Shown one piece after another: positions 1 through 64,000 of a stretch of DNA of 64,000 nucleotides. The DNA lies in contig NZ_CP059692.1 of the NCBI RefSeq assembly GCF_014058705.1, forward strand, positions 2,237,001 through 2,301,000, written 5' to 3'. The DNA is from Aureimonas mangrovi (GTDB lineage: Bacteria > Pseudomonadota > Alphaproteobacteria > Rhizobiales > Rhizobiaceae). The notes under the pieces are model-generated. The model worked only from the letters and a program-made list of their open reading frames with translations, searched no databases and was not told the origin of the DNA. Position 1 is the stretch's first letter; each line of letters begins with the position of its first letter. Made by a program: the position numbers and the translations under genes.

Positions 1-1324
1 TCATCAGCTCTTCCTTCGTCACCGTCTTGTCGGTGACGTCGACCGTGGCGAGGAGGTGGTCGACGACCTTCTCCTCGTAGATCGGAGCGCGCAGGCTCTG
101 CACGGCTTCCGGCGTATTGCGGAAGTAGTCGTAGATCTGCTGCTCCTGGCCTGGGAACTGGCGGACCTGCGCCAGGACCGCGCGCTGCAGCTCCTCGTCG
201 GAGATGGTGACGCCGGCCTTCTCGCCGATTTCGGAGAGGACGAGCCCCAGGCGCACGCGGCGCTCGGCGAGCTTGCGATAGTCCGTGCGCGCCTTCTCCT
301 CGGTGGTGTCCTCGTCCTCGAAGGACTTGCCGGACTGCTCGAGCTCGCGCGACACCTGGGTCCAGATGTTGTTGAACTCGGCCTCGACCAGCTTCTCGGG
401 CAGGACGAAGTCATAGTCCTTGTCGAGCGCGTCCAGGAGCTGGCGCTTCACCTTCTGGCGCGTCTGCTGACCGAACTGGCTCTCGATCTGCTCGCGAACG
501 ACGGTGCGCAGGCGCTCCATCGATTCGAGGCCCATCTTCTTGGCCAGTTCGTCGTCGAGCTCGAGCTCGCCCGGTGCCGCGACCTCCTTGACCGTGACGT
601 CGAAGACAGCTGACTTGCCGGCGAGATGCGCCGCGCCGTAGTCCTCGGGAAAGTCGACATTGACCTTGATCTCGTCACCAGCCTTCACGCCGATGAGCTG
701 GTCCTCGAAGCCCGGGATGAACTGGCCCGAGCCGAGCACGAGGTTGGAATCGGTCGCGGAGCCGCCCTGGAACGGCTCGTCGTCGATCTTGCCGACGAAG
801 TCCATCGTGACGCGGTCGCCCTCGGCGGCCTTGCCCTTCTTGGTCTCGTACTCGCGGGCGTTCTCTGCGATCCGCCGGACCTGCTCTTCCACCTCCTCGT
901 CGGCGATCTCGACGACGGGACGCTCGATCTTGATGTCCTTGGTCTCCTTCAGCTCGAAGGAGGGCAGCGTCTCGTAGGCAAGCGTGAACTTGAAGTCGCC
1001 CTCGCCCCGCAGAACCTTGTCGGCCTCGGCCTCGTCTTCCGTCATCTGGATTTCGGGCTGCATCGCGGAGCGCTCGTTGCGCTCGGCGATGACGTTGCGC
1101 GGCGTCTCGTTGATGATCTGGTTCACGATCTCGGCCATGAACTGCCGGCCATACGTCTTGCGCATGTGCGACATGGGCACCTTGCCCGGCCGGAAGCCCT
1201 TCAACTGGACGCGATCCTTCGTCTCGAAGAGACGCGTCTGCAGCCGAGCCTCAAGATCCGAAGCCGGCACGACGATCTCGATCTCGCGCTTCAGGCCCTC
1301 GGCCTTGGTTTCCGTTACCTGCAT
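1..1324 (-). CDS. tig: Trigger factor (partial, C-terminus beyond window)
   Basis: Ribosome-associated peptidyl-prolyl isomerase and chaperone that binds nascent chains at the exit tunnel. The 441 visible residues begin MQVTET and carry the ribosome-docking GFRPGKVP signature near residue 44, followed by the FKBP-type PPIase domain ([11 protein letters not shown], then [10 protein letters not shown]) and the helical C-terminal chaperone arms. The frame runs off position 1, so the last few dozen residues are missing. The start is a tandem ATG-ATG (1327 or 1324); the second gives better spacing to the upstream AAAGGG and matches the family N-terminus. tRNA-Leu lies just upstream on the same strand. 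Confidence 0.97.
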
Positions 1325-1402
1325 CATGCACCCTTTAGCTCTGACCGGGGCCGACGGCCCGCAGATGGTCGTTCCGTGTCGCGTTCGCGATGAATGTTCT
1401 TC

Positions 1403-1487
1403 TGGTGCGGGTGGAGGGACTCGAACCCCCACGCTGTTAGGCGCTTGGACCTAAACCAAGTGCGTCTACCAATTCCGCCACACCCGC
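1403..1487 (-). tRNA. tRNA-Leu (anticodon UAG)
   Basis: Read on the minus strand this folds as a class II tRNA. It has acceptor GCGGGTG paired with CACCCGC, D-loop sequence TGGTAGACGC, anticodon stem CTTGG/CCAAG around loop TTTAGGT (anticodon TAG), a long variable arm, T-loop GTTCGAGTCC, and an encoded CCA at 1403-1405. It reads CUA and probably other CUN codons. It lies about 80 bases upstream of tig on the same strand. Confidence 0.97.
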
Positions 1488-1737
1488 TCGGCCATGAAGA
1501 CAGCCGTCGCGCGGCGCGCGTTCTATATCACCGGCGTTTTCAGCGTCAAACCGCAAAGTGGGCCTCTGTGCGATCCCTCGGATGCGGACCTTCCCTACCG
1601 CAATGCACAAAGCGCAGACCTGCCATGCGGAACGAACGCTGGTGAGAAAACCACCTCCCGCCTATCTCTCAACCATCGAAGCGGGGCGACAAACTCCGGT
1701 TCAAACGATTAGATCAGGAAAGGGAAAGGGCGCAGAC

Positions 1738-1881
1738 ATGAACCTCGTTCGTTCCTACGGCAACTGGCGGCGTTACCGCGAGACCTGCAGCGAGCTGAAC
1801 AAGCTGACGTCTCGCGAACTCTCCGACCTCGGTATCGCGCGCTCGGACATCCCGCGTCTTGCACGCGAGGCGACGCGCTGA
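1738..1881 (+). CDS. DUF1127 small protein (CcaF1-like)
   Basis: A 47-residue basic protein beginning MNLVRSYGNWRRYRET with the DUF1127 core L-x-x-L-T-x-R-E-L-x-D-L-G-I-x-R-x-D-I at its C-terminal half. Small DUF1127 proteins are common in alphaproteobacteria; the Rhodobacter sphaeroides member CcaF1 is an RNA-binding protein involved in sRNA maturation and RNA turnover, and its gene is cotranscribed with the CcsR sRNAs that follow it. The same arrangement exists here: the stop codon is only about 12 bases before the first hairpin of a tandem anti-SD RNA array. The ATG at 1738 is preceded by a purine-rich AGGAAAGGGAAAGGG stretch. The RNA-related role is inferred from the family and context. 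Confidence 0.88.
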   Translation: MNLVRSYGNWRRYRETCSELNKLTSRELSDLGIARSDIPRLAREATR

Positions 1882-1892
1882 CAGTCAAGGGT

Positions 1893-2002
1893 TTCGCCAC
1901 GGTCCATCCTCCTCCCAGGACCGTAGCGGATGAGCCTCTCGCATCCTCCTCCCAGCGAGAGGCACCTAACGGTGCCCGTCGGTCCTCCCCCGACGGGCAC
2001 CG
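1893..2002 (+). ncRNA. Cuckoo/CcsR (alpha-r14) type sRNA, unit 1
   Basis: Three consecutive hairpins. Hairpin 1 (1899-1924, stem ACGGTCC/GGACCGT, with an outer stem 1893-1897/1926-1930) and hairpin 2 (1934-1963, perfect 9-bp stem GCCTCTCGC/GCGAGAGGC) each expose CCTCCTCCC in the loop (1908-1916 and 1945-1953). Hairpin 3 (1970-2002) is a perfect 13-bp stem with loop TCCTCCC and looks like a terminator or processing hairpin without a strong T-run. Paired anti-Shine-Dalgarno loops directly downstream of a DUF1127 gene define the cuckoo RNA family (CcsR in Rhodobacter, alpha-r14 in rhizobia), whose members are stress-induced. Exact RNA ends cannot be seen. Confidence 0.87.
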
Positions 2003-2015
2003 AAAAGATCCAGAG

Positions 2016-2129
2016 ATTCGCAGCGGCCCATCCTCCTCCCAGGGCCGAAGCGAATAGAGCCTCTCGCATCCTCCTCCCAGCGAGAGGCCACCAAACGACA
2101 CCCGCCGGTCCTCCCCCGGCGGGTGTTGT
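2016..2129 (+). ncRNA. Cuckoo/CcsR (alpha-r14) type sRNA, unit 2
   Basis: A second copy of the three-hairpin unit. Hairpin 4 (2024-2047, CGGCCC/GGGCCG, with outer stem ATTCGC/GCGAAT at 2016-2021/2050-2055) and hairpin 5 (2059-2088, stem identical to hairpin 2) carry CCTCCTCCC loops at 2032-2040 and 2070-2078. Hairpin 6 (2095-2129) is a 14-bp stem with one G-U pair and loop TCCTCCC, followed by a short T-run (CGTTT), and is the likely end of the transcript. Stem sequences of hairpins 1 and 4 differ yet keep pairing, which supports a selected RNA structure. trmFO starts 87 bases downstream. Confidence 0.87.
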
Positions 2130-2215
2130 CGTTTGACGTTCTCCTCGTCGACGCCTTGCCGCGCCACCGAAGCTGCCGCCTTTCATGCCGAGGCGCCGGA
2201 TGGTATGACGCCGGC

Positions 2216-3628
2216 ATGTCGAAAGAACCCATTCACATCGTCGGCGGCGGCCTCGCCGGCTCCGAGGCCGCGTGGCAGATCGCATCGGCCGGCGTTCCGG
2301 TCGTGCTGCACGAGATGCGCGGCGTCACGGGCACGGACGCACACCAGACCGATGCCCTGGCCGAGCTCGTCTGCTCCAATTCCTTCCGCTCGGACGACGC
2401 GACCGCCAATGCCGTGGGCGTCATCCATGCCGAGATGCGCTTGGCCGGCTCGCTCATCATGCGGTGCGCCGACGAGAACCAGGTTCCGGCGGGCGGCGCG
2501 CTCGCGGTCGATCGCGAGGGTTTCGCGGCAGCCGTCACCGGCACGCTGGAAGCCCATCCGCTGGTCGAGATCCGGCGCGAGGAGATTTCCGGCCTCCCGC
2601 CTCAAGAATGGGGCCGGACGATCATCGCGACCGGACCGCTGACGGCGCCGGCGCTGGCCGAATCCATCCGCGCGGAGACGGGCGGCGATGCACTCGCCTT
2701 CTTCGACGCGATCGCGCCGATCGTCCATTTCGACACGATCGATCTCGACAAGGCCTGGTTCCAGTCGCGCTACGACAAGGTGGGCCCCGGGGGCACGGGC
2801 AAGGACTATCTCAACTGCCCGATGGACAAGGCGCAGTACGAGGCTTTCGTCGCTGCACTGACTGCCGGCGAGAAGACCGAGTTCCGCGAGTGGGAAGGCA
2901 CGCCCTATTTCGACGGCTGCCTGCCGATAGAGATCATGGCCGAGCGCGGCTCCGAGACGCTGCGCCACGGGCCCATGAAGCCGATGGGGCTCACCAACGC
3001 GCACCAGCCCGACATCAAGGCCTATGCCGTCGTCCAGCTTCGCCAGGACAACGCGCTCGGCACGCTCTACAACATGGTCGGTTTTCAGACGAAGCTGAAA
3101 TACGCCGAGCAGGTGCGCATCTTCCGTACGATCCCCGGGCTCGAGAACGCGGAGTTCGCCCGGCTCGGCGGCCTGCATCGCAACACCTATCTCGACAGCC
3201 CGCGCCTTCTCGACGGCACGCTGCGGCTCAAATCGCGCCCGCAGCTTCGCTTCGCCGGCCAGATCACTGGCTGCGAGGGCTATGTGGAATCGGCCTCCGT
3301 CGGTCTGATGGCCGGGCGCTTTGCGGCGGCGGAGGCGCTCGGGCGCGCCGTCACGCCGCCGCCTGCGACCACTGCGATGGGCGCACTTCTGGGTCATATC
3401 ACCGGCGGCCACATCCTGGCCGAGGAAGAGGGCGGCAAACGTTCCTTCCAGCCGATGAACGTCAATTTCGGGCTGTTCCCGCCGGTGGAGGTCCCGCGCG
3501 AGGAAGGCAAGCGGCTGCGCGGAAAAGAAAAGACCATCGCCAAACGGCGCGCGCTCTCCGCCCGAGCGCTCGCGGACTTCGCGGTCTGGCTCGACGGGCA
3601 GTCTGCCTCAGCCGCCGCTGCCGCCTGA
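2216..3628 (+). CDS. trmFO: Methylenetetrahydrofolate-tRNA-(uracil-5-)-methyltransferase TrmFO
   Basis: FAD- and folate-dependent enzyme that makes 5-methyluridine at position 54 of the tRNA T-loop. The 470-residue protein starts [19 protein letters not shown], with a GxGxxG-type FAD-binding site at residues 9-14, then the family segments [18 protein letters not shown] and [11 protein letters not shown], and ends in the conserved [10 protein letters not shown] region. The ATG at 2216 gives the family N-terminus; no strong SD is visible. The last 21 bases overlap the DUF4153 gene tail to tail. Confidence 0.97.
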
Positions 3629-5398
3629 CGGCCACTGCGACGCGCGCAGGAGGATTGTGAAGCCGAGGCCGATCGGGGCGTCGGTCCGGTCGAGCGTCAG
3701 CGATTCGACGCGCAGGCGCGCCGACCGCCCGCCACGCGAGACGAGATCCAACACAGGCGCATCGACCGGATCGGTGCCGAAGAGATCTTCGGGCAAGGCG
3801 GCAATGGTCTGCGCCAGATCGAAACGATCATCGATCGCACGGAACCGCACGACGAGCCCTTGGCCATCGAGCCAGGCCGCCAGTTCCTGCGCGTCCACGG
3901 CACGATTGCCGGTCGTGTCCAGCGGATGCGCGTAGAGGCCGGTGACAGCGAGGTCGTAACCCGCGAGCGGCAATGGTCTTGCGCCGAAGGTCGAAATGCC
4001 GCGCGTTTCGGCCACGCCGGGCGCCGAGAACGACAGGCCGAGCGCGGCCAGAACCGCTCGCGTGCCCGCCTCGCCCGATCGCGTTGCGGCCGCCAGCGCC
4101 TCCGCGCGCTCGGGCGGTATGAACGGCTCCAGCCGAGACAACTGTCCGACATCGCCCAGCGCCGAGATCCGCGAGCGCAGTTCCAGCGGCTCGCGACGCT
4201 CCAGACCCTCAAGGCGCAGGCGCCCACCCTCCACGAAGCGCGATTCGATCAGCGCGATCTGGCTGCGACCGACGATATTACCGACGCTCCACGGCCCAGC
4301 GACCGACAGAGCTAGAAGCAGGGGCGCGACCGCATAGATCCAGCGAATGTCGCCCCGCGTTGGCCCGAACGCTTGAAGAATAACCGCGCCCGCGACGCCG
4401 CTCCCCGTGAGCGCCAGGAAGTAACGGGGCGCCGTGACGCCCTCCCCGCCAATCCGCAGCCAGAGCGCATAGGCAAGAAGCGCCAGCGGTACCACGAGCA
4501 TCGCCGCCCAGAGGCGCCCGAAGAGCCGTGCGGGCAGCGCACCGCGCTCCAGGAACGGGTCGATCGCGATTCGAACGCCGAGAACGAGAAGCGAGAAGAA
4601 GCTGACGATCCAGCCGATCTCGCCTGCCGGCACTTCTCCCGTCAGCAGGATACGCCCGGCATACAGATGCAGGACGAGCGCCGTGACGAGCGCAAGCGGC
4701 GCGGCCACCCAGTCGAAGAGGGGACGCACCACCGTAACAAGCTTCTCCTCGCCAAGCGGTCCGGCTTCCGGGCTGGTGTCGCGCGCCGGCACACGGCCGA
4801 GCGCGAAGAGCGGACCGACCAGCGTGAACGACGTGACGAGGATATGCTCGTAGGCGCGGTTCGAGAGGCCGACGTCGAAGAGGAAACGGACCATCTCCAG
4901 GATGGCGAAAAAGCCGGCGACAAAGAGCAGAATTGAGAAGAAGGCGAGCGTGACGCCAACGATCGTCCACAGGCTGTGCCACCAGAAGGCACCCGACGAC
5001 CCATGTCGCAGGAAGGGGGCAAGCGGCACGCACAGGATCGAGGCGCAGATGAGGGCCGGCGCGAAGAGGAGAAGCGGGCGCCCGAACCAGACCAACAGCG
5101 CCAGCGAGAGGCCCACCATAACGGGCAATGCAGCCAGAGCGAACGGCCGCGCTGTGAGCAGGGGCTCCAGGCCCGCGCGTGCGGCGACGGAAGCCGCGCC
5201 CGCAACCGCGATGGCGGACAGGAGCCGCGTCAGGTCAAGCCCGACGTCGAGACGTGCGACCTCGAGGTTGGCCAGGACGGAGAAAAGCAGGATCAGGACG
5301 GCGGCGAGCGGGAAGCGCATCGTTGCCAGAAACGCGCCGGTGCCCAGACCACGCAGGACTGCCGCGCTCCTGCGAAATGGGCCCGCGAGCCCCATCAT
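3608..5398 (-). CDS. DUF4153 domain membrane protein
   Basis: A 596-residue protein with about ten hydrophobic segments in its first 400 residues and a soluble C-terminal part of about 190 residues. The N-terminal half matches the DUF4153 pattern of polytopic membrane proteins; no function is established for the family. The start is an ATG overlapping the TGA of the upstream gene (ATGA, 5395-5398), which implies translational coupling with the squalene/phytoene-synthase-like gene. The last 21 bases overlap trmFO on the opposite strand. Confidence 0.85.
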
Positions 5399-6276
5399 GC
5401 CGTTGTCTGCCGGGCGCGCAGCGCGCGCCAGTAGAGAAAGCTGCGCCTGAACGGTCCGACGCCGCGCGGCGGCGATGCCGGGCGGCTCCCGATCGCGCCT
5501 GCGGCCGCCTGCAACCGCGCCGGGACGAGCGTGACCGGCAGGAACGCGGGCCGAACGCTCCGCGGCAGCGCCGGCCAAAGGCGACGAGCCTTGGCATGAT
5601 GCTCCGTGGCGAGCGCCATCAGCGCCTGCGTCACCGGGCTGTCCTGGCTCGGTTCGGCCGCCCACTGCGCGCGCGTGACACCCGCCGCCTCGAAGATCTC
5701 GTCCGGCACGAAGGCTTGCGCGCGCTCCGGCCGCGTCACGCCGCGCTCCAGAACGGTGGCGATCGTCAGAGCGACGCCGGCATGGCCGGCGATATCGGCG
5801 CAGCGCTGGGCCGCGTTGCGGTCTAGGATCATCGCGGCCAGCATCAGAATCGTCGATGCGGTCTCTCCCGCATAGGCTTCCAACGCGGTGCGGTCCGGCA
5901 TGGTGTCGTCATAGAGGTCGAAGATGCGGGCGTCGATCAGGCGCTCCGCGATCGCAACCGGCAGATCGAACCGGCGCATCGTCGCCATGAACGCGCCGGC
6001 CACGGGCGAGCCCTCCCCGGCCGCCAGCGGATCGACCGCGTCCGAGGCGAGCCGGTCGCGCCACCATTGCAACCGGATCTCGCCCGGCAGCGCCTGGTTG
6101 ACGTGATCCCGCACGCTCGCGGTCTCGCGATCGAACGCGTAGAGTGCGGCGAGCGGTCCTTGCGCATCCGCCGGCGCGAAGGCCAGGGCGACGGCGCGAT
6201 CAGGATCCGCCCTTCGCAGCTCTTCGAGGCAATGTGCGAAGGCCGCGTCGAGCTTTGCTTCGGACGACCCGCTCAC
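5395..6276 (-). CDS. Squalene/phytoene synthase family protein (NDUFAF6-like)
   Basis: 293 residues with the trans-isoprenyl diphosphate synthase fold signature. The helix carrying LYAFDRETASVRD stands where true synthases have their first Asp-rich motif, but the canonical DxxxD is not intact, and the second motif region reads DIAGHAGVALTI. This favours the NDUFAF6-type subgroup (mitochondrial complex I assembly factor relatives) over a carotenoid or squalene synthase. The start is GTG at 6276, overlapping the stop of the Mth938 gene by four bases (GTGA); the 3' end overlaps DUF4153 by four. No carotenoid or hopanoid genes are nearby. Confidence 0.8.
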   Translation of the reverse strand: MSGSSEAKLDAAFAHCLEELRRADPDRAVALAFAPADAQGPLAALYAFDRETASVRDHVNQALPGEIRLQWWRDRLASDAVDPLAAGEGSPVAGAFMATMRRFDLPVAIAERLIDARIFDLYDDTMPDRTALEAYAGETASTILMLAAMILDRNAAQRCADIAGHAGVALTIATVLERGVTRPERAQAFVPDEIFEAAGVTRAQWAAEPSQDSPVTQALMALATEHHAKARRLWPALPRSVRPAFLPVTLVPARLQAAAGAIGSRPASPPRGVGPFRRSFLYWRALRARQTTA

Positions 6277-6659
6277 TCGACGGCAACGAGCGCGGCGCCG
6301 ACCGGCCGTCCCTCCGAGAGCATGATGTTGTAGGTGCGCACCGCCGCGCCCGTCGACATCGGATCGACCGAGATGCTGGCGCGGCGGAAGCGCTCCATGA
6401 GCGCCGGCGGCAGGCGCCGGATTTCGGGACCCGTGCCGAACAGCATGAAGCGGATGCCTTCGGCTTCGTTTAGCGCCTTCAGGAGCCGCTCGCCCTCGAA
6501 GGGCCGCTCCACCGTCGCCCCCCAGCCATAGAGACCGGACGGCAGGCAGAGGAGCGAGCCACGATGCGACATGTCGGCGAAGCGGAAGCCGCCGTTGCCG
6601 TAGGAGTCGATCGGCGCGGGACGCGGATAATGCGCGTCTCGTACGCTCGTCTCGGACAT
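6273..6659 (-). CDS. Mth938-like (DUF498) protein, NDUFAF3-like
   Basis: 128 residues matching the Mth938 fold: SYGNGGFRFADMSHRGSLLC near the N-terminus, VERPFEGERLL in the middle, and FGTGPEIRRLPPAL followed by MSTGAAVRTYNIMLSEGRPVGAAL at the end. The human homologue NDUFAF3 is a complex I assembly factor, and association of this family with sec genes in alphaproteobacteria has been noted. It begins eight bases after secDF ends and overlaps the next gene by four bases, so it is probably cotranscribed with secDF. Confidence 0.87.
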   Translation of the reverse strand: MSETSVRDAHYPRPAPIDSYGNGGFRFADMSHRGSLLCLPSGLYGWGATVERPFEGERLLKALNEAEGIRFMLFGTGPEIRRLPPALMERFRRASISVDPMSTGAAVRTYNIMLSEGRPVGAALVAVE

Positions 6660-6667
6660 GGCGGGCC

Positions 6668-9274
6668 TCAGGTCCGGCCCTGCGGGGTGGGCGTGCTCCC
6701 GGTGATCTCGCCGCGCCTGTCGACCTCCTCCTCGATCACCTCACCCTTCGCATTGGTCTTGCGAAGCTGGAAGAAGATCAGAACCGGCGCCGCAATGAAG
6801 ATCGACGAGTAGATGCCGACGAGTACGCCGACGATCATCGGGGCGACGAAGGTCTGAATGACGCCACCGCCGAAGACGTAGAGCGCCACAAGTGCGAGCA
6901 GCGTCGTCGCGGCCGTCAGGATCGTGCGAGACAGCGTCTCGTTGAGAGAGAGGTCGATTACGTCCGAGATCGTCATCTTCTTGAACTTGCGCAGATTCTC
7001 GCGGATTCGGTCGAATACCACGACCGTATCGTTCAGCGAGTACCCGATCACCGTGAGGATGGCGGCGATGGTGGACAGGTTGAACTCGAGCTGCGTCACG
7101 ACGAGGAACCCGAGCACCATCAGCGCATCGTGCGCGGTCGCGACAAGGGCGCCGATCGCGAACTGCCACTCGAACCGCACCCAGACATAGAAGGAGATGC
7201 CAGCGAGTGCGCCGAGAAGGCCGAGAATCGCGGCCAAGGCCAGTTCGCCGGAAACCGTCGGGCCCACCACTTCGACACGCGAGAGGTCGTAATCGGCCTC
7301 CAGCGCGCCACGTACCGCGTTGATGCTCGTCTGCGGCGTCTGCTGATCGACCTCCTGCACGGCGTAGCGGATCAGGACGTCGCTCGGCGAGCCGAATTCC
7401 TGAACCTGCACATCGCCTTCCACGAGACCGGACAGGTCGGCGCGGATCTGCGCAACGTCCGCCTCGCCTGTCTTGGCGCGGGCTTCGATGACCGTACCGC
7501 CCGTGAAGTCGATGCCGTAGTTCACCCCTGTAGCCGCGAAGCCCGCAACGGCTCCGAGCGACAGCGCAAGTGTGGCGCCGAACCCCCATTTGCGCACCGC
7601 CATGAATCGCAAACGCGTGCCGTGCGGGATCGGCGAGACCCACCCGCGTGGGACTTCCTTCGGGCGGCGGCGCTTGACCCAGTAGGACACCAGCCAGCGC
7701 GTCAGGGTCAGGGCCGTGAAGATGGTCGTGAAGATGCCGAGCGCGAGCGTGACGGCAAAGCCGCGCACCGGACCGGAGCCGAGGAAGAACAGGATGCCGG
7801 CTGCGATCAGCGACGTGATGTTGGCATCCATGATGGTGCCGAGGGCCTTGTTGAAGCCCGCATCGATCGCCTGGATCACCGAGCGGCCGGCCCGCCGCTC
7901 TTCCAGAATGCGCTCGTAGATCAGCACGTTCGAATCGACCGCCATGCCCATCGTCAGCACGATGCCCGCGATGCCGGGAAGGGTCAGCGTGGCGCCGAGG
8001 AACGACAGGAGTGCGACGAGGATGATCACGTTGGCGATCAGCGCCACGTTCGCGATCAACCCGAGGAAGCCGTAGCAGACGATCATGAAGACGACGACGA
8101 AGACAGCCGCGACGATCGCCGCGAGCTGACCGGCCTCGACCGAATCGGCGCCTAGCCCGGGTCCGACCGTCCGCTCCTCGATGATGTCGAGCGTCGCCGG
8201 CAGCGCGCCCGCGCGCAGGAGCACCGCAAGATCGTTAGCCGACTGAACGGTGAAATTGCCGGAGATCTGCGCCTGACCACCGAGGATCGGCTCGTTGATG
8301 TTGGGCGCCGAGAGCACCTGATTGTCGAGCACGATCGCGAAGGGCCGGTTCACATTCTGCTGCGTGACCGCGCCGAACTGCTGGGCCCCGCGCGAATCGA
8401 AGGTGATGTTCACCACCGGCTCGTTCGTCTGCGAGTTGAAGCCGGCCTGTGCGCCGCTCAGATTCTCGCCCGAGACCATCACCTGACGCTGCACAAGGAT
8501 GGGGAACGGCGGATCGTCGGTCGTGTAGAGGAGTTCCGTTCCGGCCGGTGCGCGGGCGCTGCCCGAAGCCACGGCCTCTGCCGAGTTCTGCGTGTCCACG
8601 AGCCGGAACGTAAGCTGCGCGGTCTGATCGAGAAGCGCTGCGAGGCGATCGGGATCCTGCAGACCAGGGACCTGCACCATGATGCGGTCGAGACCCTGGG
8701 CTTGGATGATCGGTTCCGTGGTTCCGACCTCATCGACGCGCCGGCGAACGACCTCGATCGACTGCGCTACGGCGTTTGAAAGCCGGTAGTTGATGCCCTC
8801 GTCCGTCAGCGTGAGGTTGAAAACCCCCGGCTGCGGCTCGGCGAGGGACAGTTCGGTGACCGAACCGCCCGTGAGCATGCCCGACGAAACGGGCGCAAGG
8901 AGCTGCTGGAGCGCGGTGCGTGCTGCGGCAGACTGCGAGGGATCGCGCAGGCGGAAGTCGATCCGCTGCCCCTCGTCCGAAAGGCCGCTATAGGCGATGC
9001 CGGCACCGCGCAGGGCCTGTCGCACCTGATCGCGCGTGTTCTGCAGACGCTCGGCGACGAGCGAGGCACGGTCGACTTCCAGGAGGAGGTACGAACCGCC
9101 CTGCAGATCGAGGCCAAGCGTCATCGGCTGGCTCGGCATGAAGGACGGCAGGGCGTCGATCTGGCGCTGGCTCAGGACGTTCGGAAGCGCAGCCAGCACC
9201 CCGAGTGCGACGATCAGCCAGATAAGTATCGTCTTCCAGCGCGTGAAATGCAGCATGATCGGCCCGATCGACAT
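6668..9274 (-). CDS. secDF: Protein translocase subunit SecDF (fused)
   Basis: 868-residue fusion of SecD (roughly residues 1-530) and SecF (roughly 550-868), accessory subunits that use the proton motive force to pull exported proteins out of SecYEG. The SecD part has an N-terminal TM, a periplasmic domain with LGLDLQGGSYLLLEVD near residue 55, and the conserved membrane segment with MGMAVDSNVLIYERI. The SecF part has GIDFTGGTVIEAR and GYSLNDTVVVFDRIRE. A downstream ATG at 9256 (MLHFTRWKT) is the more typical SecD start; neither candidate has a clear SD. yajC is upstream and the Mth938 gene downstream on the same strand. Confidence 0.97.
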   Translation of the reverse strand: MSIGPIMLHFTRWKTILIWLIVALGVLAALPNVLSQRQIDALPSFMPSQPMTLGLDLQGGSYLLLEVDRASLVAERLQNTRDQVRQALRGAGIAYSGLSDEGQRIDFRLRDPSQSAAARTALQQLLAPVSSGMLTGGSVTELSLAEPQPGVFNLTLTDEGINYRLSNAVAQSIEVVRRRVDEVGTTEPIIQAQGLDRIMVQVPGLQDPDRLAALLDQTAQLTFRLVDTQNSAEAVASGSARAPAGTELLYTTDDPPFPILVQRQVMVSGENLSGAQAGFNSQTNEPVVNITFDSRGAQQFGAVTQQNVNRPFAIVLDNQVLSAPNINEPILGGQAQISGNFTVQSANDLAVLLRAGALPATLDIIEERTVGPGLGADSVEAGQLAAIVAAVFVVVFMIVCYGFLGLIANVALIANVIILVALLSFLGATLTLPGIAGIVLTMGMAVDSNVLIYERILEERRAGRSVIQAIDAGFNKALGTIMDANITSLIAAGILFFLGSGPVRGFAVTLALGIFTTIFTALTLTRWLVSYWVKRRRPKEVPRGWVSPIPHGTRLRFMAVRKWGFGATLALSLGAVAGFAATGVNYGIDFTGGTVIEARAKTGEADVAQIRADLSGLVEGDVQVQEFGSPSDVLIRYAVQEVDQQTPQTSINAVRGALEADYDLSRVEVVGPTVSGELALAAILGLLGALAGISFYVWVRFEWQFAIGALVATAHDALMVLGFLVVTQLEFNLSTIAAILTVIGYSLNDTVVVFDRIRENLRKFKKMTISDVIDLSLNETLSRTILTAATTLLALVALYVFGGGVIQTFVAPMIVGVLVGIYSSIFIAAPVLIFFQLRKTNAKGEVIEEEVDRRGEITGSTPTPQGRT

Positions 9275-9326
9275 TCAGGATGCGGGGCGAGGAGTCCCGG
9301 TCTTCGAACCGCAAGATAAAGGTTGA

Positions 9327-9351
9327 GGCCGCGCGGCTAAACCGTGCGGCC
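9327..9351 (-). terminator. Hairpin between yajC and secDF
   Basis: A 10-bp inverted repeat, GGCCGCGCGG (9327-9336) with CCGTGCGGCC (9342-9351), lies in the 103-base gap between yajC and secDF. There is no T-run on the minus strand. It may attenuate readthrough or stabilise the yajC message rather than act as a full terminator. Confidence 0.35.
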
Positions 9352-9377
9352 GTCTGCGCAATTGACCGTTAAAACGG

Positions 9378-9719
9378 CTATTTCGTGTTGGCGGCGGTGG
9401 GCTCGCCCTTCACGCGGACATCGGCGACCATCGCCTGAAGGACGCGCACCTTGACCTGCTCTGAAATCTGGACCTCGAGCTCGCCGTTGTCCATCACCTT
9501 CGTGACCTTGGCAACGATGCCGCCGCCGGTGACGACCGTGTCGCCGCGGCGGATGTTCTTCAGCATGTCCTCGCGCTTCTTCATGTTGCGGCGCTGCGGA
9601 CGGATGATGAGGAAGTACATGATCGCGAAGACCGCGACGAAGGGCAGGATCGAAATCAGGATACTTTCGGTACCACCAGCCGCACCTGCGGTCTGCGCGA
9701 AAGCCGGGGACACGAACAT
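9378..9719 (-). CDS. yajC: Preprotein translocase subunit YajC
   Basis: 113 residues: MFVSPAFAQ, then a single TM (ILPFVAVFAIMYFLIIRPQ) followed by the diagnostic QRRNMKKREDML and a small cytoplasmic domain with RRGDTVVTGGGIVAKV. YajC associates with SecDF in the inner membrane. The ATG at 9719 is preceded by a strong GAGGAG at seven to eight bases, which excludes the longer open frame. It is first in the yajC-secDF-Mth938-NDUFAF6-like-DUF4153 run. Confidence 0.96.
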   Translation of the reverse strand: MFVSPAFAQTAGAAGGTESILISILPFVAVFAIMYFLIIRPQRRNMKKREDMLKNIRRGDTVVTGGGIVAKVTKVMDNGELEVQISEQVKVRVLQAMVADVRVKGEPTAANTK

Positions 9720-9867
9720 GATTTCTCCTCGAGGTGTAGACGACGGCACCGGACGGGCCTTTACGATGTGCGCGCAATATACGAACGGTCCGGTCGAATG
9801 CAACAAGGCGTGCCGGGCGCGAGGGGCGCGGGTCTACACCGCGCGCATGCGGAGGGGGAAGAGCCCG

Positions 9868-10725
9868 ATGAGGGACATGCTGGCAGAGCTCGTCGCAACC
9901 GTTCGCCGCGTCGCGGCCGCATTGGAGCGAAGCGCGCCGCCCGCGCCCGAACTGCCCGACCTCGATCTGGCCGACTGTTTCGTCTTCGAGCCGCCCGCCA
10001 CGCTGCGTCCTGTGCCGCAGGTGGCGCGCGTGCCGCTCGACATCCTCGCGGGGATCGAGCGGTCCAAAGCGACGCTTCTGGAGAACACCCGTCGTTTCGC
10101 GGCCGGCCTGCCGGCCAACAACGCCCTCCTGTGGGGAGCGCGCGGCATGGGCAAGTCCTCGCTGGTGAAGGCAGTCCACGCCGAAGTGAACACCGATCAC
10201 ACACCGTTGAAGCTGATCGAGATCCACCGCGAGGACATCGAGCACCTGCCCGGCCTCATGGTGCATCTGCGCGACGCCGACGTGCCGGTGCTCCTGTTCT
10301 GCGACGATCTTTCGTTCGACGGCGACGATGCCTCCTACAAGTCACTGAAGGCGGCGCTGGAGGGCGGCGTCGAGGGCCGTCCGTCCAACGTCCTCTTCTA
10401 CGCCACGTCCAACCGCCGCCATCTCCTGCCCCGCTCGATGATGGAGAACGAGCAGGCGACCGCGATCACGCCCGGCGAGGCGGTCGAGGAGAAGGTTTCG
10501 CTTTCGGATCGATTCGGCCTCTGGCTGGGCTTCCACGCCTGCTCCCAGGACGACTATCTGACGATGGTCTCGCGCTATCTCGATGCCTACGCCATCGAGG
10601 CCGAGGATGAAGAGGTGCGCCGCGCCGCGCTCGAATGGGCGACGACGCGCGGCAGTCGCTCGGGGCGCGTCGCCTTTCAGTTCGTCACCGACTTCGCCGC
10701 CTCCAAGGGCATGCGCCTCGGCTGA
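9868..10725 (+). CDS. DUF815 family AAA+ ATPase
   Basis: 285 residues. Walker A GARGMGKS at 90-97, Walker B VLLFCDDLSF at 141-150, and the family motif YATSNRRHLLPRSM. This P-loop family (DUF815) is widespread in proteobacteria, usually annotated only as an ATP-binding protein; no substrate is established. The start at 9868 has a GGAGGGGG SD about eight bases upstream. Transcribed divergently from yajC and convergent with nlpD. Confidence 0.9.
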   Translation: MRDMLAELVATVRRVAAALERSAPPAPELPDLDLADCFVFEPPATLRPVPQVARVPLDILAGIERSKATLLENTRRFAAGLPANNALLWGARGMGKSSLVKAVHAEVNTDHTPLKLIEIHREDIEHLPGLMVHLRDADVPVLLFCDDLSFDGDDASYKSLKAALEGGVEGRPSNVLFYATSNRRHLLPRSMMENEQATAITPGEAVEEKVSLSDRFGLWLGFHACSQDDYLTMVSRYLDAYAIEAEDEEVRRAALEWATTRGSRSGRVAFQFVTDFAASKGMRLG

Positions 10726-10733
10726 ACGACAAA

Positions 10734-10759
10734 GGCCCGGCGCCTTTCGGTGCCGGGCC
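10734..10759. terminator. Bidirectional terminator hairpin
   Basis: An 11-bp GC-rich stem, GGCCCGGCGCC with GGTGCCGGGCC, around loop TTTC in the 55-base gap between the convergent DUF815 and nlpD genes. It is flanked by AAA on the left (TTT on the minus strand) and by TCAAAA on the right, so it probably serves mainly the minus-strand nlpD transcript and may act for both. Confidence 0.65.
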
Positions 10760-10780
10760 TCAAAATTCGGTGCGCCAAGA

Positions 10781-12025
10781 TCAGAGATACGTCATCGGAT
10801 CGACGGGCGTCGAATCCTTGCGCACCTCGAAGTGCAGCATCGGCGTTTCCGTCTCGCCGGTCATGCCGGCCTTGGCGATATCCTGGCCGCGCGTGACCGT
10901 CGCGCCGCGCTCGACGAGAATCTCGTCGGCATGCCCGTAGACGGTGACGAGGCCGTTGTCGTGCTTGACGAGAACGGTCTTGCCGAACTCTTTCAGCCCC
11001 TCGCCGGCGTAGATGACGACGCCGTTCTCGGCTGCCTTCACCGGCGTGCCGCGCGGCACGGAAATGTTGACGCCGTCATTGCGGCGCGAGCCGACGCGAT
11101 CGCCGAAGCCGTTGACGACGCGGCCCTGCACCGGCCAACGGAACTGGCTGATGCCGGTCGACTGCGGGGCGAGCGAAGCGACCTCGCGCTCCGTCTCGGC
11201 CGCGACGGTGGTCGCAGGGGCGGCCGGAGCCGCAGGCGCGGGCTGCGTCGCGGCAGGCGCGGCGGGCGTCGTCGCAGCGGCCTGTGCCGGCTGCTGAGGC
11301 GCCGGCTGCTGGAGCGCGGGCTGCGCGGCCGGGGTGGCGGCAGAGGGCTGGCTCGCCTGCGTGGCGGCCTGCGCCTGCAGCGTCGTCTCGGGCGCACCGA
11401 GCGCGGCGACGCGGGTGTTCTGCGAGGCGCCGCCCGGCAACGTCAGCGTCTGACCGATGCGGATGTTGTCGCCGGTGATGTTGTTCGCGCTGCGAAGGTC
11501 CGCGACGCTGACGCCGGTGCGGCGCGCGATCGCCCCGAGCGAGTCGCCGGCGGCGACCGTCACGGTGCCGCCCGGCTGGGCCGTCGCGGACTGGGTCGGC
11601 GCGGCGGCCGGACGCGTCTGCGGGACGGTCGAGGACGCCTGCTGCTGCTGAGCGGGTTCGGAAGGGAAGTTCGTCGCCTGCATGGCGCCAGGCTGCGGAG
11701 CCGACTGGTAGGCAGCGCCCGGAGGCGGGGGAAGCTGCGAACGCTCCACGCCCGACGAAGCACCGTAACCCGTGCCCTGCCCGGCCGAAGCCGGGTACTG
11801 GGACTGTATTGAGCCGGTGTTCGTCGTGTCGACACCTCCCATGCCGTAAGTGTTGGAGGCGACGGACTGCTGCGCGGGGGCCTGCTGCGGCATCGCGCCG
11901 GTGTAGAACCCGTCGTTGAGCCTTGCGACATCGTTGCTGCAGCCGGCGACCGCCGCCGCCACACCGACGATTGCGACCGAACGCACCCAACCGCGCTTCA
12001 AGCTCACCATGACGCGCTCACTCAT
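10781..12025 (-). CDS. nlpD: NlpD-like LysM/LytM lipoprotein (degenerate M23)
   Basis: 414 residues. A lipoprotein signal ends VAAAVAGC (Cys29). A long Gln/Ala/Pro-rich linker follows, then a LysM domain (TVAAGDSLGAIARRTG ... IRIGQTLTLPG), a second Ala/Pro/Gln-rich linker, and a C-terminal LytM/M23 domain. The M23 metal ligands are lost: the HxGxD site reads NDGVN, and the HxH site keeps only the second His (MLHFEV). E. coli NlpD, a non-catalytic activator of septal amidases, is degenerate in the same way. The order surE-pcm-nlpD is also that of E. coli. The start at 12025 gives the lipobox the expected spacing; 12010 is an alternative. Confidence 0.87.
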   Translation of the reverse strand: MSERVMVSLKRGWVRSVAIVGVAAAVAGCSNDVARLNDGFYTGAMPQQAPAQQSVASNTYGMGGVDTTNTGSIQSQYPASAGQGTGYGASSGVERSQLPPPPGAAYQSAPQPGAMQATNFPSEPAQQQQASSTVPQTRPAAAPTQSATAQPGGTVTVAAGDSLGAIARRTGVSVADLRSANNITGDNIRIGQTLTLPGGASQNTRVAALGAPETTLQAQAATQASQPSAATPAAQPALQQPAPQQPAQAAATTPAAPAATQPAPAAPAAPATTVAAETEREVASLAPQSTGISQFRWPVQGRVVNGFGDRVGSRRNDGVNISVPRGTPVKAAENGVVIYAGEGLKEFGKTVLVKHDNGLVTVYGHADEILVERGATVTRGQDIAKAGMTGETETPMLHFEVRKDSTPVDPMTYL

Positions 12026-12120
12026 CGAAGTCACCGTCCCCACGCAATACGACCTGCAGCCAATAGACGCCGTTAATATTACTGCCCGGTTAAGACCCGG
12101 AGCAGGCCGGCGAATTTGTC

Positions 12121-12768
12121 TCACAAAGCCTGCGCGACACCTTCCTTCAGCGGCTGGGTGCGAACAAGGAACAGCGATTCCGTCTCGAAACGGCTGCCGG
12201 CCTTGTGGTTGCGCGTCAGCATCTGCCGCCCGGCAGGATCCCCGATGGCGCAGACGAGGATGCTCGGCGATGCCATCTGTTCCAGAAAGGCACGCGGAAG
12301 TTCCTCGAAGGCGCCATGGACGAGGACGCGGTCATACGGTCCGCCCTCGGCATAGCCCTCACGCCCGTCTTCAAGGATCGCGGTCACGTTCGTCAGGCCG
12401 AGGTCGAGAAGCCGCTGGCTCGCCGCCTTGTGAAGCGTCCGGTATCGTTCCAGCGTCGTCACTCGCGCGCCGAGCTTTGCCAGGAGCGCCGTCGTGTAGC
12501 CACAGCCGGTGCCGATCTCCAGGATACGGCTGTCGGGCTGGACCTTGAGCGCGTTGACGACACGCAATGCGAGGCCCGCCGAATGCGTGGTCTCCCCGCA
12601 GGGCAGCGGGAAGGACTGGTCGGCATAGAGATCGCCCTCGACGCCCGGCAGGAACAGGCGCCGAGGCACCGCCTCCACCGCCTCCAGAAGCTTCACCGGA
12701 ACGCTCTCGCGAGAGCGCATGCGCAGGAAGAAGCCGGCCAGATCCTCGCGATCGCGCGATGCGGTCAT
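12121..12768 (-). CDS. pcm: Protein-L-isoaspartate O-methyltransferase
   Basis: 215 residues. SAM-dependent repair methyltransferase for isoaspartyl residues in aged proteins. Seen: the family segment PCGETTHSAGLALRVVNAL and methyltransferase motif I LEIGTGCGYTTALLAKLG. The start ATG at 12768 lies 10 bases after the surE stop. A second, more divergent member of the family is at 31962-32609. The 3' neighbour is nlpD, 95 bases away. Confidence 0.93.
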   Translation of the reverse strand: MTASRDREDLAGFFLRMRSRESVPVKLLEAVEAVPRRLFLPGVEGDLYADQSFPLPCGETTHSAGLALRVVNALKVQPDSRILEIGTGCGYTTALLAKLGARVTTLERYRTLHKAASQRLLDLGLTNVTAILEDGREGYAEGGPYDRVLVHGAFEELPRAFLEQMASPSILVCAIGDPAGRQMLTRNHKAGSRFETESLFLVRTQPLKEGVAQAL

Positions 12769-12778
12769 GCGTCTGCCG

Positions 12779-13534
12779 TCACGCGAAGAGCGAGGCCATC
12801 TCGCCGCGCAGTTCGTGGTCGGTGAGATCGAGTTGCAGCGGCGTGACCGAGACGAAGCCCTCGCCCAGCGCGGCAATGTCGGAGCCTTCGATCTCCCGGC
12901 CCGCCTGGCGACCGAACTTCAACCAGAAATACGGAAAGCCGCGGCCGTCGCGGCGCTCCTCGAGGCCGAGCGCATAGTCCAGCTTGCCCTGCCGGGTGAC
13001 GCGCGTGCCGACGACGGCATCGGGACCGATCGCCGGGAAATTGATGTTGAAGAGCGTCGAGAGTGGCGCCTCGACCGTGAGCAGCTTTTCGATGATCGCC
13101 GGAGCGTGGCGCTCGGCCGTCTGCCAGTTCGCCTCGCGGTTGGAGTTCGGCGTGAAGGCCTGCGAGAGCGCCATCGAGCGCAGACCGAGCATCGTGCCCT
13201 CGATGGCCCCCGCGACCGTGCCCGAATAGCTGACGTCGTCGCAGATGTTGGCGCCGGCGTTGACGCCCGAAAGAACGAGGTCCGGCGGCTCCGGCATCAC
13301 CTTCTTCAGCGCCATGATGACGCAATCGGTCGGCGTTCCGGTCAGCGCGAAGCGGCGCTCCTCGATCTGGCGCAGGCGCAGCGGCGAGGACAGCGTCAGC
13401 GAGTGGGACAGGCCGCTTTGGTCGGTTTCCGGCGCTACCACCCAGACGTCGTCGCTGAGTGTCGCGGCGATCCGGCGCAGCACCTCCAGACCCTCGGCGT
13501 GGATGCCGTCGTCGTTCGTCAGGAGGATACGCAT
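12779..13534 (-). CDS. surE: 5'/3'-nucleotidase SurE
   Basis: 251 residues. Metal-dependent nucleoside monophosphatase and stationary-phase survival protein. The metal-binding N-terminus [16 protein letters not shown] and the second site [24 protein letters not shown] are intact. The start ATG at 13534 lies two bases after the serS stop, so translation is probably coupled to serS. pcm follows after 10 bases. Confidence 0.96.
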
Positions 13535-13536
13535 CG

Positions 13537-14820
13537 TCAGTTCGCCCTTTCGATGATCTCGATGCCGCCCATGTAGGACCGCAGCGCCTCCGGCACGATG
13601 ATCGAGCCGTCGGCGCGCTGGTTGTTCTCCATCACGGCGATCAGAGCGCGTCCCACCGCCGTGCCCGAGCCGTTCAGCGTGTGCACGTAGCGAAGCTGCT
13701 TGCCGCCATCCACCCGGTAGCGCGCGTTCATGCGGCGGGCCTGGAAGTCGCCGCAGACCGAGCAGGACGAGATTTCGCGGAACGTGTCCTGCCCCGGCAG
13801 CCAGACCTCGATGTCGTAGGTCTTCTGCGAGGCAAAGCCCATGTCGCCGGCGCAAAGCGTCACAACACGGTAGTGCAGGCCGAGGCGCTTGAGCACCGTC
13901 TCGGCCGCCGCCGTCATGCGTTCGTGCTCTTCCAGCGCGGTCTCAGGCGTCGTCACCGAGACGAGCTCGGCCTTGTAGAACTGGTGCTGGCGCAGCATGC
14001 CGCGCGTATCGCGGCCCGCCGAACCCGCCTCGGAACGGAAGGAGGGCGTCAGTGCGGTGAAGCGCAGAGGCAGAGCCGCCTCGTCCAGCGCCTGCTCGCG
14101 CACGAGGTTCGTCAGCGAAACCTCGGCGGTCGGGATAAGCCAATGCCCCTCGCCGGTCCGGAACAGGTCCTCCGAAAACTTGGGCAGTTGGCCGGTGCCG
14201 TAGAGCGCCTCGTCGCGCACCAGAAGCGGCGGCGAGACCTCCTCGTAGCCGAACTCGCCGGTGTGGACGTCCAGCATGAACTGGCCGAGCGCGCGCTCCA
14301 GCCGTGCGAGCTTGCCGGTGAGGACCGTGAAACGCGAACCGGACATCTTGGCCGCCCGGTCGAAATCCATCATCCCGAGCGCTTCGCCGAGGTCAAAGTG
14401 CTCGCGCGGCGCGAAGTCGAAGAGCGGCTTCTCGCCGACGCGACGTATTTCGACATTGGCGCTCTCGTCCGGCCCCTCGGGCACATCGGCGAGCGGAACG
14501 TTCGGCACCTGCGCCAGCGCGTCCTGGAGCGCGGCATCAATGCGGCGCTCGGTCTCCTCGCCGGCCTGGATGCGGCCCTTCAGATCCGCGACCTCGGCGA
14601 TCAGGCTTGCGGCCAGCGCCTCGTCCCTGGCGGCCTTCGCGCTAGCGATCTGCTTGGACGCCTCGTTGCGCCGCCCCTGCAACTCCTGAAGGCTCGAGAG
14701 ATGCGCGCGACGCTCGCCGTCGAGCGCCAGCAGCCTTGCGGAAAGCGCCGCAGCGCCCCGCCGGCGCAGCGCCTCGTCCAGAGCTTCGGGATTTTCGCGT
14801 ATCCACTTCAGGTCGAGCAT
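13537..14820 (-). CDS. serS: Serine-tRNA ligase
   Basis: 427 residues. Class II aminoacyl-tRNA synthetase charging tRNA-Ser and tRNA-Sec. The N-terminus [14 protein letters not shown] begins the long antiparallel coiled-coil arm that contacts the tRNA variable loop (about 30-105). The catalytic core has motif 2 in [21 protein letters not shown] and motif 3 in [17 protein letters not shown]. Located between tatC and surE on the same strand, in the order common in Rhizobiales. Confidence 0.97.
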
Positions 14821-14862
14821 ATTCCACCGTTACCGCTGCCTCGACCGAGCAGCCGCCGATGG

Positions 14863-15678
14863 CTATTCGGCCGGCGTTTCCCTGACGGCGAGACGCTCGG
14901 CACGCTTCTTCTCGATCATCCGGGCCGTGATGATGGAGACCTCGTAGAGAAGGATCGTGGGGATCGCAAGACCGATCTGGGACAGGGGATCGGGTGGTGT
15001 GATGACCGCCGCGACGATGAAGGCGATGACGATGGCGTACTTGCGCTTGCCGGCGAGCCCGTCGGCGCTGACGATCCCGGCCCGCACCAGCAGAGACGCC
15101 ACCACCGGCAGTTGGAACACCAGTCCGAAGGCGAAGATGAGCGTCATGATGAGCGACAGATACTCGGAGACGCGCGGCAGAAGCGCGATCGTCGCCTGCC
15201 CGTCGCCACCGGCCTGCTGCATCGACAGGAAGAACCACATCACCATCGGGGTGAAGAAGAAATAGACCAGCGCCGCGCCGATCAGGAAGAGGACGGGTGT
15301 CGCGATCAGGAACGGCAGGAACGCGCCACGCTCCTCGCGGTAGAGACCGGGCGCCACGAACTTGTAGATCTGAATGGCGATCAACGGGAAGGCGAGGAAG
15401 AAGCCGCCGAAAGCCGCGATCTTGACCTGCGTGAAGAAGAATTCCTGCGGCGCTGTGTAGATCAGCTCGACATTGGCCGAGTCGAGCCCGGCCCACGCCG
15501 TCCCGATCTGGTAGGGCACGACGAGCAGGTTGAAGAGCTGCTTGGCGAAGGCAAAGCACAGCACGAACGCCACGAAGAAGCCGGCGAGCGACCAGATCAG
15601 CCGGCGCCGAAGCTCGATCAGATGCTCGATCAGCGGAGCGGAGGACGCGTCGACCTCGTCGCGTTCGGATGCACTCAA
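14863..15678 (-). CDS. tatC: Sec-independent translocase subunit TatC
   Basis: 271 residues with six predicted TM helices; the receptor for twin-arginine signal peptides. The cytoplasmic N-terminal signature PLIEHLIELRRRLIWSL is present, as are the acidic loop residue context FVAPGLYREERG and the late motif ITPPDPLSQIGLAIP. The start is a TTG at 15678 whose TTGA overlaps the tatB stop; no ATG lies between it and the conserved N-terminal motif, so this weak start codon is probably genuine. Confidence 0.95.
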   Translation of the reverse strand: MSASERDEVDASSAPLIEHLIELRRRLIWSLAGFFVAFVLCFAFAKQLFNLLVVPYQIGTAWAGLDSANVELIYTAPQEFFFTQVKIAAFGGFFLAFPLIAIQIYKFVAPGLYREERGAFLPFLIATPVLFLIGAALVYFFFTPMVMWFFLSMQQAGGDGQATIALLPRVSEYLSLIMTLIFAFGLVFQLPVVASLLVRAGIVSADGLAGKRKYAIVIAFIVAAVITPPDPLSQIGLAIPTILLYEVSIITARMIEKKRAERLAVRETPAE

Positions 15679-16163
15679 CGCACGGCCTCCTGCGGGCTTT
15701 CGCGCCGCGTCTCGTCATTCGCCCCGATCGGCTCCATGACGGGCGCCGGCGCAGCGTCCGCCTGACCGGCGACCGCAGCATCGGGCGCGGAAGGCGCCCC
15801 CTCGGTCACCGGCATGGGCCTTGCCGCAGCGTCGGCAGGCGGAACGCGTGGCTCCGGCGCCTTCGTGGCGGCCTTGAGCGAGGAGCGGATCTCGTCACCC
15901 ACCGCCTTCATCGGGTTCATGGCCTTGCGGATGTCGCTCGTCGGATCGAGCTTCTTCACGTCTGCTGCGGCCTTGCGCAGCTCGTCGAGCTCCGCCTCGC
16001 GCAGCGCATCGTCGAACTGTCGACGGAAGTCGCCGGCCATCCGGCGAAGCTGGCTCGTCGTGCGCCCGAAGGTGCGCAGCATCCCCGGCAGATCCTTAGG
16101 ACCCACCACGACGATCATCACGACGGCGATGACGAGAAGCTCGACCCAGCCGATTTCGAACAT
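15675..16163 (-). CDS. tatB: Sec-independent translocase subunit TatB
   Basis: 162 residues. N-terminal TM hairpin MFEIGWVELLVIAVVMIVVVGPKDLP, with the Glu8 and GPKDLP hinge characteristic of TatB, an amphipathic helix (MLRTFGRTTSQLRRMAGDF), and an Ala/Pro-rich tail. It acts with TatC in the substrate receptor complex. It overlaps tatC by four bases and follows tatA after 47 bases. Confidence 0.95.
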   Translation of the reverse strand: MFEIGWVELLVIAVVMIVVVGPKDLPGMLRTFGRTTSQLRRMAGDFRRQFDDALREAELDELRKAAADVKKLDPTSDIRKAMNPMKAVGDEIRSSLKAATKAPEPRVPPADAAARPMPVTEGAPSAPDAAVAGQADAAPAPVMEPIGANDETRRESPQEAVR

Positions 16164-16210
16164 GTTGGTACCGCGCTCCCAGGCCCCGAAGGCCCTCGCC
16201 TAACGACGCT

Positions 16211-16441
16211 TCAGACGCGCGACTTCTCAGCGGTCGTGTCGCGGACGATCTCGTCGTCACGCTGGTCGATCGAGCGACGCTCGGTCGTGGCCGTCGGAGC
16301 CTCGTCCTCGCTCATGCCCTTCTTGAAGCTCTTGATGCCCTTGGCGACGTCGCCCATCAGTTCGGGGATCTTGCCGCGGCCGAACAAGAGAAGCACGACG
16401 GCAAGCACGATGAGCCAGTGCCAGATGCTGAAGCTACCCAT
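16211..16441 (-). CDS. tatA: Sec-independent translocase subunit TatA
   Basis: 76 residues. Short TM ([15 protein letters not shown]) then the [20 protein letters not shown] amphipathic helix that defines TatA, and a charged tail. It oligomerises to form the translocation path. First gene of tatABC; the ATG at 16441 has a GGAGATC context upstream. Confidence 0.95.
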
Positions 16442-16612
16442 TTCACGATCTCCTGCGCCGCATGGCGCCGACTGAAGGCGGCACCGAATTCATGACGCCC
16501 TGACAAACACGATTGTGCAAGGCAAATCAATGCAAACCGTGGACCTGGCACGCGCTCGGGCGCGCCGACAAACTCAGATGTAGGAACGGAAAATGGCGGG
16601 CGCGAGACGCGA

Positions 16613-17635
16613 TCAGGCGAAGCTTTGCGTCAATTCATCGAATTCGGCCCGCAGATCGTCGCCCTCGACCGGTTCGGCGCCCCTGGCGATCACCGCAACC
16701 GCTGCGGCAGCGCGCTCTGCCGCCCGGCCCTCCAACTCCGGTACACCCCGCGAGACGGCGATCATCTCTTCGAGATCACCGTTGCAATGGAGAACCATGT
16801 CGCATCCGGCGCCGACGGCGGCGCGCGCGCGTTCGTCGAAGCGCCCGCTCAGCGCCTTCATCGAGAGATCGTCCGTCATCAGAAGCCCGTCGAAGCCGAT
16901 CGTGCCGCGCACGATCTCCTCGATGACGCGCGGCGAAAGCGTCGCGGGGTTGGCAGGATCGACCGCCTCGAAAAGGAGATGGGCCGTCATCGCGGCCGGG
17001 AGGTCGACGAGGTCGGCAAAGGGCGGAAAGTCGTGCTCCTCGAGTTCAGCCAGCGAGGCAGAAACCACGGGCAGCTCGAGATGGCTGTCGGCATTGCCGC
17101 GCCCGTGGCCAGGAACGTGCTTCATCACCGGGAGCACGCCGCCGGCCATCGACCCCTGCGCGGCCGCCCGTCCGAGCGCCGAGACGATCGCCGGCTCGCT
17201 CGCATAGGCCCGATCGCCGATCACCGAATGGGCCCCCTCCACCGGCACGTCGAGGCACGGCAGGCAATTGGCGTTGATGCCATAGGCGAGGAGGTCGCCC
17301 GCGATCAGCCGGCCCTGAAGCCATGAGGCGCGCAGCCCCGCCTCCTCATCCTGCCGGAAGATCGCGCCGATGTCGCGCGCCGTGGGGTAGTTCGGGGCGA
17401 GCGGCGGGCGGAGGCGCTGGATGCGCCCCCCCTCCTGATCGACGAAGACCGGCGTATCGTCACCGCCGCCGATCTCCTTCAGCGCGGCGACGAGATCGAA
17501 GAGCTGGTTCGCTTCCGAGACGTTGCGGCGGAAGAGAATGAAGCCCCAGGGGCGCTCGTCGGCAAAGAAGGAGCGCTCGTCGCGGGTCGGCGCAAGACCG
17601 ATGCAGCCCGAGATCCAGGCCTTGGAAACGCTCAT
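16613..17635 (-). CDS. nagZ: Beta-N-acetylhexosaminidase NagZ (GH3)
   Basis: 340 residues. Cytoplasmic enzyme that removes N-acetylglucosamine from anhydromuropeptides in cell-wall recycling. The GH3 signature KHVPGHGRGNADSH supplies the His/Asp catalytic loop, and the nucleophile Asp sits in GLLMTDDLSMKAL. The start is set at the ATG at 17635 (MSVSKAWISG); the longer open frame upstream runs through the intergenic region. The SPOR-domain gene lies 101 bases upstream on the same strand. Confidence 0.95.
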   Translation of the reverse strand: MSVSKAWISGCIGLAPTRDERSFFADERPWGFILFRRNVSEANQLFDLVAALKEIGGGDDTPVFVDQEGGRIQRLRPPLAPNYPTARDIGAIFRQDEEAGLRASWLQGRLIAGDLLAYGINANCLPCLDVPVEGAHSVIGDRAYASEPAIVSALGRAAAQGSMAGGVLPVMKHVPGHGRGNADSHLELPVVSASLAELEEHDFPPFADLVDLPAAMTAHLLFEAVDPANPATLSPRVIEEIVRGTIGFDGLLMTDDLSMKALSGRFDERARAAVGAGCDMVLHCNGDLEEMIAVSRGVPELEGRAAERAAAAVAVIARGAEPVEGDDLRAEFDELTQSFA

Positions 17636-17736
17636 GGTCCGTCTTTCGATGATGTCGGAAGCACCGCCGGACGGCGGCGCGTCGAGAGAGCCCGGCGCCG
17701 GCGCCAGGCGCGCAGCCCCCAGCGCCGCGCCGAGCG

Positions 17737-19254
17737 TCAGCGCGTCACGAAGCAGCTGCCGCCGGCCGACTGGACGTTCGCGCAAACCTGGTTGGCCTCC
17801 TCGCGGGACGCGGTGGTGATGCGCACGCGATAGTAGGTGCCGCGATCGGGGATCTCGGCCGTCTGGATGGACATTCCGCGCCCGCCGATCGCGCTGGCGA
17901 AGCGCGAGGAGAGCGTCGACATCGACTGTTGTGCGAGTTCCTGCGAAGGCTGCGAGGAAATCTGCACGAAGAAGGCGTCGGCCGGCGGCGGGGTCGGCGC
18001 CGGCTCGGCGATTGCTGCCGTCGATTCGGCCGGCGCGGCCGGCTGCGTTTCTTCGAGCGCAGGCGCGGGGCTTTCCGCAGTGGCGGGCGGAAGCTGCGTG
18101 GAATAGGGCAGCGTAGGCTGGACGGTGCCGGTCGTCTCCGGCTCGGCGGCGGGCGCAGCTTCGGCCGCCGGCTCGCGCGGGACGAGCGTCCCGTCCGGGC
18201 GCACGTCATAGGTTCGCACGCGATGCGGCTGGAGGGATGGCGCGGCGGGCTCAGGCGCCGCCTGGGCGACCTGCGCACCCTCGAGTTCTTCGAGGCTCGC
18301 CATTTCGGTGAGGTCCGGAAGCTCGGGCGCGCCGACCATCACGCCGGGGAGATTGCTCGGCGTATCGTCGAACGAGATGTCGAGCGGCTGCTCGGCGGCC
18401 GAGATCAGCATGTCCTGCTCGAGCGGCTGGGACGGTCCGCCTCGCGCAGAGCGCTCGAAGACGGCGTTGTTCTGGTTGGGAACGACGCGACCGCCCGGAT
18501 CGACCGGCGCGATCTTCACAGGTTCGGAATCAGCCCGAATGAGGATCGGCTCGCCGCTGCCGGTCGCGCCGGCAATGACGCCGCTGCCGGCCCACAGACC
18601 GAAGACGCCGACGAGCGCCACGGCCGCGACGCCACCGGCGAAGAACATCGCGCGCCGTCCGCGCCCGCCCGATGCAGCCAGACGCTTCCGAGCAACCACC
18701 GCTGCCGGAGCCTGTGCCCCCGCATCGGGCACGGCCGCATAATGCGATCCATCCTCATCGGCCTCGTATGGCTCGTAACCGCCGGCTTCGTAACCGTAAG
18801 CGTAGGCGTCCTGCTCATACTCTCCGACATGCTCATGGGCATCGTACTCATGGGCATCGTAGGGATCGGCAAAGGCCGGCTGCGTGTAGACCGGCGTCGC
18901 CTGGAGCGCGGCGAGCTCGCTCGCGATCAGGCGGTCGAAATCGTCCTGCGCGTTGGTGCGCGGCGCAACTGCGGCCTCGTGGAATTCCTCATGGCGTTCG
19001 GGCGCGAAAGCCGCCGTCTCGGCGGGCCGCGAAACGCGCGGCGCAGCGGGCTCTGCCAGATCCATCAGCGCCACCTCGACGCCGGTCGGCTCCTCACCCG
19101 TGAAGATCGGCCGGCGCCCGGAAGCGCGATGCGCCGGCTGGGTCCCGCGATGGGCGCCCATGCCCTGCGGCCCTTCAATCATCTCGACGAGGTCCGCGAA
19201 GGGATCTTCGGCCGTCTCGCCAGCGCCCGGCCTGCCGCTCTGGTATCCGCTCAT
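17737..19254 (-). CDS. SPOR domain-containing protein
   Basis: 505 residues: an acidic cytoplasmic N-terminal region of about 200 residues, a basic patch (KRLAASGGRGRRAMFF) leading into one TM helix near residue 215, a long periplasmic Pro/Ala/Glu-rich linker, and a C-terminal SPOR domain (FFVQISSQPS ... YYRVRI). SPOR domains bind denuded septal glycan, so this is probably a division-associated protein. The start is ATG 19254 (MSGYQSG). It lies between argS and nagZ, in the usual rhizobial order. Confidence 0.92.
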   Translation of the reverse strand: MSGYQSGRPGAGETAEDPFADLVEMIEGPQGMGAHRGTQPAHRASGRRPIFTGEEPTGVEVALMDLAEPAAPRVSRPAETAAFAPERHEEFHEAAVAPRTNAQDDFDRLIASELAALQATPVYTQPAFADPYDAHEYDAHEHVGEYEQDAYAYGYEAGGYEPYEADEDGSHYAAVPDAGAQAPAAVVARKRLAASGGRGRRAMFFAGGVAAVALVGVFGLWAGSGVIAGATGSGEPILIRADSEPVKIAPVDPGGRVVPNQNNAVFERSARGGPSQPLEQDMLISAAEQPLDISFDDTPSNLPGVMVGAPELPDLTEMASLEELEGAQVAQAAPEPAAPSLQPHRVRTYDVRPDGTLVPREPAAEAAPAAEPETTGTVQPTLPYSTQLPPATAESPAPALEETQPAAPAESTAAIAEPAPTPPPADAFFVQISSQPSQELAQQSMSTLSSRFASAIGGRGMSIQTAEIPDRGTYYRVRITTASREEANQVCANVQSAGGSCFVTR

Positions 19255-19357
19255 CGCCCTCAAAAACCCCCGTCTTCACCGCCCCGCTGCCGATCGGCCG
19301 ACGGGTCGCCTCGACAATGCGAGCGCTAGGCGAGGATCGTGGTCAAAGCATGATCCG

Positions 19358-21106
19358 TCACCGCATCTCCTCGGGCGCATCCACACCGACGAGGCCGAGC
19401 CCCGAAGCGATCACTGCGCCGACGGCGCTCACAAGATGGAGGCGCGCTGCGGTGATTATCGGCTCGTCAACCTTAACGAAGCGTAAAGCCGGGTCGTCCT
19501 TGCCACGGTTGTACTGCGCGTGGAAGGCCGAGGCGAGTTCGTAGAGATAGAAGGCCAGCCGGTGCGGCTCCTTGGCCTGCGCCGCCGTCTGCACGAGGCG
19601 CGGATACTCCGCCAGCTTGCGGATCAGCGCGATCTCGCCCTCGTCCGAGAGCGTCGCCAGCGTCTGCGCGTCGAGCGGCAGAGCGCCGACGTCGATCCCC
19701 TCGCCTTCCGCCTGCCGGCGGATGGAGGCGGCCCGCGCATGGGCATACTGCACGTAGAAGACCGGATTGTCCTTCGACTGCTCCGTCACCTTTCGGAAAT
19801 CGAAGTCGAGCGGTGCGTCGCTCTTGCGGAAGAGCATCATGAAGCGCACCGCGTCGCGGCCCACCTCGTCGACGACGTCCTTCAGCGTCACGAAGTCACC
19901 TGCGCGCTTGGACATGCGCACGGGCTCCCCATCGCGGAAGAGCTTCACGAGCTGGCACAGGACGACGTCGAGATCGGCCTTCTCGCCGGAGATAGCCCGT
20001 GCCACCGCCTGCAGGCGCTTGACGTAGCCACCGTGATCGGCGCCGAGCACGTAGACCATCTCGTCGAAGCCGCGCGCCGCCTTGTCGGCGTAATAGGCGA
20101 CGTCGGCGGCGAAATAGGTATAGGCGCCGTCCGACTTCACCAGCGGGCGGTCCATGTCGTCACCGACATCGGTGGAACGGAACAGCGTCTGCTCGCGGTC
20201 CTCCCAGTCCTCCGGCGTCTGTCCCTTGGGCGGCGGAAGCGTGCCCTGATAGACGAAGCCGCGCGCGCGCATCTCGTCGATGGCCTGGCCGATCGGCGCG
20301 CCGTTGTCGGCGTGCAGCTTGCGTTCGGAGAAGAAGACGTCGTGCTTGATGCCGAGCGCCTTCAGGTCGTCGCGGATCGCCATCATCATCGCGTCGATCG
20401 AGTAGTCGCTGACGATCGGCAGCCATTCGGCCTCCTCCATGTCGAGGAGGCTGCGGCCATAGCGGATGGTCAGCGCGACGCCGACGGGCTTGAGATAGTC
20501 GCCCGGATAAAGCCCGGCCGGAATCTCGCCGATCTCCTCGCCCAGCGCCTCGCGGTAGCGCAGATAGGCTGAGCGCGCGAGGACGCCGATCTGCACGCCC
20601 GCGTCGTTGATGTAGTATTCCTTGGTGACGTCGTGCCCGGCCTGCGCCAGGACGTTGGCGATCGCATCGCCCACCACCGCGCCACGGCAATGGCCGACAT
20701 GCAGCGGGCCGGTCGGATTCGCCGAGACATATTCGACGTTCACCTTGCGCCCGGTCGGCGCGCCCTTGCCGTAGTCGGCCGCGTTGCGCAGCAGCGTCTC
20801 CAGATGCGCGGTCCAGTAGGCAGGACGCAGGCGCAGATTGACGAAGCCGGGGCCTGCAACCTCCACGGCCTCGACGTCCGCGTCCTCGCGAAGGCGCTCG
20901 GCCAGCGTCTCCGCGAGCTCGCGCGGCTTCAGGGACAGAGGCTTGGCGAGGATCATCGCGGCGTTGGTCGCCAGATCGCCGTGGCTCGCGTCGCGCGGCG
21001 GCTCGACCGTCAGGCGTGTCAGGTCGGCGCCCGACTTTCCTTGTGCGGACAGAGTCGCTTCCACGGCCTTGCGGATGCGCTGCTCGAAGTCGGCGAAGAT
21101 GTTCAT
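19358..21106 (-). CDS. argS: Arginine-tRNA ligase
   Basis: 582 residues. Class I synthetase; the HIGH-type motif is HVGHCRGAV (in [10 protein letters not shown]), the KMSKS-type motif is [11 protein letters not shown], and the C-terminal DALR anticodon-binding domain ends the protein. ATG 21106 has an SD GGAAGGG six bases upstream. dgt is upstream on the same strand (69-base gap). Confidence 0.97.
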
Positions 21107-21175
21107 GCCACCCTTCCAGGGTTCGTTCTTGGGCCGCTCAGGCCGGATGCGCCGCCCTTCGGCGGACGGCGCGCG

Positions 21176-22390
21176 CTAGCGTAATTCGGGGCTAACGTCA
21201 AACAGACGCCGGTGCTCCGCGAGCGCGTAGGTGTCGGTCATGCCGGAGAGATAGTCCGCCACGCGCCGCTTCAGACGCAGGCCGTCCATCGCCGGCGCGT
21301 CGTCGCGCCAGCCGGCGCCCATCTTCTGCGGATTGGAGACGTAGACGGCGAAGAGGTCTTCGACAACCTGCTCGGCCTGCCCCATCACCGCCATCACCCG
21401 CGGCGCGCGGTAGACGTTGGCGAAGAGGAAGCGCCGGGTCTGGGCGATCGCCTCGCGCATGGCGGGCGAGACGTCGATCAACGTGCGGCCGGCATCGCGC
21501 ACGTCTTCGATCGAGCGCACCCCGCTCGCGGCGATCGCGGCCCCGGAGGTCGCGATCACGTCCTCCACCATCGCGGTGATGTGCCGGCGCATGATCTCGT
21601 GGATGGTGCGAGAGGCGTCGAGCCCAGGATAGCGCGCCCTCACCTCGCGCAGGATCGAGCCCGCAAGATCCAGCGCCTCAAGGTCCTCGATGCCGATCAG
21701 CCCGGCGCGCAGCCCGTCGTCGAGATCGTGGGTGTTGTAGGCGATGTCGTCGGAGATCGCGGCCGCCTGCGCCTCCAGCGAGGCGAACCGGTCGAGCCCG
21801 AGCGGAAAGAGCGCGTCGAAATCGGCGATCGGGCGCGGCAGGCCATGTGCCGGATCGGCGTGAGGGCCCGCGAGAGGCCCATTGTGCTTGACGAGCCCTT
21901 CCAGCGTCTCGAAGGCGAGGTTCAGCCCATCGAAGGCGGCGTAGCGGCGCTCCAGTGCCGTAACGATGCGCAGCGACTGGGCGTTGTGATCGAAGCCGCC
22001 CGCCCCGTCCATGCAGCGCTCCAGCGCCCGCTCGCCGGCATGGCCGAAAGGCGTGTGGCCGAAATCGTGGACGAGCGCGATCGCCTCCGTCAGATCCTCG
22101 TCGAGGCGCAGTGCGCGGGCGAAGGCGCGGGCGATCTGCGAGACCTCGATCGTGTGCGTCAGGCGCGTGCGGTAGTGATCGCCTTCGTAGGCAATGAAAA
22201 CCTGCGTCTTGTGCTTCAGGCGCCGGAAGGCGCTGGAATGGACGATGCGGTCGCGGTCGCGCTGGAAGGCCGTGCGAGTCGGGCTCTCGGGCTCCGGCAC
22301 GAGGCGCCCACGGCTGCGGCGGAAGTCGCAGGCGAAGGGGGCGAGCGGCTCGCGGCCGAGCCCCAGGGCGCCGATGGTAACTTCCGCCAA
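21176..22390 (-). CDS. dgt: dGTP triphosphohydrolase-like protein (HD domain)
   Basis: 404 residues. HD-domain phosphohydrolase that converts dGTP or other dNTPs to nucleoside and triphosphate. Seen: [30 protein letters not shown], then [21 protein letters not shown] and [16 protein letters not shown]. The start appears to be a TTG at 22390, since it has GGAG at a good distance (GGAGAGCGGGC then TTG) and no ATG precedes the conserved region. Divergent from erpA. Confidence 0.92.
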
Positions 22391-22533
22391 GCCCGCTCTC
22401 CGATCCGGTGGTTGAAACAGCGTTCAGGGCACGGCGCGCCGATTGACCCTTGCGGGCGCCGTCCATACCTTAGGCCGAGCCCTGCAACAACATGAGGCCG
22501 GATGCCGCTGATCGCGCCAACCGGACAGATGCC

Positions 22534-22881
22534 ATGAGCGAGACCCTTTCGCCGGCCACGCCCCTCACCATTTCCGACGCCGCCTTCCGCCGCATCGCCG
22601 CGATCCTGAAGAACGCCAGCGGCGAGACGGCGCTGCGCATCTCCGTCGAAGGCGGAGGCTGCTCGGGCTTCTCCTACAAGTACGACCTCACGGGCGAGAC
22701 CGAACCGGACGACCTCGTGCTGGAGAAGGAAGGCGGGCGCGTGGTGGTCGATCCGATGTCCCTCGTCTACATGGGCGGATCGGTGGTGGATTTCGTGGAC
22801 GACCTGATGGGCCAGTCCTTCCAGATCCGCAATCCGAACGCTGTCGCAGCCTGCGGCTGCGGCACCAGCTTCTCCGTCTGA
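22534..22881 (+). CDS. erpA: Iron-sulfur cluster insertion protein ErpA
   Basis: 115 residues. A-type carrier that delivers [4Fe-4S] clusters. The three ligands are Cys43 (EGGGCSGFSY) and Cys107/Cys109 (ACGCGTSF), spaced as in the family. Start ATG 22534 (MSETLS). xthA follows after 13 bases on the same strand, and the gene diverges from dgt. Confidence 0.94.
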   Translation: MSETLSPATPLTISDAAFRRIAAILKNASGETALRISVEGGGCSGFSYKYDLTGETEPDDLVLEKEGGRVVVDPMSLVYMGGSVVDFVDDLMGQSFQIRNPNAVAACGCGTSFSV

Positions 22882-22894
22882 AAGCCTTGCCCGC

Positions 22895-23683
22895 GTGCTG
22901 ATCGCCACCTGGAACATCAACGGCGTCAAGGCGCGTCTCGACAACCTGATCGCGTGGCTCGACGAGCGCTCGCCCGACGTCGCCTGCCTGCAGGAGATCA
23001 AGAGCGTCGACGAAGCCTTCCCGCGCGCCGCGCTGGAGGCGAAAGGCTGGCATGTCGAGACACACGGCCAGAAGGGTTTCAACGGCGTCGCGCTGATCTC
23101 CCGCAAGCCGCCGCTCGAGGGCAGCGTGGCGCGCGGCCTTGCCGGCGACGACACCGACGAGCACGCCCGTTTCATCGAGGCGATCTACGATGGCGAGAGC
23201 GGTCGCGTTCGCGTCGCCTCGCTGTATCTTCCGAACGGCAATCCGCTCGGCACGGAGAAGTTCGACTACAAGCTGCGCTGGATGGCGCGGCTCGAGGCTC
23301 ACGCGCGCGTCAGGCTCTCCGAAGAGCTGCCTTTCGTTCTGACGGGTGACTACAACGTCATCCCGCAGCCGGAGGACGCCCGCAACCCGTCGGCCTGGAC
23401 GGGCGACGCGCTGTTCCAGCCCGAAAGCCGTGGCGCGATGCGCAGGCTCGTCAATCTCGGTTTCACCGAGGCGCTGCGGGCCGCCAGCGATGCGCCCGAC
23501 ATCTACACCTTCTGGGATTACCAGGCCGGCGCCTGGCAGAAGAACAACGGCATCCGCATCGATCACGCTTTGCTTTCGCCCGAGGCGAGTTCACGCCTGC
23601 GCGGCGTTGGCATCGATGCGCATGTGCGCGGCTGGGAAAAGCCGTCGGACCACGTTCCGTTGATCGTCGATCTCGCCGCCTGA
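22895..23683 (+). CDS. xthA: Exodeoxyribonuclease III
   Basis: 262 residues. AP endonuclease and 3'-5' exonuclease of base-excision repair. Active-site blocks of the EEP fold are intact: WNINGVKAR near residue 6, CLQEIK near 30, LTGDYNVIP near 150 and SDHVPLIVDL at the C-terminus. Start codon is GTG 22895. Cotranscribed with erpA; convergent with exoR 12 bases further on. Confidence 0.96.
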   Translation: MLIATWNINGVKARLDNLIAWLDERSPDVACLQEIKSVDEAFPRAALEAKGWHVETHGQKGFNGVALISRKPPLEGSVARGLAGDDTDEHARFIEAIYDGESGRVRVASLYLPNGNPLGTEKFDYKLRWMARLEAHARVRLSEELPFVLTGDYNVIPQPEDARNPSAWTGDALFQPESRGAMRRLVNLGFTEALRAASDAPDIYTFWDYQAGAWQKNNGIRIDHALLSPEASSRLRGVGIDAHVRGWEKPSDHVPLIVDLAA

Positions 23684-23695
23684 GCGGCGGGCCTT

Positions 23696-24547
23696 TCAGC
23701 GTAGCGGCGAGGCCCCTTGCGCGTAGGCGAGAGCGCTGCGGCGATCATCCTCGGAGGAGAGCGAGAACACCTCCTCCTGCAGGGGCCGGATCCATTCGCG
23801 GTCGATCGGGTTCGCGTCCTGCAGTGCGCTCGTCAGCATGGCAAGCCCGCGCGCCCGCTCGGCGCGCAGCTCGATCCGCTCACCGTCGAAGATCAGATAA
23901 CCGAGCAGCGCCTCGGCGCGAACGTGGCCCTTGCGCGCCGAGAGCTGGAGCCAGCGAGCGGCCTGGCGCGGATTGGCCGAGCCGCCCTCGCCTGTCAGCA
24001 GCATGCGGCCGAGCTCGAACTGGGCGCGTGCATCACCGAAATAGGATGCGGCATGGCTGTAGAGCTGGCGGGCCTGCACCGGGTCTGCGCCCACCGGCGT
24101 ACCAGGGATGCCCGCGCTGAAATACTCGGCGAGCGCCACCACCGCACTCGCGACATAGGCCGCATTCGGCGAGTAGGACGCATCATCCTCCTGATCTCGC
24201 ACGATCCGCTCGAACATCCGGAAGGCCTTGTAGTCGTCCTCGGGCACGCCATCGCCGGCGGCATACATCTGGCCGAGCTTCCAGCGCGCGCCCGGATGCC
24301 CCCTCTCGGCAGCGAGGCTGAGCGCCTCGAACGCCTCCACCTTCTCACCACGCTTGTAAGCGCTGAAGCCGAGGCTGAACATTTCCCGGATCGCCGCCTC
24401 GGACGTCGTCGGCACCGTCGCCGCGCCATCAAGCGCAGCGGCTGGCGAGGACGCGGCGAGCAGAGCCAGCCATGCGATCGAGTGACGATTAAACCTGCGC
24501 ACGACGCGACCGATCCACACGCGGTGCCGCAGCACCGACTTCGACAT
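23696..24547 (-). CDS. exoR: Sel1-repeat exopolysaccharide regulator ExoR-like
   Basis: 283 residues. An N-terminal hydrophobic signal region ending SSPAAAL is followed by Sel1-type repeats (AAERGHPGARWKLGQMYAAGDG; ASYFGDARAQFELGRMLLTGEGG; SARKGHVRAEALLGYLIF) and an EDDRRSAL C-terminus. The repeat pattern and periplasmic signal match rhizobial ExoR, the periplasmic inhibitor of the ExoS-ChvI two-component system that controls succinoglycan and motility. The xthA-exoR neighbourhood also fits. Identity is by remembered similarity and context, not alignment. A generic Sel1 protein is the alternative. Confidence 0.8.
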   Translation of the reverse strand: MSKSVLRHRVWIGRVVRRFNRHSIAWLALLAASSPAAALDGAATVPTTSEAAIREMFSLGFSAYKRGEKVEAFEALSLAAERGHPGARWKLGQMYAAGDGVPEDDYKAFRMFERIVRDQEDDASYSPNAAYVASAVVALAEYFSAGIPGTPVGADPVQARQLYSHAASYFGDARAQFELGRMLLTGEGGSANPRQAARWLQLSARKGHVRAEALLGYLIFDGERIELRAERARGLAMLTSALQDANPIDREWIRPLQEEVFSLSSEDDRRSALAYAQGASPLR

Positions 24548-24848
24548 TCACCGCGCGACGGGCGGCACCGTTGACGATACGCAAAGAGACGGGCACTTGG
24601 CCCGAAGGCCGTTCGACGCGGCAGACCTTCTTTTTCATGGCCCCCTCGCTCCCATCCTGTTCCGCATGGTGGCATTCCCCCCGAATGCCATTCAGCGCAC
24701 GTTCATCTCGCCATTCTGCGTGTGCGCCGTTTATGGCGGCAGCACGGCGTGCGTGTCATGGTGCAGCGTAGACGATGCAGTTCCGCAATAGTGTTGCGTC
24801 TTGGTGACAGAGATGAACTTCCGCCGCGTCAACACTCGGTCGGGCATG
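24548..24848. other. Intergenic region upstream of exoR
   Basis: About 300 bases between the exoR start and the OmpP1 terminator. It must hold the exoR promoter on the minus strand. Short open frames on both strands lack a credible SD or protein-like composition. I see no RNA gene or repeat here. Confidence 0.6.
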
Positions 24849-24849
24849 G

Positions 24850-24880
24850 AAAAGGGGCGCGCCTGCTCCAGACGCGCCCC
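24850..24880 (-). terminator. Rho-independent terminator of the OmpP1/FadL gene
   Basis: On the minus strand an 8-bp stem GGGGCGCG/CGCGCCCC with an 11-base loop is followed directly by TTTTCC. It lies about 30 bases after the stop of the outer-membrane porin gene. Confidence 0.8.
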
Positions 24881-24906
24881 TCAAACTACCGGCGATATGG
24901 TTCGTC

Positions 24907-26298
24907 TCAGAAGGACAGCTTGAGAGAGGCGCTGCCGCCGTACACCCAGTCGTCACCCACCGTCGCGTCGAAATAGGCACCGTCGTCGATGGACTGCTCG
25001 CCGTCCGTCCAGTAGCCGACCACGCCGCCGATGCGCAGTTCCGCAAAGCCCCGCCTCAGCGAGACGCCGCCGGTCACCGTGTAGAGGTCGGTGTAGGTTG
25101 TGTCGGAGCCCGTGGAGACGCCGCGGTCGTAGCCGAAGGAGATCGCGCCCGACACCGTCTCGTTGAAGGCACGGCCGAGGCCAACATTGGCCGTCCAGCC
25201 ATCGCGCCAGTTATAGGGCTGGATGGTCGAGGACGTACCGGTGATCGGGCTGGAGATCGTGCTGACGACCGTGCCGTTGGTGCTCCAGTCCGTCCAGCGC
25301 AGCGATGCGAGGAGGAGCGTCCCCGGGGCGATGCCGGTCTGTCCGCTGAGGGTGAAGCTCTGCGGGCTGATGGCCGTGCTAAGAGTGGATTCGACGGGGA
25401 TCACGGCGCCCGGCGCGGGCGTCGCCTGCCCGATGCCGCCGACGATCAGCGCCTGCTGCCCGGCCGACAAGCCGAAGGCGGGGTTGGAGAAGAAGGTCGG
25501 CACGGAGACCTGCGTCCCATCCGCCAAACGGACGAACGCGGAATCGACAGAGACCGAGCCGCCACCGCTGATGCTGTCGTGCTTGACCTCGGACCGGTAG
25601 AGGCCCTGGACGCGCAGCGCGATCTCCGGGCGTTCGTAGGCGACGCCGATTCGGTAGCCGGTTTCGTAACCGCCGGTGCTGTTGACGTCGACTTCGGTCG
25701 GCAGGATGAGCTGCGAGCCCGTTCCGGCGAGCAGCAGGCCGGCCCCGGCCAGCGGCGTACCGGCAAAGGCGCCGCTCAGGTTGCGTTCGCCGAAGCTCGA
25801 ACCGTCGAAGTCGAAATCCTCGAAATAGACGCCGCCGAGCAGGCTGAAGCGACCGATCTCGGCCGTATAGCTGAGGCGGCAGGTTGCGCCGAACTCGTTC
25901 GACTTGAACTCGATCGAGCGGGTCCGCGAAGAGGCGGTCGATCCCGGCTCGGAGAAGGACGGCAGCGCGCCGCCGGGCGCGCCATCGTAGTTGGCCTCGG
26001 CCGCAAACGATTCGGTGAAGTGCCCGGCGCAGGCGAACTGGTCACCGCCGAACTTCAACGCGTAGCTCGGAATCAGGTAGTCGCCGGTATAGGTCCCGTA
26101 ATCACCGGAGGCGCCGTTGATCGAATCGAAGCCGCGGCGCGGGTCGATGTAGGTGACGCCGGCGCGCGTTGAGTAGGGCCCGCTCTCGAAGAGGATGTCG
26201 GTGTCGGCAATGCCCCGCTGGAAACCACCGGCCTGCGCGCCGGAGACGGCGGTCAGCCCGATGGCCGTCGCGGCCAGAAGTTTCGTCAGAGTCTGCAT
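24907..26298 (-). CDS. OmpP1/FadL family outer-membrane transporter
   Basis: 463 residues. A signal peptide (MQTLTKLLAATAIGLTAVSG, cleavage near AQA-GG) precedes a long region of alternating hydrophobic residues typical of a 14-strand beta-barrel, ending in the C-terminal aromatic SASLKLSF (terminal Phe). The FadL-type hatch region begins GGFQRGIADTDILFE. FadL proteins take up long-chain fatty acids or other hydrophobic molecules; the exact substrate cannot be read from sequence. It is a single gene with its own terminator. Confidence 0.88.
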   Translation of the reverse strand: MQTLTKLLAATAIGLTAVSGAQAGGFQRGIADTDILFESGPYSTRAGVTYIDPRRGFDSINGASGDYGTYTGDYLIPSYALKFGGDQFACAGHFTESFAAEANYDGAPGGALPSFSEPGSTASSRTRSIEFKSNEFGATCRLSYTAEIGRFSLLGGVYFEDFDFDGSSFGERNLSGAFAGTPLAGAGLLLAGTGSQLILPTEVDVNSTGGYETGYRIGVAYERPEIALRVQGLYRSEVKHDSISGGGSVSVDSAFVRLADGTQVSVPTFFSNPAFGLSAGQQALIVGGIGQATPAPGAVIPVESTLSTAISPQSFTLSGQTGIAPGTLLLASLRWTDWSTNGTVVSTISSPITGTSSTIQPYNWRDGWTANVGLGRAFNETVSGAISFGYDRGVSTGSDTTYTDLYTVTGGVSLRRGFAELRIGGVVGYWTDGEQSIDDGAYFDATVGDDWVYGGSASLKLSF

Positions 26299-26497
26299 TG
26301 CCGGTGATCCCCCCAGATCGTTCGGGCGTTCAGAACGCCGCCGCCCTTTGGTACACCGACGCTAGCTGCGCTACCGCGCATTGGAAAGCGCGCTCGCTCA
26401 CATGCCGAAGCGGAACCCACTCGCGAGAATTTCTCCACAACCAATTGTCTTTTCTGTCGTTTCGACCATCTCAGGCACCGATAGACATCGTGCTTTC

Positions 26498-26521
26498 GCC
26501 TCTTCCGTTTACGGAAGAGGC
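26498..26521. repeat. Perfect inverted repeat between OmpP1 promoter region and valS
   Basis: GCCTCTTCCG and CGGAAGAGGC form a perfect 10-bp hairpin with a TTTA loop, 46 bases downstream of the valS stop. Neither strand has a T-run after it, so it could be a Rho-independent-like 3' stabiliser or a weak terminator for valS. Confidence 0.5.
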
Positions 26522-26567
26522 GCAGAGAGTGGCGCGAATGTGACAGTCTGACGCTTCGAAAGCACAC

Positions 26568-29348
<2,781 letters not shown>

Positions 29349-29440
29349 CGTCTCTGCCCGTTTGTGCGTCGGACAGCCGTTACAGGGAAGCTTTCGAGCC
29401 TGTCAACGAAACGCGTGAAGCGGCGGCGCAGGCCGAAGGA

Positions 29441-30187
29441 TCAGCGACGCGGCCCGCGCGCCACGCGCTCGATCTCCTCGCGCACGAGGCGCTCGACGAG
29501 CTTGGGCAGGTTGTCGTCCAGCCAGTCCGTCAGCATGGGGCGGAGCATCTCCTGCGCCATCTCCTCCAGCGAGCGCATATGCCCTTCGCGGATGGCCTCG
29601 GCGAGTTCACCGAAGGACGCGCCGACGAGCTCGCCGGTGCGCTCGGAGGTGAGCGCGTCCGCCTCCCCGACCACGCGGCGCTCGACATCGTCCTCCAGGA
29701 CGGCAGCGCGAAAATCATGCAGGCGTCGGCTGTCGCTGTTGGCCGGTTGAAACGCCGGACGCTCTCCGTCCGGAGCAGCCATCGCCTCGTGCTCGCCTTC
29801 TGCTGCAGCCTCGCGCTCGAATGCGGCCGGTGGCGCCACCGGCTCGTCGTGAACGGCATCGCCGGTTTCGCTCGCGCCGACATTGGACCAGTCGACGAGG
29901 TCTTCCTTCTCGAACTCGTCATGGAGATGGGCCGCGAGCTCGTCCTCGAAGGCGAAGTCACCGCCGGTGACGGCGGGCGCCGTGTCCGGTGCGCTCCAGG
30001 CGTAGGCGGTATCCTCCTGCGGGGTAAGGCGCGCGATCACCCGCGGCTCGCCGCCTTCAGCTTCGCCGTAACGCTGGACCTGGGGACCGCGCGTGGGGGC
30101 TGCTTCGTCGCCAGTCTCGATGATGCGCCGGATCGAGGCCAGAATCTCGTCCATCGAAGGCTCATGGGCGGCGTTCGATCGTGTCAT
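29441..30187 (-). CDS. popZ: PopZ-like polar organizing protein (DUF2497)
   Basis: 248 residues. The N-terminal helix EPSMDEILASIRRIIE and the C-terminal helices (LTDWLDDNLPKLVERLVREE and IERVAR) are the PopZ hallmarks, separated by an acidic, Pro/Glu-rich disordered spacer. PopZ forms a polar hub that anchors ParB-parS and recruits cell-cycle regulators. The start is ATG 30187 (MTRSNAAHEPS). The order pimT-tolC-popZ-valS is the common rhizobial arrangement. Confidence 0.92.
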   Translation of the reverse strand: MTRSNAAHEPSMDEILASIRRIIETGDEAAPTRGPQVQRYGEAEGGEPRVIARLTPQEDTAYAWSAPDTAPAVTGGDFAFEDELAAHLHDEFEKEDLVDWSNVGASETGDAVHDEPVAPPAAFEREAAAEGEHEAMAAPDGERPAFQPANSDSRRLHDFRAAVLEDDVERRVVGEADALTSERTGELVGASFGELAEAIREGHMRSLEEMAQEMLRPMLTDWLDDNLPKLVERLVREEIERVARGPRR

Positions 30188-30337
30188 CGGCGAATCCCCT
30201 CTTCGATGCACGGCGCCCGCCGCGCGAATCACGACCCCGAGGCTAGACGCAAAGCGGGCGTGGATGAATCCCTTCACCCACGCCCGCAGTCGTCATCGAC
30301 AGGCTTTTTTTAACGAAGTGCCGGAGCGCTTCGCGAC

Positions 30338-31777
30338 TCAGCGCCCATCCGGTGTGCGCATGCCATGCCACTTGTCCTGGACTGCCTGATAATGCTCCTC
30401 CGGATCGTAGATCTCGGCGCCGAGCGCGAGCTGCTGGGCATCGATCCGGCCAACGGCAGAGAGGAGCTGATAGGCCGCGACGATCACGTCGCGCTGCGAG
30501 CCGGCCAGAAGCACCTGTGCGGAGATCACGTCGGCCTGCGCGTTGAGGACGTCGAGCGTCGTACGCTGGCCCACTGAACGCTCTTCCGACACGCCGCCGA
30601 GAGCAAGCTGCGCCGCGGCGACCTGCGCCCGGTAGCCAGTCACGTTGGCTTCCGCCGCCTGGAGCTGTGCGAAGGACGAGGCAACCAGTGCCCGGACCTG
30701 ATCGCGCGTGAGATCCACCTCGATACGCCGCTGGCCGAGCACTTCCTTGGCCTGGCGCACCTGCGACGAGACGAGGCCGCCCTGGTAGATGGGGATCGAG
30801 AGCTGGGCGCCGACCGTGGCAGACACCTGGTTCTGCGTCGTGACGTTGGGATCGACGACCCCCGGCAGGTCGGTGAAACCGCCACTGCCGCGATTGCTCT
30901 CGTTCAGCGAGTAGACGTTGTCGACCGAAGCGCCGACCGAAATCTGCGGCAGGCGGGCACCTTCGGCGGACTTCACCTGGAAGGAGGCGGCCTCGACGGC
31001 GAAAAGCGTCGCCTGGATGGCGGGATGTTCGGCCTGAGAGATCTGCAGCGCCTGGGCGATCGAAGTCGGCATCAGCCCGTCACCGGGGCGGATGCCAGGC
31101 TCCAGATTGCCGGGAACGTCCCCGACAATGTCGAGATACTGCGACTCGCTCACCGCGACCTGCGCGAGTGCGCTGTTCAGGAGCGCGGTGGCCAGCGCTT
31201 CCTGGGACTGCGCTTGCGCGACATCCGTGCGGGTGCCCTCGCCCACCTCGAACCGCGCATCCGCGGCCCGGACCTGTTCACGCAGGAAGGCGAGGTTCTG
31301 ACGGCGGAACTCTGCGATCTGCCGGTCGCGGCGTACGTCCATGTGCGCTGTCACCGCGTCGAGCAGCGTGTTCTGGACGGTGTTGGAGAGGCTCGCCTGC
31401 GAGGCACGCACCTGAGCCTGCGCCGAGCTGACGTTGTTGGGCGTCTGGAAGCCGTCGAAGATCACCTGATTGATCTCGATGCCGGCCGAAAGCGACTCGG
31501 TGCGCCCTTCTTGAAAGGGAAGATCGTCGCCGCGGCTCGTATGCGAGCGAACGGCCTGCGCCCCCGCCGAAGCGCCGATCGTCGGTCGCATCCCCGCTCG
31601 GGCCTGAGGAACGTTCTCGTCGGTGGCGCGAAGCTGGGCCCGCGCCACGTTCAGCGATTGGCTGTTCGAATAGGCCTTGGCCATGGTTTCGCGCAGGGTC
31701 TGCGCCTGCGCATCCCCGCTCCAGTTCGCCGCCAAGGCCACGAACATGGCCGTCGACAGCCAGAAACTCTTACGCAT
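30338..31777 (-). CDS. tolC: TolC family outer-membrane efflux protein
   Basis: 479 residues. Signal peptide MRKSFWLSTAMFVALAANWSG ending near AQA, then two outer-membrane-factor repeats; typical blocks are SQSLNVARAQL, VARGQ-like coiled-coil heptads (LLDAVTAHMDVRRDRQIAEF) and, in the second half, ERSVGQRTTLDVLNAQADV. It is the trimeric exit duct for tripartite efflux pumps and type I secretion. ATG 31777 has a GGGGG run upstream. No pump genes are adjacent, so it is probably a shared exit channel. Confidence 0.95.
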   Translation of the reverse strand: MRKSFWLSTAMFVALAANWSGDAQAQTLRETMAKAYSNSQSLNVARAQLRATDENVPQARAGMRPTIGASAGAQAVRSHTSRGDDLPFQEGRTESLSAGIEINQVIFDGFQTPNNVSSAQAQVRASQASLSNTVQNTLLDAVTAHMDVRRDRQIAEFRRQNLAFLREQVRAADARFEVGEGTRTDVAQAQSQEALATALLNSALAQVAVSESQYLDIVGDVPGNLEPGIRPGDGLMPTSIAQALQISQAEHPAIQATLFAVEAASFQVKSAEGARLPQISVGASVDNVYSLNESNRGSGGFTDLPGVVDPNVTTQNQVSATVGAQLSIPIYQGGLVSSQVRQAKEVLGQRRIEVDLTRDQVRALVASSFAQLQAAEANVTGYRAQVAAAQLALGGVSEERSVGQRTTLDVLNAQADVISAQVLLAGSQRDVIVAAYQLLSAVGRIDAQQLALGAEIYDPEEHYQAVQDKWHGMRTPDGR

Positions 31778-31961
31778 GGAGCCCCCATTCCAGTCCACCG
31801 CATCTCGAACCCGAGACGCGGCAGCATCAAAAAGCCGACGACTGGAAAGCTGCCGGCCTACATACACGAGTGTACGTTACCACGCGTATTGCGACTGCGA
31901 ATTACGTTTTGTGTCCATTCACCAAATTTTCGCACACTGTGCCCCGGTAACGACACTCGGG

Positions 31962-32609
31962 TCAGAAGACGAAAGAAGGACTCTTCTGGAAGCCGGGGAG
32001 CGGTCGGAGACTGCAATTGAAGCCGAAGCGGTCGGAAACGATGTCGCCGTCCTTCACGAACAATCGCGCCATGCCAGCGTTGCCGTAACCGACCACGGTC
32101 ACAAGACGGCCCCGGTCGGCGAGCTGGTCCATCAGCGCCTGCGGCACCGTGTCCACCGCGCCTTCGATCAGGATGACGTCGTAAGGGGCGGCCGCGCTGT
32201 GCCCCTCGTTCAGTGGGCCCGTGACGACCTCGGCCGAAGCACCGGCCTGCGCCAATGCAACACGGGCCGTCTCGGCCAGCGTCTCGTCGCTCTCCAGCAT
32301 CGTCACCTGCGCGCCGAGGCGCGACAGGATCGCGGCCGCGTAGCCCGTGCCGCCGGCCACGTCGAGCGCCTTGTCCCCCAGGCGGACCTCGACGAGCTGC
32401 AGGAGCTTGGCGAGCGGCGAGGCCTCCATCATCGTGCGGCCGCTGCCGAGCGGCATCTCGGCACCGATATAGGCGAGTTCGCGGCGCTCGGCCGGCACGA
32501 AGAGTTCGCGCGGAACATTGAGAAACGCACGCAGGATTTCGAGGTCGGTGACGTCGGTCGTGCGGATCTGGTTGTCCACCATCTTCACCCGCGCCGCTGC
32601 GAAATCCAT
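31962..32609 (-). CDS. Protein-L-isoaspartate O-methyltransferase family protein (second copy)
   Basis: 215 residues of the same family as pcm but diverged: N-terminus MDFAAARVKMVDNQIRTTDV, motif I ALDVAGGTGYAAAILSRLG, and PLGSGRTMMEASPLAKLLQL in place of the PCGETTHSA block. This form sits upstream of tolC throughout Rhizobiales and is commonly annotated as an isoaspartyl methyltransferase; whether it repairs isoaspartate is not established. Followed by tolC 184 bases downstream. Confidence 0.88.
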   Translation of the reverse strand: MDFAAARVKMVDNQIRTTDVTDLEILRAFLNVPRELFVPAERRELAYIGAEMPLGSGRTMMEASPLAKLLQLVEVRLGDKALDVAGGTGYAAAILSRLGAQVTMLESDETLAETARVALAQAGASAEVVTGPLNEGHSAAAPYDVILIEGAVDTVPQALMDQLADRGRLVTVVGYGNAGMARLFVKDGDIVSDRFGFNCSLRPLPGFQKSPSFVF

Positions 32610-32754
32610 GGAGCTGCCCTCGTCATATCGTCTGTCGCCCTCCCCTTAGAACCTTTCGCGGGCGGACGGAAGCCGCACGCCGCGCCTCGGCCCTTCCGAA
32701 GACCACAGGCGCCCCTAAGTGTTCGGTAACCGCCTTCCGGATCAGGAGGATTCC

Positions 32755-33033
32755 ATGAACGCGAAGATCGCCATCGTCAGCCTCGCAGCGCTTGGGCTGT
32801 CCGGCTGCGTCTCTGCCCAGACGACCGCCTTCTACGACACGTTCGAGGTCCGGCCGGCCGGCGAGCCGGTCACGTTCTGCGAGAACTACGCCGACCAGAC
32901 CTTCCGCAACACGCTCACGAACATGGGCGACTACGACCGTGGCTCGGTGGCCGGCAACGGAATCACGCGCCTGCAAGCGCGACGCATCGCCGAAAACGCC
33001 TATGAGCGGTGCCTTTCCGGCCGCACGAACTGA
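32755..33033 (+). CDS. Small putative lipoprotein
   Basis: 92 residues. Lipoprotein signal MNAKIAIVSLAALGLSGC with the lipidated Cys at residue 18, then a short mature region containing two more Cys. I do not recognise a family. A strong SD AGGAGGA lies seven bases upstream of ATG 32755. Divergent from the second isoaspartyl methyltransferase and convergent with the flagellin gene. Confidence 0.75.
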   Translation: MNAKIAIVSLAALGLSGCVSAQTTAFYDTFEVRPAGEPVTFCENYADQTFRNTLTNMGDYDRGSVAGNGITRLQARRIAENAYERCLSGRTN

Positions 33034-33052
33034 GGCTCAAGAGGTGCGAAAA

Positions 33053-33081
33053 GGCCCCGACGTCGGGAAGACGCCGGGGCC
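33053..33081 (-). terminator. Rho-independent terminator of the flagellin gene
   Basis: A 12-bp stem with one mismatch (GGCCCCGACGTC against GACGCCGGGGCC, loop GGGAA) is followed on the minus strand by TTTTCGC, 56 bases after the flagellin stop. It may also stop the convergent lipoprotein transcript. Confidence 0.75.
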
Positions 33082-33136
33082 ATCTTGTATCCGGAGCAGA
33101 GGCGCGTCACCGCGCTCCTGCAGTCCCGTAAGGCTC

Positions 33137-34132
33137 TTACTGGAAGAGACGCAGGACGTTCTGGGCCGACTGGTTGGCGATCGAGAGCGCCTGCACGCCG
33201 AGCTGCTGCTTGACCTGCAGAGCCTGGAGACGGGTCGACTCTTCGTTCATGTCGGCATCGACGAGGCCCGAAACGCCATTGTCGATCGTGTCCATGAGGT
33301 TGGAAACGAACGACTGCTGCAGATCGATACGCGAAGCGACAGCACCGAGGTCGGCAGCCGCCTTCGTCACGCTGTTGATGGCGGTATTGACGGTCGCGAT
33401 GAACGCCTTCATGTCGTCGAGCGACTGCGGCTCACCGGGCGTTGCAGGAGTTCCTGGGGTGCCAGCAACCGGATTGCCGTCTTCATCCTCGGTATCTGGG
33501 GTGCCCGGGGTCCCCTCACTTCCACCGGTCGCCCGGATGTCGATCTGTGCAACCTCACCCAGCAGGCCGCCGCTCTCTTCGGCATCGACGTCCGTGAAGA
33601 GGACGATGTCGCTGATGTCGATCTCGATCGAGCCGAGCGTCACCGAACCGTCCGCGCCGCGCGTGAACGAGGAGATGACGTTGCGGGCAGCGAAGGTAGT
33701 CTCGCCGCCCTCGGTGGTGCCGGCGTTCAGCAGCCAGTTTTCGCCGGAGAACGTCGACGACGACGCGACAGACTTCAGCTGCGAGATAAGCTGATCGATC
33801 TCGGCCTGGATGACCTCGCGGTCGACGCCATCCTGCGTCGCAGCCGTCAGCTTCGTCTTGATCTCGTCAAGCACGTCCTTCGCGGCGTTCAGCCCCTGAT
33901 AGGCCGTGTCGACCGTGGCGGCGCCGAGGCCGAGCGCGTCCTTGACGGTGCCGAGCGCCTTATTGTCCGACTTCAGCGTGGTCGAGATCGACCAGTAGGC
34001 GGCGTTGTCCTTCGCCTCACCGATCTTCAGGCCCGTCGAGATGCGGGTCTGCGTCGCGTCGAGCTGCGCGTTGGTAGACTGCAGCGTGCGAAGAGCCTGC
34101 TGGGCGGCGATGTTGGTATTGATGGAGGTCAT
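33137..34132 (-). CDS. Flagellin
   Basis: 331 residues. The conserved N-terminal D0/D1 (MTSINTNIAAQQALRTLQ, later ISTGLKIGEAKDNAAYWSI) and C-terminal D1/D0 (VDADMNEESTRLQALQVKQQ, then LGVQALSIANQSAQNVLRLF) are intact, so it should assemble. The variable middle holds an unusual Gly-Thr-Pro-rich insert with several GTP repeats (about residues 205-240). ATG 34132 has an AAGGGGAC SD. No other flagellar gene is in the window. Confidence 0.95.
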   Translation of the reverse strand: MTSINTNIAAQQALRTLQSTNAQLDATQTRISTGLKIGEAKDNAAYWSISTTLKSDNKALGTVKDALGLGAATVDTAYQGLNAAKDVLDEIKTKLTAATQDGVDREVIQAEIDQLISQLKSVASSSTFSGENWLLNAGTTEGGETTFAARNVISSFTRGADGSVTLGSIEIDISDIVLFTDVDAEESGGLLGEVAQIDIRATGGSEGTPGTPDTEDEDGNPVAGTPGTPATPGEPQSLDDMKAFIATVNTAINSVTKAAADLGAVASRIDLQQSFVSNLMDTIDNGVSGLVDADMNEESTRLQALQVKQQLGVQALSIANQSAQNVLRLFQ

Positions 34133-34317
34133 TGGAAAAGTCCCCTTTGGACGAAACACGAGAGGGACATGGGCGAGAACGCCCTGCGGCTTCGGCATCA
34201 TGCCTCGCGGGGCGCCGGAGCCCGGCGACCGTCGCGGCCACGGACGCAACCTAGGGCGGGGACTTTAAGAAAGAGTGGAGGCGCCCGGCCGCCACACGAC
34301 CGGACGCCGCTTTTCGA

Positions 34318-35751
34318 TCAGGCGGCGTTGTAGCCGAACATCGACTTCACCTCGAGAAAGTCCTCGAAGCCGTGACGGCCCCATTCGCGCCCGTTGCCGG
34401 ACTGCTTGTAGCCACCGAAGGCACCGGCGAAATCACCCGACGCGCCATTGATGTGAACCATGCCCGCGCGAATCTGCCGGGCGACCTCGCGCGCGTGCTC
34501 GACGTCCGAGGAGGTCACGTAGCTGGACAGGCCGTAGACCGTGTCGTTGGCGATCTCGATCGCTTCGGCCTCGTTCGTATAGGGCAGGATCGACAGGACC
34601 GGGCCGAAGATCTCCTCGCGTGCGATCGTCATGTCGTTGCGCACGTCGGCAAAGACCGTCGGGCGCACGTAGTAGCCGCGGTTGAGGCCCTGCGGGCGGC
34701 CGGGGCCGCCGGCGACAAGCCGTGCGCCCTCTTCCATACCCTTTTCGATCAAGGCCTGGATCTTGTCGTACTGCGCCTGGCTGACCACAGGTCCGATCTT
34801 GGTTCCCTCGCCGCGCGGGTCGCCCACCACCGTCGCGTCCGCGACGGCGCGCGCGATCTCGGCCGCTTCATCGTGGCGCTCGGCCGGCACCAGCATGCGT
34901 GTCGGCGCGTTGCAGGACTGGCCGGAGTTGCTGAAGCACTGCGCCGCGCCGTGGCGCACCGCCTTCTCCAGATCGGCATCGGGCAGGATGATGTTCGGCG
35001 ACTTGCCGCCCAGTTCCTGCGAAACGCGCTTCACCGTGTCAGCGGCTGCTTTCGCCACCGCAATGCCGGCGCGGGTCGAGCCGGTGAAGGACATCATGTC
35101 GATGTCCGGGTGGGTGGAGAGCGCCTGCCCGACGCCCGGTCCGTCACCGTGCACCATATTGTACACGCCGGCCGGCACGCCCGCCTCGTGCATGATCTCG
35201 GTGAACACGATCGCGGAGATCGGTGCGACCTCGCTCGGCTTCAGCACCATCGTGCAGCCGGTAGCGAGTGCCGGGCCCACCTTACAGCCGATCTGGTTCA
35301 TCGGCCAGTTCCACGGCGTGATCAGGCCGCAGACGCCGATAGGCTCGCGCGTGATCGTCGTCGTGCCGACGCGTTCGTCGAACGCATAGGTCTTCAGTAT
35401 TTCCAGGACCGTCGTCAGATGGCCGAGGCCGGCACCGGCCTGCGCGGCCGTGGCGAAAGGAAGCGGGGCGCCCATCTCGTCGCTGATAGCACTCGCCATG
35501 TCGTCGTAGCGCTTGCGATAGACCGCGATAACGCTCTCCAGAAGCTCGACGCGCTCGGCGCGGCTCGTGCGAGAGAAGCTGGAGAAGGCCCGGCGAGCGG
35601 CCGCGACGGCGCTCTCCACGTCGCCCCGGCCGCCGAGCGGGATTGTCGCGAAGACCTCCTCGTTTGCCGGGTTCACCACCTCGGCAGTGCCGGATTGCGT
35701 GATGGGGTCCACCCATCCCCCGTCGATGTAGAACTGCGCGGTATTGGTCAT
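34318..35751 (-). CDS. NAD(P)-dependent aldehyde dehydrogenase
   Basis: 477 residues. ALDH superfamily: TPWNWPMNQIGCKVGPALATG near 145, the general base Glu in QELGGKSPN (about 246), the nucleophile Cys280 in SNSGQSCNAPTR, and the C-terminal GYKQSGNGREWG. The substrate cannot be assigned. The start at 35751 (MTNTAQFYIDGGW) is preceded by a purine-rich GAGGAAGGAGAGG stretch. Downstream is the flagellin gene; upstream are small genes of unknown function. Confidence 0.94.
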   Translation of the reverse strand: MTNTAQFYIDGGWVDPITQSGTAEVVNPANEEVFATIPLGGRGDVESAVAAARRAFSSFSRTSRAERVELLESVIAVYRKRYDDMASAISDEMGAPLPFATAAQAGAGLGHLTTVLEILKTYAFDERVGTTTITREPIGVCGLITPWNWPMNQIGCKVGPALATGCTMVLKPSEVAPISAIVFTEIMHEAGVPAGVYNMVHGDGPGVGQALSTHPDIDMMSFTGSTRAGIAVAKAAADTVKRVSQELGGKSPNIILPDADLEKAVRHGAAQCFSNSGQSCNAPTRMLVPAERHDEAAEIARAVADATVVGDPRGEGTKIGPVVSQAQYDKIQALIEKGMEEGARLVAGGPGRPQGLNRGYYVRPTVFADVRNDMTIAREEIFGPVLSILPYTNEAEAIEIANDTVYGLSSYVTSSDVEHAREVARQIRAGMVHINGASGDFAGAFGGYKQSGNGREWGRHGFEDFLEVKSMFGYNAA

Positions 35752-35800
35752 CCGTCCCTCTCCTTCCTCAAGGTCTTTCGGCGGCAGCGCGCCGACCCGA

Positions 35801-36031
35801 TCAGCTCGGCGAGCCCTCGGATGCCTGTGTGAAGTCGAAATCGGCGACCATGTCCTCGACCTCGGTGGTGATCTCGTCGAGGAAGTCGGACACGTCCTCG
35901 CTGTTTTCAGACCCCTGCGTGACCAGCATCGCAAGCTGTATCTTCAGCACCGTCGCCACCTCGTCGAGCGTCTTGCCCTCGAAGAGGTTGGAGATTTTCT
36001 CGTTGATCGCGTCGAGTTCGTCGTCGGTCAT
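35801..36031 (-). CDS. Hypothetical small acidic protein
   Basis: 76 residues, rich in Asp and Glu, predicted mainly helical (DELDAINEKISNLFEGKTLDEVA). No signal peptide or TM is seen and I do not recognise a family. ATG 36031 has a GGAAGGG upstream; MEGNG at 36046 is an alternative start. It lies between the aldehyde dehydrogenase and DUF2171 genes on the same strand. Confidence 0.7.
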   Translation of the reverse strand: MTDDELDAINEKISNLFEGKTLDEVATVLKIQLAMLVTQGSENSEDVSDFLDEITTEVEDMVADFDFTQASEGSPS

Positions 36032-36103
36032 TCCGTTCCCTTCCATGATGTGCCTGCGGGGCCGCCTTCGCCGCGACCCCGCCACGCTATACGACGAACG
36101 CCG

Positions 36104-36361
36104 TCAAAGGGGCGAGCCGTTCTCCTCCTCCTCGAAGGACACCGCGACATCCGCATCTGCCGAAAGGCGCACCTTGTCGCCCTCGACTTCTGCGACGAGG
36201 CCGCCGGGCACGAAGTGGTGGTGGCCCCTGTGCGAGCCCTCGCCGCTGTCCTTCCTCGTAAGCTTGATCCGGTCCCCGTCGACGCGATCGACGGTGCCGA
36301 CATGCACCCCGTCCGCGCCGATGACTTCCATGTGTTCCTTGATGTTCGTCAGCTGCGACAT
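36104..36361 (-). CDS. DUF2171 domain protein
   Basis: 85 residues. Pattern EHMEVIGADGVHVGTVDRVDGDRIKLTR followed by HHFVPGGLVAEVEGDKVRLS, a PRC-barrel-like beta fold annotated as DUF2171. Such proteins are small and soluble, often found in stress-related clusters; biochemical function is unknown. ATG 36361; an AGGAGAAAG SD lies directly upstream. Divergent from the PRC-barrel gene at 36673. Confidence 0.85.
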   Translation of the reverse strand: MSQLTNIKEHMEVIGADGVHVGTVDRVDGDRIKLTRKDSGEGSHRGHHHFVPGGLVAEVEGDKVRLSADADVAVSFEEEENGSPL

Positions 36362-36672
36362 GTCTTTCTCCTCTGTCAGCTCAGCCTGCAACTCGCGAGA
36401 AGGCGGAATGGATGCGCGAGAGTGCGTGGCAGCATACGTCCGCGCGCGGAGCACAGGATGCGCACACACCGCGCACAGCAACGCCGCATGGAACGAGTGT
36501 CTCTTCGCGCATGCACACAGGCCGCACGCGGTCCTTGATGCTTCGAGCACGCATCAGCGATGCAGTAGCCTTACCTTCTGAGACGCTTTTTGGGATGATT
36601 ACCCCGCGTGAGGGAACGAAAGCCTTTCAAAGCCCTTTTATGGTGCGAACAGTCTTTGATCGGGAGACAACA
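36362..36672. other. Divergent intergenic region
   Basis: 311 bases between the divergent DUF2171 and PRC-barrel genes, therefore carrying promoters for both. A GGAAC at 36613-36617 recalls the -35 element of EcfG general-stress promoters, but the expected GTT at the -10 position is CTTT here, so I do not call it. No convincing gene is seen. Confidence 0.55.
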
Positions 36673-37398
36673 ATGAAGAAGACATTTCATTCCGCCCTTC
36701 TCGCTGGTGCGTTGATGCCTTTCGCGGCATTCGCGCAGACCACAACGCCCCCGTCCGATGCTCCGGCCGGCGGTGCGATGGAAGAGCCTGCGACCCCGCC
36801 GGCCGGTGGTGCGATGGACTCCCAGCCGTCCGACGGCATGGCGACGCCGCCGGCCGCCGAGGGTGAGATGGAGACGAGCACTGAGGCAATGGGAACGGCG
36901 TCCGCAACCGGTGAAGGTCCGTTCGTGACGGTTCCTCCGACGGGAGCGTGGCGTGTCTCCGACCTCGAGGGCAAGAACGTCGAAGATGCCACCGGCGAGA
37001 GCATCGGTAGCATCTCCGACGTCCTCGTGGACGAGAATGGCGAGGTAATCGCGGTTCTGGTCGGCGTCGGTGGCTTCCTCGGAATCGGTGCCAAGGACGT
37101 GGCCGTCTCCATGGAGGCGCTCGAGTTCGGCCCGGGCTCGACCGAGGGCCTTTCGACGGCTCCGGCCGCTGACGCCGCTCCCGCCGGCGGCACGGCTCCG
37201 GCAGCAGAGGCTCCGGCAGAGGCCGACACGGCGGAGGCTCCTCCAGTGATCGGCGAGGACAATCTTCCCGACCGGATCGTCCTCAACGTGACGCGCGACG
37301 AACTCGAAGCGGCCCCGGCCTACGGCGAGCCCGAGGACGCGGCAGCCGATGCGGGCGGTGGCGAGACGGCCCCGGCTGGCGGCACCGCGCCCCAGTAA
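36673..37398 (+). CDS. Exported PRC-barrel domain protein
   Basis: 241 residues. Signal peptide MKKTFHSALLAGALMPFAAFAQ, a low-complexity Pro/Ala/Gly/Met region (residues 23-80), one PRC-barrel (about 90-155, WRVSDLEGKNVEDATGESIG ... VLVGVGGFLGIGAKDVAVS), then a second Ala/Pro-rich region and a short C-terminal segment with DRIVLNVTRDELEAAPAY. PRC-barrel proteins of this exported type are common in Rhizobiales with unknown role. ATG 36673 follows GGGAGACAACA. Ends in a strong hairpin terminator. Confidence 0.87.
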   Translation: MKKTFHSALLAGALMPFAAFAQTTTPPSDAPAGGAMEEPATPPAGGAMDSQPSDGMATPPAAEGEMETSTEAMGTASATGEGPFVTVPPTGAWRVSDLEGKNVEDATGESIGSISDVLVDENGEVIAVLVGVGGFLGIGAKDVAVSMEALEFGPGSTEGLSTAPAADAAPAGGTAPAAEAPAEADTAEAPPVIGEDNLPDRIVLNVTRDELEAAPAYGEPEDAAADAGGGETAPAGGTAPQ

Positions 37399-37426
37399 GG
37401 CTTACGGTTTCTGAAGCCTTTCGTAA

Positions 37427-37459
37427 AAGGCCCGGCGGGACTTCGGCCCGCCGGGCCTT
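37427..37459 (+). terminator. Terminator of the PRC-barrel gene
   Basis: A perfect 13-bp stem AAGGCCCGGCGGG/CCCGCCGGGCCTT around ACTTCGG, 29 bases after the stop codon; the loop includes a stable CTTCGG tetraloop. Only a short T-run follows on the plus strand, while TTTT follows on the minus strand. Confidence 0.7.
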
Positions 37460-37558
37460 CGCGTTTGGGAGTAGTTGATTTTCTTTCGGCTATCTCGACA
37501 ATCTCCGCCTCATATGCTGCACACGAGCCGTATGGAGGCGACCGGGAGGTTTTGACGA

Positions 37559-39052
37559 ATGCCCTATCTGATGTCCGCCCTGGCCGGGGCCTTGGCGTTC
37601 GTCGTGATCGGCGTATCCGGCCCCGCTGCGGCGCAGCCTCGCGACGATATCGTTCTCGGCATGGCCATCGAGCCGGCGGGTCTAGACCCGACGATCGCGG
37701 CCCCCGTCGCGATCGGTCAGGTCGTCTGGCAGAATGTCTTCGAGGGCCTGACGCGCATTGACCGCGATGGAGCGGTGCAACCGCAACTCGCGGAGAGCTG
37801 GACAATCTCCGAGGACGGCCGCGTATATACTTTCACGCTGCGGCAGGGCGTTTCCTTCCACGACGGTGCCGCCTTCGACAGCGCCTCGGCGAAGTTTTCG
37901 CTCGACCGCGCGCGCGGCGAAGCCTCCACCAACCCGCAGAAGCAGTTCTTTGCCGCCATCGACGGCGTCGAAGCGCCTGATCCGTCGACGCTGGTCGTGA
38001 CGCTCTCGCGGCCGGCCGGCAACCTCCTCTACTGGCTCGGCTGGCCGGCGGCTGTTATGGTCGACGAAGGCTCCGCTGAAACCAACCGCTCGCAGCCCGT
38101 CGGCACCGGTCCGTTCCGGTTCTCCGAATGGCGGCAAGGCGACCGGCTGACGCTGACGCGCTTCGACGGCTACTGGGGCGACAGCCCGGCGCTTTCGCAG
38201 GCGACGTTCCGTTTCATCTCCGATGCGCAGGCGCAGGTTTCCGCCCTCCAGTCCGGCCAGGTGGACGCCTTCCCCGAGTTCGGCGCGCCGGAGCTTTACG
38301 CGAGTTTCGAGGTGCGAGAGGAGTTCGAGACCGTCGTCGGCCACACCGAGCTCAAGGTCGTCGCCGGCATGAACGGGCGAAAGCCCCCCTTTGACGATGT
38401 CCGCGTGCGGCGCGCGCTAATGATGGCGGTCGATCGTCAGATGATCGTGGACGGCGCTCAATCGGGTTATGGCGAGCCGATCGGCAGTCATTACACGCCG
38501 AACGATCCGGGCTTCGTCGATCTCACCGGTGAGATCGCCTACGATCCGGAGGGGGCGCGGGCGCTTCTGGCAGAGGCCGGCTATCCGGATGGTTTCACGG
38601 CGACCATCAAGGTGCCGCAGATGAACTACGCGCGCCGTTCTTCGGAAGTCCTTCAGGCGATGCTGGCCGAGATCGGCGTGACCCTCCAGATCGTGCCGAC
38701 CGAATTTCCGGCGGCCTGGGTCGATCAGGTCCTTCAAAGGCATGATTTCGATATGACGATCGTCGCCCATGCCGAGCCGCTCGATATCGCCATCTACGCT
38801 CGCGAAGACTATTATTTCGGCTACGACAACCCCGCCTTCGTCGAGACGATCCGTAAGGCGGAGGAAACAACCGACGACGAAGCGCGCTTTGCGCTCTACG
38901 GCAAGGCCCAGCGAATGCTGGCAAAGGACGTACCGGCTCTCTACCTCTTCGTCATGCCCAAGCTCGGCATCTGGAACGAGAAGCTTGAGGGCCTGTGGGA
39001 GAACGAGCCGATCCCCTCGAACGACCTGACCGACGTCTCCTGGCGCGAATGA
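37559..39052 (+). CDS. Peptide ABC transporter substrate-binding protein (family 5)
   Basis: 497 residues. Signal peptide (MPYLMSALAGALAFVVIGVSG, cleavage near AAA-QP), then the SBP family 5 pattern GMAIEPAGLDPTIAAP, FEGLTRIDRDGAVQPQLAESW and TFTLRQGVSFHDG. It captures di- or oligopeptides or related substrates in the periplasm. ATG 37559 has GGGAGG about nine bases upstream. First gene of a five-gene importer; its TGA overlaps the next ATG (ATGA). Confidence 0.94.
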   Translation: MPYLMSALAGALAFVVIGVSGPAAAQPRDDIVLGMAIEPAGLDPTIAAPVAIGQVVWQNVFEGLTRIDRDGAVQPQLAESWTISEDGRVYTFTLRQGVSFHDGAAFDSASAKFSLDRARGEASTNPQKQFFAAIDGVEAPDPSTLVVTLSRPAGNLLYWLGWPAAVMVDEGSAETNRSQPVGTGPFRFSEWRQGDRLTLTRFDGYWGDSPALSQATFRFISDAQAQVSALQSGQVDAFPEFGAPELYASFEVREEFETVVGHTELKVVAGMNGRKPPFDDVRVRRALMMAVDRQMIVDGAQSGYGEPIGSHYTPNDPGFVDLTGEIAYDPEGARALLAEAGYPDGFTATIKVPQMNYARRSSEVLQAMLAEIGVTLQIVPTEFPAAWVDQVLQRHDFDMTIVAHAEPLDIAIYAREDYYFGYDNPAFVETIRKAEETTDDEARFALYGKAQRMLAKDVPALYLFVMPKLGIWNEKLEGLWENEPIPSNDLTDVSWRE

Positions 39053-40017
39053 GCGAACGGGAAGCGGGCGGCTCGCTCGCGCGCCTTCTTCTCGGCCGCT
39101 TCACCGGCCTCGTCGCGACGCTTTTCGCTGTCACGGCCGTGGTTTTCCTCGTCATGCAGGTGCTGCCGGGCGACCCGGCAGCGGTAATGCTCGGCACCTC
39201 CGCCCAGCCTGACACGCTGGCCGCGCTGCGCGCGGAACTCGGCCTCGACCGCCCCGCCGTCATGCGCTACGGCGCGTGGCTTGCCGGCCTTGTCACCGGT
39301 GATCTCGGCACCTCCACCACCTATGGCGTGCCGGTCGCCGGGCTCATGGCGGATCGACTTGCGGTCACGCTGCCGCTCGCGGGGCTGGCGATCCTCCTTT
39401 CGCTTGCGGTCTCGTTGCCGCTCGCGGTCGCTGCGGCGGGACGGCGTGGAAGCTTGGTGGACGCTGGCGTCTCCCTCTTCGCGCAGGCCGGCGTCGCACT
39501 TCCGAACTTCTGGATCGGGCTCCTACTGATCCTTTTCTTCGCCACGGTCTGGCCGATCCTGCCGTCCGGCGGTTTTCCGGGCTGGGACGCCGGCCTCCTC
39601 CCCGCCGCCTCGGCGCTTGTCCTGCCCGCCATCGCCCTCGCTCTGCCGCAGGCTGCGATCCTGACGCGCGTCGCACGCTCGGCGCTTCTTGATACGCTGC
39701 AGGAGGATTTCATCCGCTCGGCGCGCGCAAAGGGTATAAGCCGGCGCCGCGCGCTGTGGCGCCACGCATTGCCCAACGCACTGATCCCGGTCGTGACGAT
39801 CCTCGGCCTTCAGCTCTCCTTCCTCGTCGCCGGCGCGATCCTCGTGGAGAACGTCTTCGCGCTGCCCGGCATGGGGCAGCTCGCCTATCAGGCGCTGATG
39901 CAGCGCGACTTCGCGGTGCTGCAGAACGTCGTCCTGTTCTTCGCCGCGATCGTGATCGTGGTGAACTTCCTCGTCGACCTTTCTTATCTCGCGTTCGATC
40001 CGCGCGTTCGCGCATGA
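39049..40017 (+). CDS. Peptide ABC transporter permease (DppB/OppB type)
   Basis: 322 residues, about six TM helices. DppB signatures: VVFLVMQVLPGDPAAVMLG near the N-terminus and the cytoplasmic EAA loop FIRSARAKGISRRRALWRHAL, with C-terminal VENVFALPGMGQLAYQAL. Start ATG overlaps the substrate-binding-protein stop, and its own TGA overlaps the next gene. Confidence 0.94.
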   Translation: MSEREAGGSLARLLLGRFTGLVATLFAVTAVVFLVMQVLPGDPAAVMLGTSAQPDTLAALRAELGLDRPAVMRYGAWLAGLVTGDLGTSTTYGVPVAGLMADRLAVTLPLAGLAILLSLAVSLPLAVAAAGRRGSLVDAGVSLFAQAGVALPNFWIGLLLILFFATVWPILPSGGFPGWDAGLLPAASALVLPAIALALPQAAILTRVARSALLDTLQEDFIRSARAKGISRRRALWRHALPNALIPVVTILGLQLSFLVAGAILVENVFALPGMGQLAYQALMQRDFAVLQNVVLFFAAIVIVVNFLVDLSYLAFDPRVRA

Positions 40018-40862
40018 GCGCACGCGTGGATGAAACAAGCCGGCCGCGGCGTCTGCCCGCGCGCCTCATTGCCGGCGCCGCGATCCTCGTGATCATTGTG
40101 GCGCTCTCGCTCCTGTCGCTCGTCTGGACGCCGGTCGAAGCCCCCACGCGGCTGCGCATCGCGCTGCGGCTCGCGGCGCCCGGCGACGGGGGCCTCCTCG
40201 GCGCCGACCAGCTCGGCCGAGACGTCCTCTCCCTGCTGATGATCGCGGCCCGCCACTCGCTGGCCATCGCCGCGCTCTCCGTCGCAACGGGGGCCGCGAT
40301 GGGCATCGCCATCGGCCTCGCGGCCGCCGCCCTCTCCGGCCGTCTCGCCGGACACGCCATCATGCGGGCGATGGATGTCGTCTTCGCCTTCCCGCCGATC
40401 CTCTCCGCGATGATGCTCGCCGCGCTTCTCGGCACCGGCTTCGTCAACGCCGTCGTGGCAATCGCCGTCTTCGTCACGCCGGTCTTCGCGCGGGTCGCGC
40501 GGGCCGGCGCGCTACGGGTGCTCGCGCGGGACTACGTCCTTGCCGCGCGTGGTGCGGGCAAGGGGCCCGTGCGGATCGCGGCCGAGCATGTCCTGCCGAA
40601 CATCTCCGGGGACCTCGCGGTGCAGGCATCGATCCAGTTCGGCCTCGCGATCCTGACCGAAGCCGGCCTGAGCTTCCTTGGGCTCGGCCTCGCTCCACCG
40701 GCCCCGTCCTGGGGACGGATGCTCGCCGAATCGCAGACGTTCCTGTCAGCCGCGCCCTGGCTGGCGCTCGCGCCGGGCCTTGCGATCGCGATCACGGTCA
40801 CCGGCGCCAACCTTTTCGGCGACGGCCTGCGCGACCACCTCGACACGCGGGACGAGCGCTGA
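40014..40862 (+). CDS. Peptide ABC transporter permease (DppC/OppC type)
   Basis: 282 residues, about six TM helices. DppC signature GADQLGRDVLSLLMIAARHS, the EAA loop DYVLAARGAGKGPVRIAAEH, and FGLAILTEAGLSFLGLG followed by PPAPSWGRML. Overlaps neighbours by four bases (ATGA) at its start and by one base with the ATP-binding gene. Confidence 0.94.
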   Translation: MSARVDETSRPRRLPARLIAGAAILVIIVALSLLSLVWTPVEAPTRLRIALRLAAPGDGGLLGADQLGRDVLSLLMIAARHSLAIAALSVATGAAMGIAIGLAAAALSGRLAGHAIMRAMDVVFAFPPILSAMMLAALLGTGFVNAVVAIAVFVTPVFARVARAGALRVLARDYVLAARGAGKGPVRIAAEHVLPNISGDLAVQASIQFGLAILTEAGLSFLGLGLAPPAPSWGRMLAESQTFLSAAPWLALAPGLAIAITVTGANLFGDGLRDHLDTRDER

Positions 40863-41820
40863 TGAGCACCCTCCTTCGTGTCCATGATCTCGCGATCGAG
40901 ATCGGCGGCGTGCCGCTCCTCCACGACGTTTCCTTCCAGCTCGATGCCGGCCACACCCTCGGCCTCGTCGGCGAATCCGGTTCGGGCAAGTCGCTTCTGG
41001 CGCTCGCGCTGATCGGGCTTCTTCCGGCGTCCGCGAGCGTGCGTGGCCGCATCGAGTTCGAGGGCCGGGACCTCCTCAAGCTGAACGACCTTGCGATGGA
41101 CAAGGTGCGTGGCCACGGCATCGCAGCTGTTTTCCAGGAGCCGATGACGGCCCTCAACCCCGCGATGCGCGCCGGCACACAGATCGCCGAGGCGTTGCGC
41201 CTCGACGGGCTCGGGCGGCGCGCCGCCCTGTCGAAGACCGTGCGCCTGCTCGACCGGGTGCGCATTCCCGATCCTGAAGCGGCCGCGCGCGCCTATCCTC
41301 ACCAGCTCTCCGGCGGCCAGCGCCAGCGCGTCGCGATCGCCATGGCGATCGCCCGCTCGCCGCGCCTGCTTCTGGCCGACGAGCCGACCACCGCCCTCGA
41401 CGCCGGCGTCCAGGCGGAGATTCTCGATCTTCTGGCGGAACTCGTCTCCGAGAAGGGCATGGCACTGATCCTCGTCAGCCACGACCTCGCGGTCATCGCC
41501 CGCGCCGCGCGGCGCACCTTGGTGCTCTACTCCGGCACGCGGTTCGAGGAGGCGCCGACCGCCGCGCTGATCGCCGCGCCGCAGAACCCCTACACACGCG
41601 CGCTGACGGCGGCGATGCCGCGCGAGCGCGCCAGCAAAAACGACCGCCTGCCCACCATTCCCGGCCGTGTGCCGTCGGCCGGTGCGCCGATGCCCGGCTG
41701 TCGCTTCGCCCCCCGCTGCGGCCTCCGCATCGATGCCTGCGAGGATGGCGAGCCCGAATGGCGCATCGTCGCGGGTCACGGGGTGCGCTGCTTGCGAGCC
41801 GGCGCGGTGGACCAGCCGCG

Positions 41821-41824
<4 letters not shown>
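40862..41824 (+). CDS. Peptide ABC transporter ATP-binding protein (DppD type)
   Basis: 320 residues. Walker A GESGSGKSL near residue 38, signature LSGGQRQRVAIAMAIA, Walker B LLLADEPTTALD, His switch VSHDL, and the C-terminal oligopeptide domain with GCRFAPRCGLRIDACEDGEP (the four-Cys-type region of OppD/DppD). The ATG shares its A with the preceding TGA. Confidence 0.94.
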
Positions 41825-42603
<779 letters not shown>

Positions 42604-42616
42604 CCTCCCTGCTTCC

Positions 42617-43939
42617 TCAGCCGAGGAATCGTTCGTCGGCGCGGTCGAGGTCACGGCGAAGGCGCGTGACGGTCAGCGTGTCGTCGGCTCGGCAGTTCTC
42701 GTGTGTCAGAAGATCACCCGCACGAACCGGCGTCGTGACGACGGCCTTCTCCGCAAGACCCAGCGGCAGCGCCTTGCGCTCCCGCGCGTCGCGCCATTCC
42801 ATTGCAAAGCCGCGATAATCCGCCATGCCGATGCGGCCCAGCGTCTCACCGACCGCGAGGTCGCGTTTTGCGACCGCGCCGCATTCCCCCACTGGCCGGT
42901 CCAGCGGCTGCATGTCGGGCCGCCCATAGATTACGGCGCGCGCGGCCGAAAGCGGCGTCTCGAGGCTCGTCAGATGGAAGGGCCTCGTCAGCGAGAAGCA
43001 GGGGCCGGGGCCGACCTTCAGATCCGCCATGCGCTCGATAGCGCGCGGGTGGCGCGGCCTCGCGATGCAGAATACCCCCGGCGCGACACCTTTGCCGATC
43101 GTATAGTCCACGCGCCCGCCCGCCGACAGGACACCGCCATCGGCCTCGGTGCAGAGGACCTGCGCGAGATTGTCGAGCGTCGCCTTCGGCCCGTGCATGC
43201 CCGGCACGTCGGGTACAAGGCCCGTACAGTTGGCGATGGCGGTCATCTCGACCATCGTCTTCGAGCCGTCGATGAACTCTACCAGCATGCGCGCGTTCAT
43301 GTTACGCTCGCGCGCCTCGTCCTCGTAGTCGTCCGGCACGGCAGTGACGTCGAGCGGGTTGTTCTTGCCCTTGCCCGCCGCGACGATCTCCATGCCGAGG
43401 GACTGGGCGAAGGAAATCAGTTCCAGCGTCGCAGCCGGCTCGTCCCCTGCGGAACCCGTGTAGACGGTGCCGGCGCGCCGAGCCTCGGCAGCCAGATGCC
43501 GGCCGACGGTGATGTCGGCCTCCACGTTCAACATCACGATGTGCTTGCCGTTGCGGATCGCCTCCAGCGCCAGCCGCGCTCCGACCTCAGGGCTGCCCGT
43601 CGCATCCACCACCACATCGATGCGCCCGGCCGCGCACATCGCGTCGAGATCGTCGGTGATGGCTATGCGTCCGCTCTCGATGGTGCGGTCGATCTCAGCC
43701 GCGCTCGCGGCAATTTGGCCGTGGTCCGCATCGTAGCCGGCCATGGCGATCGCCTCGCGCGGGCGCGTCGGGCGGCTCGCGCCGATGGCGCCGATGCGGA
43801 TGCCTGACATCAGCGCCGCCTGCACCACGATGTCCGTGCCCATCTGCCCCGCGCCCGCGAGGGCGATGGTGACGGGACCCTTCTCCTCGCTCCAGCGGTG
43901 GAGTTCGGCGGCAAATCCGATGCGCTCGATCACGGGCAT
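42617..43939 (-). CDS. NAD(P)-dependent oxidoreductase with SAF domain (homoserine dehydrogenase-like)
   Basis: 440 residues. Rossmann motif VTIALAGAGQMGTDIVVQAAL near residue 25, a DVVVDATGSPEVGARLALEAI segment, a catalytic-like middle domain with SAGDEPAATLELISFAQSLG and KGKNNPLDVTAVP, and a C-terminal SAF domain (AEKAVVTTPVRAGDLLTHEN). Proteins of this architecture are annotated as homoserine-dehydrogenase-like or DRL-type oxidoreductases, some acting on sugar acids; the substrate here is unknown. Convergent with the peptide importer; upstream of it lies a sugar transferase gene on the same strand. Confidence 0.85.
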   Translation of the reverse strand: MPVIERIGFAAELHRWSEEKGPVTIALAGAGQMGTDIVVQAALMSGIRIGAIGASRPTRPREAIAMAGYDADHGQIAASAAEIDRTIESGRIAITDDLDAMCAAGRIDVVVDATGSPEVGARLALEAIRNGKHIVMLNVEADITVGRHLAAEARRAGTVYTGSAGDEPAATLELISFAQSLGMEIVAAGKGKNNPLDVTAVPDDYEDEARERNMNARMLVEFIDGSKTMVEMTAIANCTGLVPDVPGMHGPKATLDNLAQVLCTEADGGVLSAGGRVDYTIGKGVAPGVFCIARPRHPRAIERMADLKVGPGPCFSLTRPFHLTSLETPLSAARAVIYGRPDMQPLDRPVGECGAVAKRDLAVGETLGRIGMADYRGFAMEWRDARERKALPLGLAEKAVVTTPVRAGDLLTHENCRADDTLTVTRLRRDLDRADERFLG

Positions 43940-43968
43940 GACGGTCCTTTGGTCGGCATTTGCGAAAT

Positions 43969-44523
43969 TTAGGAACGGACGCGGTCGCCGCGCCCCCCTC
44001 CGAAGACGGTTTTGAGGATCAGGCCGAGATCCCCGAAGAAGCTTTGCTCGCGAAGATAGGCGGCGTCGAGGACGGCAAGGCGTTCGGGATCGGACATGTC
44101 GACGCCGGCGATCTGCGCCGGGCCGGTGATGCCCGGTCGCAGGGCGAAGACGCCGCGCTCGCGGCGCGCCTCGATGAGTTGCCTCTGGGTAGGCAGGCAG
44201 GGGCGCGGGCCGACGAGGCTCATGTCGCCCTTCAAGACGTTCCAGAGCTGCGGCAACTCGTCGAGCTTGAAGTGCCGCAGGCGTGCGCCGAGCGGCGTGA
44301 CGGCGGCGCGAGGCGTTTCATGCGAGGCGGCATGCGCCGTGCCGGAGCGCATCGTGCGCAGCTTGTAGAAGGTGAAGACACGCTCGCCCTGCCCCACGCG
44401 CGACTGGCGGAAGATGCCCGCGCCGTCGCTCTCGCGTCGGATCATCCAGGCGAGCAGAAGGATTAACCACCCGAGGAGAACGAGGCCCGCGAGGCTGCAT
44501 GCGATGTCGAAAAGACGTTTCAT
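43969..44523 (-). CDS. Undecaprenyl-phosphate sugar-phosphate transferase (PglC/WcaJ C-terminal type)
   Basis: 184 residues. One N-terminal hydrophobic segment ([20 protein letters not shown]), then the bacterial sugar transferase domain: [30 protein letters not shown] followed by PRP. This monotopic phosphoglycosyl transferase starts assembly of a surface glycan on undecaprenyl phosphate. The start at 44523 (MKRLFDIA) gives a minimal PglC-like enzyme without the extra WcaJ TM bundle. Divergent from the epimerase at 44605. Confidence 0.93.
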
Positions 44524-44604
44524 CGTCGCTGCGAATGCCGCAAACGCTTCGGTGTGGCAAGCAAGCCGTTGCCTCGCCCGCGACTTCTGTTCACTAACGG
44601 TCTC

Positions 44605-45552
44605 ATGCGCGTTCTCGTCACAGGCTCGACAGGCTTCATCGGCCGTCATCTGGTGCCCCGTCTCCTCGACGAGGGCGACGACGTGTTCGCGCTCGTTCGC
44701 CGCGAGGGCGAGACGCCTCTACCGGGCGTGACACAGGTCTTCTGCGGTGAGGACCTGGTTGCGGGGATGGCGGCGGTCGAATGGCCGGACGAGCTCGACC
44801 TCGTCGTCCATCTCGCCGCGCTCAACCCGCCGCGCGGAACGCCGGAGGCCTCCGACAGGGCCGCGCTGATGCGCGCGAACGCCGCCGGCACGCGCGCGCT
44901 CGCCGAGCGCGCGGTCGAGGCCGGCGTGCCGCGCTTTCTCTTCCTCTCCAGCGCCAACGTCCACGTGCCGCAGGACGACCGCCCGATCATCGAGGACGAT
45001 ATCGGCGCCCCCGCCGACCCTTACGCCGAATCGAAGCTCGCGGCCGAGGGCTATCTCGGCGAGACGCTGGCCGGCTCGGGCACGCGCTACACGGTTCTGC
45101 GCCCAGCCCCCGTCTATGGCCCGGGCGGCGGCGGCGCTGTCGCGGCGCTCCATCGTCTGGCGAAATCGCGCCTGCCGCTGCCCTTCGCCTCGCTGGAGGC
45201 GCGGCGAAGCATCCTCGCCGTGGAGAACCTCGTCGATGCGCTCCTGTGGGCCCGCGCCCATCCGGGCGCCCAGGACGACGTCTTCCTCGTCGCAGACGAC
45301 GAGGCGGTGACGCTCGCCGAACTCGTGGAGATGATGCGCGAGACCGAAGGGCGGCCGCGCCGGCTCTTCCGCGCGCCCGCCTCGCTCGTGCGCCTCGGCC
45401 TCGGTGCACTCGGCCGCGGGGAGATGGCGCGCAGGCTCTCTGAGGACTTTGTCGTCGACACCTCGAAGATCCGGCTGCGCCTCGGCTGGCGCCCTCGCCT
45501 CTCGACGCGTGAGGGCCTGGTCTCGCTCGGCCACACGGTGAGCAAGCGATGA
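44605..45552 (+). CDS. NAD-dependent epimerase/dehydratase (extended SDR)
   Basis: 315 residues. Nucleotide-binding GSTGFIG at 7-13 and catalytic YAESK (Tyr140, Lys144), with VHLAALNPPRG and LSSANVHVP typical of the family. Close relatives in sugar-transferase loci are UDP-hexose 4-epimerases or 4-reductases, so it probably makes the sugar nucleotide for the adjacent transferase; exact reaction uncertain. Its stop overlaps the next small gene (ATGA). Confidence 0.9.
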   Translation: MRVLVTGSTGFIGRHLVPRLLDEGDDVFALVRREGETPLPGVTQVFCGEDLVAGMAAVEWPDELDLVVHLAALNPPRGTPEASDRAALMRANAAGTRALAERAVEAGVPRFLFLSSANVHVPQDDRPIIEDDIGAPADPYAESKLAAEGYLGETLAGSGTRYTVLRPAPVYGPGGGGAVAALHRLAKSRLPLPFASLEARRSILAVENLVDALLWARAHPGAQDDVFLVADDEAVTLAELVEMMRETEGRPRRLFRAPASLVRLGLGALGRGEMARRLSEDFVVDTSKIRLRLGWRPRLSTREGLVSLGHTVSKR

Positions 45553-45728
45553 GCGATCACAAGCCTGTCGATCCGGCCAAGCTCGCCCGCCAGCAGCGGC
45601 TGGAGCAGACGCTTCGCGAGAACCTCAAACGGCGCCGCACGCAGGCAAAGGCGCGGCGCGAGGACGTCGACCTGGCGGACAAGACCGACGAGCCCCAAAC
45701 GCGGGACGAACAGGGCCGCGACGCATAG
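45549..45728 (+). CDS. Small basic helical protein, unknown function
   Basis: 59 residues translated from ATG 45549 to TAG 45728: begins MSDHKPVDPAKLARQQRLEQ and continues with a Lys/Arg-rich helix (TLRENLKRRRTQAKARRED). The ATGA overlap with the epimerase stop and the charged coiled-coil-like composition support it being real; no family is recognised with certainty. hemA follows after 96 bases. Confidence 0.65.
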   Translation: MSDHKPVDPAKLARQQRLEQTLRENLKRRRTQAKARREDVDLADKTDEPQTRDEQGRDA

Positions 45729-45797
45729 GACAATCGGTCCAAGGCGAACGGCCGCATAAGCCCCTCGCGGGCGTGGACTTCCATCCCACGGCACCTT

Positions 45798-45822
45798 AGA
45801 ACCCTTCTCACGAAGGAGTTCT
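45798..45822 (+). promoter_or_regulatory. Hairpin sequestering the hemA ribosome-binding site
   Basis: AGAACCCTTC (45798-45807) pairs with GAAGG-A-GTTCT (45812-45822) around loop TCAC, giving ten base pairs interrupted by one bulged A. The hemA SD GAAGGAG lies entirely in the 3' arm, and the ATG is two bases beyond the stem. This would limit ribosome access unless melted. Confidence 0.5.
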
Positions 45823-45824
45823 GC

Positions 45825-47102
45825 ATGATCGACTATCGGAGCCATTTCGAGGCCGCCATCGAGGCGCTGCACGCCGAGAAGCGCTACCGTGTCTTCGCCG
45901 ACCTCGAGCGCATCGCCGGGCGTTTTCCGAAGGCGGTCTGGCGCCACGATGGCGAGGCTCGCGAGATCACCGTCTGGTGCTCCAACGACTATCTCGGCAT
46001 GGGCCAGCACCCGGCCGTGACCGACGCGATGACGCGCACCGTTTCCTCGATGGGCACCGGTGCGGGCGGCACGCGCAACATCTCCGGCACCAATCATCCG
46101 CTGGTCGAACTCGAGGCGGAACTCGCCGACCTTCACGGCAAGGAAGCGGCCCTCGTCTTCACCTCGGGCTTCGTCTCCAACGAGGCGTCGATCTCCACGA
46201 TCGCCAAGCTCCTGCCGGACTGCGTGATCCTCTCCGACGAGCTGAACCACGCCTCGATGATCGAAGGCGTGCGCAAGTCCGGCGCCCGCAAGCAGGTGTT
46301 CCGCCACAACGATCTCGGCCATCTCGAAGAGCTTTTGAAGGCTGCCGGCGAGCGTCCGAAGCTCGTCGTCTTCGAGAGCGTCTACTCGATGGACGGCGAC
46401 ATCGCGCCCATCGCCGAAATCGCGGCGCTCGCCAAGCGCTACAACGCGATGACCTATATCGACGAGGTCCATGCCGTCGGCATGTACGGGAAGCGCGGCG
46501 CCGGCATCTGCGAGCGGGACGGCGTCTCGGAGCGCATCGACGTGATCGAGGGCACGCTCGCCAAGGCTTTCGGCGTCCTCGGCGGCTATATCGCCGGCCC
46601 CCGCGCGATCATCGACGCGGTGCGCTCCTACGCACCGGGCTTCATCTTCACGACGGCCCTGCCCCCGGCGCTCGCGGCCGCCGCGACCGCCTCGATCCGC
46701 CACCTGAAGGCATCTGGCGTCGAGCGCGCCGGCCAGCAGCGCCAGGCGGCCCGCACCAAGGCGGTGTTCGGCGAGGCCGATCTGCCGGTGATGGCCTCGC
46801 AGACGCATATCGTGCCGTTGCTCGTCGGCGATCCGGATCTATGCAAGCGCGCCAGCGACCGGCTGCTCGAACGCCACGGCATCTACATCCAGCCGATCAA
46901 CTACCCGACCGTGCCCCGCGGCACGGAGCGTCTTCGCATCACGCCGACCCCGCTCCACGACGACGCGCTGATCGATGAGCTTCGCGCGGCGCTGGTCGAG
47001 ACCTGGGAGGCGATCGGCATTCCCTTCGCCTCGCAGCGCCCCGCCGAGGAAGAGCGGGACGTGGAAGCAACGCCGCTGGTCGTCTCGAAGGCGGGCGGCT
47101 AG
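45825..47102 (+). CDS. hemA: 5-aminolevulinate synthase
   Basis: 425 residues. PLP enzyme condensing glycine and succinyl-CoA, the first step of the alphaproteobacterial (C4) heme pathway. Seen: [13 protein letters not shown] near 51, [19 protein letters not shown], the His/Asp PLP contacts [10 protein letters not shown] and [11 protein letters not shown], and the Schiff-base Lys in [14 protein letters not shown] (about Lys247). ATG 45825 with SD GAAGGAG. Sits between glycan-assembly genes but is itself core metabolism. Confidence 0.98.
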
Positions 47103-47166
47103 GGCCGAGAACCGCGTTCGGCCTTCGGACAGCTCGGCATTCGGATCGAAGGCGTGGAAGCGGCCT

Positions 47167-48015
47167 CTAGCCTTTCGAGGCCGTGTCCTTCGCAGCGTGG
47201 CGCTGCTTGCGCGTTGCCGGCTTGAGCGAGCGCAGCCAGCCGTCCACCCGCCCCTGAAGGCGCGTGAGTCCCATCAGCCTGTCGATGGCGACATTCGCCG
47301 TCTCGACGCGCTCGGTCAGAACCTCGGCTGCCGTCAGCGCCACATCGTCGGGCGAGATGTCCGGGAAGCGCCGGGCGATGGCCGCCAGCGGCGAAGCCTC
47401 GTCCCGCGCGCCGGTCATCTCGATGCGGCCGGACCGGCGCATCAGCCGCAGGGTGATCTGCTCGAACGTCCAGTCGTGATCGTAGAAGAGCTTCCACCTG
47501 GCGCTGCGTTTGGCGGTGAAGCCGGCGAGCACGATGCGCGTCGCCGGCACGGCCTCCGAAAGGAACAGCGCCAGCGCGAAGCCCGTCGTCGGCAGATGCG
47601 TCGACGGGTAAAAGCCCGCGACGCTCTGGCTGAGGTCGAGATGGCCGACCGCGCCGATGCCGAAATCGGCGGCCGGGCTGAAGACCTCGCCGCCCCCCAC
47701 TCTGATGTTGAGGATGCCGCAGAAGCCCCCCTCGCGCAGCGGCGCCAGCACCTGCGGCACCTCGCGACGATGGACGATATTGGCGCCCATCGTGCCGGAC
47801 CGTGCGACGAGAAGCGAGATCCCATCAAAGGGTTGGGACAAGACCTTGTAGGTCTTGTTGAAGAAGACGAAGAGCGTGTCGTCCGCGTATTGCCGGCGCA
47901 ACGCGGCGACATCCATCGCCTCGCTGTTGCCGACGAGGACGATGGTCGAAAAGCGTGCGAAGAAGGCGGCGGCCTGCTCCGGCGCCTCAGCCCCGGTTAT
48001 CGCCTGGCCGGCCAT
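47167..48015 (-). CDS. Glycosyltransferase family 29 (sialyltransferase)-like protein
   Basis: 282 residues. Features resembling sialyl motifs: VLVGNS (residues 26-31) and VFFNKTYKV (motif L region), LPTTGFALALFLSEA (141-155, motif S with PTTG), and His180-x4-Glu185 in FYDHDWTFEQ (motif VS). A basic C-terminal tail follows. GT29 enzymes transfer sialic acid or Kdo-like nonulosonates from CMP donors; the donor here is not known and no CMP-sialate genes are nearby. The start ATG 48015 lies five bases after the stop of the upstream glycosyltransferase, so the two are probably cotranscribed. Confidence 0.7.
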   Translation of the reverse strand: MAGQAITGAEAPEQAAAFFARFSTIVLVGNSEAMDVAALRRQYADDTLFVFFNKTYKVLSQPFDGISLLVARSGTMGANIVHRREVPQVLAPLREGGFCGILNIRVGGGEVFSPAADFGIGAVGHLDLSQSVAGFYPSTHLPTTGFALALFLSEAVPATRIVLAGFTAKRSARWKLFYDHDWTFEQITLRLMRRSGRIEMTGARDEASPLAAIARRFPDISPDDVALTAAEVLTERVETANVAIDRLMGLTRLQGRVDGWLRSLKPATRKQRHAAKDTASKG

Positions 48016-48020
48016 GTCGC

Positions 48021-48719
48021 TCAGGAGGCCGAGACCTTCTGCTGCACATGGAGGACACGCTCGCGCATGGCGAACCACTCCTCGGCGTAGTCGTCGTTCC
48101 GGTACTCGTCGAAATACGGCCCGCCATCGGTGAAGTGCACGTTCTTGGCGGCCGGGTCGTGGTCGTACTCGTTGACCAGCCAGTTCCAGGCCGGCGGCAG
48201 CTTGCCGATCTCGTCGTCGCTCTCCAGCCACTTGAACTGGTGGAGCTGAAGGCCCGTCGCCGTGTTCACGTAATCCGGCGTCAGCGCACGGCAGCGCGCA
48301 TTGTTGAAGAGGAGGACACTCGACCAGTTCTTCTTCTCGTATTTGGTCTGCACCTGTCCGAGGAACTTCGTGTCGACCTTGGGCTGGTAGTCGTGCTGCA
48401 CGCACATCACCGCCTTCGTCTCGTCGCGCAGCGCCCACAGTTCGGCGATGTCCGCACGCATCAGCATGTCGCAGTCCATGAACAGGCTCCAGCCCTCGTA
48501 GTTCGAGAGGTAGGGCGTAAGGAACCGCGAGAACGAGAATTCGGTCGATTGGAGCGCGTTGCGCTCGCGGGTGAAGATGCCCTCGAGGTTCGACAGCACC
48601 AGCGGCGAGAACATGACCGGCATCGTCGAATGCTCGATGATGCTCTGCGTCAGGACGTGGTAGGCGACCACTTCCTTCGTGTCGAAACCGATGAAGACGC
48701 GTGCGATCTCGGATGCCAT
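48021..48719 (-). CDS. Glycosyltransferase, GT8-like
   Basis: 232 residues. N-terminal RVFIGFDTKEVVAYHVLTQS, a DxD-type motif in SLFMDCDMLMRAD, and SVLLFNNARCRAL followed by LPPAWNWLVNEYDHDP, a pattern typical of GT-A fold GT8-like transferases. Substrate unknown. ATG 48719 (MASEIARVFIG). Upstream partner of the GT29-like gene; divergent from the glycosyltransferase at 48901. Confidence 0.83.
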   Translation of the reverse strand: MASEIARVFIGFDTKEVVAYHVLTQSIIEHSTMPVMFSPLVLSNLEGIFTRERNALQSTEFSFSRFLTPYLSNYEGWSLFMDCDMLMRADIAELWALRDETKAVMCVQHDYQPKVDTKFLGQVQTKYEKKNWSSVLLFNNARCRALTPDYVNTATGLQLHQFKWLESDDEIGKLPPAWNWLVNEYDHDPAAKNVHFTDGGPYFDEYRNDDYAEEWFAMRERVLHVQQKVSAS

Positions 48720-48900
48720 CTGCGTTGTTCCCGCCCAATCGAAAGGTAGCCGTAGCAAGCGCGCTTTAGGCCATCGCCGCCGGCACATCAACATCGCAGG
48801 CCCGATCACGGCCTTGTGCGTGTCCAGTGATTCCGCCATAAGCACCGCCGCGCCCTGTGCCGCGCCCAACGGCGGAAGGACGCCTGTCCGGCGGAGATGC

Positions 48901-49950
48901 ATGCGTTATCCAGTGTCATCGACGAAGGAATGGTCGGCGTTCGATAATCTCGGCCCGCTACGTAGGCTTTCCATCGGATTTCGCGAGATGCGCCGGCGGC
49001 GCAAGGCGCGCCGGATCACGCCGGACGACAGCCTGCAGCTTCTTTCGGGACGCGGACAGGCGCTGGCGGATGGCGAGATCGCGCTGATCCTGTGCGTGCG
49101 CAACGGGGCAGCCTACCTGCCGCTCTTTCTCCAACACTATCGCGCGATGGGTGTCTCCCGCTTTCTCGTCCTCGACGATAATTCCGAGGACGACACTCGC
49201 GCCTATCTGGCGAAGAGCGCCGACGTCGACGTCCATGCATCCGCCTTGGATTACACCGGCGCCATGCGCGGGGCGCTCTGGCGCGACGCGCTGATCGACC
49301 GTTACGGCCGCGACCGCTGGTATGTCATGGTCGACGTCGACGAGTTCCTCCTTTTTCCCGGCTGCGAGGCGCGCTCGCTTTCCTCCTTCGTAGACGATCT
49401 GGAGCGGGCGGGGCGCCTTCGATCGCTGGCTCCCATGCTCGACACCTATCCCGATGGCCCTCTGGAGACTGCTCGGCTCGACGAGGCTGCCCATGTCGAG
49501 GATGTCGGTCCTCTGATCGACGGTGACGGATACGATGCCGACGTGATGAAATACTGCCTCGGCGTGCGCGGCGGCCCGCGCCACCGCCTGTATGGCAACT
49601 TCATGCGCTTAACGAAATTTCCGGTCATCTTCGCCGATGCTCGCACGCGCCTGACGGGCGCCAGCATCCATGGCCCCTTCCCGCATACGCGCAACTACCA
49701 GGCGCCGACGTCGGCGCTCCTGCATCTCAAGTTCACGGCCGGCTCGGCGGAGGAGTTTCGCCGGTTCGTGCGTCACGGCCAGCATTTCGGTGGCGCACAG
49801 TTCTACCGTAACATTCTGGAGACGAACGGCTTCGGCGGCGGCAGCGACCTTCGCTATGAGGGATCAATCCGCTGGGGTTCGTCTCAGGGGCTGGTCGATG
49901 CAGGCTTCATGCTCGACACGCGTGCCGGCGCCCTCGCGCCCGCCTCGTAG
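48901..49950 (+). CDS. Glycosyltransferase family 2/92-like protein
   Basis: 349 residues. GT-A core with ALILCVRNGAAYLPLFLQHY, FLVLDDNSEDDTRAYL, and the metal-binding DxD in MVDVDEFLLFPGCE; HLKFTAGSAEEFRRFVRHGQ near the C-terminus. Matches the glycosyl transferase family 2 group PF13704/GT92-like. Start set at ATG 48901 because upstream sequence in frame is not protein-like. Its last 67 bases overlap the UDP-glucuronate epimerase gene on the other strand. Confidence 0.85.
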   Translation: MRYPVSSTKEWSAFDNLGPLRRLSIGFREMRRRRKARRITPDDSLQLLSGRGQALADGEIALILCVRNGAAYLPLFLQHYRAMGVSRFLVLDDNSEDDTRAYLAKSADVDVHASALDYTGAMRGALWRDALIDRYGRDRWYVMVDVDEFLLFPGCEARSLSSFVDDLERAGRLRSLAPMLDTYPDGPLETARLDEAAHVEDVGPLIDGDGYDADVMKYCLGVRGGPRHRLYGNFMRLTKFPVIFADARTRLTGASIHGPFPHTRNYQAPTSALLHLKFTAGSAEEFRRFVRHGQHFGGAQFYRNILETNGFGGGSDLRYEGSIRWGSSQGLVDAGFMLDTRAGALAPAS

Positions 49951-50936
49951 GAGCGATACCACGCGACGAACCGGGCAAGTCCCTCTTCGAGGGAGGTCGA
50001 CGGACGGAAGCCGACAGTGCGCTCGATCCGGGTGATATCGGCATAGGTGGCGGGCACGTCGCCCGGCTGAGCCGGCAGATACTCCCGGACCGCCCTCTGC
50101 CCAAGCGCGTCCTCGAGCAGCGACACGAACCGTTCAAGTTCCACAGGGCGGTTGTTGCCGATATTGTAGATCGCATGCGGCGCGCCGCCCGCGTCCAGCG
50201 GCGCCGGCCCGTCGCCCGACGGGCTCTTGTCGAGAAGGCCGCAGATCCCCGCGACGATGTCGTCGATATAGGTGAAGTCGCGCAGCGCCCGCCCCTCGTT
50301 GAAGAGCTGGATCGGCCGCCCTTCGAGGATGGCCTTGGTGAACGAATAATAGGCCATGTCGGGTCGCCCGAACGGGCCATAGACGGTGAAGAAGCGGAGG
50401 CCGGACGCCGGGATGCCGTAAAGCCAGGCGTAGGAGCGCGCCATCAGTTCGTTCGCGCGCTTGCTCGCGGCGTAAAGGGAAACCGGCTGTTCGACGGGAT
50501 CGTTCTCGGCAAAAGGAACCTTGGCGTTCGTACCATAAACCGAACTCGAGGAGGCGTAGATCAAGTGCGCTGGTGTCGCCGCGCGGCACGCCTCCAGGAT
50601 GCTGAGAAAGCCGTCGAGATTGGCATCGACATAGGATCGCGGCTGCTCGATCGAATGACGCACGCCGGCCTGCGCGGCTAGATGCACGACCGTCCTGGGC
50701 TTCAGTGCCTCGAACAGGGTGCGGACGCCATGGTAGTCTGTCAGGTCAAGGCGTTCGAACGTGAAGTTGGGGTTCGACGAAAGCCGCTCGAGCCGCGCCT
50801 TCTTCAGCGCCACGCCATAGTAGTTGTTGAGGTTGTCGAGACCGACGACGCTCCGGCCTTGCTCCAGCAACTTGCCGACCAGATGATAGCCGATGAAGCC
50901 GGCGGCGCCGGTGATCAGAACGGGACGTCGATCCAT
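49884..50936 (-). CDS. UDP-glucuronate 4-epimerase-like SDR
   Basis: 350 residues. GAAGFIG nucleotide-binding motif at 10-16, the GAE/LspL marker GLDNLNNYYGVALKKARLE, HLAAQAGVRHSIEQPRSYV, and catalytic YAASK (Tyr155, Lys159). Interconverts UDP-glucuronate and UDP-galacturonate, supplying uronic acids for capsule, exopolysaccharide or LPS. Same strand as the glycosyltransferase upstream (48-base gap), convergently overlapping the glycosyltransferase at 48901-49950. Confidence 0.9.
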   Translation of the reverse strand: MDRRPVLITGAAGFIGYHLVGKLLEQGRSVVGLDNLNNYYGVALKKARLERLSSNPNFTFERLDLTDYHGVRTLFEALKPRTVVHLAAQAGVRHSIEQPRSYVDANLDGFLSILEACRAATPAHLIYASSSSVYGTNAKVPFAENDPVEQPVSLYAASKRANELMARSYAWLYGIPASGLRFFTVYGPFGRPDMAYYSFTKAILEGRPIQLFNEGRALRDFTYIDDIVAGICGLLDKSPSGDGPAPLDAGGAPHAIYNIGNNRPVELERFVSLLEDALGQRAVREYLPAQPGDVPATYADITRIERTVGFRPSTSLEEGLARFVAWYRSYEAGARAPARVSSMKPASTSP

Positions 50937-50984
50937 GGGATCACCTGTGTTGCGGCAACCGGGTCCACTCGCGCGCGTGGCGGG

Positions 50985-51695
50985 TCAGTATTTCATGGGT
51001 CGGTAACGGGAGAACAGCGAGGCGAGAGGCCAGCGATTGTCGAGTCCGTGCCAATGCAGGATGCGTGGAGCGAGCAGGCCCGCCTCCCGGCGCCGCGCGC
51101 GCTTTGCCATCTTCTGGCGGATTTTGGCGTTGCGCACATTGTATTCGAAGGGAAGCGAATGCAGCGCGACGCCGCTCTGCCAAAGGGCGATACGCAGGGT
51201 CGCCTGGTCCTGGCCGTTGGTGCGGTCGCGGTAACGGTGGAAAAGCTCGCGCCACAGAGCCAGAAACGCTTTCGAGGCCGGCGATGCGTCAAACAGCAGA
51301 ACGCCGCCGTTGTACTCGGGAAACGCGTAAGGAATCGCGGCGTACTCTTCGATAACCTTCGCCCAGCGATCACATTTGCGGCTGTGATCGTGCACCCCGG
51401 CGACGTTGAAGCGATCCAGGACGACAAAAACGTCGCGGATATCGCGCACGACCATCGTGTCGCTGTCGAGATAGAGCGTCCGCTCGTAGGGCGAACTGCC
51501 GATGTAATCGATCTTGGCACGCTTATGGGTAGGATCGATGATCTCGACCCGATCGACCGCCGGATCATCCGTCGCGATGTCGGTAAAAAGCGTCACCGGC
51601 AGGTCGCAATGACGCTTCAACGACCGCGCAGAGAACAAGGCCTCGTCGCGGTAAAACTTTCCGAACGCGATATAGATGACGCCGTCACGGCTCAT
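50985..51695 (-). CDS. Putative nucleotide-diphospho-sugar glycosyltransferase
   Basis: 236 residues. N-terminus GVIYIAFGKFYRDEALFSAR, DxD motif in RTLYLDSDTMVVRD, and EYNGGVLLFDASPASKAFL, a GT-A fold enzyme resembling PF03407/GT8-type transferases. The ATG 51695 abuts a perfect 12-bp hairpin and shows no SD. Substrate unknown; pairs with the UDP-glucuronate epimerase downstream. Confidence 0.8.
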   Translation of the reverse strand: MSRDGVIYIAFGKFYRDEALFSARSLKRHCDLPVTLFTDIATDDPAVDRVEIIDPTHKRAKIDYIGSSPYERTLYLDSDTMVVRDIRDVFVVLDRFNVAGVHDHSRKCDRWAKVIEEYAAIPYAFPEYNGGVLLFDASPASKAFLALWRELFHRYRDRTNGQDQATLRIALWQSGVALHSLPFEYNVRNAKIRQKMAKRARRREAGLLAPRILHWHGLDNRWPLASLFSRYRPMKY

Positions 51696-51725
51696 CTTGG
51701 GGCACGATAGCGTTCGTGCCCCAAG
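51696..51725 (-). terminator. Hairpin between tuf and glycosyltransferase
   Basis: A perfect 12-bp inverted repeat CTTGGGGCACGA/TCGTGCCCCAAG (51696-51707 and 51714-51725) lies 58 bases after the tuf stop and directly next to the next start codon. With no T-run it is either the 3' end hairpin of tuf or a 5' leader structure of the glycosyltransferase mRNA. Confidence 0.55.
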
Positions 51726-51783
51726 GAGCGAACGGGACGGCAGCTATGACGATGGTCGTACTTCGCTGCCATCCCTAGAGCGC

Positions 51784-52959
51784 TTACTCGACGATGGTTG
51801 CGACGATGCCGGCGCCGACGGTACGGCCGCCCTCGCGGATGGCGAAGCGCAGCTTCTCTTCCATCGCGATCGGGACGATCAGAACCACGTCCATCGTCAC
51901 GTTGTCCCCCGGCATCACCATCTCGGTGCCCTCCGGAAGCGTCACCACGCCCGTCACGTCCGTTGTGCGGAAGTAGAACTGCGGACGGTAGTTCGTGAAG
52001 AACGGCGTGTGGCGACCGCCCTCCTCCTTCGTCAGGATGTACGCCTCGGCCTTGAACTTCGTGTGCGGCTTCACCGAACCCGGCTTGCACAGCACCTGGC
52101 CGCGCTCCACGCCCTCGCGGTCGACGCCGCGAACCAGCGCGCCGATGTTGTCGCCCGCCTGGCCCTGGTCCAGAAGCTTGCGGAACATCTCGACGCCCGT
52201 CACCGTCGTCTTCTTGGAGTCGCGGATGCCGACGATCTCGACTTCCTCGCCAACCTTCACGATGCCGCGCTCGACACGACCCGTCACAACCGTGCCGCGG
52301 CCCGAGATCGAGAACACGTCCTCGATCGGCATCAGGAACGGCTGGTCGACCGGACGCTCCGGCGTCGGGATGTAGGCGTCGACTTCCTTCATCAGCGCGC
52401 GCACCGCGTCCTCGCCGATCTCCTTGTTGGAGTCCTCGAGCGCGGCCAGCGCCGAACCCTTGACGATCGGAATGTCGTCGCCCGGGAAGTCGTAGGACGA
52501 CAGAAGCTCGCGAACCTCGAGCTCGACCAGCTCCAGAAGCTCAGGATCGTCGACCTGGTCGACCTTGTTCAGGAACACGACGATCGCCGGGACGCCGACC
52601 TGGCGGGCCAGCAGGATGTGCTCGCGCGTCTGCGGCATCGGGCCGTCCGCGGCCGAGCACACCAGGATCGCGCCGTCCATCTGCGCAGCACCCGTGATCA
52701 TGTTCTTCACGTAGTCCGCATGGCCCGGGCAGTCGACGTGAGCGTAGTGGCGCGCTTCCGTCTCGTACTCAACATGCGCCGTCGAGATCGTGATGCCGCG
52801 CGCCTTCTCCTCAGGCGCCGCGTCGATCTGGTCGTACGCCCGGAACTCACCGAAGAACTTCGTGATCGCCGCCGTCAGAGACGTCTTGCCATGATCGACG
52901 TGACCGATCGTCCCGATGTTCACATGCGGCTTGTTACGCTCGAATTTGCTCTTGGCCAT
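51784..52959 (-). CDS. tuf: Elongation factor Tu
   Basis: 391 residues. GTPase delivering aminoacyl-tRNA to the ribosome. P-loop [13 protein letters not shown] near 19, switch and G motifs [15 protein letters not shown] and [10 protein letters not shown], domain 2 with [14 protein letters not shown]-terminal [18 protein letters not shown] before ATG 52959. Alone in this window: neither fusA/rpsJ nor tRNA-Trp-secE-nusG adjoin it, although tRNA-Gly and tRNA-Tyr lie 1.8 kb upstream. Confidence 0.98.
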
Positions 52960-53005
52960 TTACAAGTCTTCCTGACGCTGAAAGCTCGGATCTGTACTGT
53001 GGCGC

Positions 53006-53034
53006 GACATATCCATTGCCGAGGCGAAACACAA
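53006..53034 (-). promoter_or_regulatory. tuf: Candidate sigma-70 promoter of tuf
   Basis: On the minus strand TTGTGT (53034-53029) and TATGTC (53011-53006) are separated by exactly 17 bases and would start transcription about 40 bases before the tuf ATG. Match is moderate at both hexamers. Confidence 0.4.
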
Positions 53035-53145
53035 GCACCCGCAGAGGCGCATCGACCGACGCGGCGGCATGTCGTGACGCCCCGGCTACCGCGGGGCTCG
53101 TGCCGGGATCGCTTCCCGTCATCCCTTGCCGCCTTCCGTCCCGTG

Positions 53146-53709
53146 ATGTTTGATCCGTTCGGCCAGAAGACATCGGCGACCGTGACCCGGAGCGACATCG
53201 TGAGTGCCAGCACGACTGCCCTTGCGCGCGGTGCGTCGCCCGTCGAGCGGTTCGACCGCTTCCTCGCGCTCGCCAGCCTCGCCCTTCTCTGCGCGGTCCT
53301 TGCCGCCATCGCTCGCGGATACGGGCAATGGTCGGCCGTGCCGCCGCTCGTCTGGGCGCATCTCGTCACGATCATCGGCGCTCTTGCCCTGACAGTCATT
53401 CAGATGTGGCGGGCGAAGGGCGGCCGGTCGCATCGCGCGATCGGTGCCCTATGGGTGTCGTTGATGTTCGGGACTGCGCTGATCAGCATCTTCATCGTCG
53501 AGATCAACGACGGCGGCTACAGCATCATCCATGTCCTGTCGGCGTGGGTGATGATTCAGGTACCGCTTATCGCACTGGCCGCGCGCAAGGGGCAGATCAG
53601 GCGCCATCAGAATGCCGCGCGCGGGATGGTGGTCGGCGCCCTGCTGATCGCGGGCTTCTTCACCTTCCCGTTCGATCGCCTGCTTGGAAGCTGGCTCCTC
53701 GCGCCATAA
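53146..53709 (+). CDS. DUF2306 membrane protein
   Basis: 187 residues with four hydrophobic segments. The family block RSHRAIGALWVSLMFGTALIS and later IHVLSAWVMIQVPLIALAAR with a conserved His in each identify DUF2306, a predicted four-helix membrane family of unknown function. The ATG at 53146 is the best start but has no strong SD. Divergent from tuf. Confidence 0.82.
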   Translation: MFDPFGQKTSATVTRSDIVSASTTALARGASPVERFDRFLALASLALLCAVLAAIARGYGQWSAVPPLVWAHLVTIIGALALTVIQMWRAKGGRSHRAIGALWVSLMFGTALISIFIVEINDGGYSIIHVLSAWVMIQVPLIALAARKGQIRRHQNAARGMVVGALLIAGFFTFPFDRLLGSWLLAP

Positions 53710-53766
53710 CGGGCGGATGATCGGAAAGAAGGCCGCTGCGACGGCCTTCTCCCAACTCGGACCGGC

Positions 53767-53928
53767 CTAGAAGACGGCGAGATAGCGCAACAACGAGATG
53801 ATGCCGATGATGATCACGATCACCCGGACGATCTGCTTGACGTTGCCCTGAAGCGGAAGCTGTTCGACCAGCCACAGGACGAGAACGATCACCAGAACGG
53901 TGATCAGCAAGCTGATGAGAATGCCCAT
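53767..53928 (-). CDS. Small two-TM membrane protein (Thivi_2564 type)
   Basis: 53 residues read from ATG 53928 to TAG 53767. Two hydrophobic segments (LISLLITVLVIVLVLWLV and VIVIIIGIISLLRYLA) are separated by LQGNVKQIVRV. This hairpin membrane protein matches small proteins of the Thivi_2564 type; function unknown. Confidence 0.75.
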   Translation of the reverse strand: MGILISLLITVLVIVLVLWLVEQLPLQGNVKQIVRVIVIIIGIISLLRYLAVF

Positions 53929-54218
53929 GAAAGCCCCAATCTCGCGGATACGCGATACAAAGATGCGCCACCGTTCATCGGCGGCACGCCCTCGGGTTTA
54001 TAGGGCCGGGTGCGCATCGGGCGAATCTGCTCGCGATCAGGTCGGCAGTGCGCCCGAACGCCGTTCGACGAGGAGCGCGGGGCATTGATACCGGTTTCCA
54101 ATCTCGCTCCGGGCAAGGAGGGAACACGCCGCGCCCGAGCGCGCAGAAACCAAATCGCTCGCCGGACATTAGGCCATCAGGCAGCCGCCGGTTGGCTTGC
54201 CGCATCAGGAGATCGCGC

Positions 54219-54560
54219 GTGGACAAGAATCGTGTAGAGGGCGCCGCCAAGGAATTCGGCGGCAAGGTGCAAGGCGCTTACGGCGACGCAGTCGGGTCCG
54301 ATCAGGCCTCGGCCGAGGGGCGGATGCGCGAGGCCGAAGGCACGGCCCAGAACCTTTACGGCCAGGGGCGGGATGCTGTTCGCGACGCTGCCGACGACGC
54401 GTCGCGATACGCTTCCGACCTCTATGACAACGCGGGGGCCTACGCGCAGGCGGGCAGCCGTGCCGTTCGCCGACAGGTTCAGGAGAGCCCGCTATCGATG
54501 CTTCTCGTCGCCGGCGCCATCGGCTTCGTGCTGGGATTGAGCGCACGGGGCCGCGACTGA
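54219..54560 (+). CDS. CsbD-like stress protein with C-terminal membrane anchor
   Basis: 113 residues starting at GTG 54219 with an AGGAG SD. N-terminus VDKNRVEGAAKEFGGKVQGAYGD and GSDQASAEGRMREAEGTAQN match CsbD-like stress proteins. The middle is a DUF883/ElaB-like amphipathic helix, and the end is a TM/glycine-rich segment (LLVAGAIGFVLGLSARG). So it looks like a CsbD domain joined to a ribosome- or membrane-associated ElaB-like tail. Probably a general-stress protein. Confidence 0.83.
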   Translation: MDKNRVEGAAKEFGGKVQGAYGDAVGSDQASAEGRMREAEGTAQNLYGQGRDAVRDAADDASRYASDLYDNAGAYAQAGSRAVRRQVQESPLSMLLVAGAIGFVLGLSARGRD

Positions 54561-54585
54561 GCTCTCGGCTCAGACTTCAGACAAA

Positions 54586-54611
54586 GGAGCGCGCCACCCG
54601 TGGCGCGCTCC
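54586..54611 (-). terminator. Terminator of the tRNA-Tyr/tRNA-Gly transcript
   Basis: A 12-bp near-perfect palindrome GGAGCGCGCCAC/GTGGCGCGCTCC is followed on the minus strand by TTTGTC. It lies 145 bases downstream of tRNA-Gly, and 26 bases past the CsbD-like stop on the plus strand, so it may serve both directions. Confidence 0.65.
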
Positions 54612-54755
54612 CTGACCTACGCAGGGACGCTCCTCGCGGCTAACGTCGCGGGAGCTGCCTGCGAAATGCGTCGCATTGAGCGAGCCACTCAGACGAATTT
54701 TCAGACCGGGAGACGGGAGTTCGCGTCCGACGCATTCGAGATTGGAAGGACAGGC

Positions 54756-54829
54756 TGGAGCGGGTAGCGGGAATCGAACCCGCGTATTCAGCTTGGAAGG
54801 CTGCTGCTCTACCATTGAGCTATACCCGC
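54756..54829 (-). tRNA. tRNA-Gly (anticodon UCC)
   Basis: Minus-strand cloverleaf with acceptor GCGGGTA/TACCCGC, D-loop AATGGTAGA, anticodon loop CTTCCAA (anticodon TCC), T-arm CGGGTTCGATTCCCG and encoded CCA at 54756-54758; 74 bases. The top pair of the anticodon stem is a G-A mismatch, as in many tRNA-Gly(UCC). Confidence 0.96.
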
Positions 54830-54852
54830 GGTCCTGAAGGCCCAGCGCGCCA

Positions 54853-54937
54853 TGGTGGAGGGAGTTGGATTTGAACCAACGTAGGCTAAGCCAACGGATT
54901 TACAGTCCGTCCCCTTTAACCACTCGGGCATCCCTCC
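54853..54937 (-). tRNA. tRNA-Tyr (anticodon GUA)
   Basis: Minus-strand class II tRNA of 85 bases: acceptor GGAGGGA/TCCCTCC, anticodon arm with loop CTGTAAA (anticodon GTA), long variable arm, T-arm TTGGTTCAAATCCAA and encoded CCA at 54853-54855. Just 23 bases upstream of tRNA-Gly, so cotranscribed. Confidence 0.96.
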
Positions 54938-55111
54938 AGACCAAGCCGCAGGGCCTTTAACGGTTCGTGGCGCCACTCTTGCGGGCGGCGCCTCGATCCG
55001 GGCCGCGTTATGCCGCCGCCTCCCCCGCGTGTCAACACGATGACGGACAGGATCGCAGTTGTTCCCGCGAAAAGGATACCGGCCGCTGCGATCATCGGAT
55101 AGAAGCGCCCC

Positions 55112-55930
55112 ATGACAGAGAGAGCTTCCCACACGCCGAAAGACTCCCATTATGCGCGTCTGCGCCGCGCGCACCGCGAGAGGACGCAGAGCGGCCCTGA
55201 CACGGCACCCGGCGAGGCCGATGACGGCCTCGTGCGTCTCTACGGCTTGCACACGGTAAAGGCTGCGCTGGAGAACCCGAGGCGTCGCACGACGCGGCTT
55301 CTGGCGACGCGCAACGCCTTCAACCGGCTGGAGTTCGACGAGGGTTCGTTGCCCTGTCCGGTGGAGATCGTGGAGCCGCGCGCGCTCGACCGGATCCTCG
55401 GCGGTGAGGCCGTCCATCAGGGCATCACGCTGGAAGCCGATCCGCTGCCGGCGCGCCGGCTCGCGGATCTCGGCGCCTGCGACCTCCTGCTCGTCCTCGA
55501 CCAGGTGACGGACCCGCATAATGTCGGCGCGATCCTTCGCTCGGCCACCGCCTTCGGCGCCGGCGGCGTGGTGACGACCTCGCGCCATTCGCCGGACGAG
55601 TCGGGCGTCCTCGCCAAGGCCGCCTCGGGGGCGCTCGAGCACGTGCCTTACGTGCAGATCACGAACCTGGCGAACGGGCTGGGCGAGCTTACTGCGGCCG
55701 GTTACCAGACGATCGGCCTCGATTCGGACGGGCCACAGGAGCTTGAGCCGACCTTCTCGGCCAAGCGCATCGCGCTCGTGCTCGGTTCGGAGGGCAAGGG
55801 CCTTCGCCAGAAGACGCGCGAGACCGTCTCGGCTCTGGCCCGCCTCGAAATGCCGGGCGCGATCCGCTCGCTCAACGTCTCGAACGCGGCCGCCGTCGCG
55901 CTTTACGCCGCGCGCCGCCACATCGGCTGA
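55112..55930 (+). CDS. rlmB: 23S rRNA (guanosine-2'-O-)-methyltransferase RlmB / TrmH family
   Basis: 272 residues. SpoU/TrmH knot fold: N-terminal substrate-binding part (LYGLHTVKAALENPRRR), then the three motifs LVLDQVTDPHNVGAILRSA, IALVLGSEGKGLR and RSLNVSNAAAVALY. Methylates G2251-equivalent in 23S rRNA (by family). ATG 55112; divergent from tRNA-Tyr. Confidence 0.95.
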   Translation: MTERASHTPKDSHYARLRRAHRERTQSGPDTAPGEADDGLVRLYGLHTVKAALENPRRRTTRLLATRNAFNRLEFDEGSLPCPVEIVEPRALDRILGGEAVHQGITLEADPLPARRLADLGACDLLLVLDQVTDPHNVGAILRSATAFGAGGVVTTSRHSPDESGVLAKAASGALEHVPYVQITNLANGLGELTAAGYQTIGLDSDGPQELEPTFSAKRIALVLGSEGKGLRQKTRETVSALARLEMPGAIRSLNVSNAAAVALYAARRHIG

Positions 55931-55939
55931 TCGCGGCCG

Positions 55940-56635
55940 TCAGTCGAAACGATAGTCGACGATCTTGCCGCCCTCGAGCGTGACCGTGCGGTCCATTCGC
56001 CGCGCGAGGTCGTGGTTGTGCGTGGCGACCAGCGCCGCCACGCCCGACTGGCGCACCAGCGCCGTGAGCGCGTCGAAGACGTAGGCCGAAGTCGTCGGGT
56101 CGAGATTGCCGGTCGGCTCGTCCGCCAGAAGCACATGCGGCGAGTTCGCGACCGCTCTCGCAATGGCCACGCGCTGCTGCTCGCCGCCCGAAAGTTCGGC
56201 CGGGCGATGCTCGGCGCGCTTGCCGATTCGCATGTAGTCCAGAAGCTCGGCTGCCCGCTTCGCCGCAACCGAATGCGAGAGGCCGCGGATCATCTGCGGC
56301 AGCATGACATTCTCCAGCGCGGAGAACTCCGGCAGGAGGTGGTGGAACTGGTAGACGAAGCCGATCGAGGCGCGCCGCATCTGCGTGCGCTGCGCGTCGT
56401 CGAAGCGCCCGCAGGGCTTGGTGTCGATATACACTTCGCCATCGTCCGGGCGCTCAAGCAGCCCGGCGATGTGGAGGAGCGTTGACTTGCCGGCGCCGGA
56501 TGGGGCGACGAGCGCCACCATCTCGCCCGGTGCCATCTCGAAATCGGCTTTGTGCAGCACCGTCAGACGGTTCTCGCCCTGTACGTAGTGCCGCTCGACC
56601 TTTTCGAGGCGAAGGGAGGCGTTGTTGGCGGTCAT
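55940..56635 (-). CDS. lolD: Lipoprotein-releasing ABC transporter ATP-binding protein LolD
   Basis: 231 residues. Walker [10 protein letters not shown] at 44-52, Q-loop [21 protein letters not shown], signature [17 protein letters not shown], Walker [13 protein letters not shown] and His switch VATHNHDL. LolD energises the extraction of outer-membrane lipoproteins. ATG 56635 overlaps the lolC stop by four bases. Convergent with rlmB, nine bases apart. Confidence 0.96.
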
Positions 56636-57939
56636 TCGTAACGCAGCGCCTCAACCGGATCGAGCTTGGACGCCTTCCAGGAGGGGAAGAGCGTCGCGAT
56701 GAAGGAGAGGCCCATCGCCATGGCAACGACCAAAGCCACCTCCGAGGGATCGATCTCGGCCGGGAGGCGCGAGAGGAAGTAGAATTGCGGATCGAAGATC
56801 GTGGTGCCGAGAAGCCAGGAGAAGAACTGGCGCAGATTCTCGATGTTCAGGCAAAAGGCGACGCCGAGAACGAAGCCCGCAAGCGTTCCCGCGACGCCGA
56901 TCGAGGTGCCGGTGATGAAGAAGACGCGCATCACCGCACCCTTCGTCGCCCCCATCGTGCGCAGGATCGCGATGTCGCGCCCCTTATCCTTCACCAGCAT
57001 GAAGAGACCCGAAATGATGTTCAGCGCCGCGACGAGGATGATCAGCGTCAGGATGATGAACATGACGTTGCGCTCGACCTGAAGCGCCGAAAAGAAGCTC
57101 TCGTTGGCGCGCTGCCAGGTCACCGTGTAGTTCGGGCGCTGCGCCGCCGTCTCGATCGGCATCTGCAGGCTCTGCACCGCATCGGGATCGTTGACGAAGA
57201 TCTCGATGGATTGCGCCTGCCCCTCCGAATTGAAGAAGAGCTGTGCCTCTGGAAAAGGCATATAGACATAGGCCGCGTCGTACTCGGAAAGACCAATCTC
57301 GAAGACCGCCGTCACCTCGTAGCCTTTCTGGCGTGGCGAAGTGCCGAAGGGCGTGACGTCTCCGTCCGGGGAGATGAGAGTGATGGTATCGCCGAGCGAC
57401 AGAGAGAGCGCCTGGGCGAGGCGGCTACCGATCGCGACCCCCTGCCCCTCGTCGAATCCGTCCAACGAGCCGAGCGCGATGTTGGAAGAGATCGGCGTCA
57501 GTTGCTCAAGGTCCGCGCCGCGGACGCCCTTGACCAGCGCGCCGGTGCTGGCCGGGCCGTTGCCGGTCGCCAGCACCTGCCCCTGCACGAGCGGCATGGT
57601 GAAGGAGACGCCGGGTACGGCCGAAACGCGCGCCGCGATCTCGTCGAAATCGGTGAAGGGCGTGTCGATCGGCTGCATGACGACATGGCCGTTGACGCCT
57701 AGGATGCGCGTCAGGAGCTCGCCGCGGAAGCCGTTCATCACCGACATGACGATGATGAGGGCGGCCACGCCCAGCATGATGCCGACGAAGGAGAAGCCGG
57801 CGATGACCGAGACGCCGGCATCACGCCGACGCGAGCGCAGATAACGCCCCGCGATCATCCATTCGAAGCGCGAGAAGGGGCGCGCGCCGCCGCCAGCCGG
57901 CGCCGTCGCATCGACGCTCTCGCCAGCGGCCACGCTCAT
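56632..57939 (-). CDS. lolC: Lipoprotein-releasing ABC transporter permease LolC/LolE family
   Basis: 435 residues. N-terminal [19 protein letters not shown], first TM with [22 protein letters not shown], a large periplasmic domain (about 60-280), and three C-terminal TMs, ending [19 protein letters not shown] single LolC/E gene with LolD suggests a homodimeric (LolF-like) complex as in many alphaproteobacteria. ATG 57939 overlaps the proS stop (ATGA). Confidence 0.95.
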
Positions 57940-59267
57940 GCCGCCGGCCCGCCCGCAGCGGCGAGAAGCTCGGCGAGCGGCTTCACGCTCCGCTCGCCGG
58001 AGGCACGATGCTTGACCTCGACCTCGCCGTTCGCGACGCCGCGCGGGCCGACGATCACCTGCCAGGGAAGCCCGATCAGGTCCATCGTAGCGAATTTGGA
58101 GCCGGCGCGCTGGTCGGAATCGTCGACGAGAACGCTCCTCCCGGCGGCTTCGTAGGCCGCCTCGATGTCGGCGCAGACGCGATCGCACTCGGCGTCGCCT
58201 GGCCGCATGTTCACGACGCCGATGTCGAAGGGTGCGACGCTCTCCGGCCAGATGATGCCGTTCTCGTCGTGGCTCGCCTCGATGATCGCCGCGATCAGGC
58301 GCGAGGGGCCGATGCCGTAGGAGCCCATGTGGACCGGCACGTCCTTGCCGTCCGGCCCGGTGACGGTGGCGCCCATCGGCTCGGAATACTTGGTGCCGAA
58401 ATGGAAGATGTGGCCGACCTCGATGCCTCGCGCGGCGAGCTTCTCGCCCTCGGGCAGCGCAGCCCAGGCCGCCTCGTCATGCATCTCCTCGGTGGCCGCG
58501 TAAGGCGTCGTCCAGGTCTTGACGATCGCTGCCAGTTCCTCGGCATTCTGGAAGTCGACGCCCGCCGCCGGGGTCGCCATCTCCAGATAGTCACGGTGGC
58601 AGAATACCTCGCTCTCGCCGGTGGAGGCGAGGATGATGAATTCGTGCGAAAGCTCGCCACCGATCGGGCCTGTATCGGCGCGCATCGGGATTGCCTTCAG
58701 GCCGAGCCGCTCGAAGGTGCGCAGATAGGCCACGAACATGCGGTCGTAGGAGACCCGCGCCGATTCGTAGTCGAGATCGAACGAATAGGCGTCCTTCATC
58801 AGGAACTCGCGCGAGCGCATGACGCCGAAGCGCGGGCGCACCTCGTCCCGGAACTTCCACTGGATGTGGTAAAGGTTGAGCGGCAGGTCCTTGTAGGTCT
58901 TCACCGACGACCGGAAGATGTCCGTGACCATCTCCTCGTTGGTCGGGCCGAACAGCATGTCGCGCCCGTGCCGGTCCTCGATGCGCAGCATCTCCTTGCC
59001 GTAATCGTCGTAGCGCCCGCTCTCGCGCCACAGATCAGCGGACTGGATCGTCGGCATCAGGATCTCGATGGCGCCGGAACGGTCCTGCTCCTCACGGATG
59101 ATGCGGCTCACCTTGTCGAGCACGCGCTTGCCGAGCGGCAGCCACGTGTAGCTGCCCGCCGCCTGCTGCCGGATCATCCCCGCCCGCAGCATCAGGCGGT
59201 GGGAAACGATCTCCGCCTCCTTCGGGGTTTCCTTCAGGATGGGCAGGAAATAGCGCGAAAGCTGCAT
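57936..59267 (-). CDS. proS: Proline-tRNA ligase (short form)
   Basis: 443 residues. Class II synthetase: [40 protein letters not shown], motif 2 [20 protein letters not shown] and motif 3 [16 protein letters not shown], then the anticodon-binding domain. It lacks the ~180-residue INS editing domain of E. coli ProS, as is typical of Rhizobiales. Start ATG 59267. Operon with lolC and lolD. Confidence 0.97.
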
Positions 59268-59507
59268 GACGGACCGTGAGATCTGGAAGGCGCGGAAAGA
59301 ACCGCAAGCGTGGCTTCTTACCGTCTTGCCAAGGGATTGCAAAGCACGGTTGCCGCAAGCTGGTGTCGTGCTATCGGCTCACGCCTTAGGGCAATCATGT
59401 TGCAGTGCATGAACGAAAATTGGGCGAATGGTTCATAAAATCGTCAAATCGCGCAATCCGGCTAGTGACAGAGTACCGCTGGCTGATTTAGTCTCATTCT
59501 ATCAAGA

Positions 59508-59658
59508 GCGTCGAAGACGCCAGCAGCGTTGAGCGGTCTAGTCTTGGGAGGACGTGGTTTCCGGCGCGAGGCAAACTCGCTGACCCGGCAGAAATCCGGT
59601 GAGAAACCCAGACCCCGAAGCGATCTGAATGCGAGGCCATCGTGCCTCGCATTTTTTT
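59508..59658 (+). ncRNA. Candidate structured ncRNA with strong terminator
   Basis: In the 408-base gap between proS and DUF1467 the plus strand shows hairpin GCGTC-GAA-GACGC (59508-59520), a multibranched unit with outer stem GTCT-GGG/CCCAGAC (59541-59548 with 59607-59613) and GGTTTC/GAAACC (59556-59561/59603-59608) enclosing GCGAG-GCAAA-CTCGC (59566-59580), and then the intrinsic terminator. No convincing open frame or SD is present, and the downstream gene is convergent, so a leader is excluded. Not recognised as 6S, SRP RNA, RNase P RNA or tmRNA. The 5' end is a guess; it may lie further left. Confidence 0.5.
59628..59658 (+). terminator. Rho-independent terminator, plus strand
   Basis: Perfect 10-bp stem AATGCGAGGC/GCCTCGCATT with loop CATCGT followed by seven consecutive T on the plus strand. 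It is the strongest intrinsic terminator in the window, and no protein gene precedes it on that strand; this implies an untranslated transcript from the left. Confidence 0.88.
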
Positions 59659-59675
59659 GTGCAGGCACCTTCCCC

Positions 59676-59942
59676 TCAGGTGCCGGGAATGATGTGAGGG
59701 AAGCTGTCCGGCCCGATCGCGAAGACCTGCGTCGCCACGTAGTAGACTGCGAAGACGAAGGTCGCGAGAGCCGTGGTGGCCAGAAGGCGCAGGCGCAGAT
59801 GCGGGCGCGTCGGCGCACCGTCGGCGCTCCCCGGCACGACGTCACCGTCCTCGACCTGGGACCGCACGCCGAAGGGCAGGACGACGAAAAGCACCGTCCA
59901 CCAGATCACGAAATAGATGGCGAGCGCGGTGATGATGCCCAT
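59676..59942 (-). CDS. DUF1467 family membrane protein
   Basis: 88 residues, two TM segments: IITALAIYFVIWWTVLFVVLPFGV at the N-terminus, and LLATTALATFVFAVYYVATQ near the C-terminus. The IYFVIWWTVLFVVLPFGVR motif defines DUF1467, an alphaproteobacterial family of unknown role often located between RNase J and proS genes. ATG 59942 has a strong GGGAGGAA SD. Confidence 0.9.
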   Translation of the reverse strand: MGIITALAIYFVIWWTVLFVVLPFGVRSQVEDGDVVPGSADGAPTRPHLRLRLLATTALATFVFAVYYVATQVFAIGPDSFPHIIPGT

Positions 59943-60076
59943 CGGTTCCTCCCGGCCTTCCTTCTCTCGTTCCCAGCCCATTTGAGCTCGCCGGGAACGG
60001 CGTAAATCGAAGCCCAGGAAGCGCACAGTGCATCGCGGGCTCAGGCGACCTACGCATCAGCGTGGGTTCAAAGTGG

Positions 60077-60118
60077 TAGAGCGGCCTGTGTGCGTCCGGA
60101 AGGACGCACGGCGCTCTA
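60077..60118. repeat. Nested inverted repeat at the rnj 3' end
   Basis: Outer arms TAGAGC (60077-60082) and GCTCTA (60113-60118) enclose an inner hairpin GTGCGTCC-GGAA-GGACGCAC (60090-60109). The right outer arm contains the stop codon of the RNase J gene. It is probably a 3' hairpin/terminator or a small dispersed palindromic repeat. Confidence 0.5.
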
Positions 60119-61798
60119 GCGGTCTTCCTTGCCGCCAGCGCGCGAGACGAAGACGGTGACCACGGGCTTCTTGCCCCAGGCGTCGTAGGCTTCGGCACGG
60201 ACCGAGCGGCGCACTGCCTCGCGGACCGTCTCCGCGTCCTTGCGGCGACCGCGCGGGATGCTCTCGACCGCGCCGGCGGCCGCGTCGATCAGCGCCTCCT
60301 GGATTCCCTCGCCCTCGAAGTCCTTGTCGGGCACGCCCATCGCCGAAACCTCGGGATCGTTGCGGAGTTCGAGACGCGGCGTCAGCTCGACCATCACGCA
60401 GATGTGGCCGGCGAAGGACAGGCGACGGCGCTCGCCGATGCGCAGTTCGTTCTCCGTGCCGATCAGGAAGCCGTCCTTGTAGATGCGCCCGAAAGGCACG
60501 TCGCCGACGATGTCGGCCGCGCCCGGCGCGAGCCGCACCATCTTGCCGTTACGCGCCGAAACGACCTCGGGCACGCCCTGCTCACGCGCCAGCTCGGCGT
60601 GTGCGGCCAGATGCGCCGCCTCGCCATGCGCGGGAACGGCGATCTTCGGACGCACCCAGTCGTACATCTGGCGCATCTCCGAACGGCGCGGATGGCCAGA
60701 GACGTGGACGAGACGGTCGTGATCCTCGATCACGATGATGCCGCGATCGACGAGATTGTTGCGGATGTCGTTGATCGCCTTCTCGTTGCCCGGGATCGAG
60801 CGCGAGGAGAAGATCACCGTATCGCCCTTCGACAGCGCGACGGTGGGATGATCGTCACGCGCAAGGCGCGCGAGCGCCGCGCGCGGCTCGCCCTGGCTGC
60901 CGGTGAGGATGATGACCGCCTTTTCGCGCGGCACGTATCCGAAATCCTGTTCGGACAGGAACGGGTCAAGGCTCTCCAGATAGCCGAGCTCGCCCGCGAC
61001 GTCCGCCATGCGCTTCATCGAGCGGCCCATGAGCAGGACCTGGCGGCCCACCGATTCCGCGGCCTGCGCCACCGAGCGAATGCGGCCGATGTTGGAGGAG
61101 AAGGTCGTGACCGCGACGCGGCCCTTGGCCTCGCGGATGATCTCGCGCAGCGAAGCGTTGACGTCACGCTCGCTCGGGCTCGTGCCCTCGCGGTTCGCGT
61201 TGGTGGAATCGGCGACGATCGCGAGCACGCCCTCGTCACCGATCTCGCGCAGCCGCTTCTCGTCCGTCGGCTGGCCGAGCGCCGGCGTCGCGTCGATCTT
61301 CCAGTCACCCGTATGGACGACGGTGCCGAGCGGCGTGCGGATGGCGAGCGCCACCGGCTCGGGGATCGAGTGAGTGACGTTGACGGCTTCGACCTCGAAC
61401 GGGCCGACCTTGAAACGCTCGCCCGCCTTGAAGACGGACAGCGGGATCTTCGGCGCGCCGACCTCGCTCTCGCGCTTGGCCTGCAACAGCCCGGCCGTGA
61501 AGGGCGTGCACCAGACCGGCACCTTGAGCTGCGGCCACAGGTCGAGAAGCGCGCCGTAATGGTCCTCGTGGGCATGGGTGATGACCATCCCCTTCACCGA
61601 GGCGAGCTGCGACTTCAGGAAGGTGATGTCCGGCAGGACGAGGTCGATGCCGGGCATTTCGGGTCCTGCGAAGGAGACGCCGCAGTCCACGACCAGCCAC
61701 TCGCGCGATTCAGCGGGACCATAGCCATACATGGCGAGGTTCATGCCGATCTCGCCGATGCCGCCGAGCGGCACAAAAACAAGTTCACTCAATTTCAT
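60116..61798 (-). CDS. rnj: Ribonuclease J
   Basis: 560 residues. Metallo-beta-lactamase/beta-CASP ribonuclease with 5'-3' exo- and endonuclease activity. Metal motif THAHEDHYGA (HAHEDH at 75-80), HTGDWKID, and beta-CASP blocks LTGSQGEPRAAL and HVSGHPRRSEM. ATG 61798 (MKLSELVFVPLGG) is preferred over an in-frame TTG two codons upstream. birA lies 75 bases upstream on the same strand. Confidence 0.95.
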   Translation of the reverse strand: MKLSELVFVPLGGIGEIGMNLAMYGYGPAESREWLVVDCGVSFAGPEMPGIDLVLPDITFLKSQLASVKGMVITHAHEDHYGALLDLWPQLKVPVWCTPFTAGLLQAKRESEVGAPKIPLSVFKAGERFKVGPFEVEAVNVTHSIPEPVALAIRTPLGTVVHTGDWKIDATPALGQPTDEKRLREIGDEGVLAIVADSTNANREGTSPSERDVNASLREIIREAKGRVAVTTFSSNIGRIRSVAQAAESVGRQVLLMGRSMKRMADVAGELGYLESLDPFLSEQDFGYVPREKAVIILTGSQGEPRAALARLARDDHPTVALSKGDTVIFSSRSIPGNEKAINDIRNNLVDRGIIVIEDHDRLVHVSGHPRRSEMRQMYDWVRPKIAVPAHGEAAHLAAHAELAREQGVPEVVSARNGKMVRLAPGAADIVGDVPFGRIYKDGFLIGTENELRIGERRRLSFAGHICVMVELTPRLELRNDPEVSAMGVPDKDFEGEGIQEALIDAAAGAVESIPRGRRKDAETVREAVRRSVRAEAYDAWGKKPVVTVFVSRAGGKEDR

Positions 61799-61873
61799 AT
61801 CCAATGCGTATCGAGAGGCGCGCTCACGCGCCCCGGTTTCATGATGCCCCTGACAACGGCGGGCCGCCGAATC

Positions 61874-62644
61874 TCATTGCGGCGCAGCCGCGCCGTCAGC
61901 ATTCGCGAAGAATACGTCACCGGCCGAGATCGTCTCCCGCGATCCATCGGCCTTCTCCAGAACGAGGCGCCCCCGCGCGTCCAGCTCCACGAAGCGCCCC
62001 TCGATCAAGCGATCGGGCAGGTTCACCCTGCACGCCTCGCCAACACCGCGCGCATGGGCAAGCCATTCCTGCCGTATATCGGAAAAGCCGCGTCCACGAT
62101 CCCAAAGGCGCAGCGCGTCCTCCACACCGCCGGCGAGCGCGACGAAGGCTTCTTCGACGCCCGCATTCGCGCCGCGCTCGCGCAGCGAGGTCACGGCATA
62201 GGGCTGGCCCTGTGGCGCATGCTCCAGGTTCACGCCGCAGCCGATCACGACTGCATTCGCACCGCTGGCAAGCCGCTCGCTCTCGATGAGGATGCCGACG
62301 CATTTGGCACCGTCGGCCAGCACGTCATTCGGCCATTTGATGCCGATCGTCGTCGATTCAAGGCCCGGCAGCGCGGCGAGGCCGTTGCGCACGCCGACGG
62401 CGACCACCAGCGGAAGATTGCCGAGATGCTCCATCGGCGATGGCTCGATGACGAGGAGCGAGGCAAAGAGGTTTCCCGGCGGCGAGGACCAGCCCCGGCC
62501 GCGCCGCCCCCTGCCCTCGCTCTGCTCGTCGGCCGTGACCCAGAGCGAGCCCGGATCGCCGGCACGCGCCGCCTCCATCGCACGATTGTTCGTCGAGCCG
62601 ACGGTTTCGAACGCCATGCGCCGGCGGGCAGGCGAAGCGGGCAT
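61874..62644 (-). CDS. birA: Biotin-[acetyl-CoA-carboxylase] ligase
   Basis: 256 residues. Catalytic domain only, with no DNA-binding N-terminus: VGSTNNRAMEAA, the biotin-binding loop [39 protein letters not shown] and GCGVNLEHAP, then the small C-terminal domain. It adds biotin to the carrier protein of acetyl-CoA carboxylase. Start ATG 62644 is eight bases after the nuoN stop, so it is coupled to the nuo operon. Confidence 0.95.
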   Translation of the reverse strand: MPASPARRRMAFETVGSTNNRAMEAARAGDPGSLWVTADEQSEGRGRRGRGWSSPPGNLFASLLVIEPSPMEHLGNLPLVVAVGVRNGLAALPGLESTTIGIKWPNDVLADGAKCVGILIESERLASGANAVVIGCGVNLEHAPQGQPYAVTSLRERGANAGVEEAFVALAGGVEDALRLWDRGRGFSDIRQEWLAHARGVGEACRVNLPDRLIEGRFVELDARGRLVLEKADGSRETISAGDVFFANADGAAAPQ

Positions 62645-62652
62645 GCCGGGCC

Positions 62653-64000
62653 TCAGAAGAAGGACGCCGCCGCCGCCTGCGCTGCCGCGAAAAGCGGGCC
62701 GGCGATGAAGATGTAGGCCGGGAAGATGAAGACCGTCGACACGCCGAGGACGACGCGCAGCTCCGCCGCCATCGGCTGGAAGCCGCCCGCCGGCTCATCG
62801 AACCACATCACCTTGACGACGCGCAGATAGTAGAAGAGCCCGACTGCGCTCGCGACGACGCCGATGACGGCGAGCGGGATGAGTCCGGCGCCGACGGCCG
62901 CGACGAAGACGAAGTACTTGCCCCAGAAGCCGAGCAGCGGCGGCAGGCCGGCAAGCGAGAGCATCAGCACCGTCAGCGCCAGGGCCATCACCGGATTGGT
63001 GCGCGCAAGGCCCGAGAGCTCGGAGATCTCCTCGACATGACCTTCCTTGCGGCGCATCGCCAGGATGACCGCGAAGGTGCCGAGCGTCATCGCCATGTAG
63101 GACGCCATGTAGATCAGGACGCCCGTCACACCGGCGCTGTCAGCGGCCGCGAGACCGACGAGCGCATAGCCCATGTGGCTGATCGACGAATAGGCCATCA
63201 GCCGCTTGATGTTGCGCTGGCCGATCGCGGCGAAGGCGCCGAGCACCATCGAGGCGATCGAGATGAAGACGACGATCTGCTGCCAGTCCACGCTGAGCGG
63301 CTGGAAGCCCTCGACCGCGAAGCGCACGAGAAGCGCCATCGCCGCGACCTTTGGAGCGCCCGCGAAGAACGCGGTCACCGGCGTCGGTGAGCCCTCGTAG
63401 ACGTCCGGCGTCCACATGTGGAACGGCACGGCCGAAATCTTGAAGGCAAGGCCGGCTATCACGAAGACGAGGCCGACGAGGAGGCCGAAGGAGCGCCCTT
63501 CTGCCGCAAGCTCGGCCGCGATGGCGGTGAACTCGATCTGGCCGGTGAAGCCGTAGACCAGCGAGGCGCCATAGAGCAGCATGCCCGAGGACAGCGCGCC
63601 GAGGACGAAATATTTCAGGCCCGCCTCCGTGGAGCGCACGCTGTCACGGTTGATGGCGGCGATCACGTAGGCCGCCAGCGACTGCAGCTCGAGGCCCATG
63701 TAGAGGGAGATGAGATCGCCCGCCGAGACCATTACCATCATGCCGACGGTCGCGAGCACGATGAGGACCGGGAACTCGAAGCGGTCGAAGCGCTCGGTGC
63801 GCGCGAAGCCGATCGTCATCAGGATAGCGGCGGCCGAGCCGATCAGCACCAGCACCTTGGCGAAGCGCGCGAAGGGATCGAGCACGAAGGAGCCGCCGAA
63901 GGCGACGCCCTCGGGTGCAACGAAAGCCAGCCAGAAGCCCGCGAAGACGAGGAGCCCGACCGAGAGCGAGGTGACGAGCCCGGTGCTCCTGTCGCCGCCC
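62653..64000 (-). CDS. nuoN: NADH-quinone oxidoreductase subunit N (partial, N-terminus beyond window)
   Basis: 449 residues visible; the frame continues past 64000, and the family length (about 480) suggests some 30 residues are missing. Antiporter-like membrane subunit with about 13 TMs seen. Conserved segments include [37 protein letters not shown], and [20 protein letters not shown]; the Lys in [11 protein letters not shown] lies on the proton path. Last nuo gene, followed by birA and rnj. Confidence 0.96.

What the first reader, a model, noticed from the sequence alone, without database searches (positions are those of the whole stretch)
1738..2134. DUF1127 gene followed by two tandem cuckoo-type anti-SD RNAs
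A 47-residue DUF1127 protein is followed within 12 bases by six hairpins arranged as two three-hairpin units. Four loops read CCTCCTCCC, an anti-Shine-Dalgarno sequence. This reproduces the Rhodobacter CcaF1-CcsR locus and rhizobial alpha-r14 RNAs. The protein and RNAs may form one stress-regulated module in which the protein affects processing of the RNAs beside it.
Basis: partly seen in the sequence, partly recalled or inferred. Interest (0 to 1): 0.8.

Follow-up and report, generated by a model that had tools for sequence, protein, structure and literature searches.

The report
Small-protein gene with tandem regulatory RNAs
A gene for a tiny arginine-rich protein is followed at once by two copies of a known small RNA whose loops can cover ribosome-binding sites; it is a well-preserved member of a known family of loci, and comparison of promoters suggests that an oxidative-stress regulator, not the heat-shock system, switches it on.

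Summary
A 47-aa DUF1127 gene (1738-1881) is followed, 7 nt after its stop codon, by two tandem copies of Rfam RF02344 (ar14, the alpha-r14/cuckoo family) at 1889-2005 (85.6 bits) and 2013-2131 (90.0 bits), + strand, cut-off 58.8. They form six hairpins with anti-Shine-Dalgarno loops. This is the known "CIN1" arrangement, here in an Aureimonas-type genome: a new member of a known kind.

Added here: (1) the site tRNA-Leu(TAG) - DUF1127 - ar14 - trmFO recurs across genera, and tandem ar14 there is not unusual (13 of 80 named loci). (2) Promoter comparison points to sigma70 plus a VtlR/LsrB-type box, not the Rhodobacter RpoH type; the genome has an LsrB orthologue with both conserved cysteines. 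The window's own box departs from the published motifs, so this step is inferred. (3) Genes whose ribosome site pairs with the loops over seven bases (GGGAGGA) include many tripartite/TRAP uptake and acyl-CoA genes; two other ribosome-site classes show none (post hoc, capped lists).

Best reading: an LsrB-activated transcript giving a small protein plus two sRNAs that silence uptake and catabolic mRNAs. Nothing was measured experimentally.

The parts
1406..1487 (-). tRNA-Leu (context; divergent neighbour)
   Evidence: Rfam tRNA 56.8 bits; tRNA-Leu(TAG) at this place in relatives
1604..1628 (+). putative VtlR/LsrB-type box, TGC-N7-GCA-N2-GC-N-GC-Y-ATGC, one mismatch
   Evidence: only site with at most 1 mismatch in the 64-kb window; one of 9 such in the genome; aligned in 18 promoters. 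Against the published forms: 1 mismatch to A-N3-CA-N3-ATGC, 5 of 15 to the Brucella motif
1639..1667 (+). putative sigma70 promoter: CTGGTG (1639-1644), 17 nt, CTATCT (1662-1667); start site expected near 1674
   Evidence: alignment of 18 promoters, positions checked; the strict consensus scan found no sigma70 hit, so inferred
1738..1881 (+). DUF1127 small protein, 47 aa
   Evidence: PF06568 51.6 bits; 42-83% identical to 9 relatives in alignment A1
1889..2005 (+). ar14/cuckoo RNA copy 1 (three hairpins; no U-run after hairpin 3)
   Evidence: RF02344 85.6 bits
1899..1924 (+). copy 1 hairpin 1, loop ATCCTCCTCCCA
1934..1963 (+). copy 1 hairpin 2, loop ATCCTCCTCCCA
1970..2002 (+). copy 1 hairpin 3, loop TCCTCCC
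2003..2023 (+). A-rich linker between the copies, possible RNase E processing site (inference)
   Evidence: sequence
2013..2131 (+). ar14/cuckoo RNA copy 2 (three hairpins; keeps the hairpin-3 form of single-copy relatives)
   Evidence: RF02344 90.0 bits; alignment A2
2024..2047 (+). copy 2 hairpin 1, loop ATCCTCCTCCCA
2059..2088 (+). copy 2 hairpin 2, loop ATCCTCCTCCCA
2095..2129 (+). copy 2 hairpin 3, loop TCCTCCC, likely terminator
   Evidence: terminator role inferred (the simple scan did not flag it)
2216..3628 (+). trmFO (context; downstream neighbour kept in many relatives)
   Evidence: NF003739 673.5 bits, TIGR00137 522.8 bits

Best explanation
One transcript starts near 1674, carries the DUF1127 reading frame and two ar14 sRNAs, and ends at the hairpin at 2095-2129. 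RNase E-type cleavage in the single-stranded linkers frees one or two stable RNAs of about 110-120 nt. Their stem-displayed CCUCCUCCC/UCCUCCC loops pair with extended Shine-Dalgarno sequences (GGGAGGA and longer) and block translation start of many mRNAs, mainly for solute uptake and organic-acid/acyl-CoA catabolism. Transcription is most likely activated by the LsrB/VtlR regulator encoded beside trxB, so the unit answers redox or nutrient stress. The 47-aa protein made from the same transcript either helps mature the RNAs (as reported for CcaF1) or acts separately on sensor kinases (as reported in Agrobacterium). Shown here: gene content, RNA family, predicted structure, conserved site, an LsrB orthologue. 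Inferred: promoter, processing, targets, role of the protein.
For: Rfam hits; folding (in 48 of the 49 above-cut-off units, 143 of 144 CCUCC motifs are predicted unpaired and 47 of 48 units have three or more, no shuffled control run); compensatory changes between the copies. Linkage: of 103 ar14 matches in 41 genomes 85 were read, all 49 above cut-off among them; 57 of 85 (31 of 49) lie downstream of a same-strand DUF1127, median gap 8 nt. From the protein side, of 80 named DUF1127 loci 60 have ar14 above cut-off downstream, 4 upstream, 16 none. Promoter: the composite box (at most 2 mismatches) ends 75-140 nt upstream of DUF1127 in 66 of 80 named loci and occurs at 5 other places in 471,153 positions; the published form A-N3-CA-N3-ATGC does so in 31 of 80, 126-fold enriched; two reversed controls in 0 of 80. 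LsrB orthologue: best PDB match 9HH1, 459.7 bits over all 298 residues; 9HH1 is A. tumefaciens LsrB, whose C144/C273 are the conserved pair (PMC11975290, passages); here C142/C271, which the match offset of 2 puts at those places; next to trxB. VtlR binding to and activation of the DUF1127 gene atu1667 in A. tumefaciens, and LsrB binding to the NfeR1 promoter, are in print (PMC7486931, PMC10746234, passages). Loop-dependent silencing is in print for NfeR1 (PMC10746234, passages). Targets.
Against: No expression data. The window's box matches neither published motif exactly: 1 mismatch to A-N3-CA-N3-ATGC and 5 of 15 to the Brucella motif. Up to 3 mismatches the composite is not enriched in the window (6 sites, 9.1 expected), and up to 2 it is barely so in the genome (58 against 42 reversed). 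The named loci are relatives, so counts are not independent, and the composite was written after seeing the alignments. 14 of 80 loci lack it, among them the four with ar14 upstream, three Hoeflea loci and three A. ureilytica copies. VtlR/LsrB regulons are reported to differ between species; one paper finds LsrB not involved in AbcR expression in S. meliloti (PMC7486931, passages). The target enrichment is post hoc and shows a ribosome-site class, not regulation. The loops can also pair, with interruptions, with the unit's own DUF1127 ribosome site (-9.7 and -12.3 kcal/mol), so specificity by duplex energy is not clean. 28 of 85 ar14 matches have no DUF1127 upstream, and two of the genome's three DUF1127 genes have no above-cut-off ar14.
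Confidence: 0.66

Rival explanations
1. A CcaF1-CcsR copy in the strict sense: RpoH-driven, with the protein binding the precursor and working with RNase E to mature the RNAs.
For: Same order of parts; [quoted passage not shown] The 7-nt gap could couple translation of the protein to folding of hairpin 1 (inference).
Against: Protein 47 aa, not 71; two RNAs, not four; no CTTG on the + strand between the tRNA gene and the DUF1127 start (the one CTTG in 1401-1740, at 1444, lies in the tRNA; that CTTG belongs to an RpoH -35 element is recalled); the conserved promoter elements are of another type.
Confidence: 0.15
2. The RNAs and the protein merely share a transcript: the protein acts on sensor kinases such as PhoR, the RNAs act in trans, with no functional link.
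For: A. tumefaciens short DUF1127 proteins are reported to act through PhoR, and four diverse DUF1127 proteins restored pstS regulation there (PMC12501420, passages). ar14 without DUF1127 upstream and DUF1127 without ar14 exist; in four named loci ar14 lies upstream of DUF1127.
Against: Linkage is kept across genera with a tight gap (median 8 nt), and in one genome of the genus (G019) the whole unit recurs as a block.
Confidence: 0.3
3. The hairpins mainly protect the 3' end of the DUF1127 mRNA or end its transcription; the loops matter little.
For: They lie directly behind the stop codon and are very stable.
Against: Stems change with compensation while loops stay fixed; copies without a DUF1127 upstream exist; mutating the loops abolished silencing of ntrB by NfeR1 (PMC10746234, passages).
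Confidence: 0.05

Closest known systems
CIN1 locus (short DUF1127 gene with CcsR-like/cuckoo RNAs)
   Same: Order, orientation, short protein, anti-SD loops. Labelled so by Reinkensmeier and Giegerich 2015 according to PMC10253847 (passage); that paper itself was not held.
   Different: No difference found that would exclude it; here two three-hairpin units.
ar14 (RF02344) / NfeR1 of Sinorhizobium meliloti
   Same: Three hairpins with anti-SD loops, above the family cut-off; promoter box of LsrB type (here inferred).
   Different: NfeR1 is described as a 123-nt transcript with its own promoter (PMC10746234, passages); here two copies follow a coding sequence.
CcaF1-CcsR1-4 of Rhodobacter sphaeroides
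   Same: DUF1127 gene followed by tandem homologous sRNAs.
   Different: 71 aa versus 47 aa, four versus two RNAs, RpoHI/RpoHII promoter versus predicted LsrB-type promoter (PMC10253847, passages).
VtlR-activated DUF1127 genes (atu1667 of A. tumefaciens; its stated orthologues BAB1_0914 and BAB2_0512 of Brucella abortus)
   Same: DUF1127 gene behind a VtlR-type box; the 11 named loci titled Brucella have ar14 20-96 nt downstream of DUF1127.
   Different: The passages read treat them as small proteins or, for atu1667, possibly an sRNA; none describes a protein plus ar14 on one transcript.

Membership tests
ar14 sRNA (RF02344) | score above Rfam gathering cut-off over the full model | tested here: met
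   85.6 and 90.0 bits, model 1-123, cut-off 58.8
ar14 sRNA (RF02344) | three hairpins with the anti-SD motif unpaired | tested here: met
   the third loop has the shorter TCCTCCC
ar14 sRNA (RF02344) | accumulates as a discrete RNA of about 110-125 nt | not testable with these tools
   needs Northern blot or RNA-seq
CIN1 locus | short DUF1127 gene adjacent to cuckoo RNAs, same strand | tested here: met
   gap 7 nt, same strand; definition taken from a passage of PMC10253847
CcaF1-CcsR operon | RpoHI/RpoHII promoter | tested here: inconclusive
   no CTTG on the + strand between 1488 and 1737; another conserved promoter type aligned; no RpoH profile was run
CcaF1-CcsR operon | 71-aa protein and four CcsR RNAs | tested here: not met
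   47 aa, two RNAs
CcaF1-CcsR operon | protein binds RNA and works with RNase E in maturation | not testable with these tools
   biochemistry needed
VtlR/LsrB regulon | published VtlR box (CAATGCAGCCATGCA; A-N3-CA-N3-ATGC) | tested here: not met
   window: 5 of 15 mismatches and 1 mismatch; 31 of 80 named loci match the second form exactly
VtlR/LsrB regulon | composite box aligned at the same promoter position | tested here: inconclusive
   1 mismatch at 1604-1628, aligned; pattern derived from the same family of promoters
VtlR/LsrB regulon | LsrB orthologue in the genome | tested here: met
   459.7 bits to 9HH1, trxB neighbour, two conserved Cys

The most novel reading that the evidence does not exclude
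The locus is the output arm of a redox-gated catabolite-repression circuit: LsrB activates one transcript that makes both a small protein and anti-SD sRNAs, and an extended ribosome site, GGGAGGA, serves as a shared address that marks tripartite/TRAP uptake and acyl-CoA catabolism genes for joint silencing. The DUF1127 genes known as VtlR targets and the alpha-r14 sRNAs known as LsrB targets would then be two halves of the same ancestral transcript.
Probability: 0.28. Interest if true: 0.65.

Novelty: new member of a known kind. Interest (0 to 1): 0.36.

Why it matters
The locus itself is ordinary for its group. If the VtlR/LsrB link holds, it joins two lines of work (DUF1127 small proteins as VtlR targets; alpha-r14 sRNAs as LsrB targets) and warns that deleting such a "small protein" gene may also change an sRNA on the same transcript. 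This bears on the question, raised in PMC12501420 (section heading seen), whether DUF1127 is an RNA- or a protein-binding domain. The GGGAGGA gene class gives a concrete, testable target list.

Tried and rejected
RpoH-type promoter: no CTTG between 1488 and 1737; set aside, not excluded by a profile. Sigma70 consensus scan: no hit, so the promoter rests on comparison. The simple terminator scan did not flag 2095-2129. The 14-nt short box alone is too loose: 14 sites on the + strand of the window with at most one mismatch; replaced by the composite. Genome-wide composite boxes with at most 2 mismatches: 58 against 42 for the reversed pattern, so mostly chance; the sequences of 12 of these sites (9 with at most one mismatch, 3 with two) and of L003 were printed, ORFs listed for three. 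RNAalifold on alignment A2 recovered hairpin 3 only (9 pairs, 7 with a double change), because hairpins 1 and 2 differ in length; covariation of those rests on the two window copies. AbcR beside lsrB: no Rfam hit above cut-off in L124. NCBIfam has no hit for the 47-aa protein; no solved structure resembles DUF1127 convincingly (best E 0.029). Structure prediction was not run.

Targets: enrichment of any solute receptor in the GGGAGGA class is weak (13 of 72 against 4 of 60, p 0.04); the stronger contrast (24 of 72 against 0 of 60, p 6e-8) uses categories chosen after seeing the hits and sums Pfam families, taken as distinct proteins. Each Pfam tally shows only 25 families (of 67, 33 and 45 found), so weaker single hits are unseen. 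The controls are smaller and hold more short, probably chance, ORFs. Rows dropped: 14 of 86 GGGAGGA sites (13 ORFs under 80 aa, and L243, a longer reading of L244); 10 of 34 TAAGGA and 28 of 64 AAGGAGA ORFs under 80 aa; one of 35 TAAGGA sites was never fetched. 18 below-cut-off ar14 matches of 103 were not read; one of the 49 above-cut-off units (L051, like L050) was left out of A2.

Full report
What is there. Reading frame 1738-1881 (+) encodes a 47-aa DUF1127 protein (51.6 bits, cut-off 23.3). Seven bases after its stop codon begin two full-length copies of Rfam family ar14 (RF02344), 1889-2005 and 2013-2131, 85.6 and 90.0 bits against a cut-off of 58.8. The region folds far better than shuffles (z = -10.6) into six hairpins. 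Four loops read CCTCCTCCC, a 9-mer found 51 times in the 3.49-Mb genome; the other two read TCCTCCC.

The two copies are paralogues, 82% identical over 117 aligned bases. Of 38 pairs in the fold of copy 1, 27 are unchanged in copy 2, 5 differ on both sides and still pair, 2 differ on one side and still pair, and 4 are not kept: three belong to an outer helix formed by copy 1 alone and one lies beside the internal loop of hairpin 1. The CCTCCTCCC and TCCTCCC loops are identical. Copy 2 keeps the hairpin-3 form of single-copy relatives, and copy 1 has no U-run, which suggests one transcript ending after copy 2 (inference).

Where it comes from. The closest named DUF1127 loci belong to Aureimonas (up to 83% identical), and contigs of genomes listed as same genus have the lengths of named Aureimonas contigs (for example 686,877 bases, G006 and A. 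flava). In 23 of 80 fetched stretches (78 from relatives of the same genus, family or order, 2 from the window's own genome) TBLASTN finds TrmFO, and in 19 of 80 ARAGORN finds tRNA-Leu(TAG). Among 80 named DUF1127 loci, 68 have trmFO downstream on the same strand within the 3-kb flank, sometimes nearly 2 kb away. The window unit is therefore at an old, conserved site. Two or more ar14 copies above cut-off follow DUF1127 in 13 of 80 named loci, four in one Aurantimonas (L175), so the tandem pair is not unusual.

Linkage. Of 103 ar14 matches in 41 genomes I read 85, all 49 above cut-off among them: 57 of 85 and 31 of 49 lie downstream of a DUF1127 on the same strand; the median gap is 8 nt and 49 of the 57 are within 15 nt. 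From the other side, 60 of 80 named DUF1127 loci have ar14 downstream, 4 upstream (three titled Rhizobium, one Rhizobiales bacterium), 16 none above cut-off. The 80 are the best matches to a window-led alignment, not a random sample. The genome's other two DUF1127 genes have no above-cut-off ar14.

Promoter. Aligning 18 promoters at this site shows a shared block. Its inner half resembles the VtlR box reported for Brucella, CAATGCAGCCATGCA (PMC12595884, passage), the A. tumefaciens form GCAT-N3-TG-N3-T (PMC7486931, passages) and the LsrB site TGCA-N6-GCAT of NfeR1 (PMC10746234, passages). In 80 named loci the A. tumefaciens form ends 75-140 nt upstream of DUF1127 in 31, 126 times the density elsewhere; two reversed controls give 0 of 80; a composite pattern written from the alignments is there in 66 of 80 and at 5 other places in 471,153 positions. 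The window has the composite at 1604-1628 with one mismatch, its only site with at most one, but it has one mismatch to the A. tumefaciens form and five of fifteen to the Brucella form. The genome has a LysR regulator beside trxB whose best PDB match is A. tumefaciens LsrB (9HH1, 459.7 bits), with the two conserved cysteines. Control by LsrB/VtlR is thus likely but inferred for this genome; VtlR/LsrB targets are reported to differ between species (PMC7486931, passages). In A. tumefaciens, VtlR binds and activates the DUF1127 gene atu1667, and its authors left open whether it is a protein gene or an sRNA (PMC7486931, passages).

Targets. Both loop types pair with GGGAGGA over seven bases (-14.7 and -14.1 kcal/mol) but over only four or five with TAAGGA or AAGGAGA (-4.2 to -7.5); the unit's own DUF1127 ribosome site pairs with interruptions (-9.7 and -12.3). 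GGGAGGA stands 3-10 nt before ATG at 86 places, against 12 for the reversed pattern. Of 72 ORFs of 80 aa or more scanned (of 86 sites), 12 family hits are tripartite/TRAP transporter families and 12 acyl-CoA families; for 24 TAAGGA and 36 AAGGAGA ORFs none of these families is in the 25 listed. The categories were chosen after seeing the hits, and the result shows a class of ribosome sites, not regulation. It is in line with NfeR1 target candidates, mostly ABC transport systems (PMC10746234, passages), although the transporter types here differ.

How it most likely works: LsrB-activated transcript, protein plus sRNAs, loop-to-Shine-Dalgarno silencing. Whether the protein helps the RNAs (as CcaF1) or acts on kinases (as in A. 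tumefaciens) stays open.

What is known. DUF1127 with cuckoo RNAs is already named CIN1 (PMC10253847, passage). The paper that defined it and the CcaF1 paper of 2021 were not held. In five searches of the held library I saw no paper that joins VtlR/LsrB, DUF1127 and ar14 on one transcript; I read passages only, and two papers with partly fitting terms did not make the link in the passages seen (PMC8844928; PMC12501420). A paper outside the library may. Verdict: real, correctly read, a new member of a known kind, with a corrected likely regulator.

Noticed in passing
L003:1501-1611 - (own genome 3394680-3394790 -): A weak ar14-like RNA (34.2 bits, below cut-off) with a TTCCTCCC loop and a U-tailed terminator hairpin, with a VtlR-like box (2 mismatches) beside it; probably an orphan, degenerate ar14.
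   Followed up: partly
   Followed up: partly
L208:1501-1525 + (own genome 2683064): The only exact composite VtlR-type box in the genome lies 71 nt upstream of an ORF (1597-2274) that looks like an ExoY-type sugar transferase by eye; no profile was run.
   Followed up: partly
L217:1501-1525 + (own genome 105742): A near-palindromic VtlR-type box (2 mismatches) upstream of a 52-aa small-protein ORF.
   Followed up: no
L103 (G031, 2.3-Mb genome of another family): Four DUF1127 frames alternating with three ar14 matches (all below cut-off) beside trmFO.
   Followed up: partly
L196, L201, L203, L204 (three titled Rhizobium, one Rhizobiales bacterium): Order reversed: ar14 upstream of DUF1127, both before trmFO; no composite box found before either within 2 mismatches, so promoters appear to differ.
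   Followed up: partly
L209:1327-1476 + (own genome near 98049): Match to sRNA family ar7 just under its cut-off (57.7 of 60 bits).
   Followed up: no
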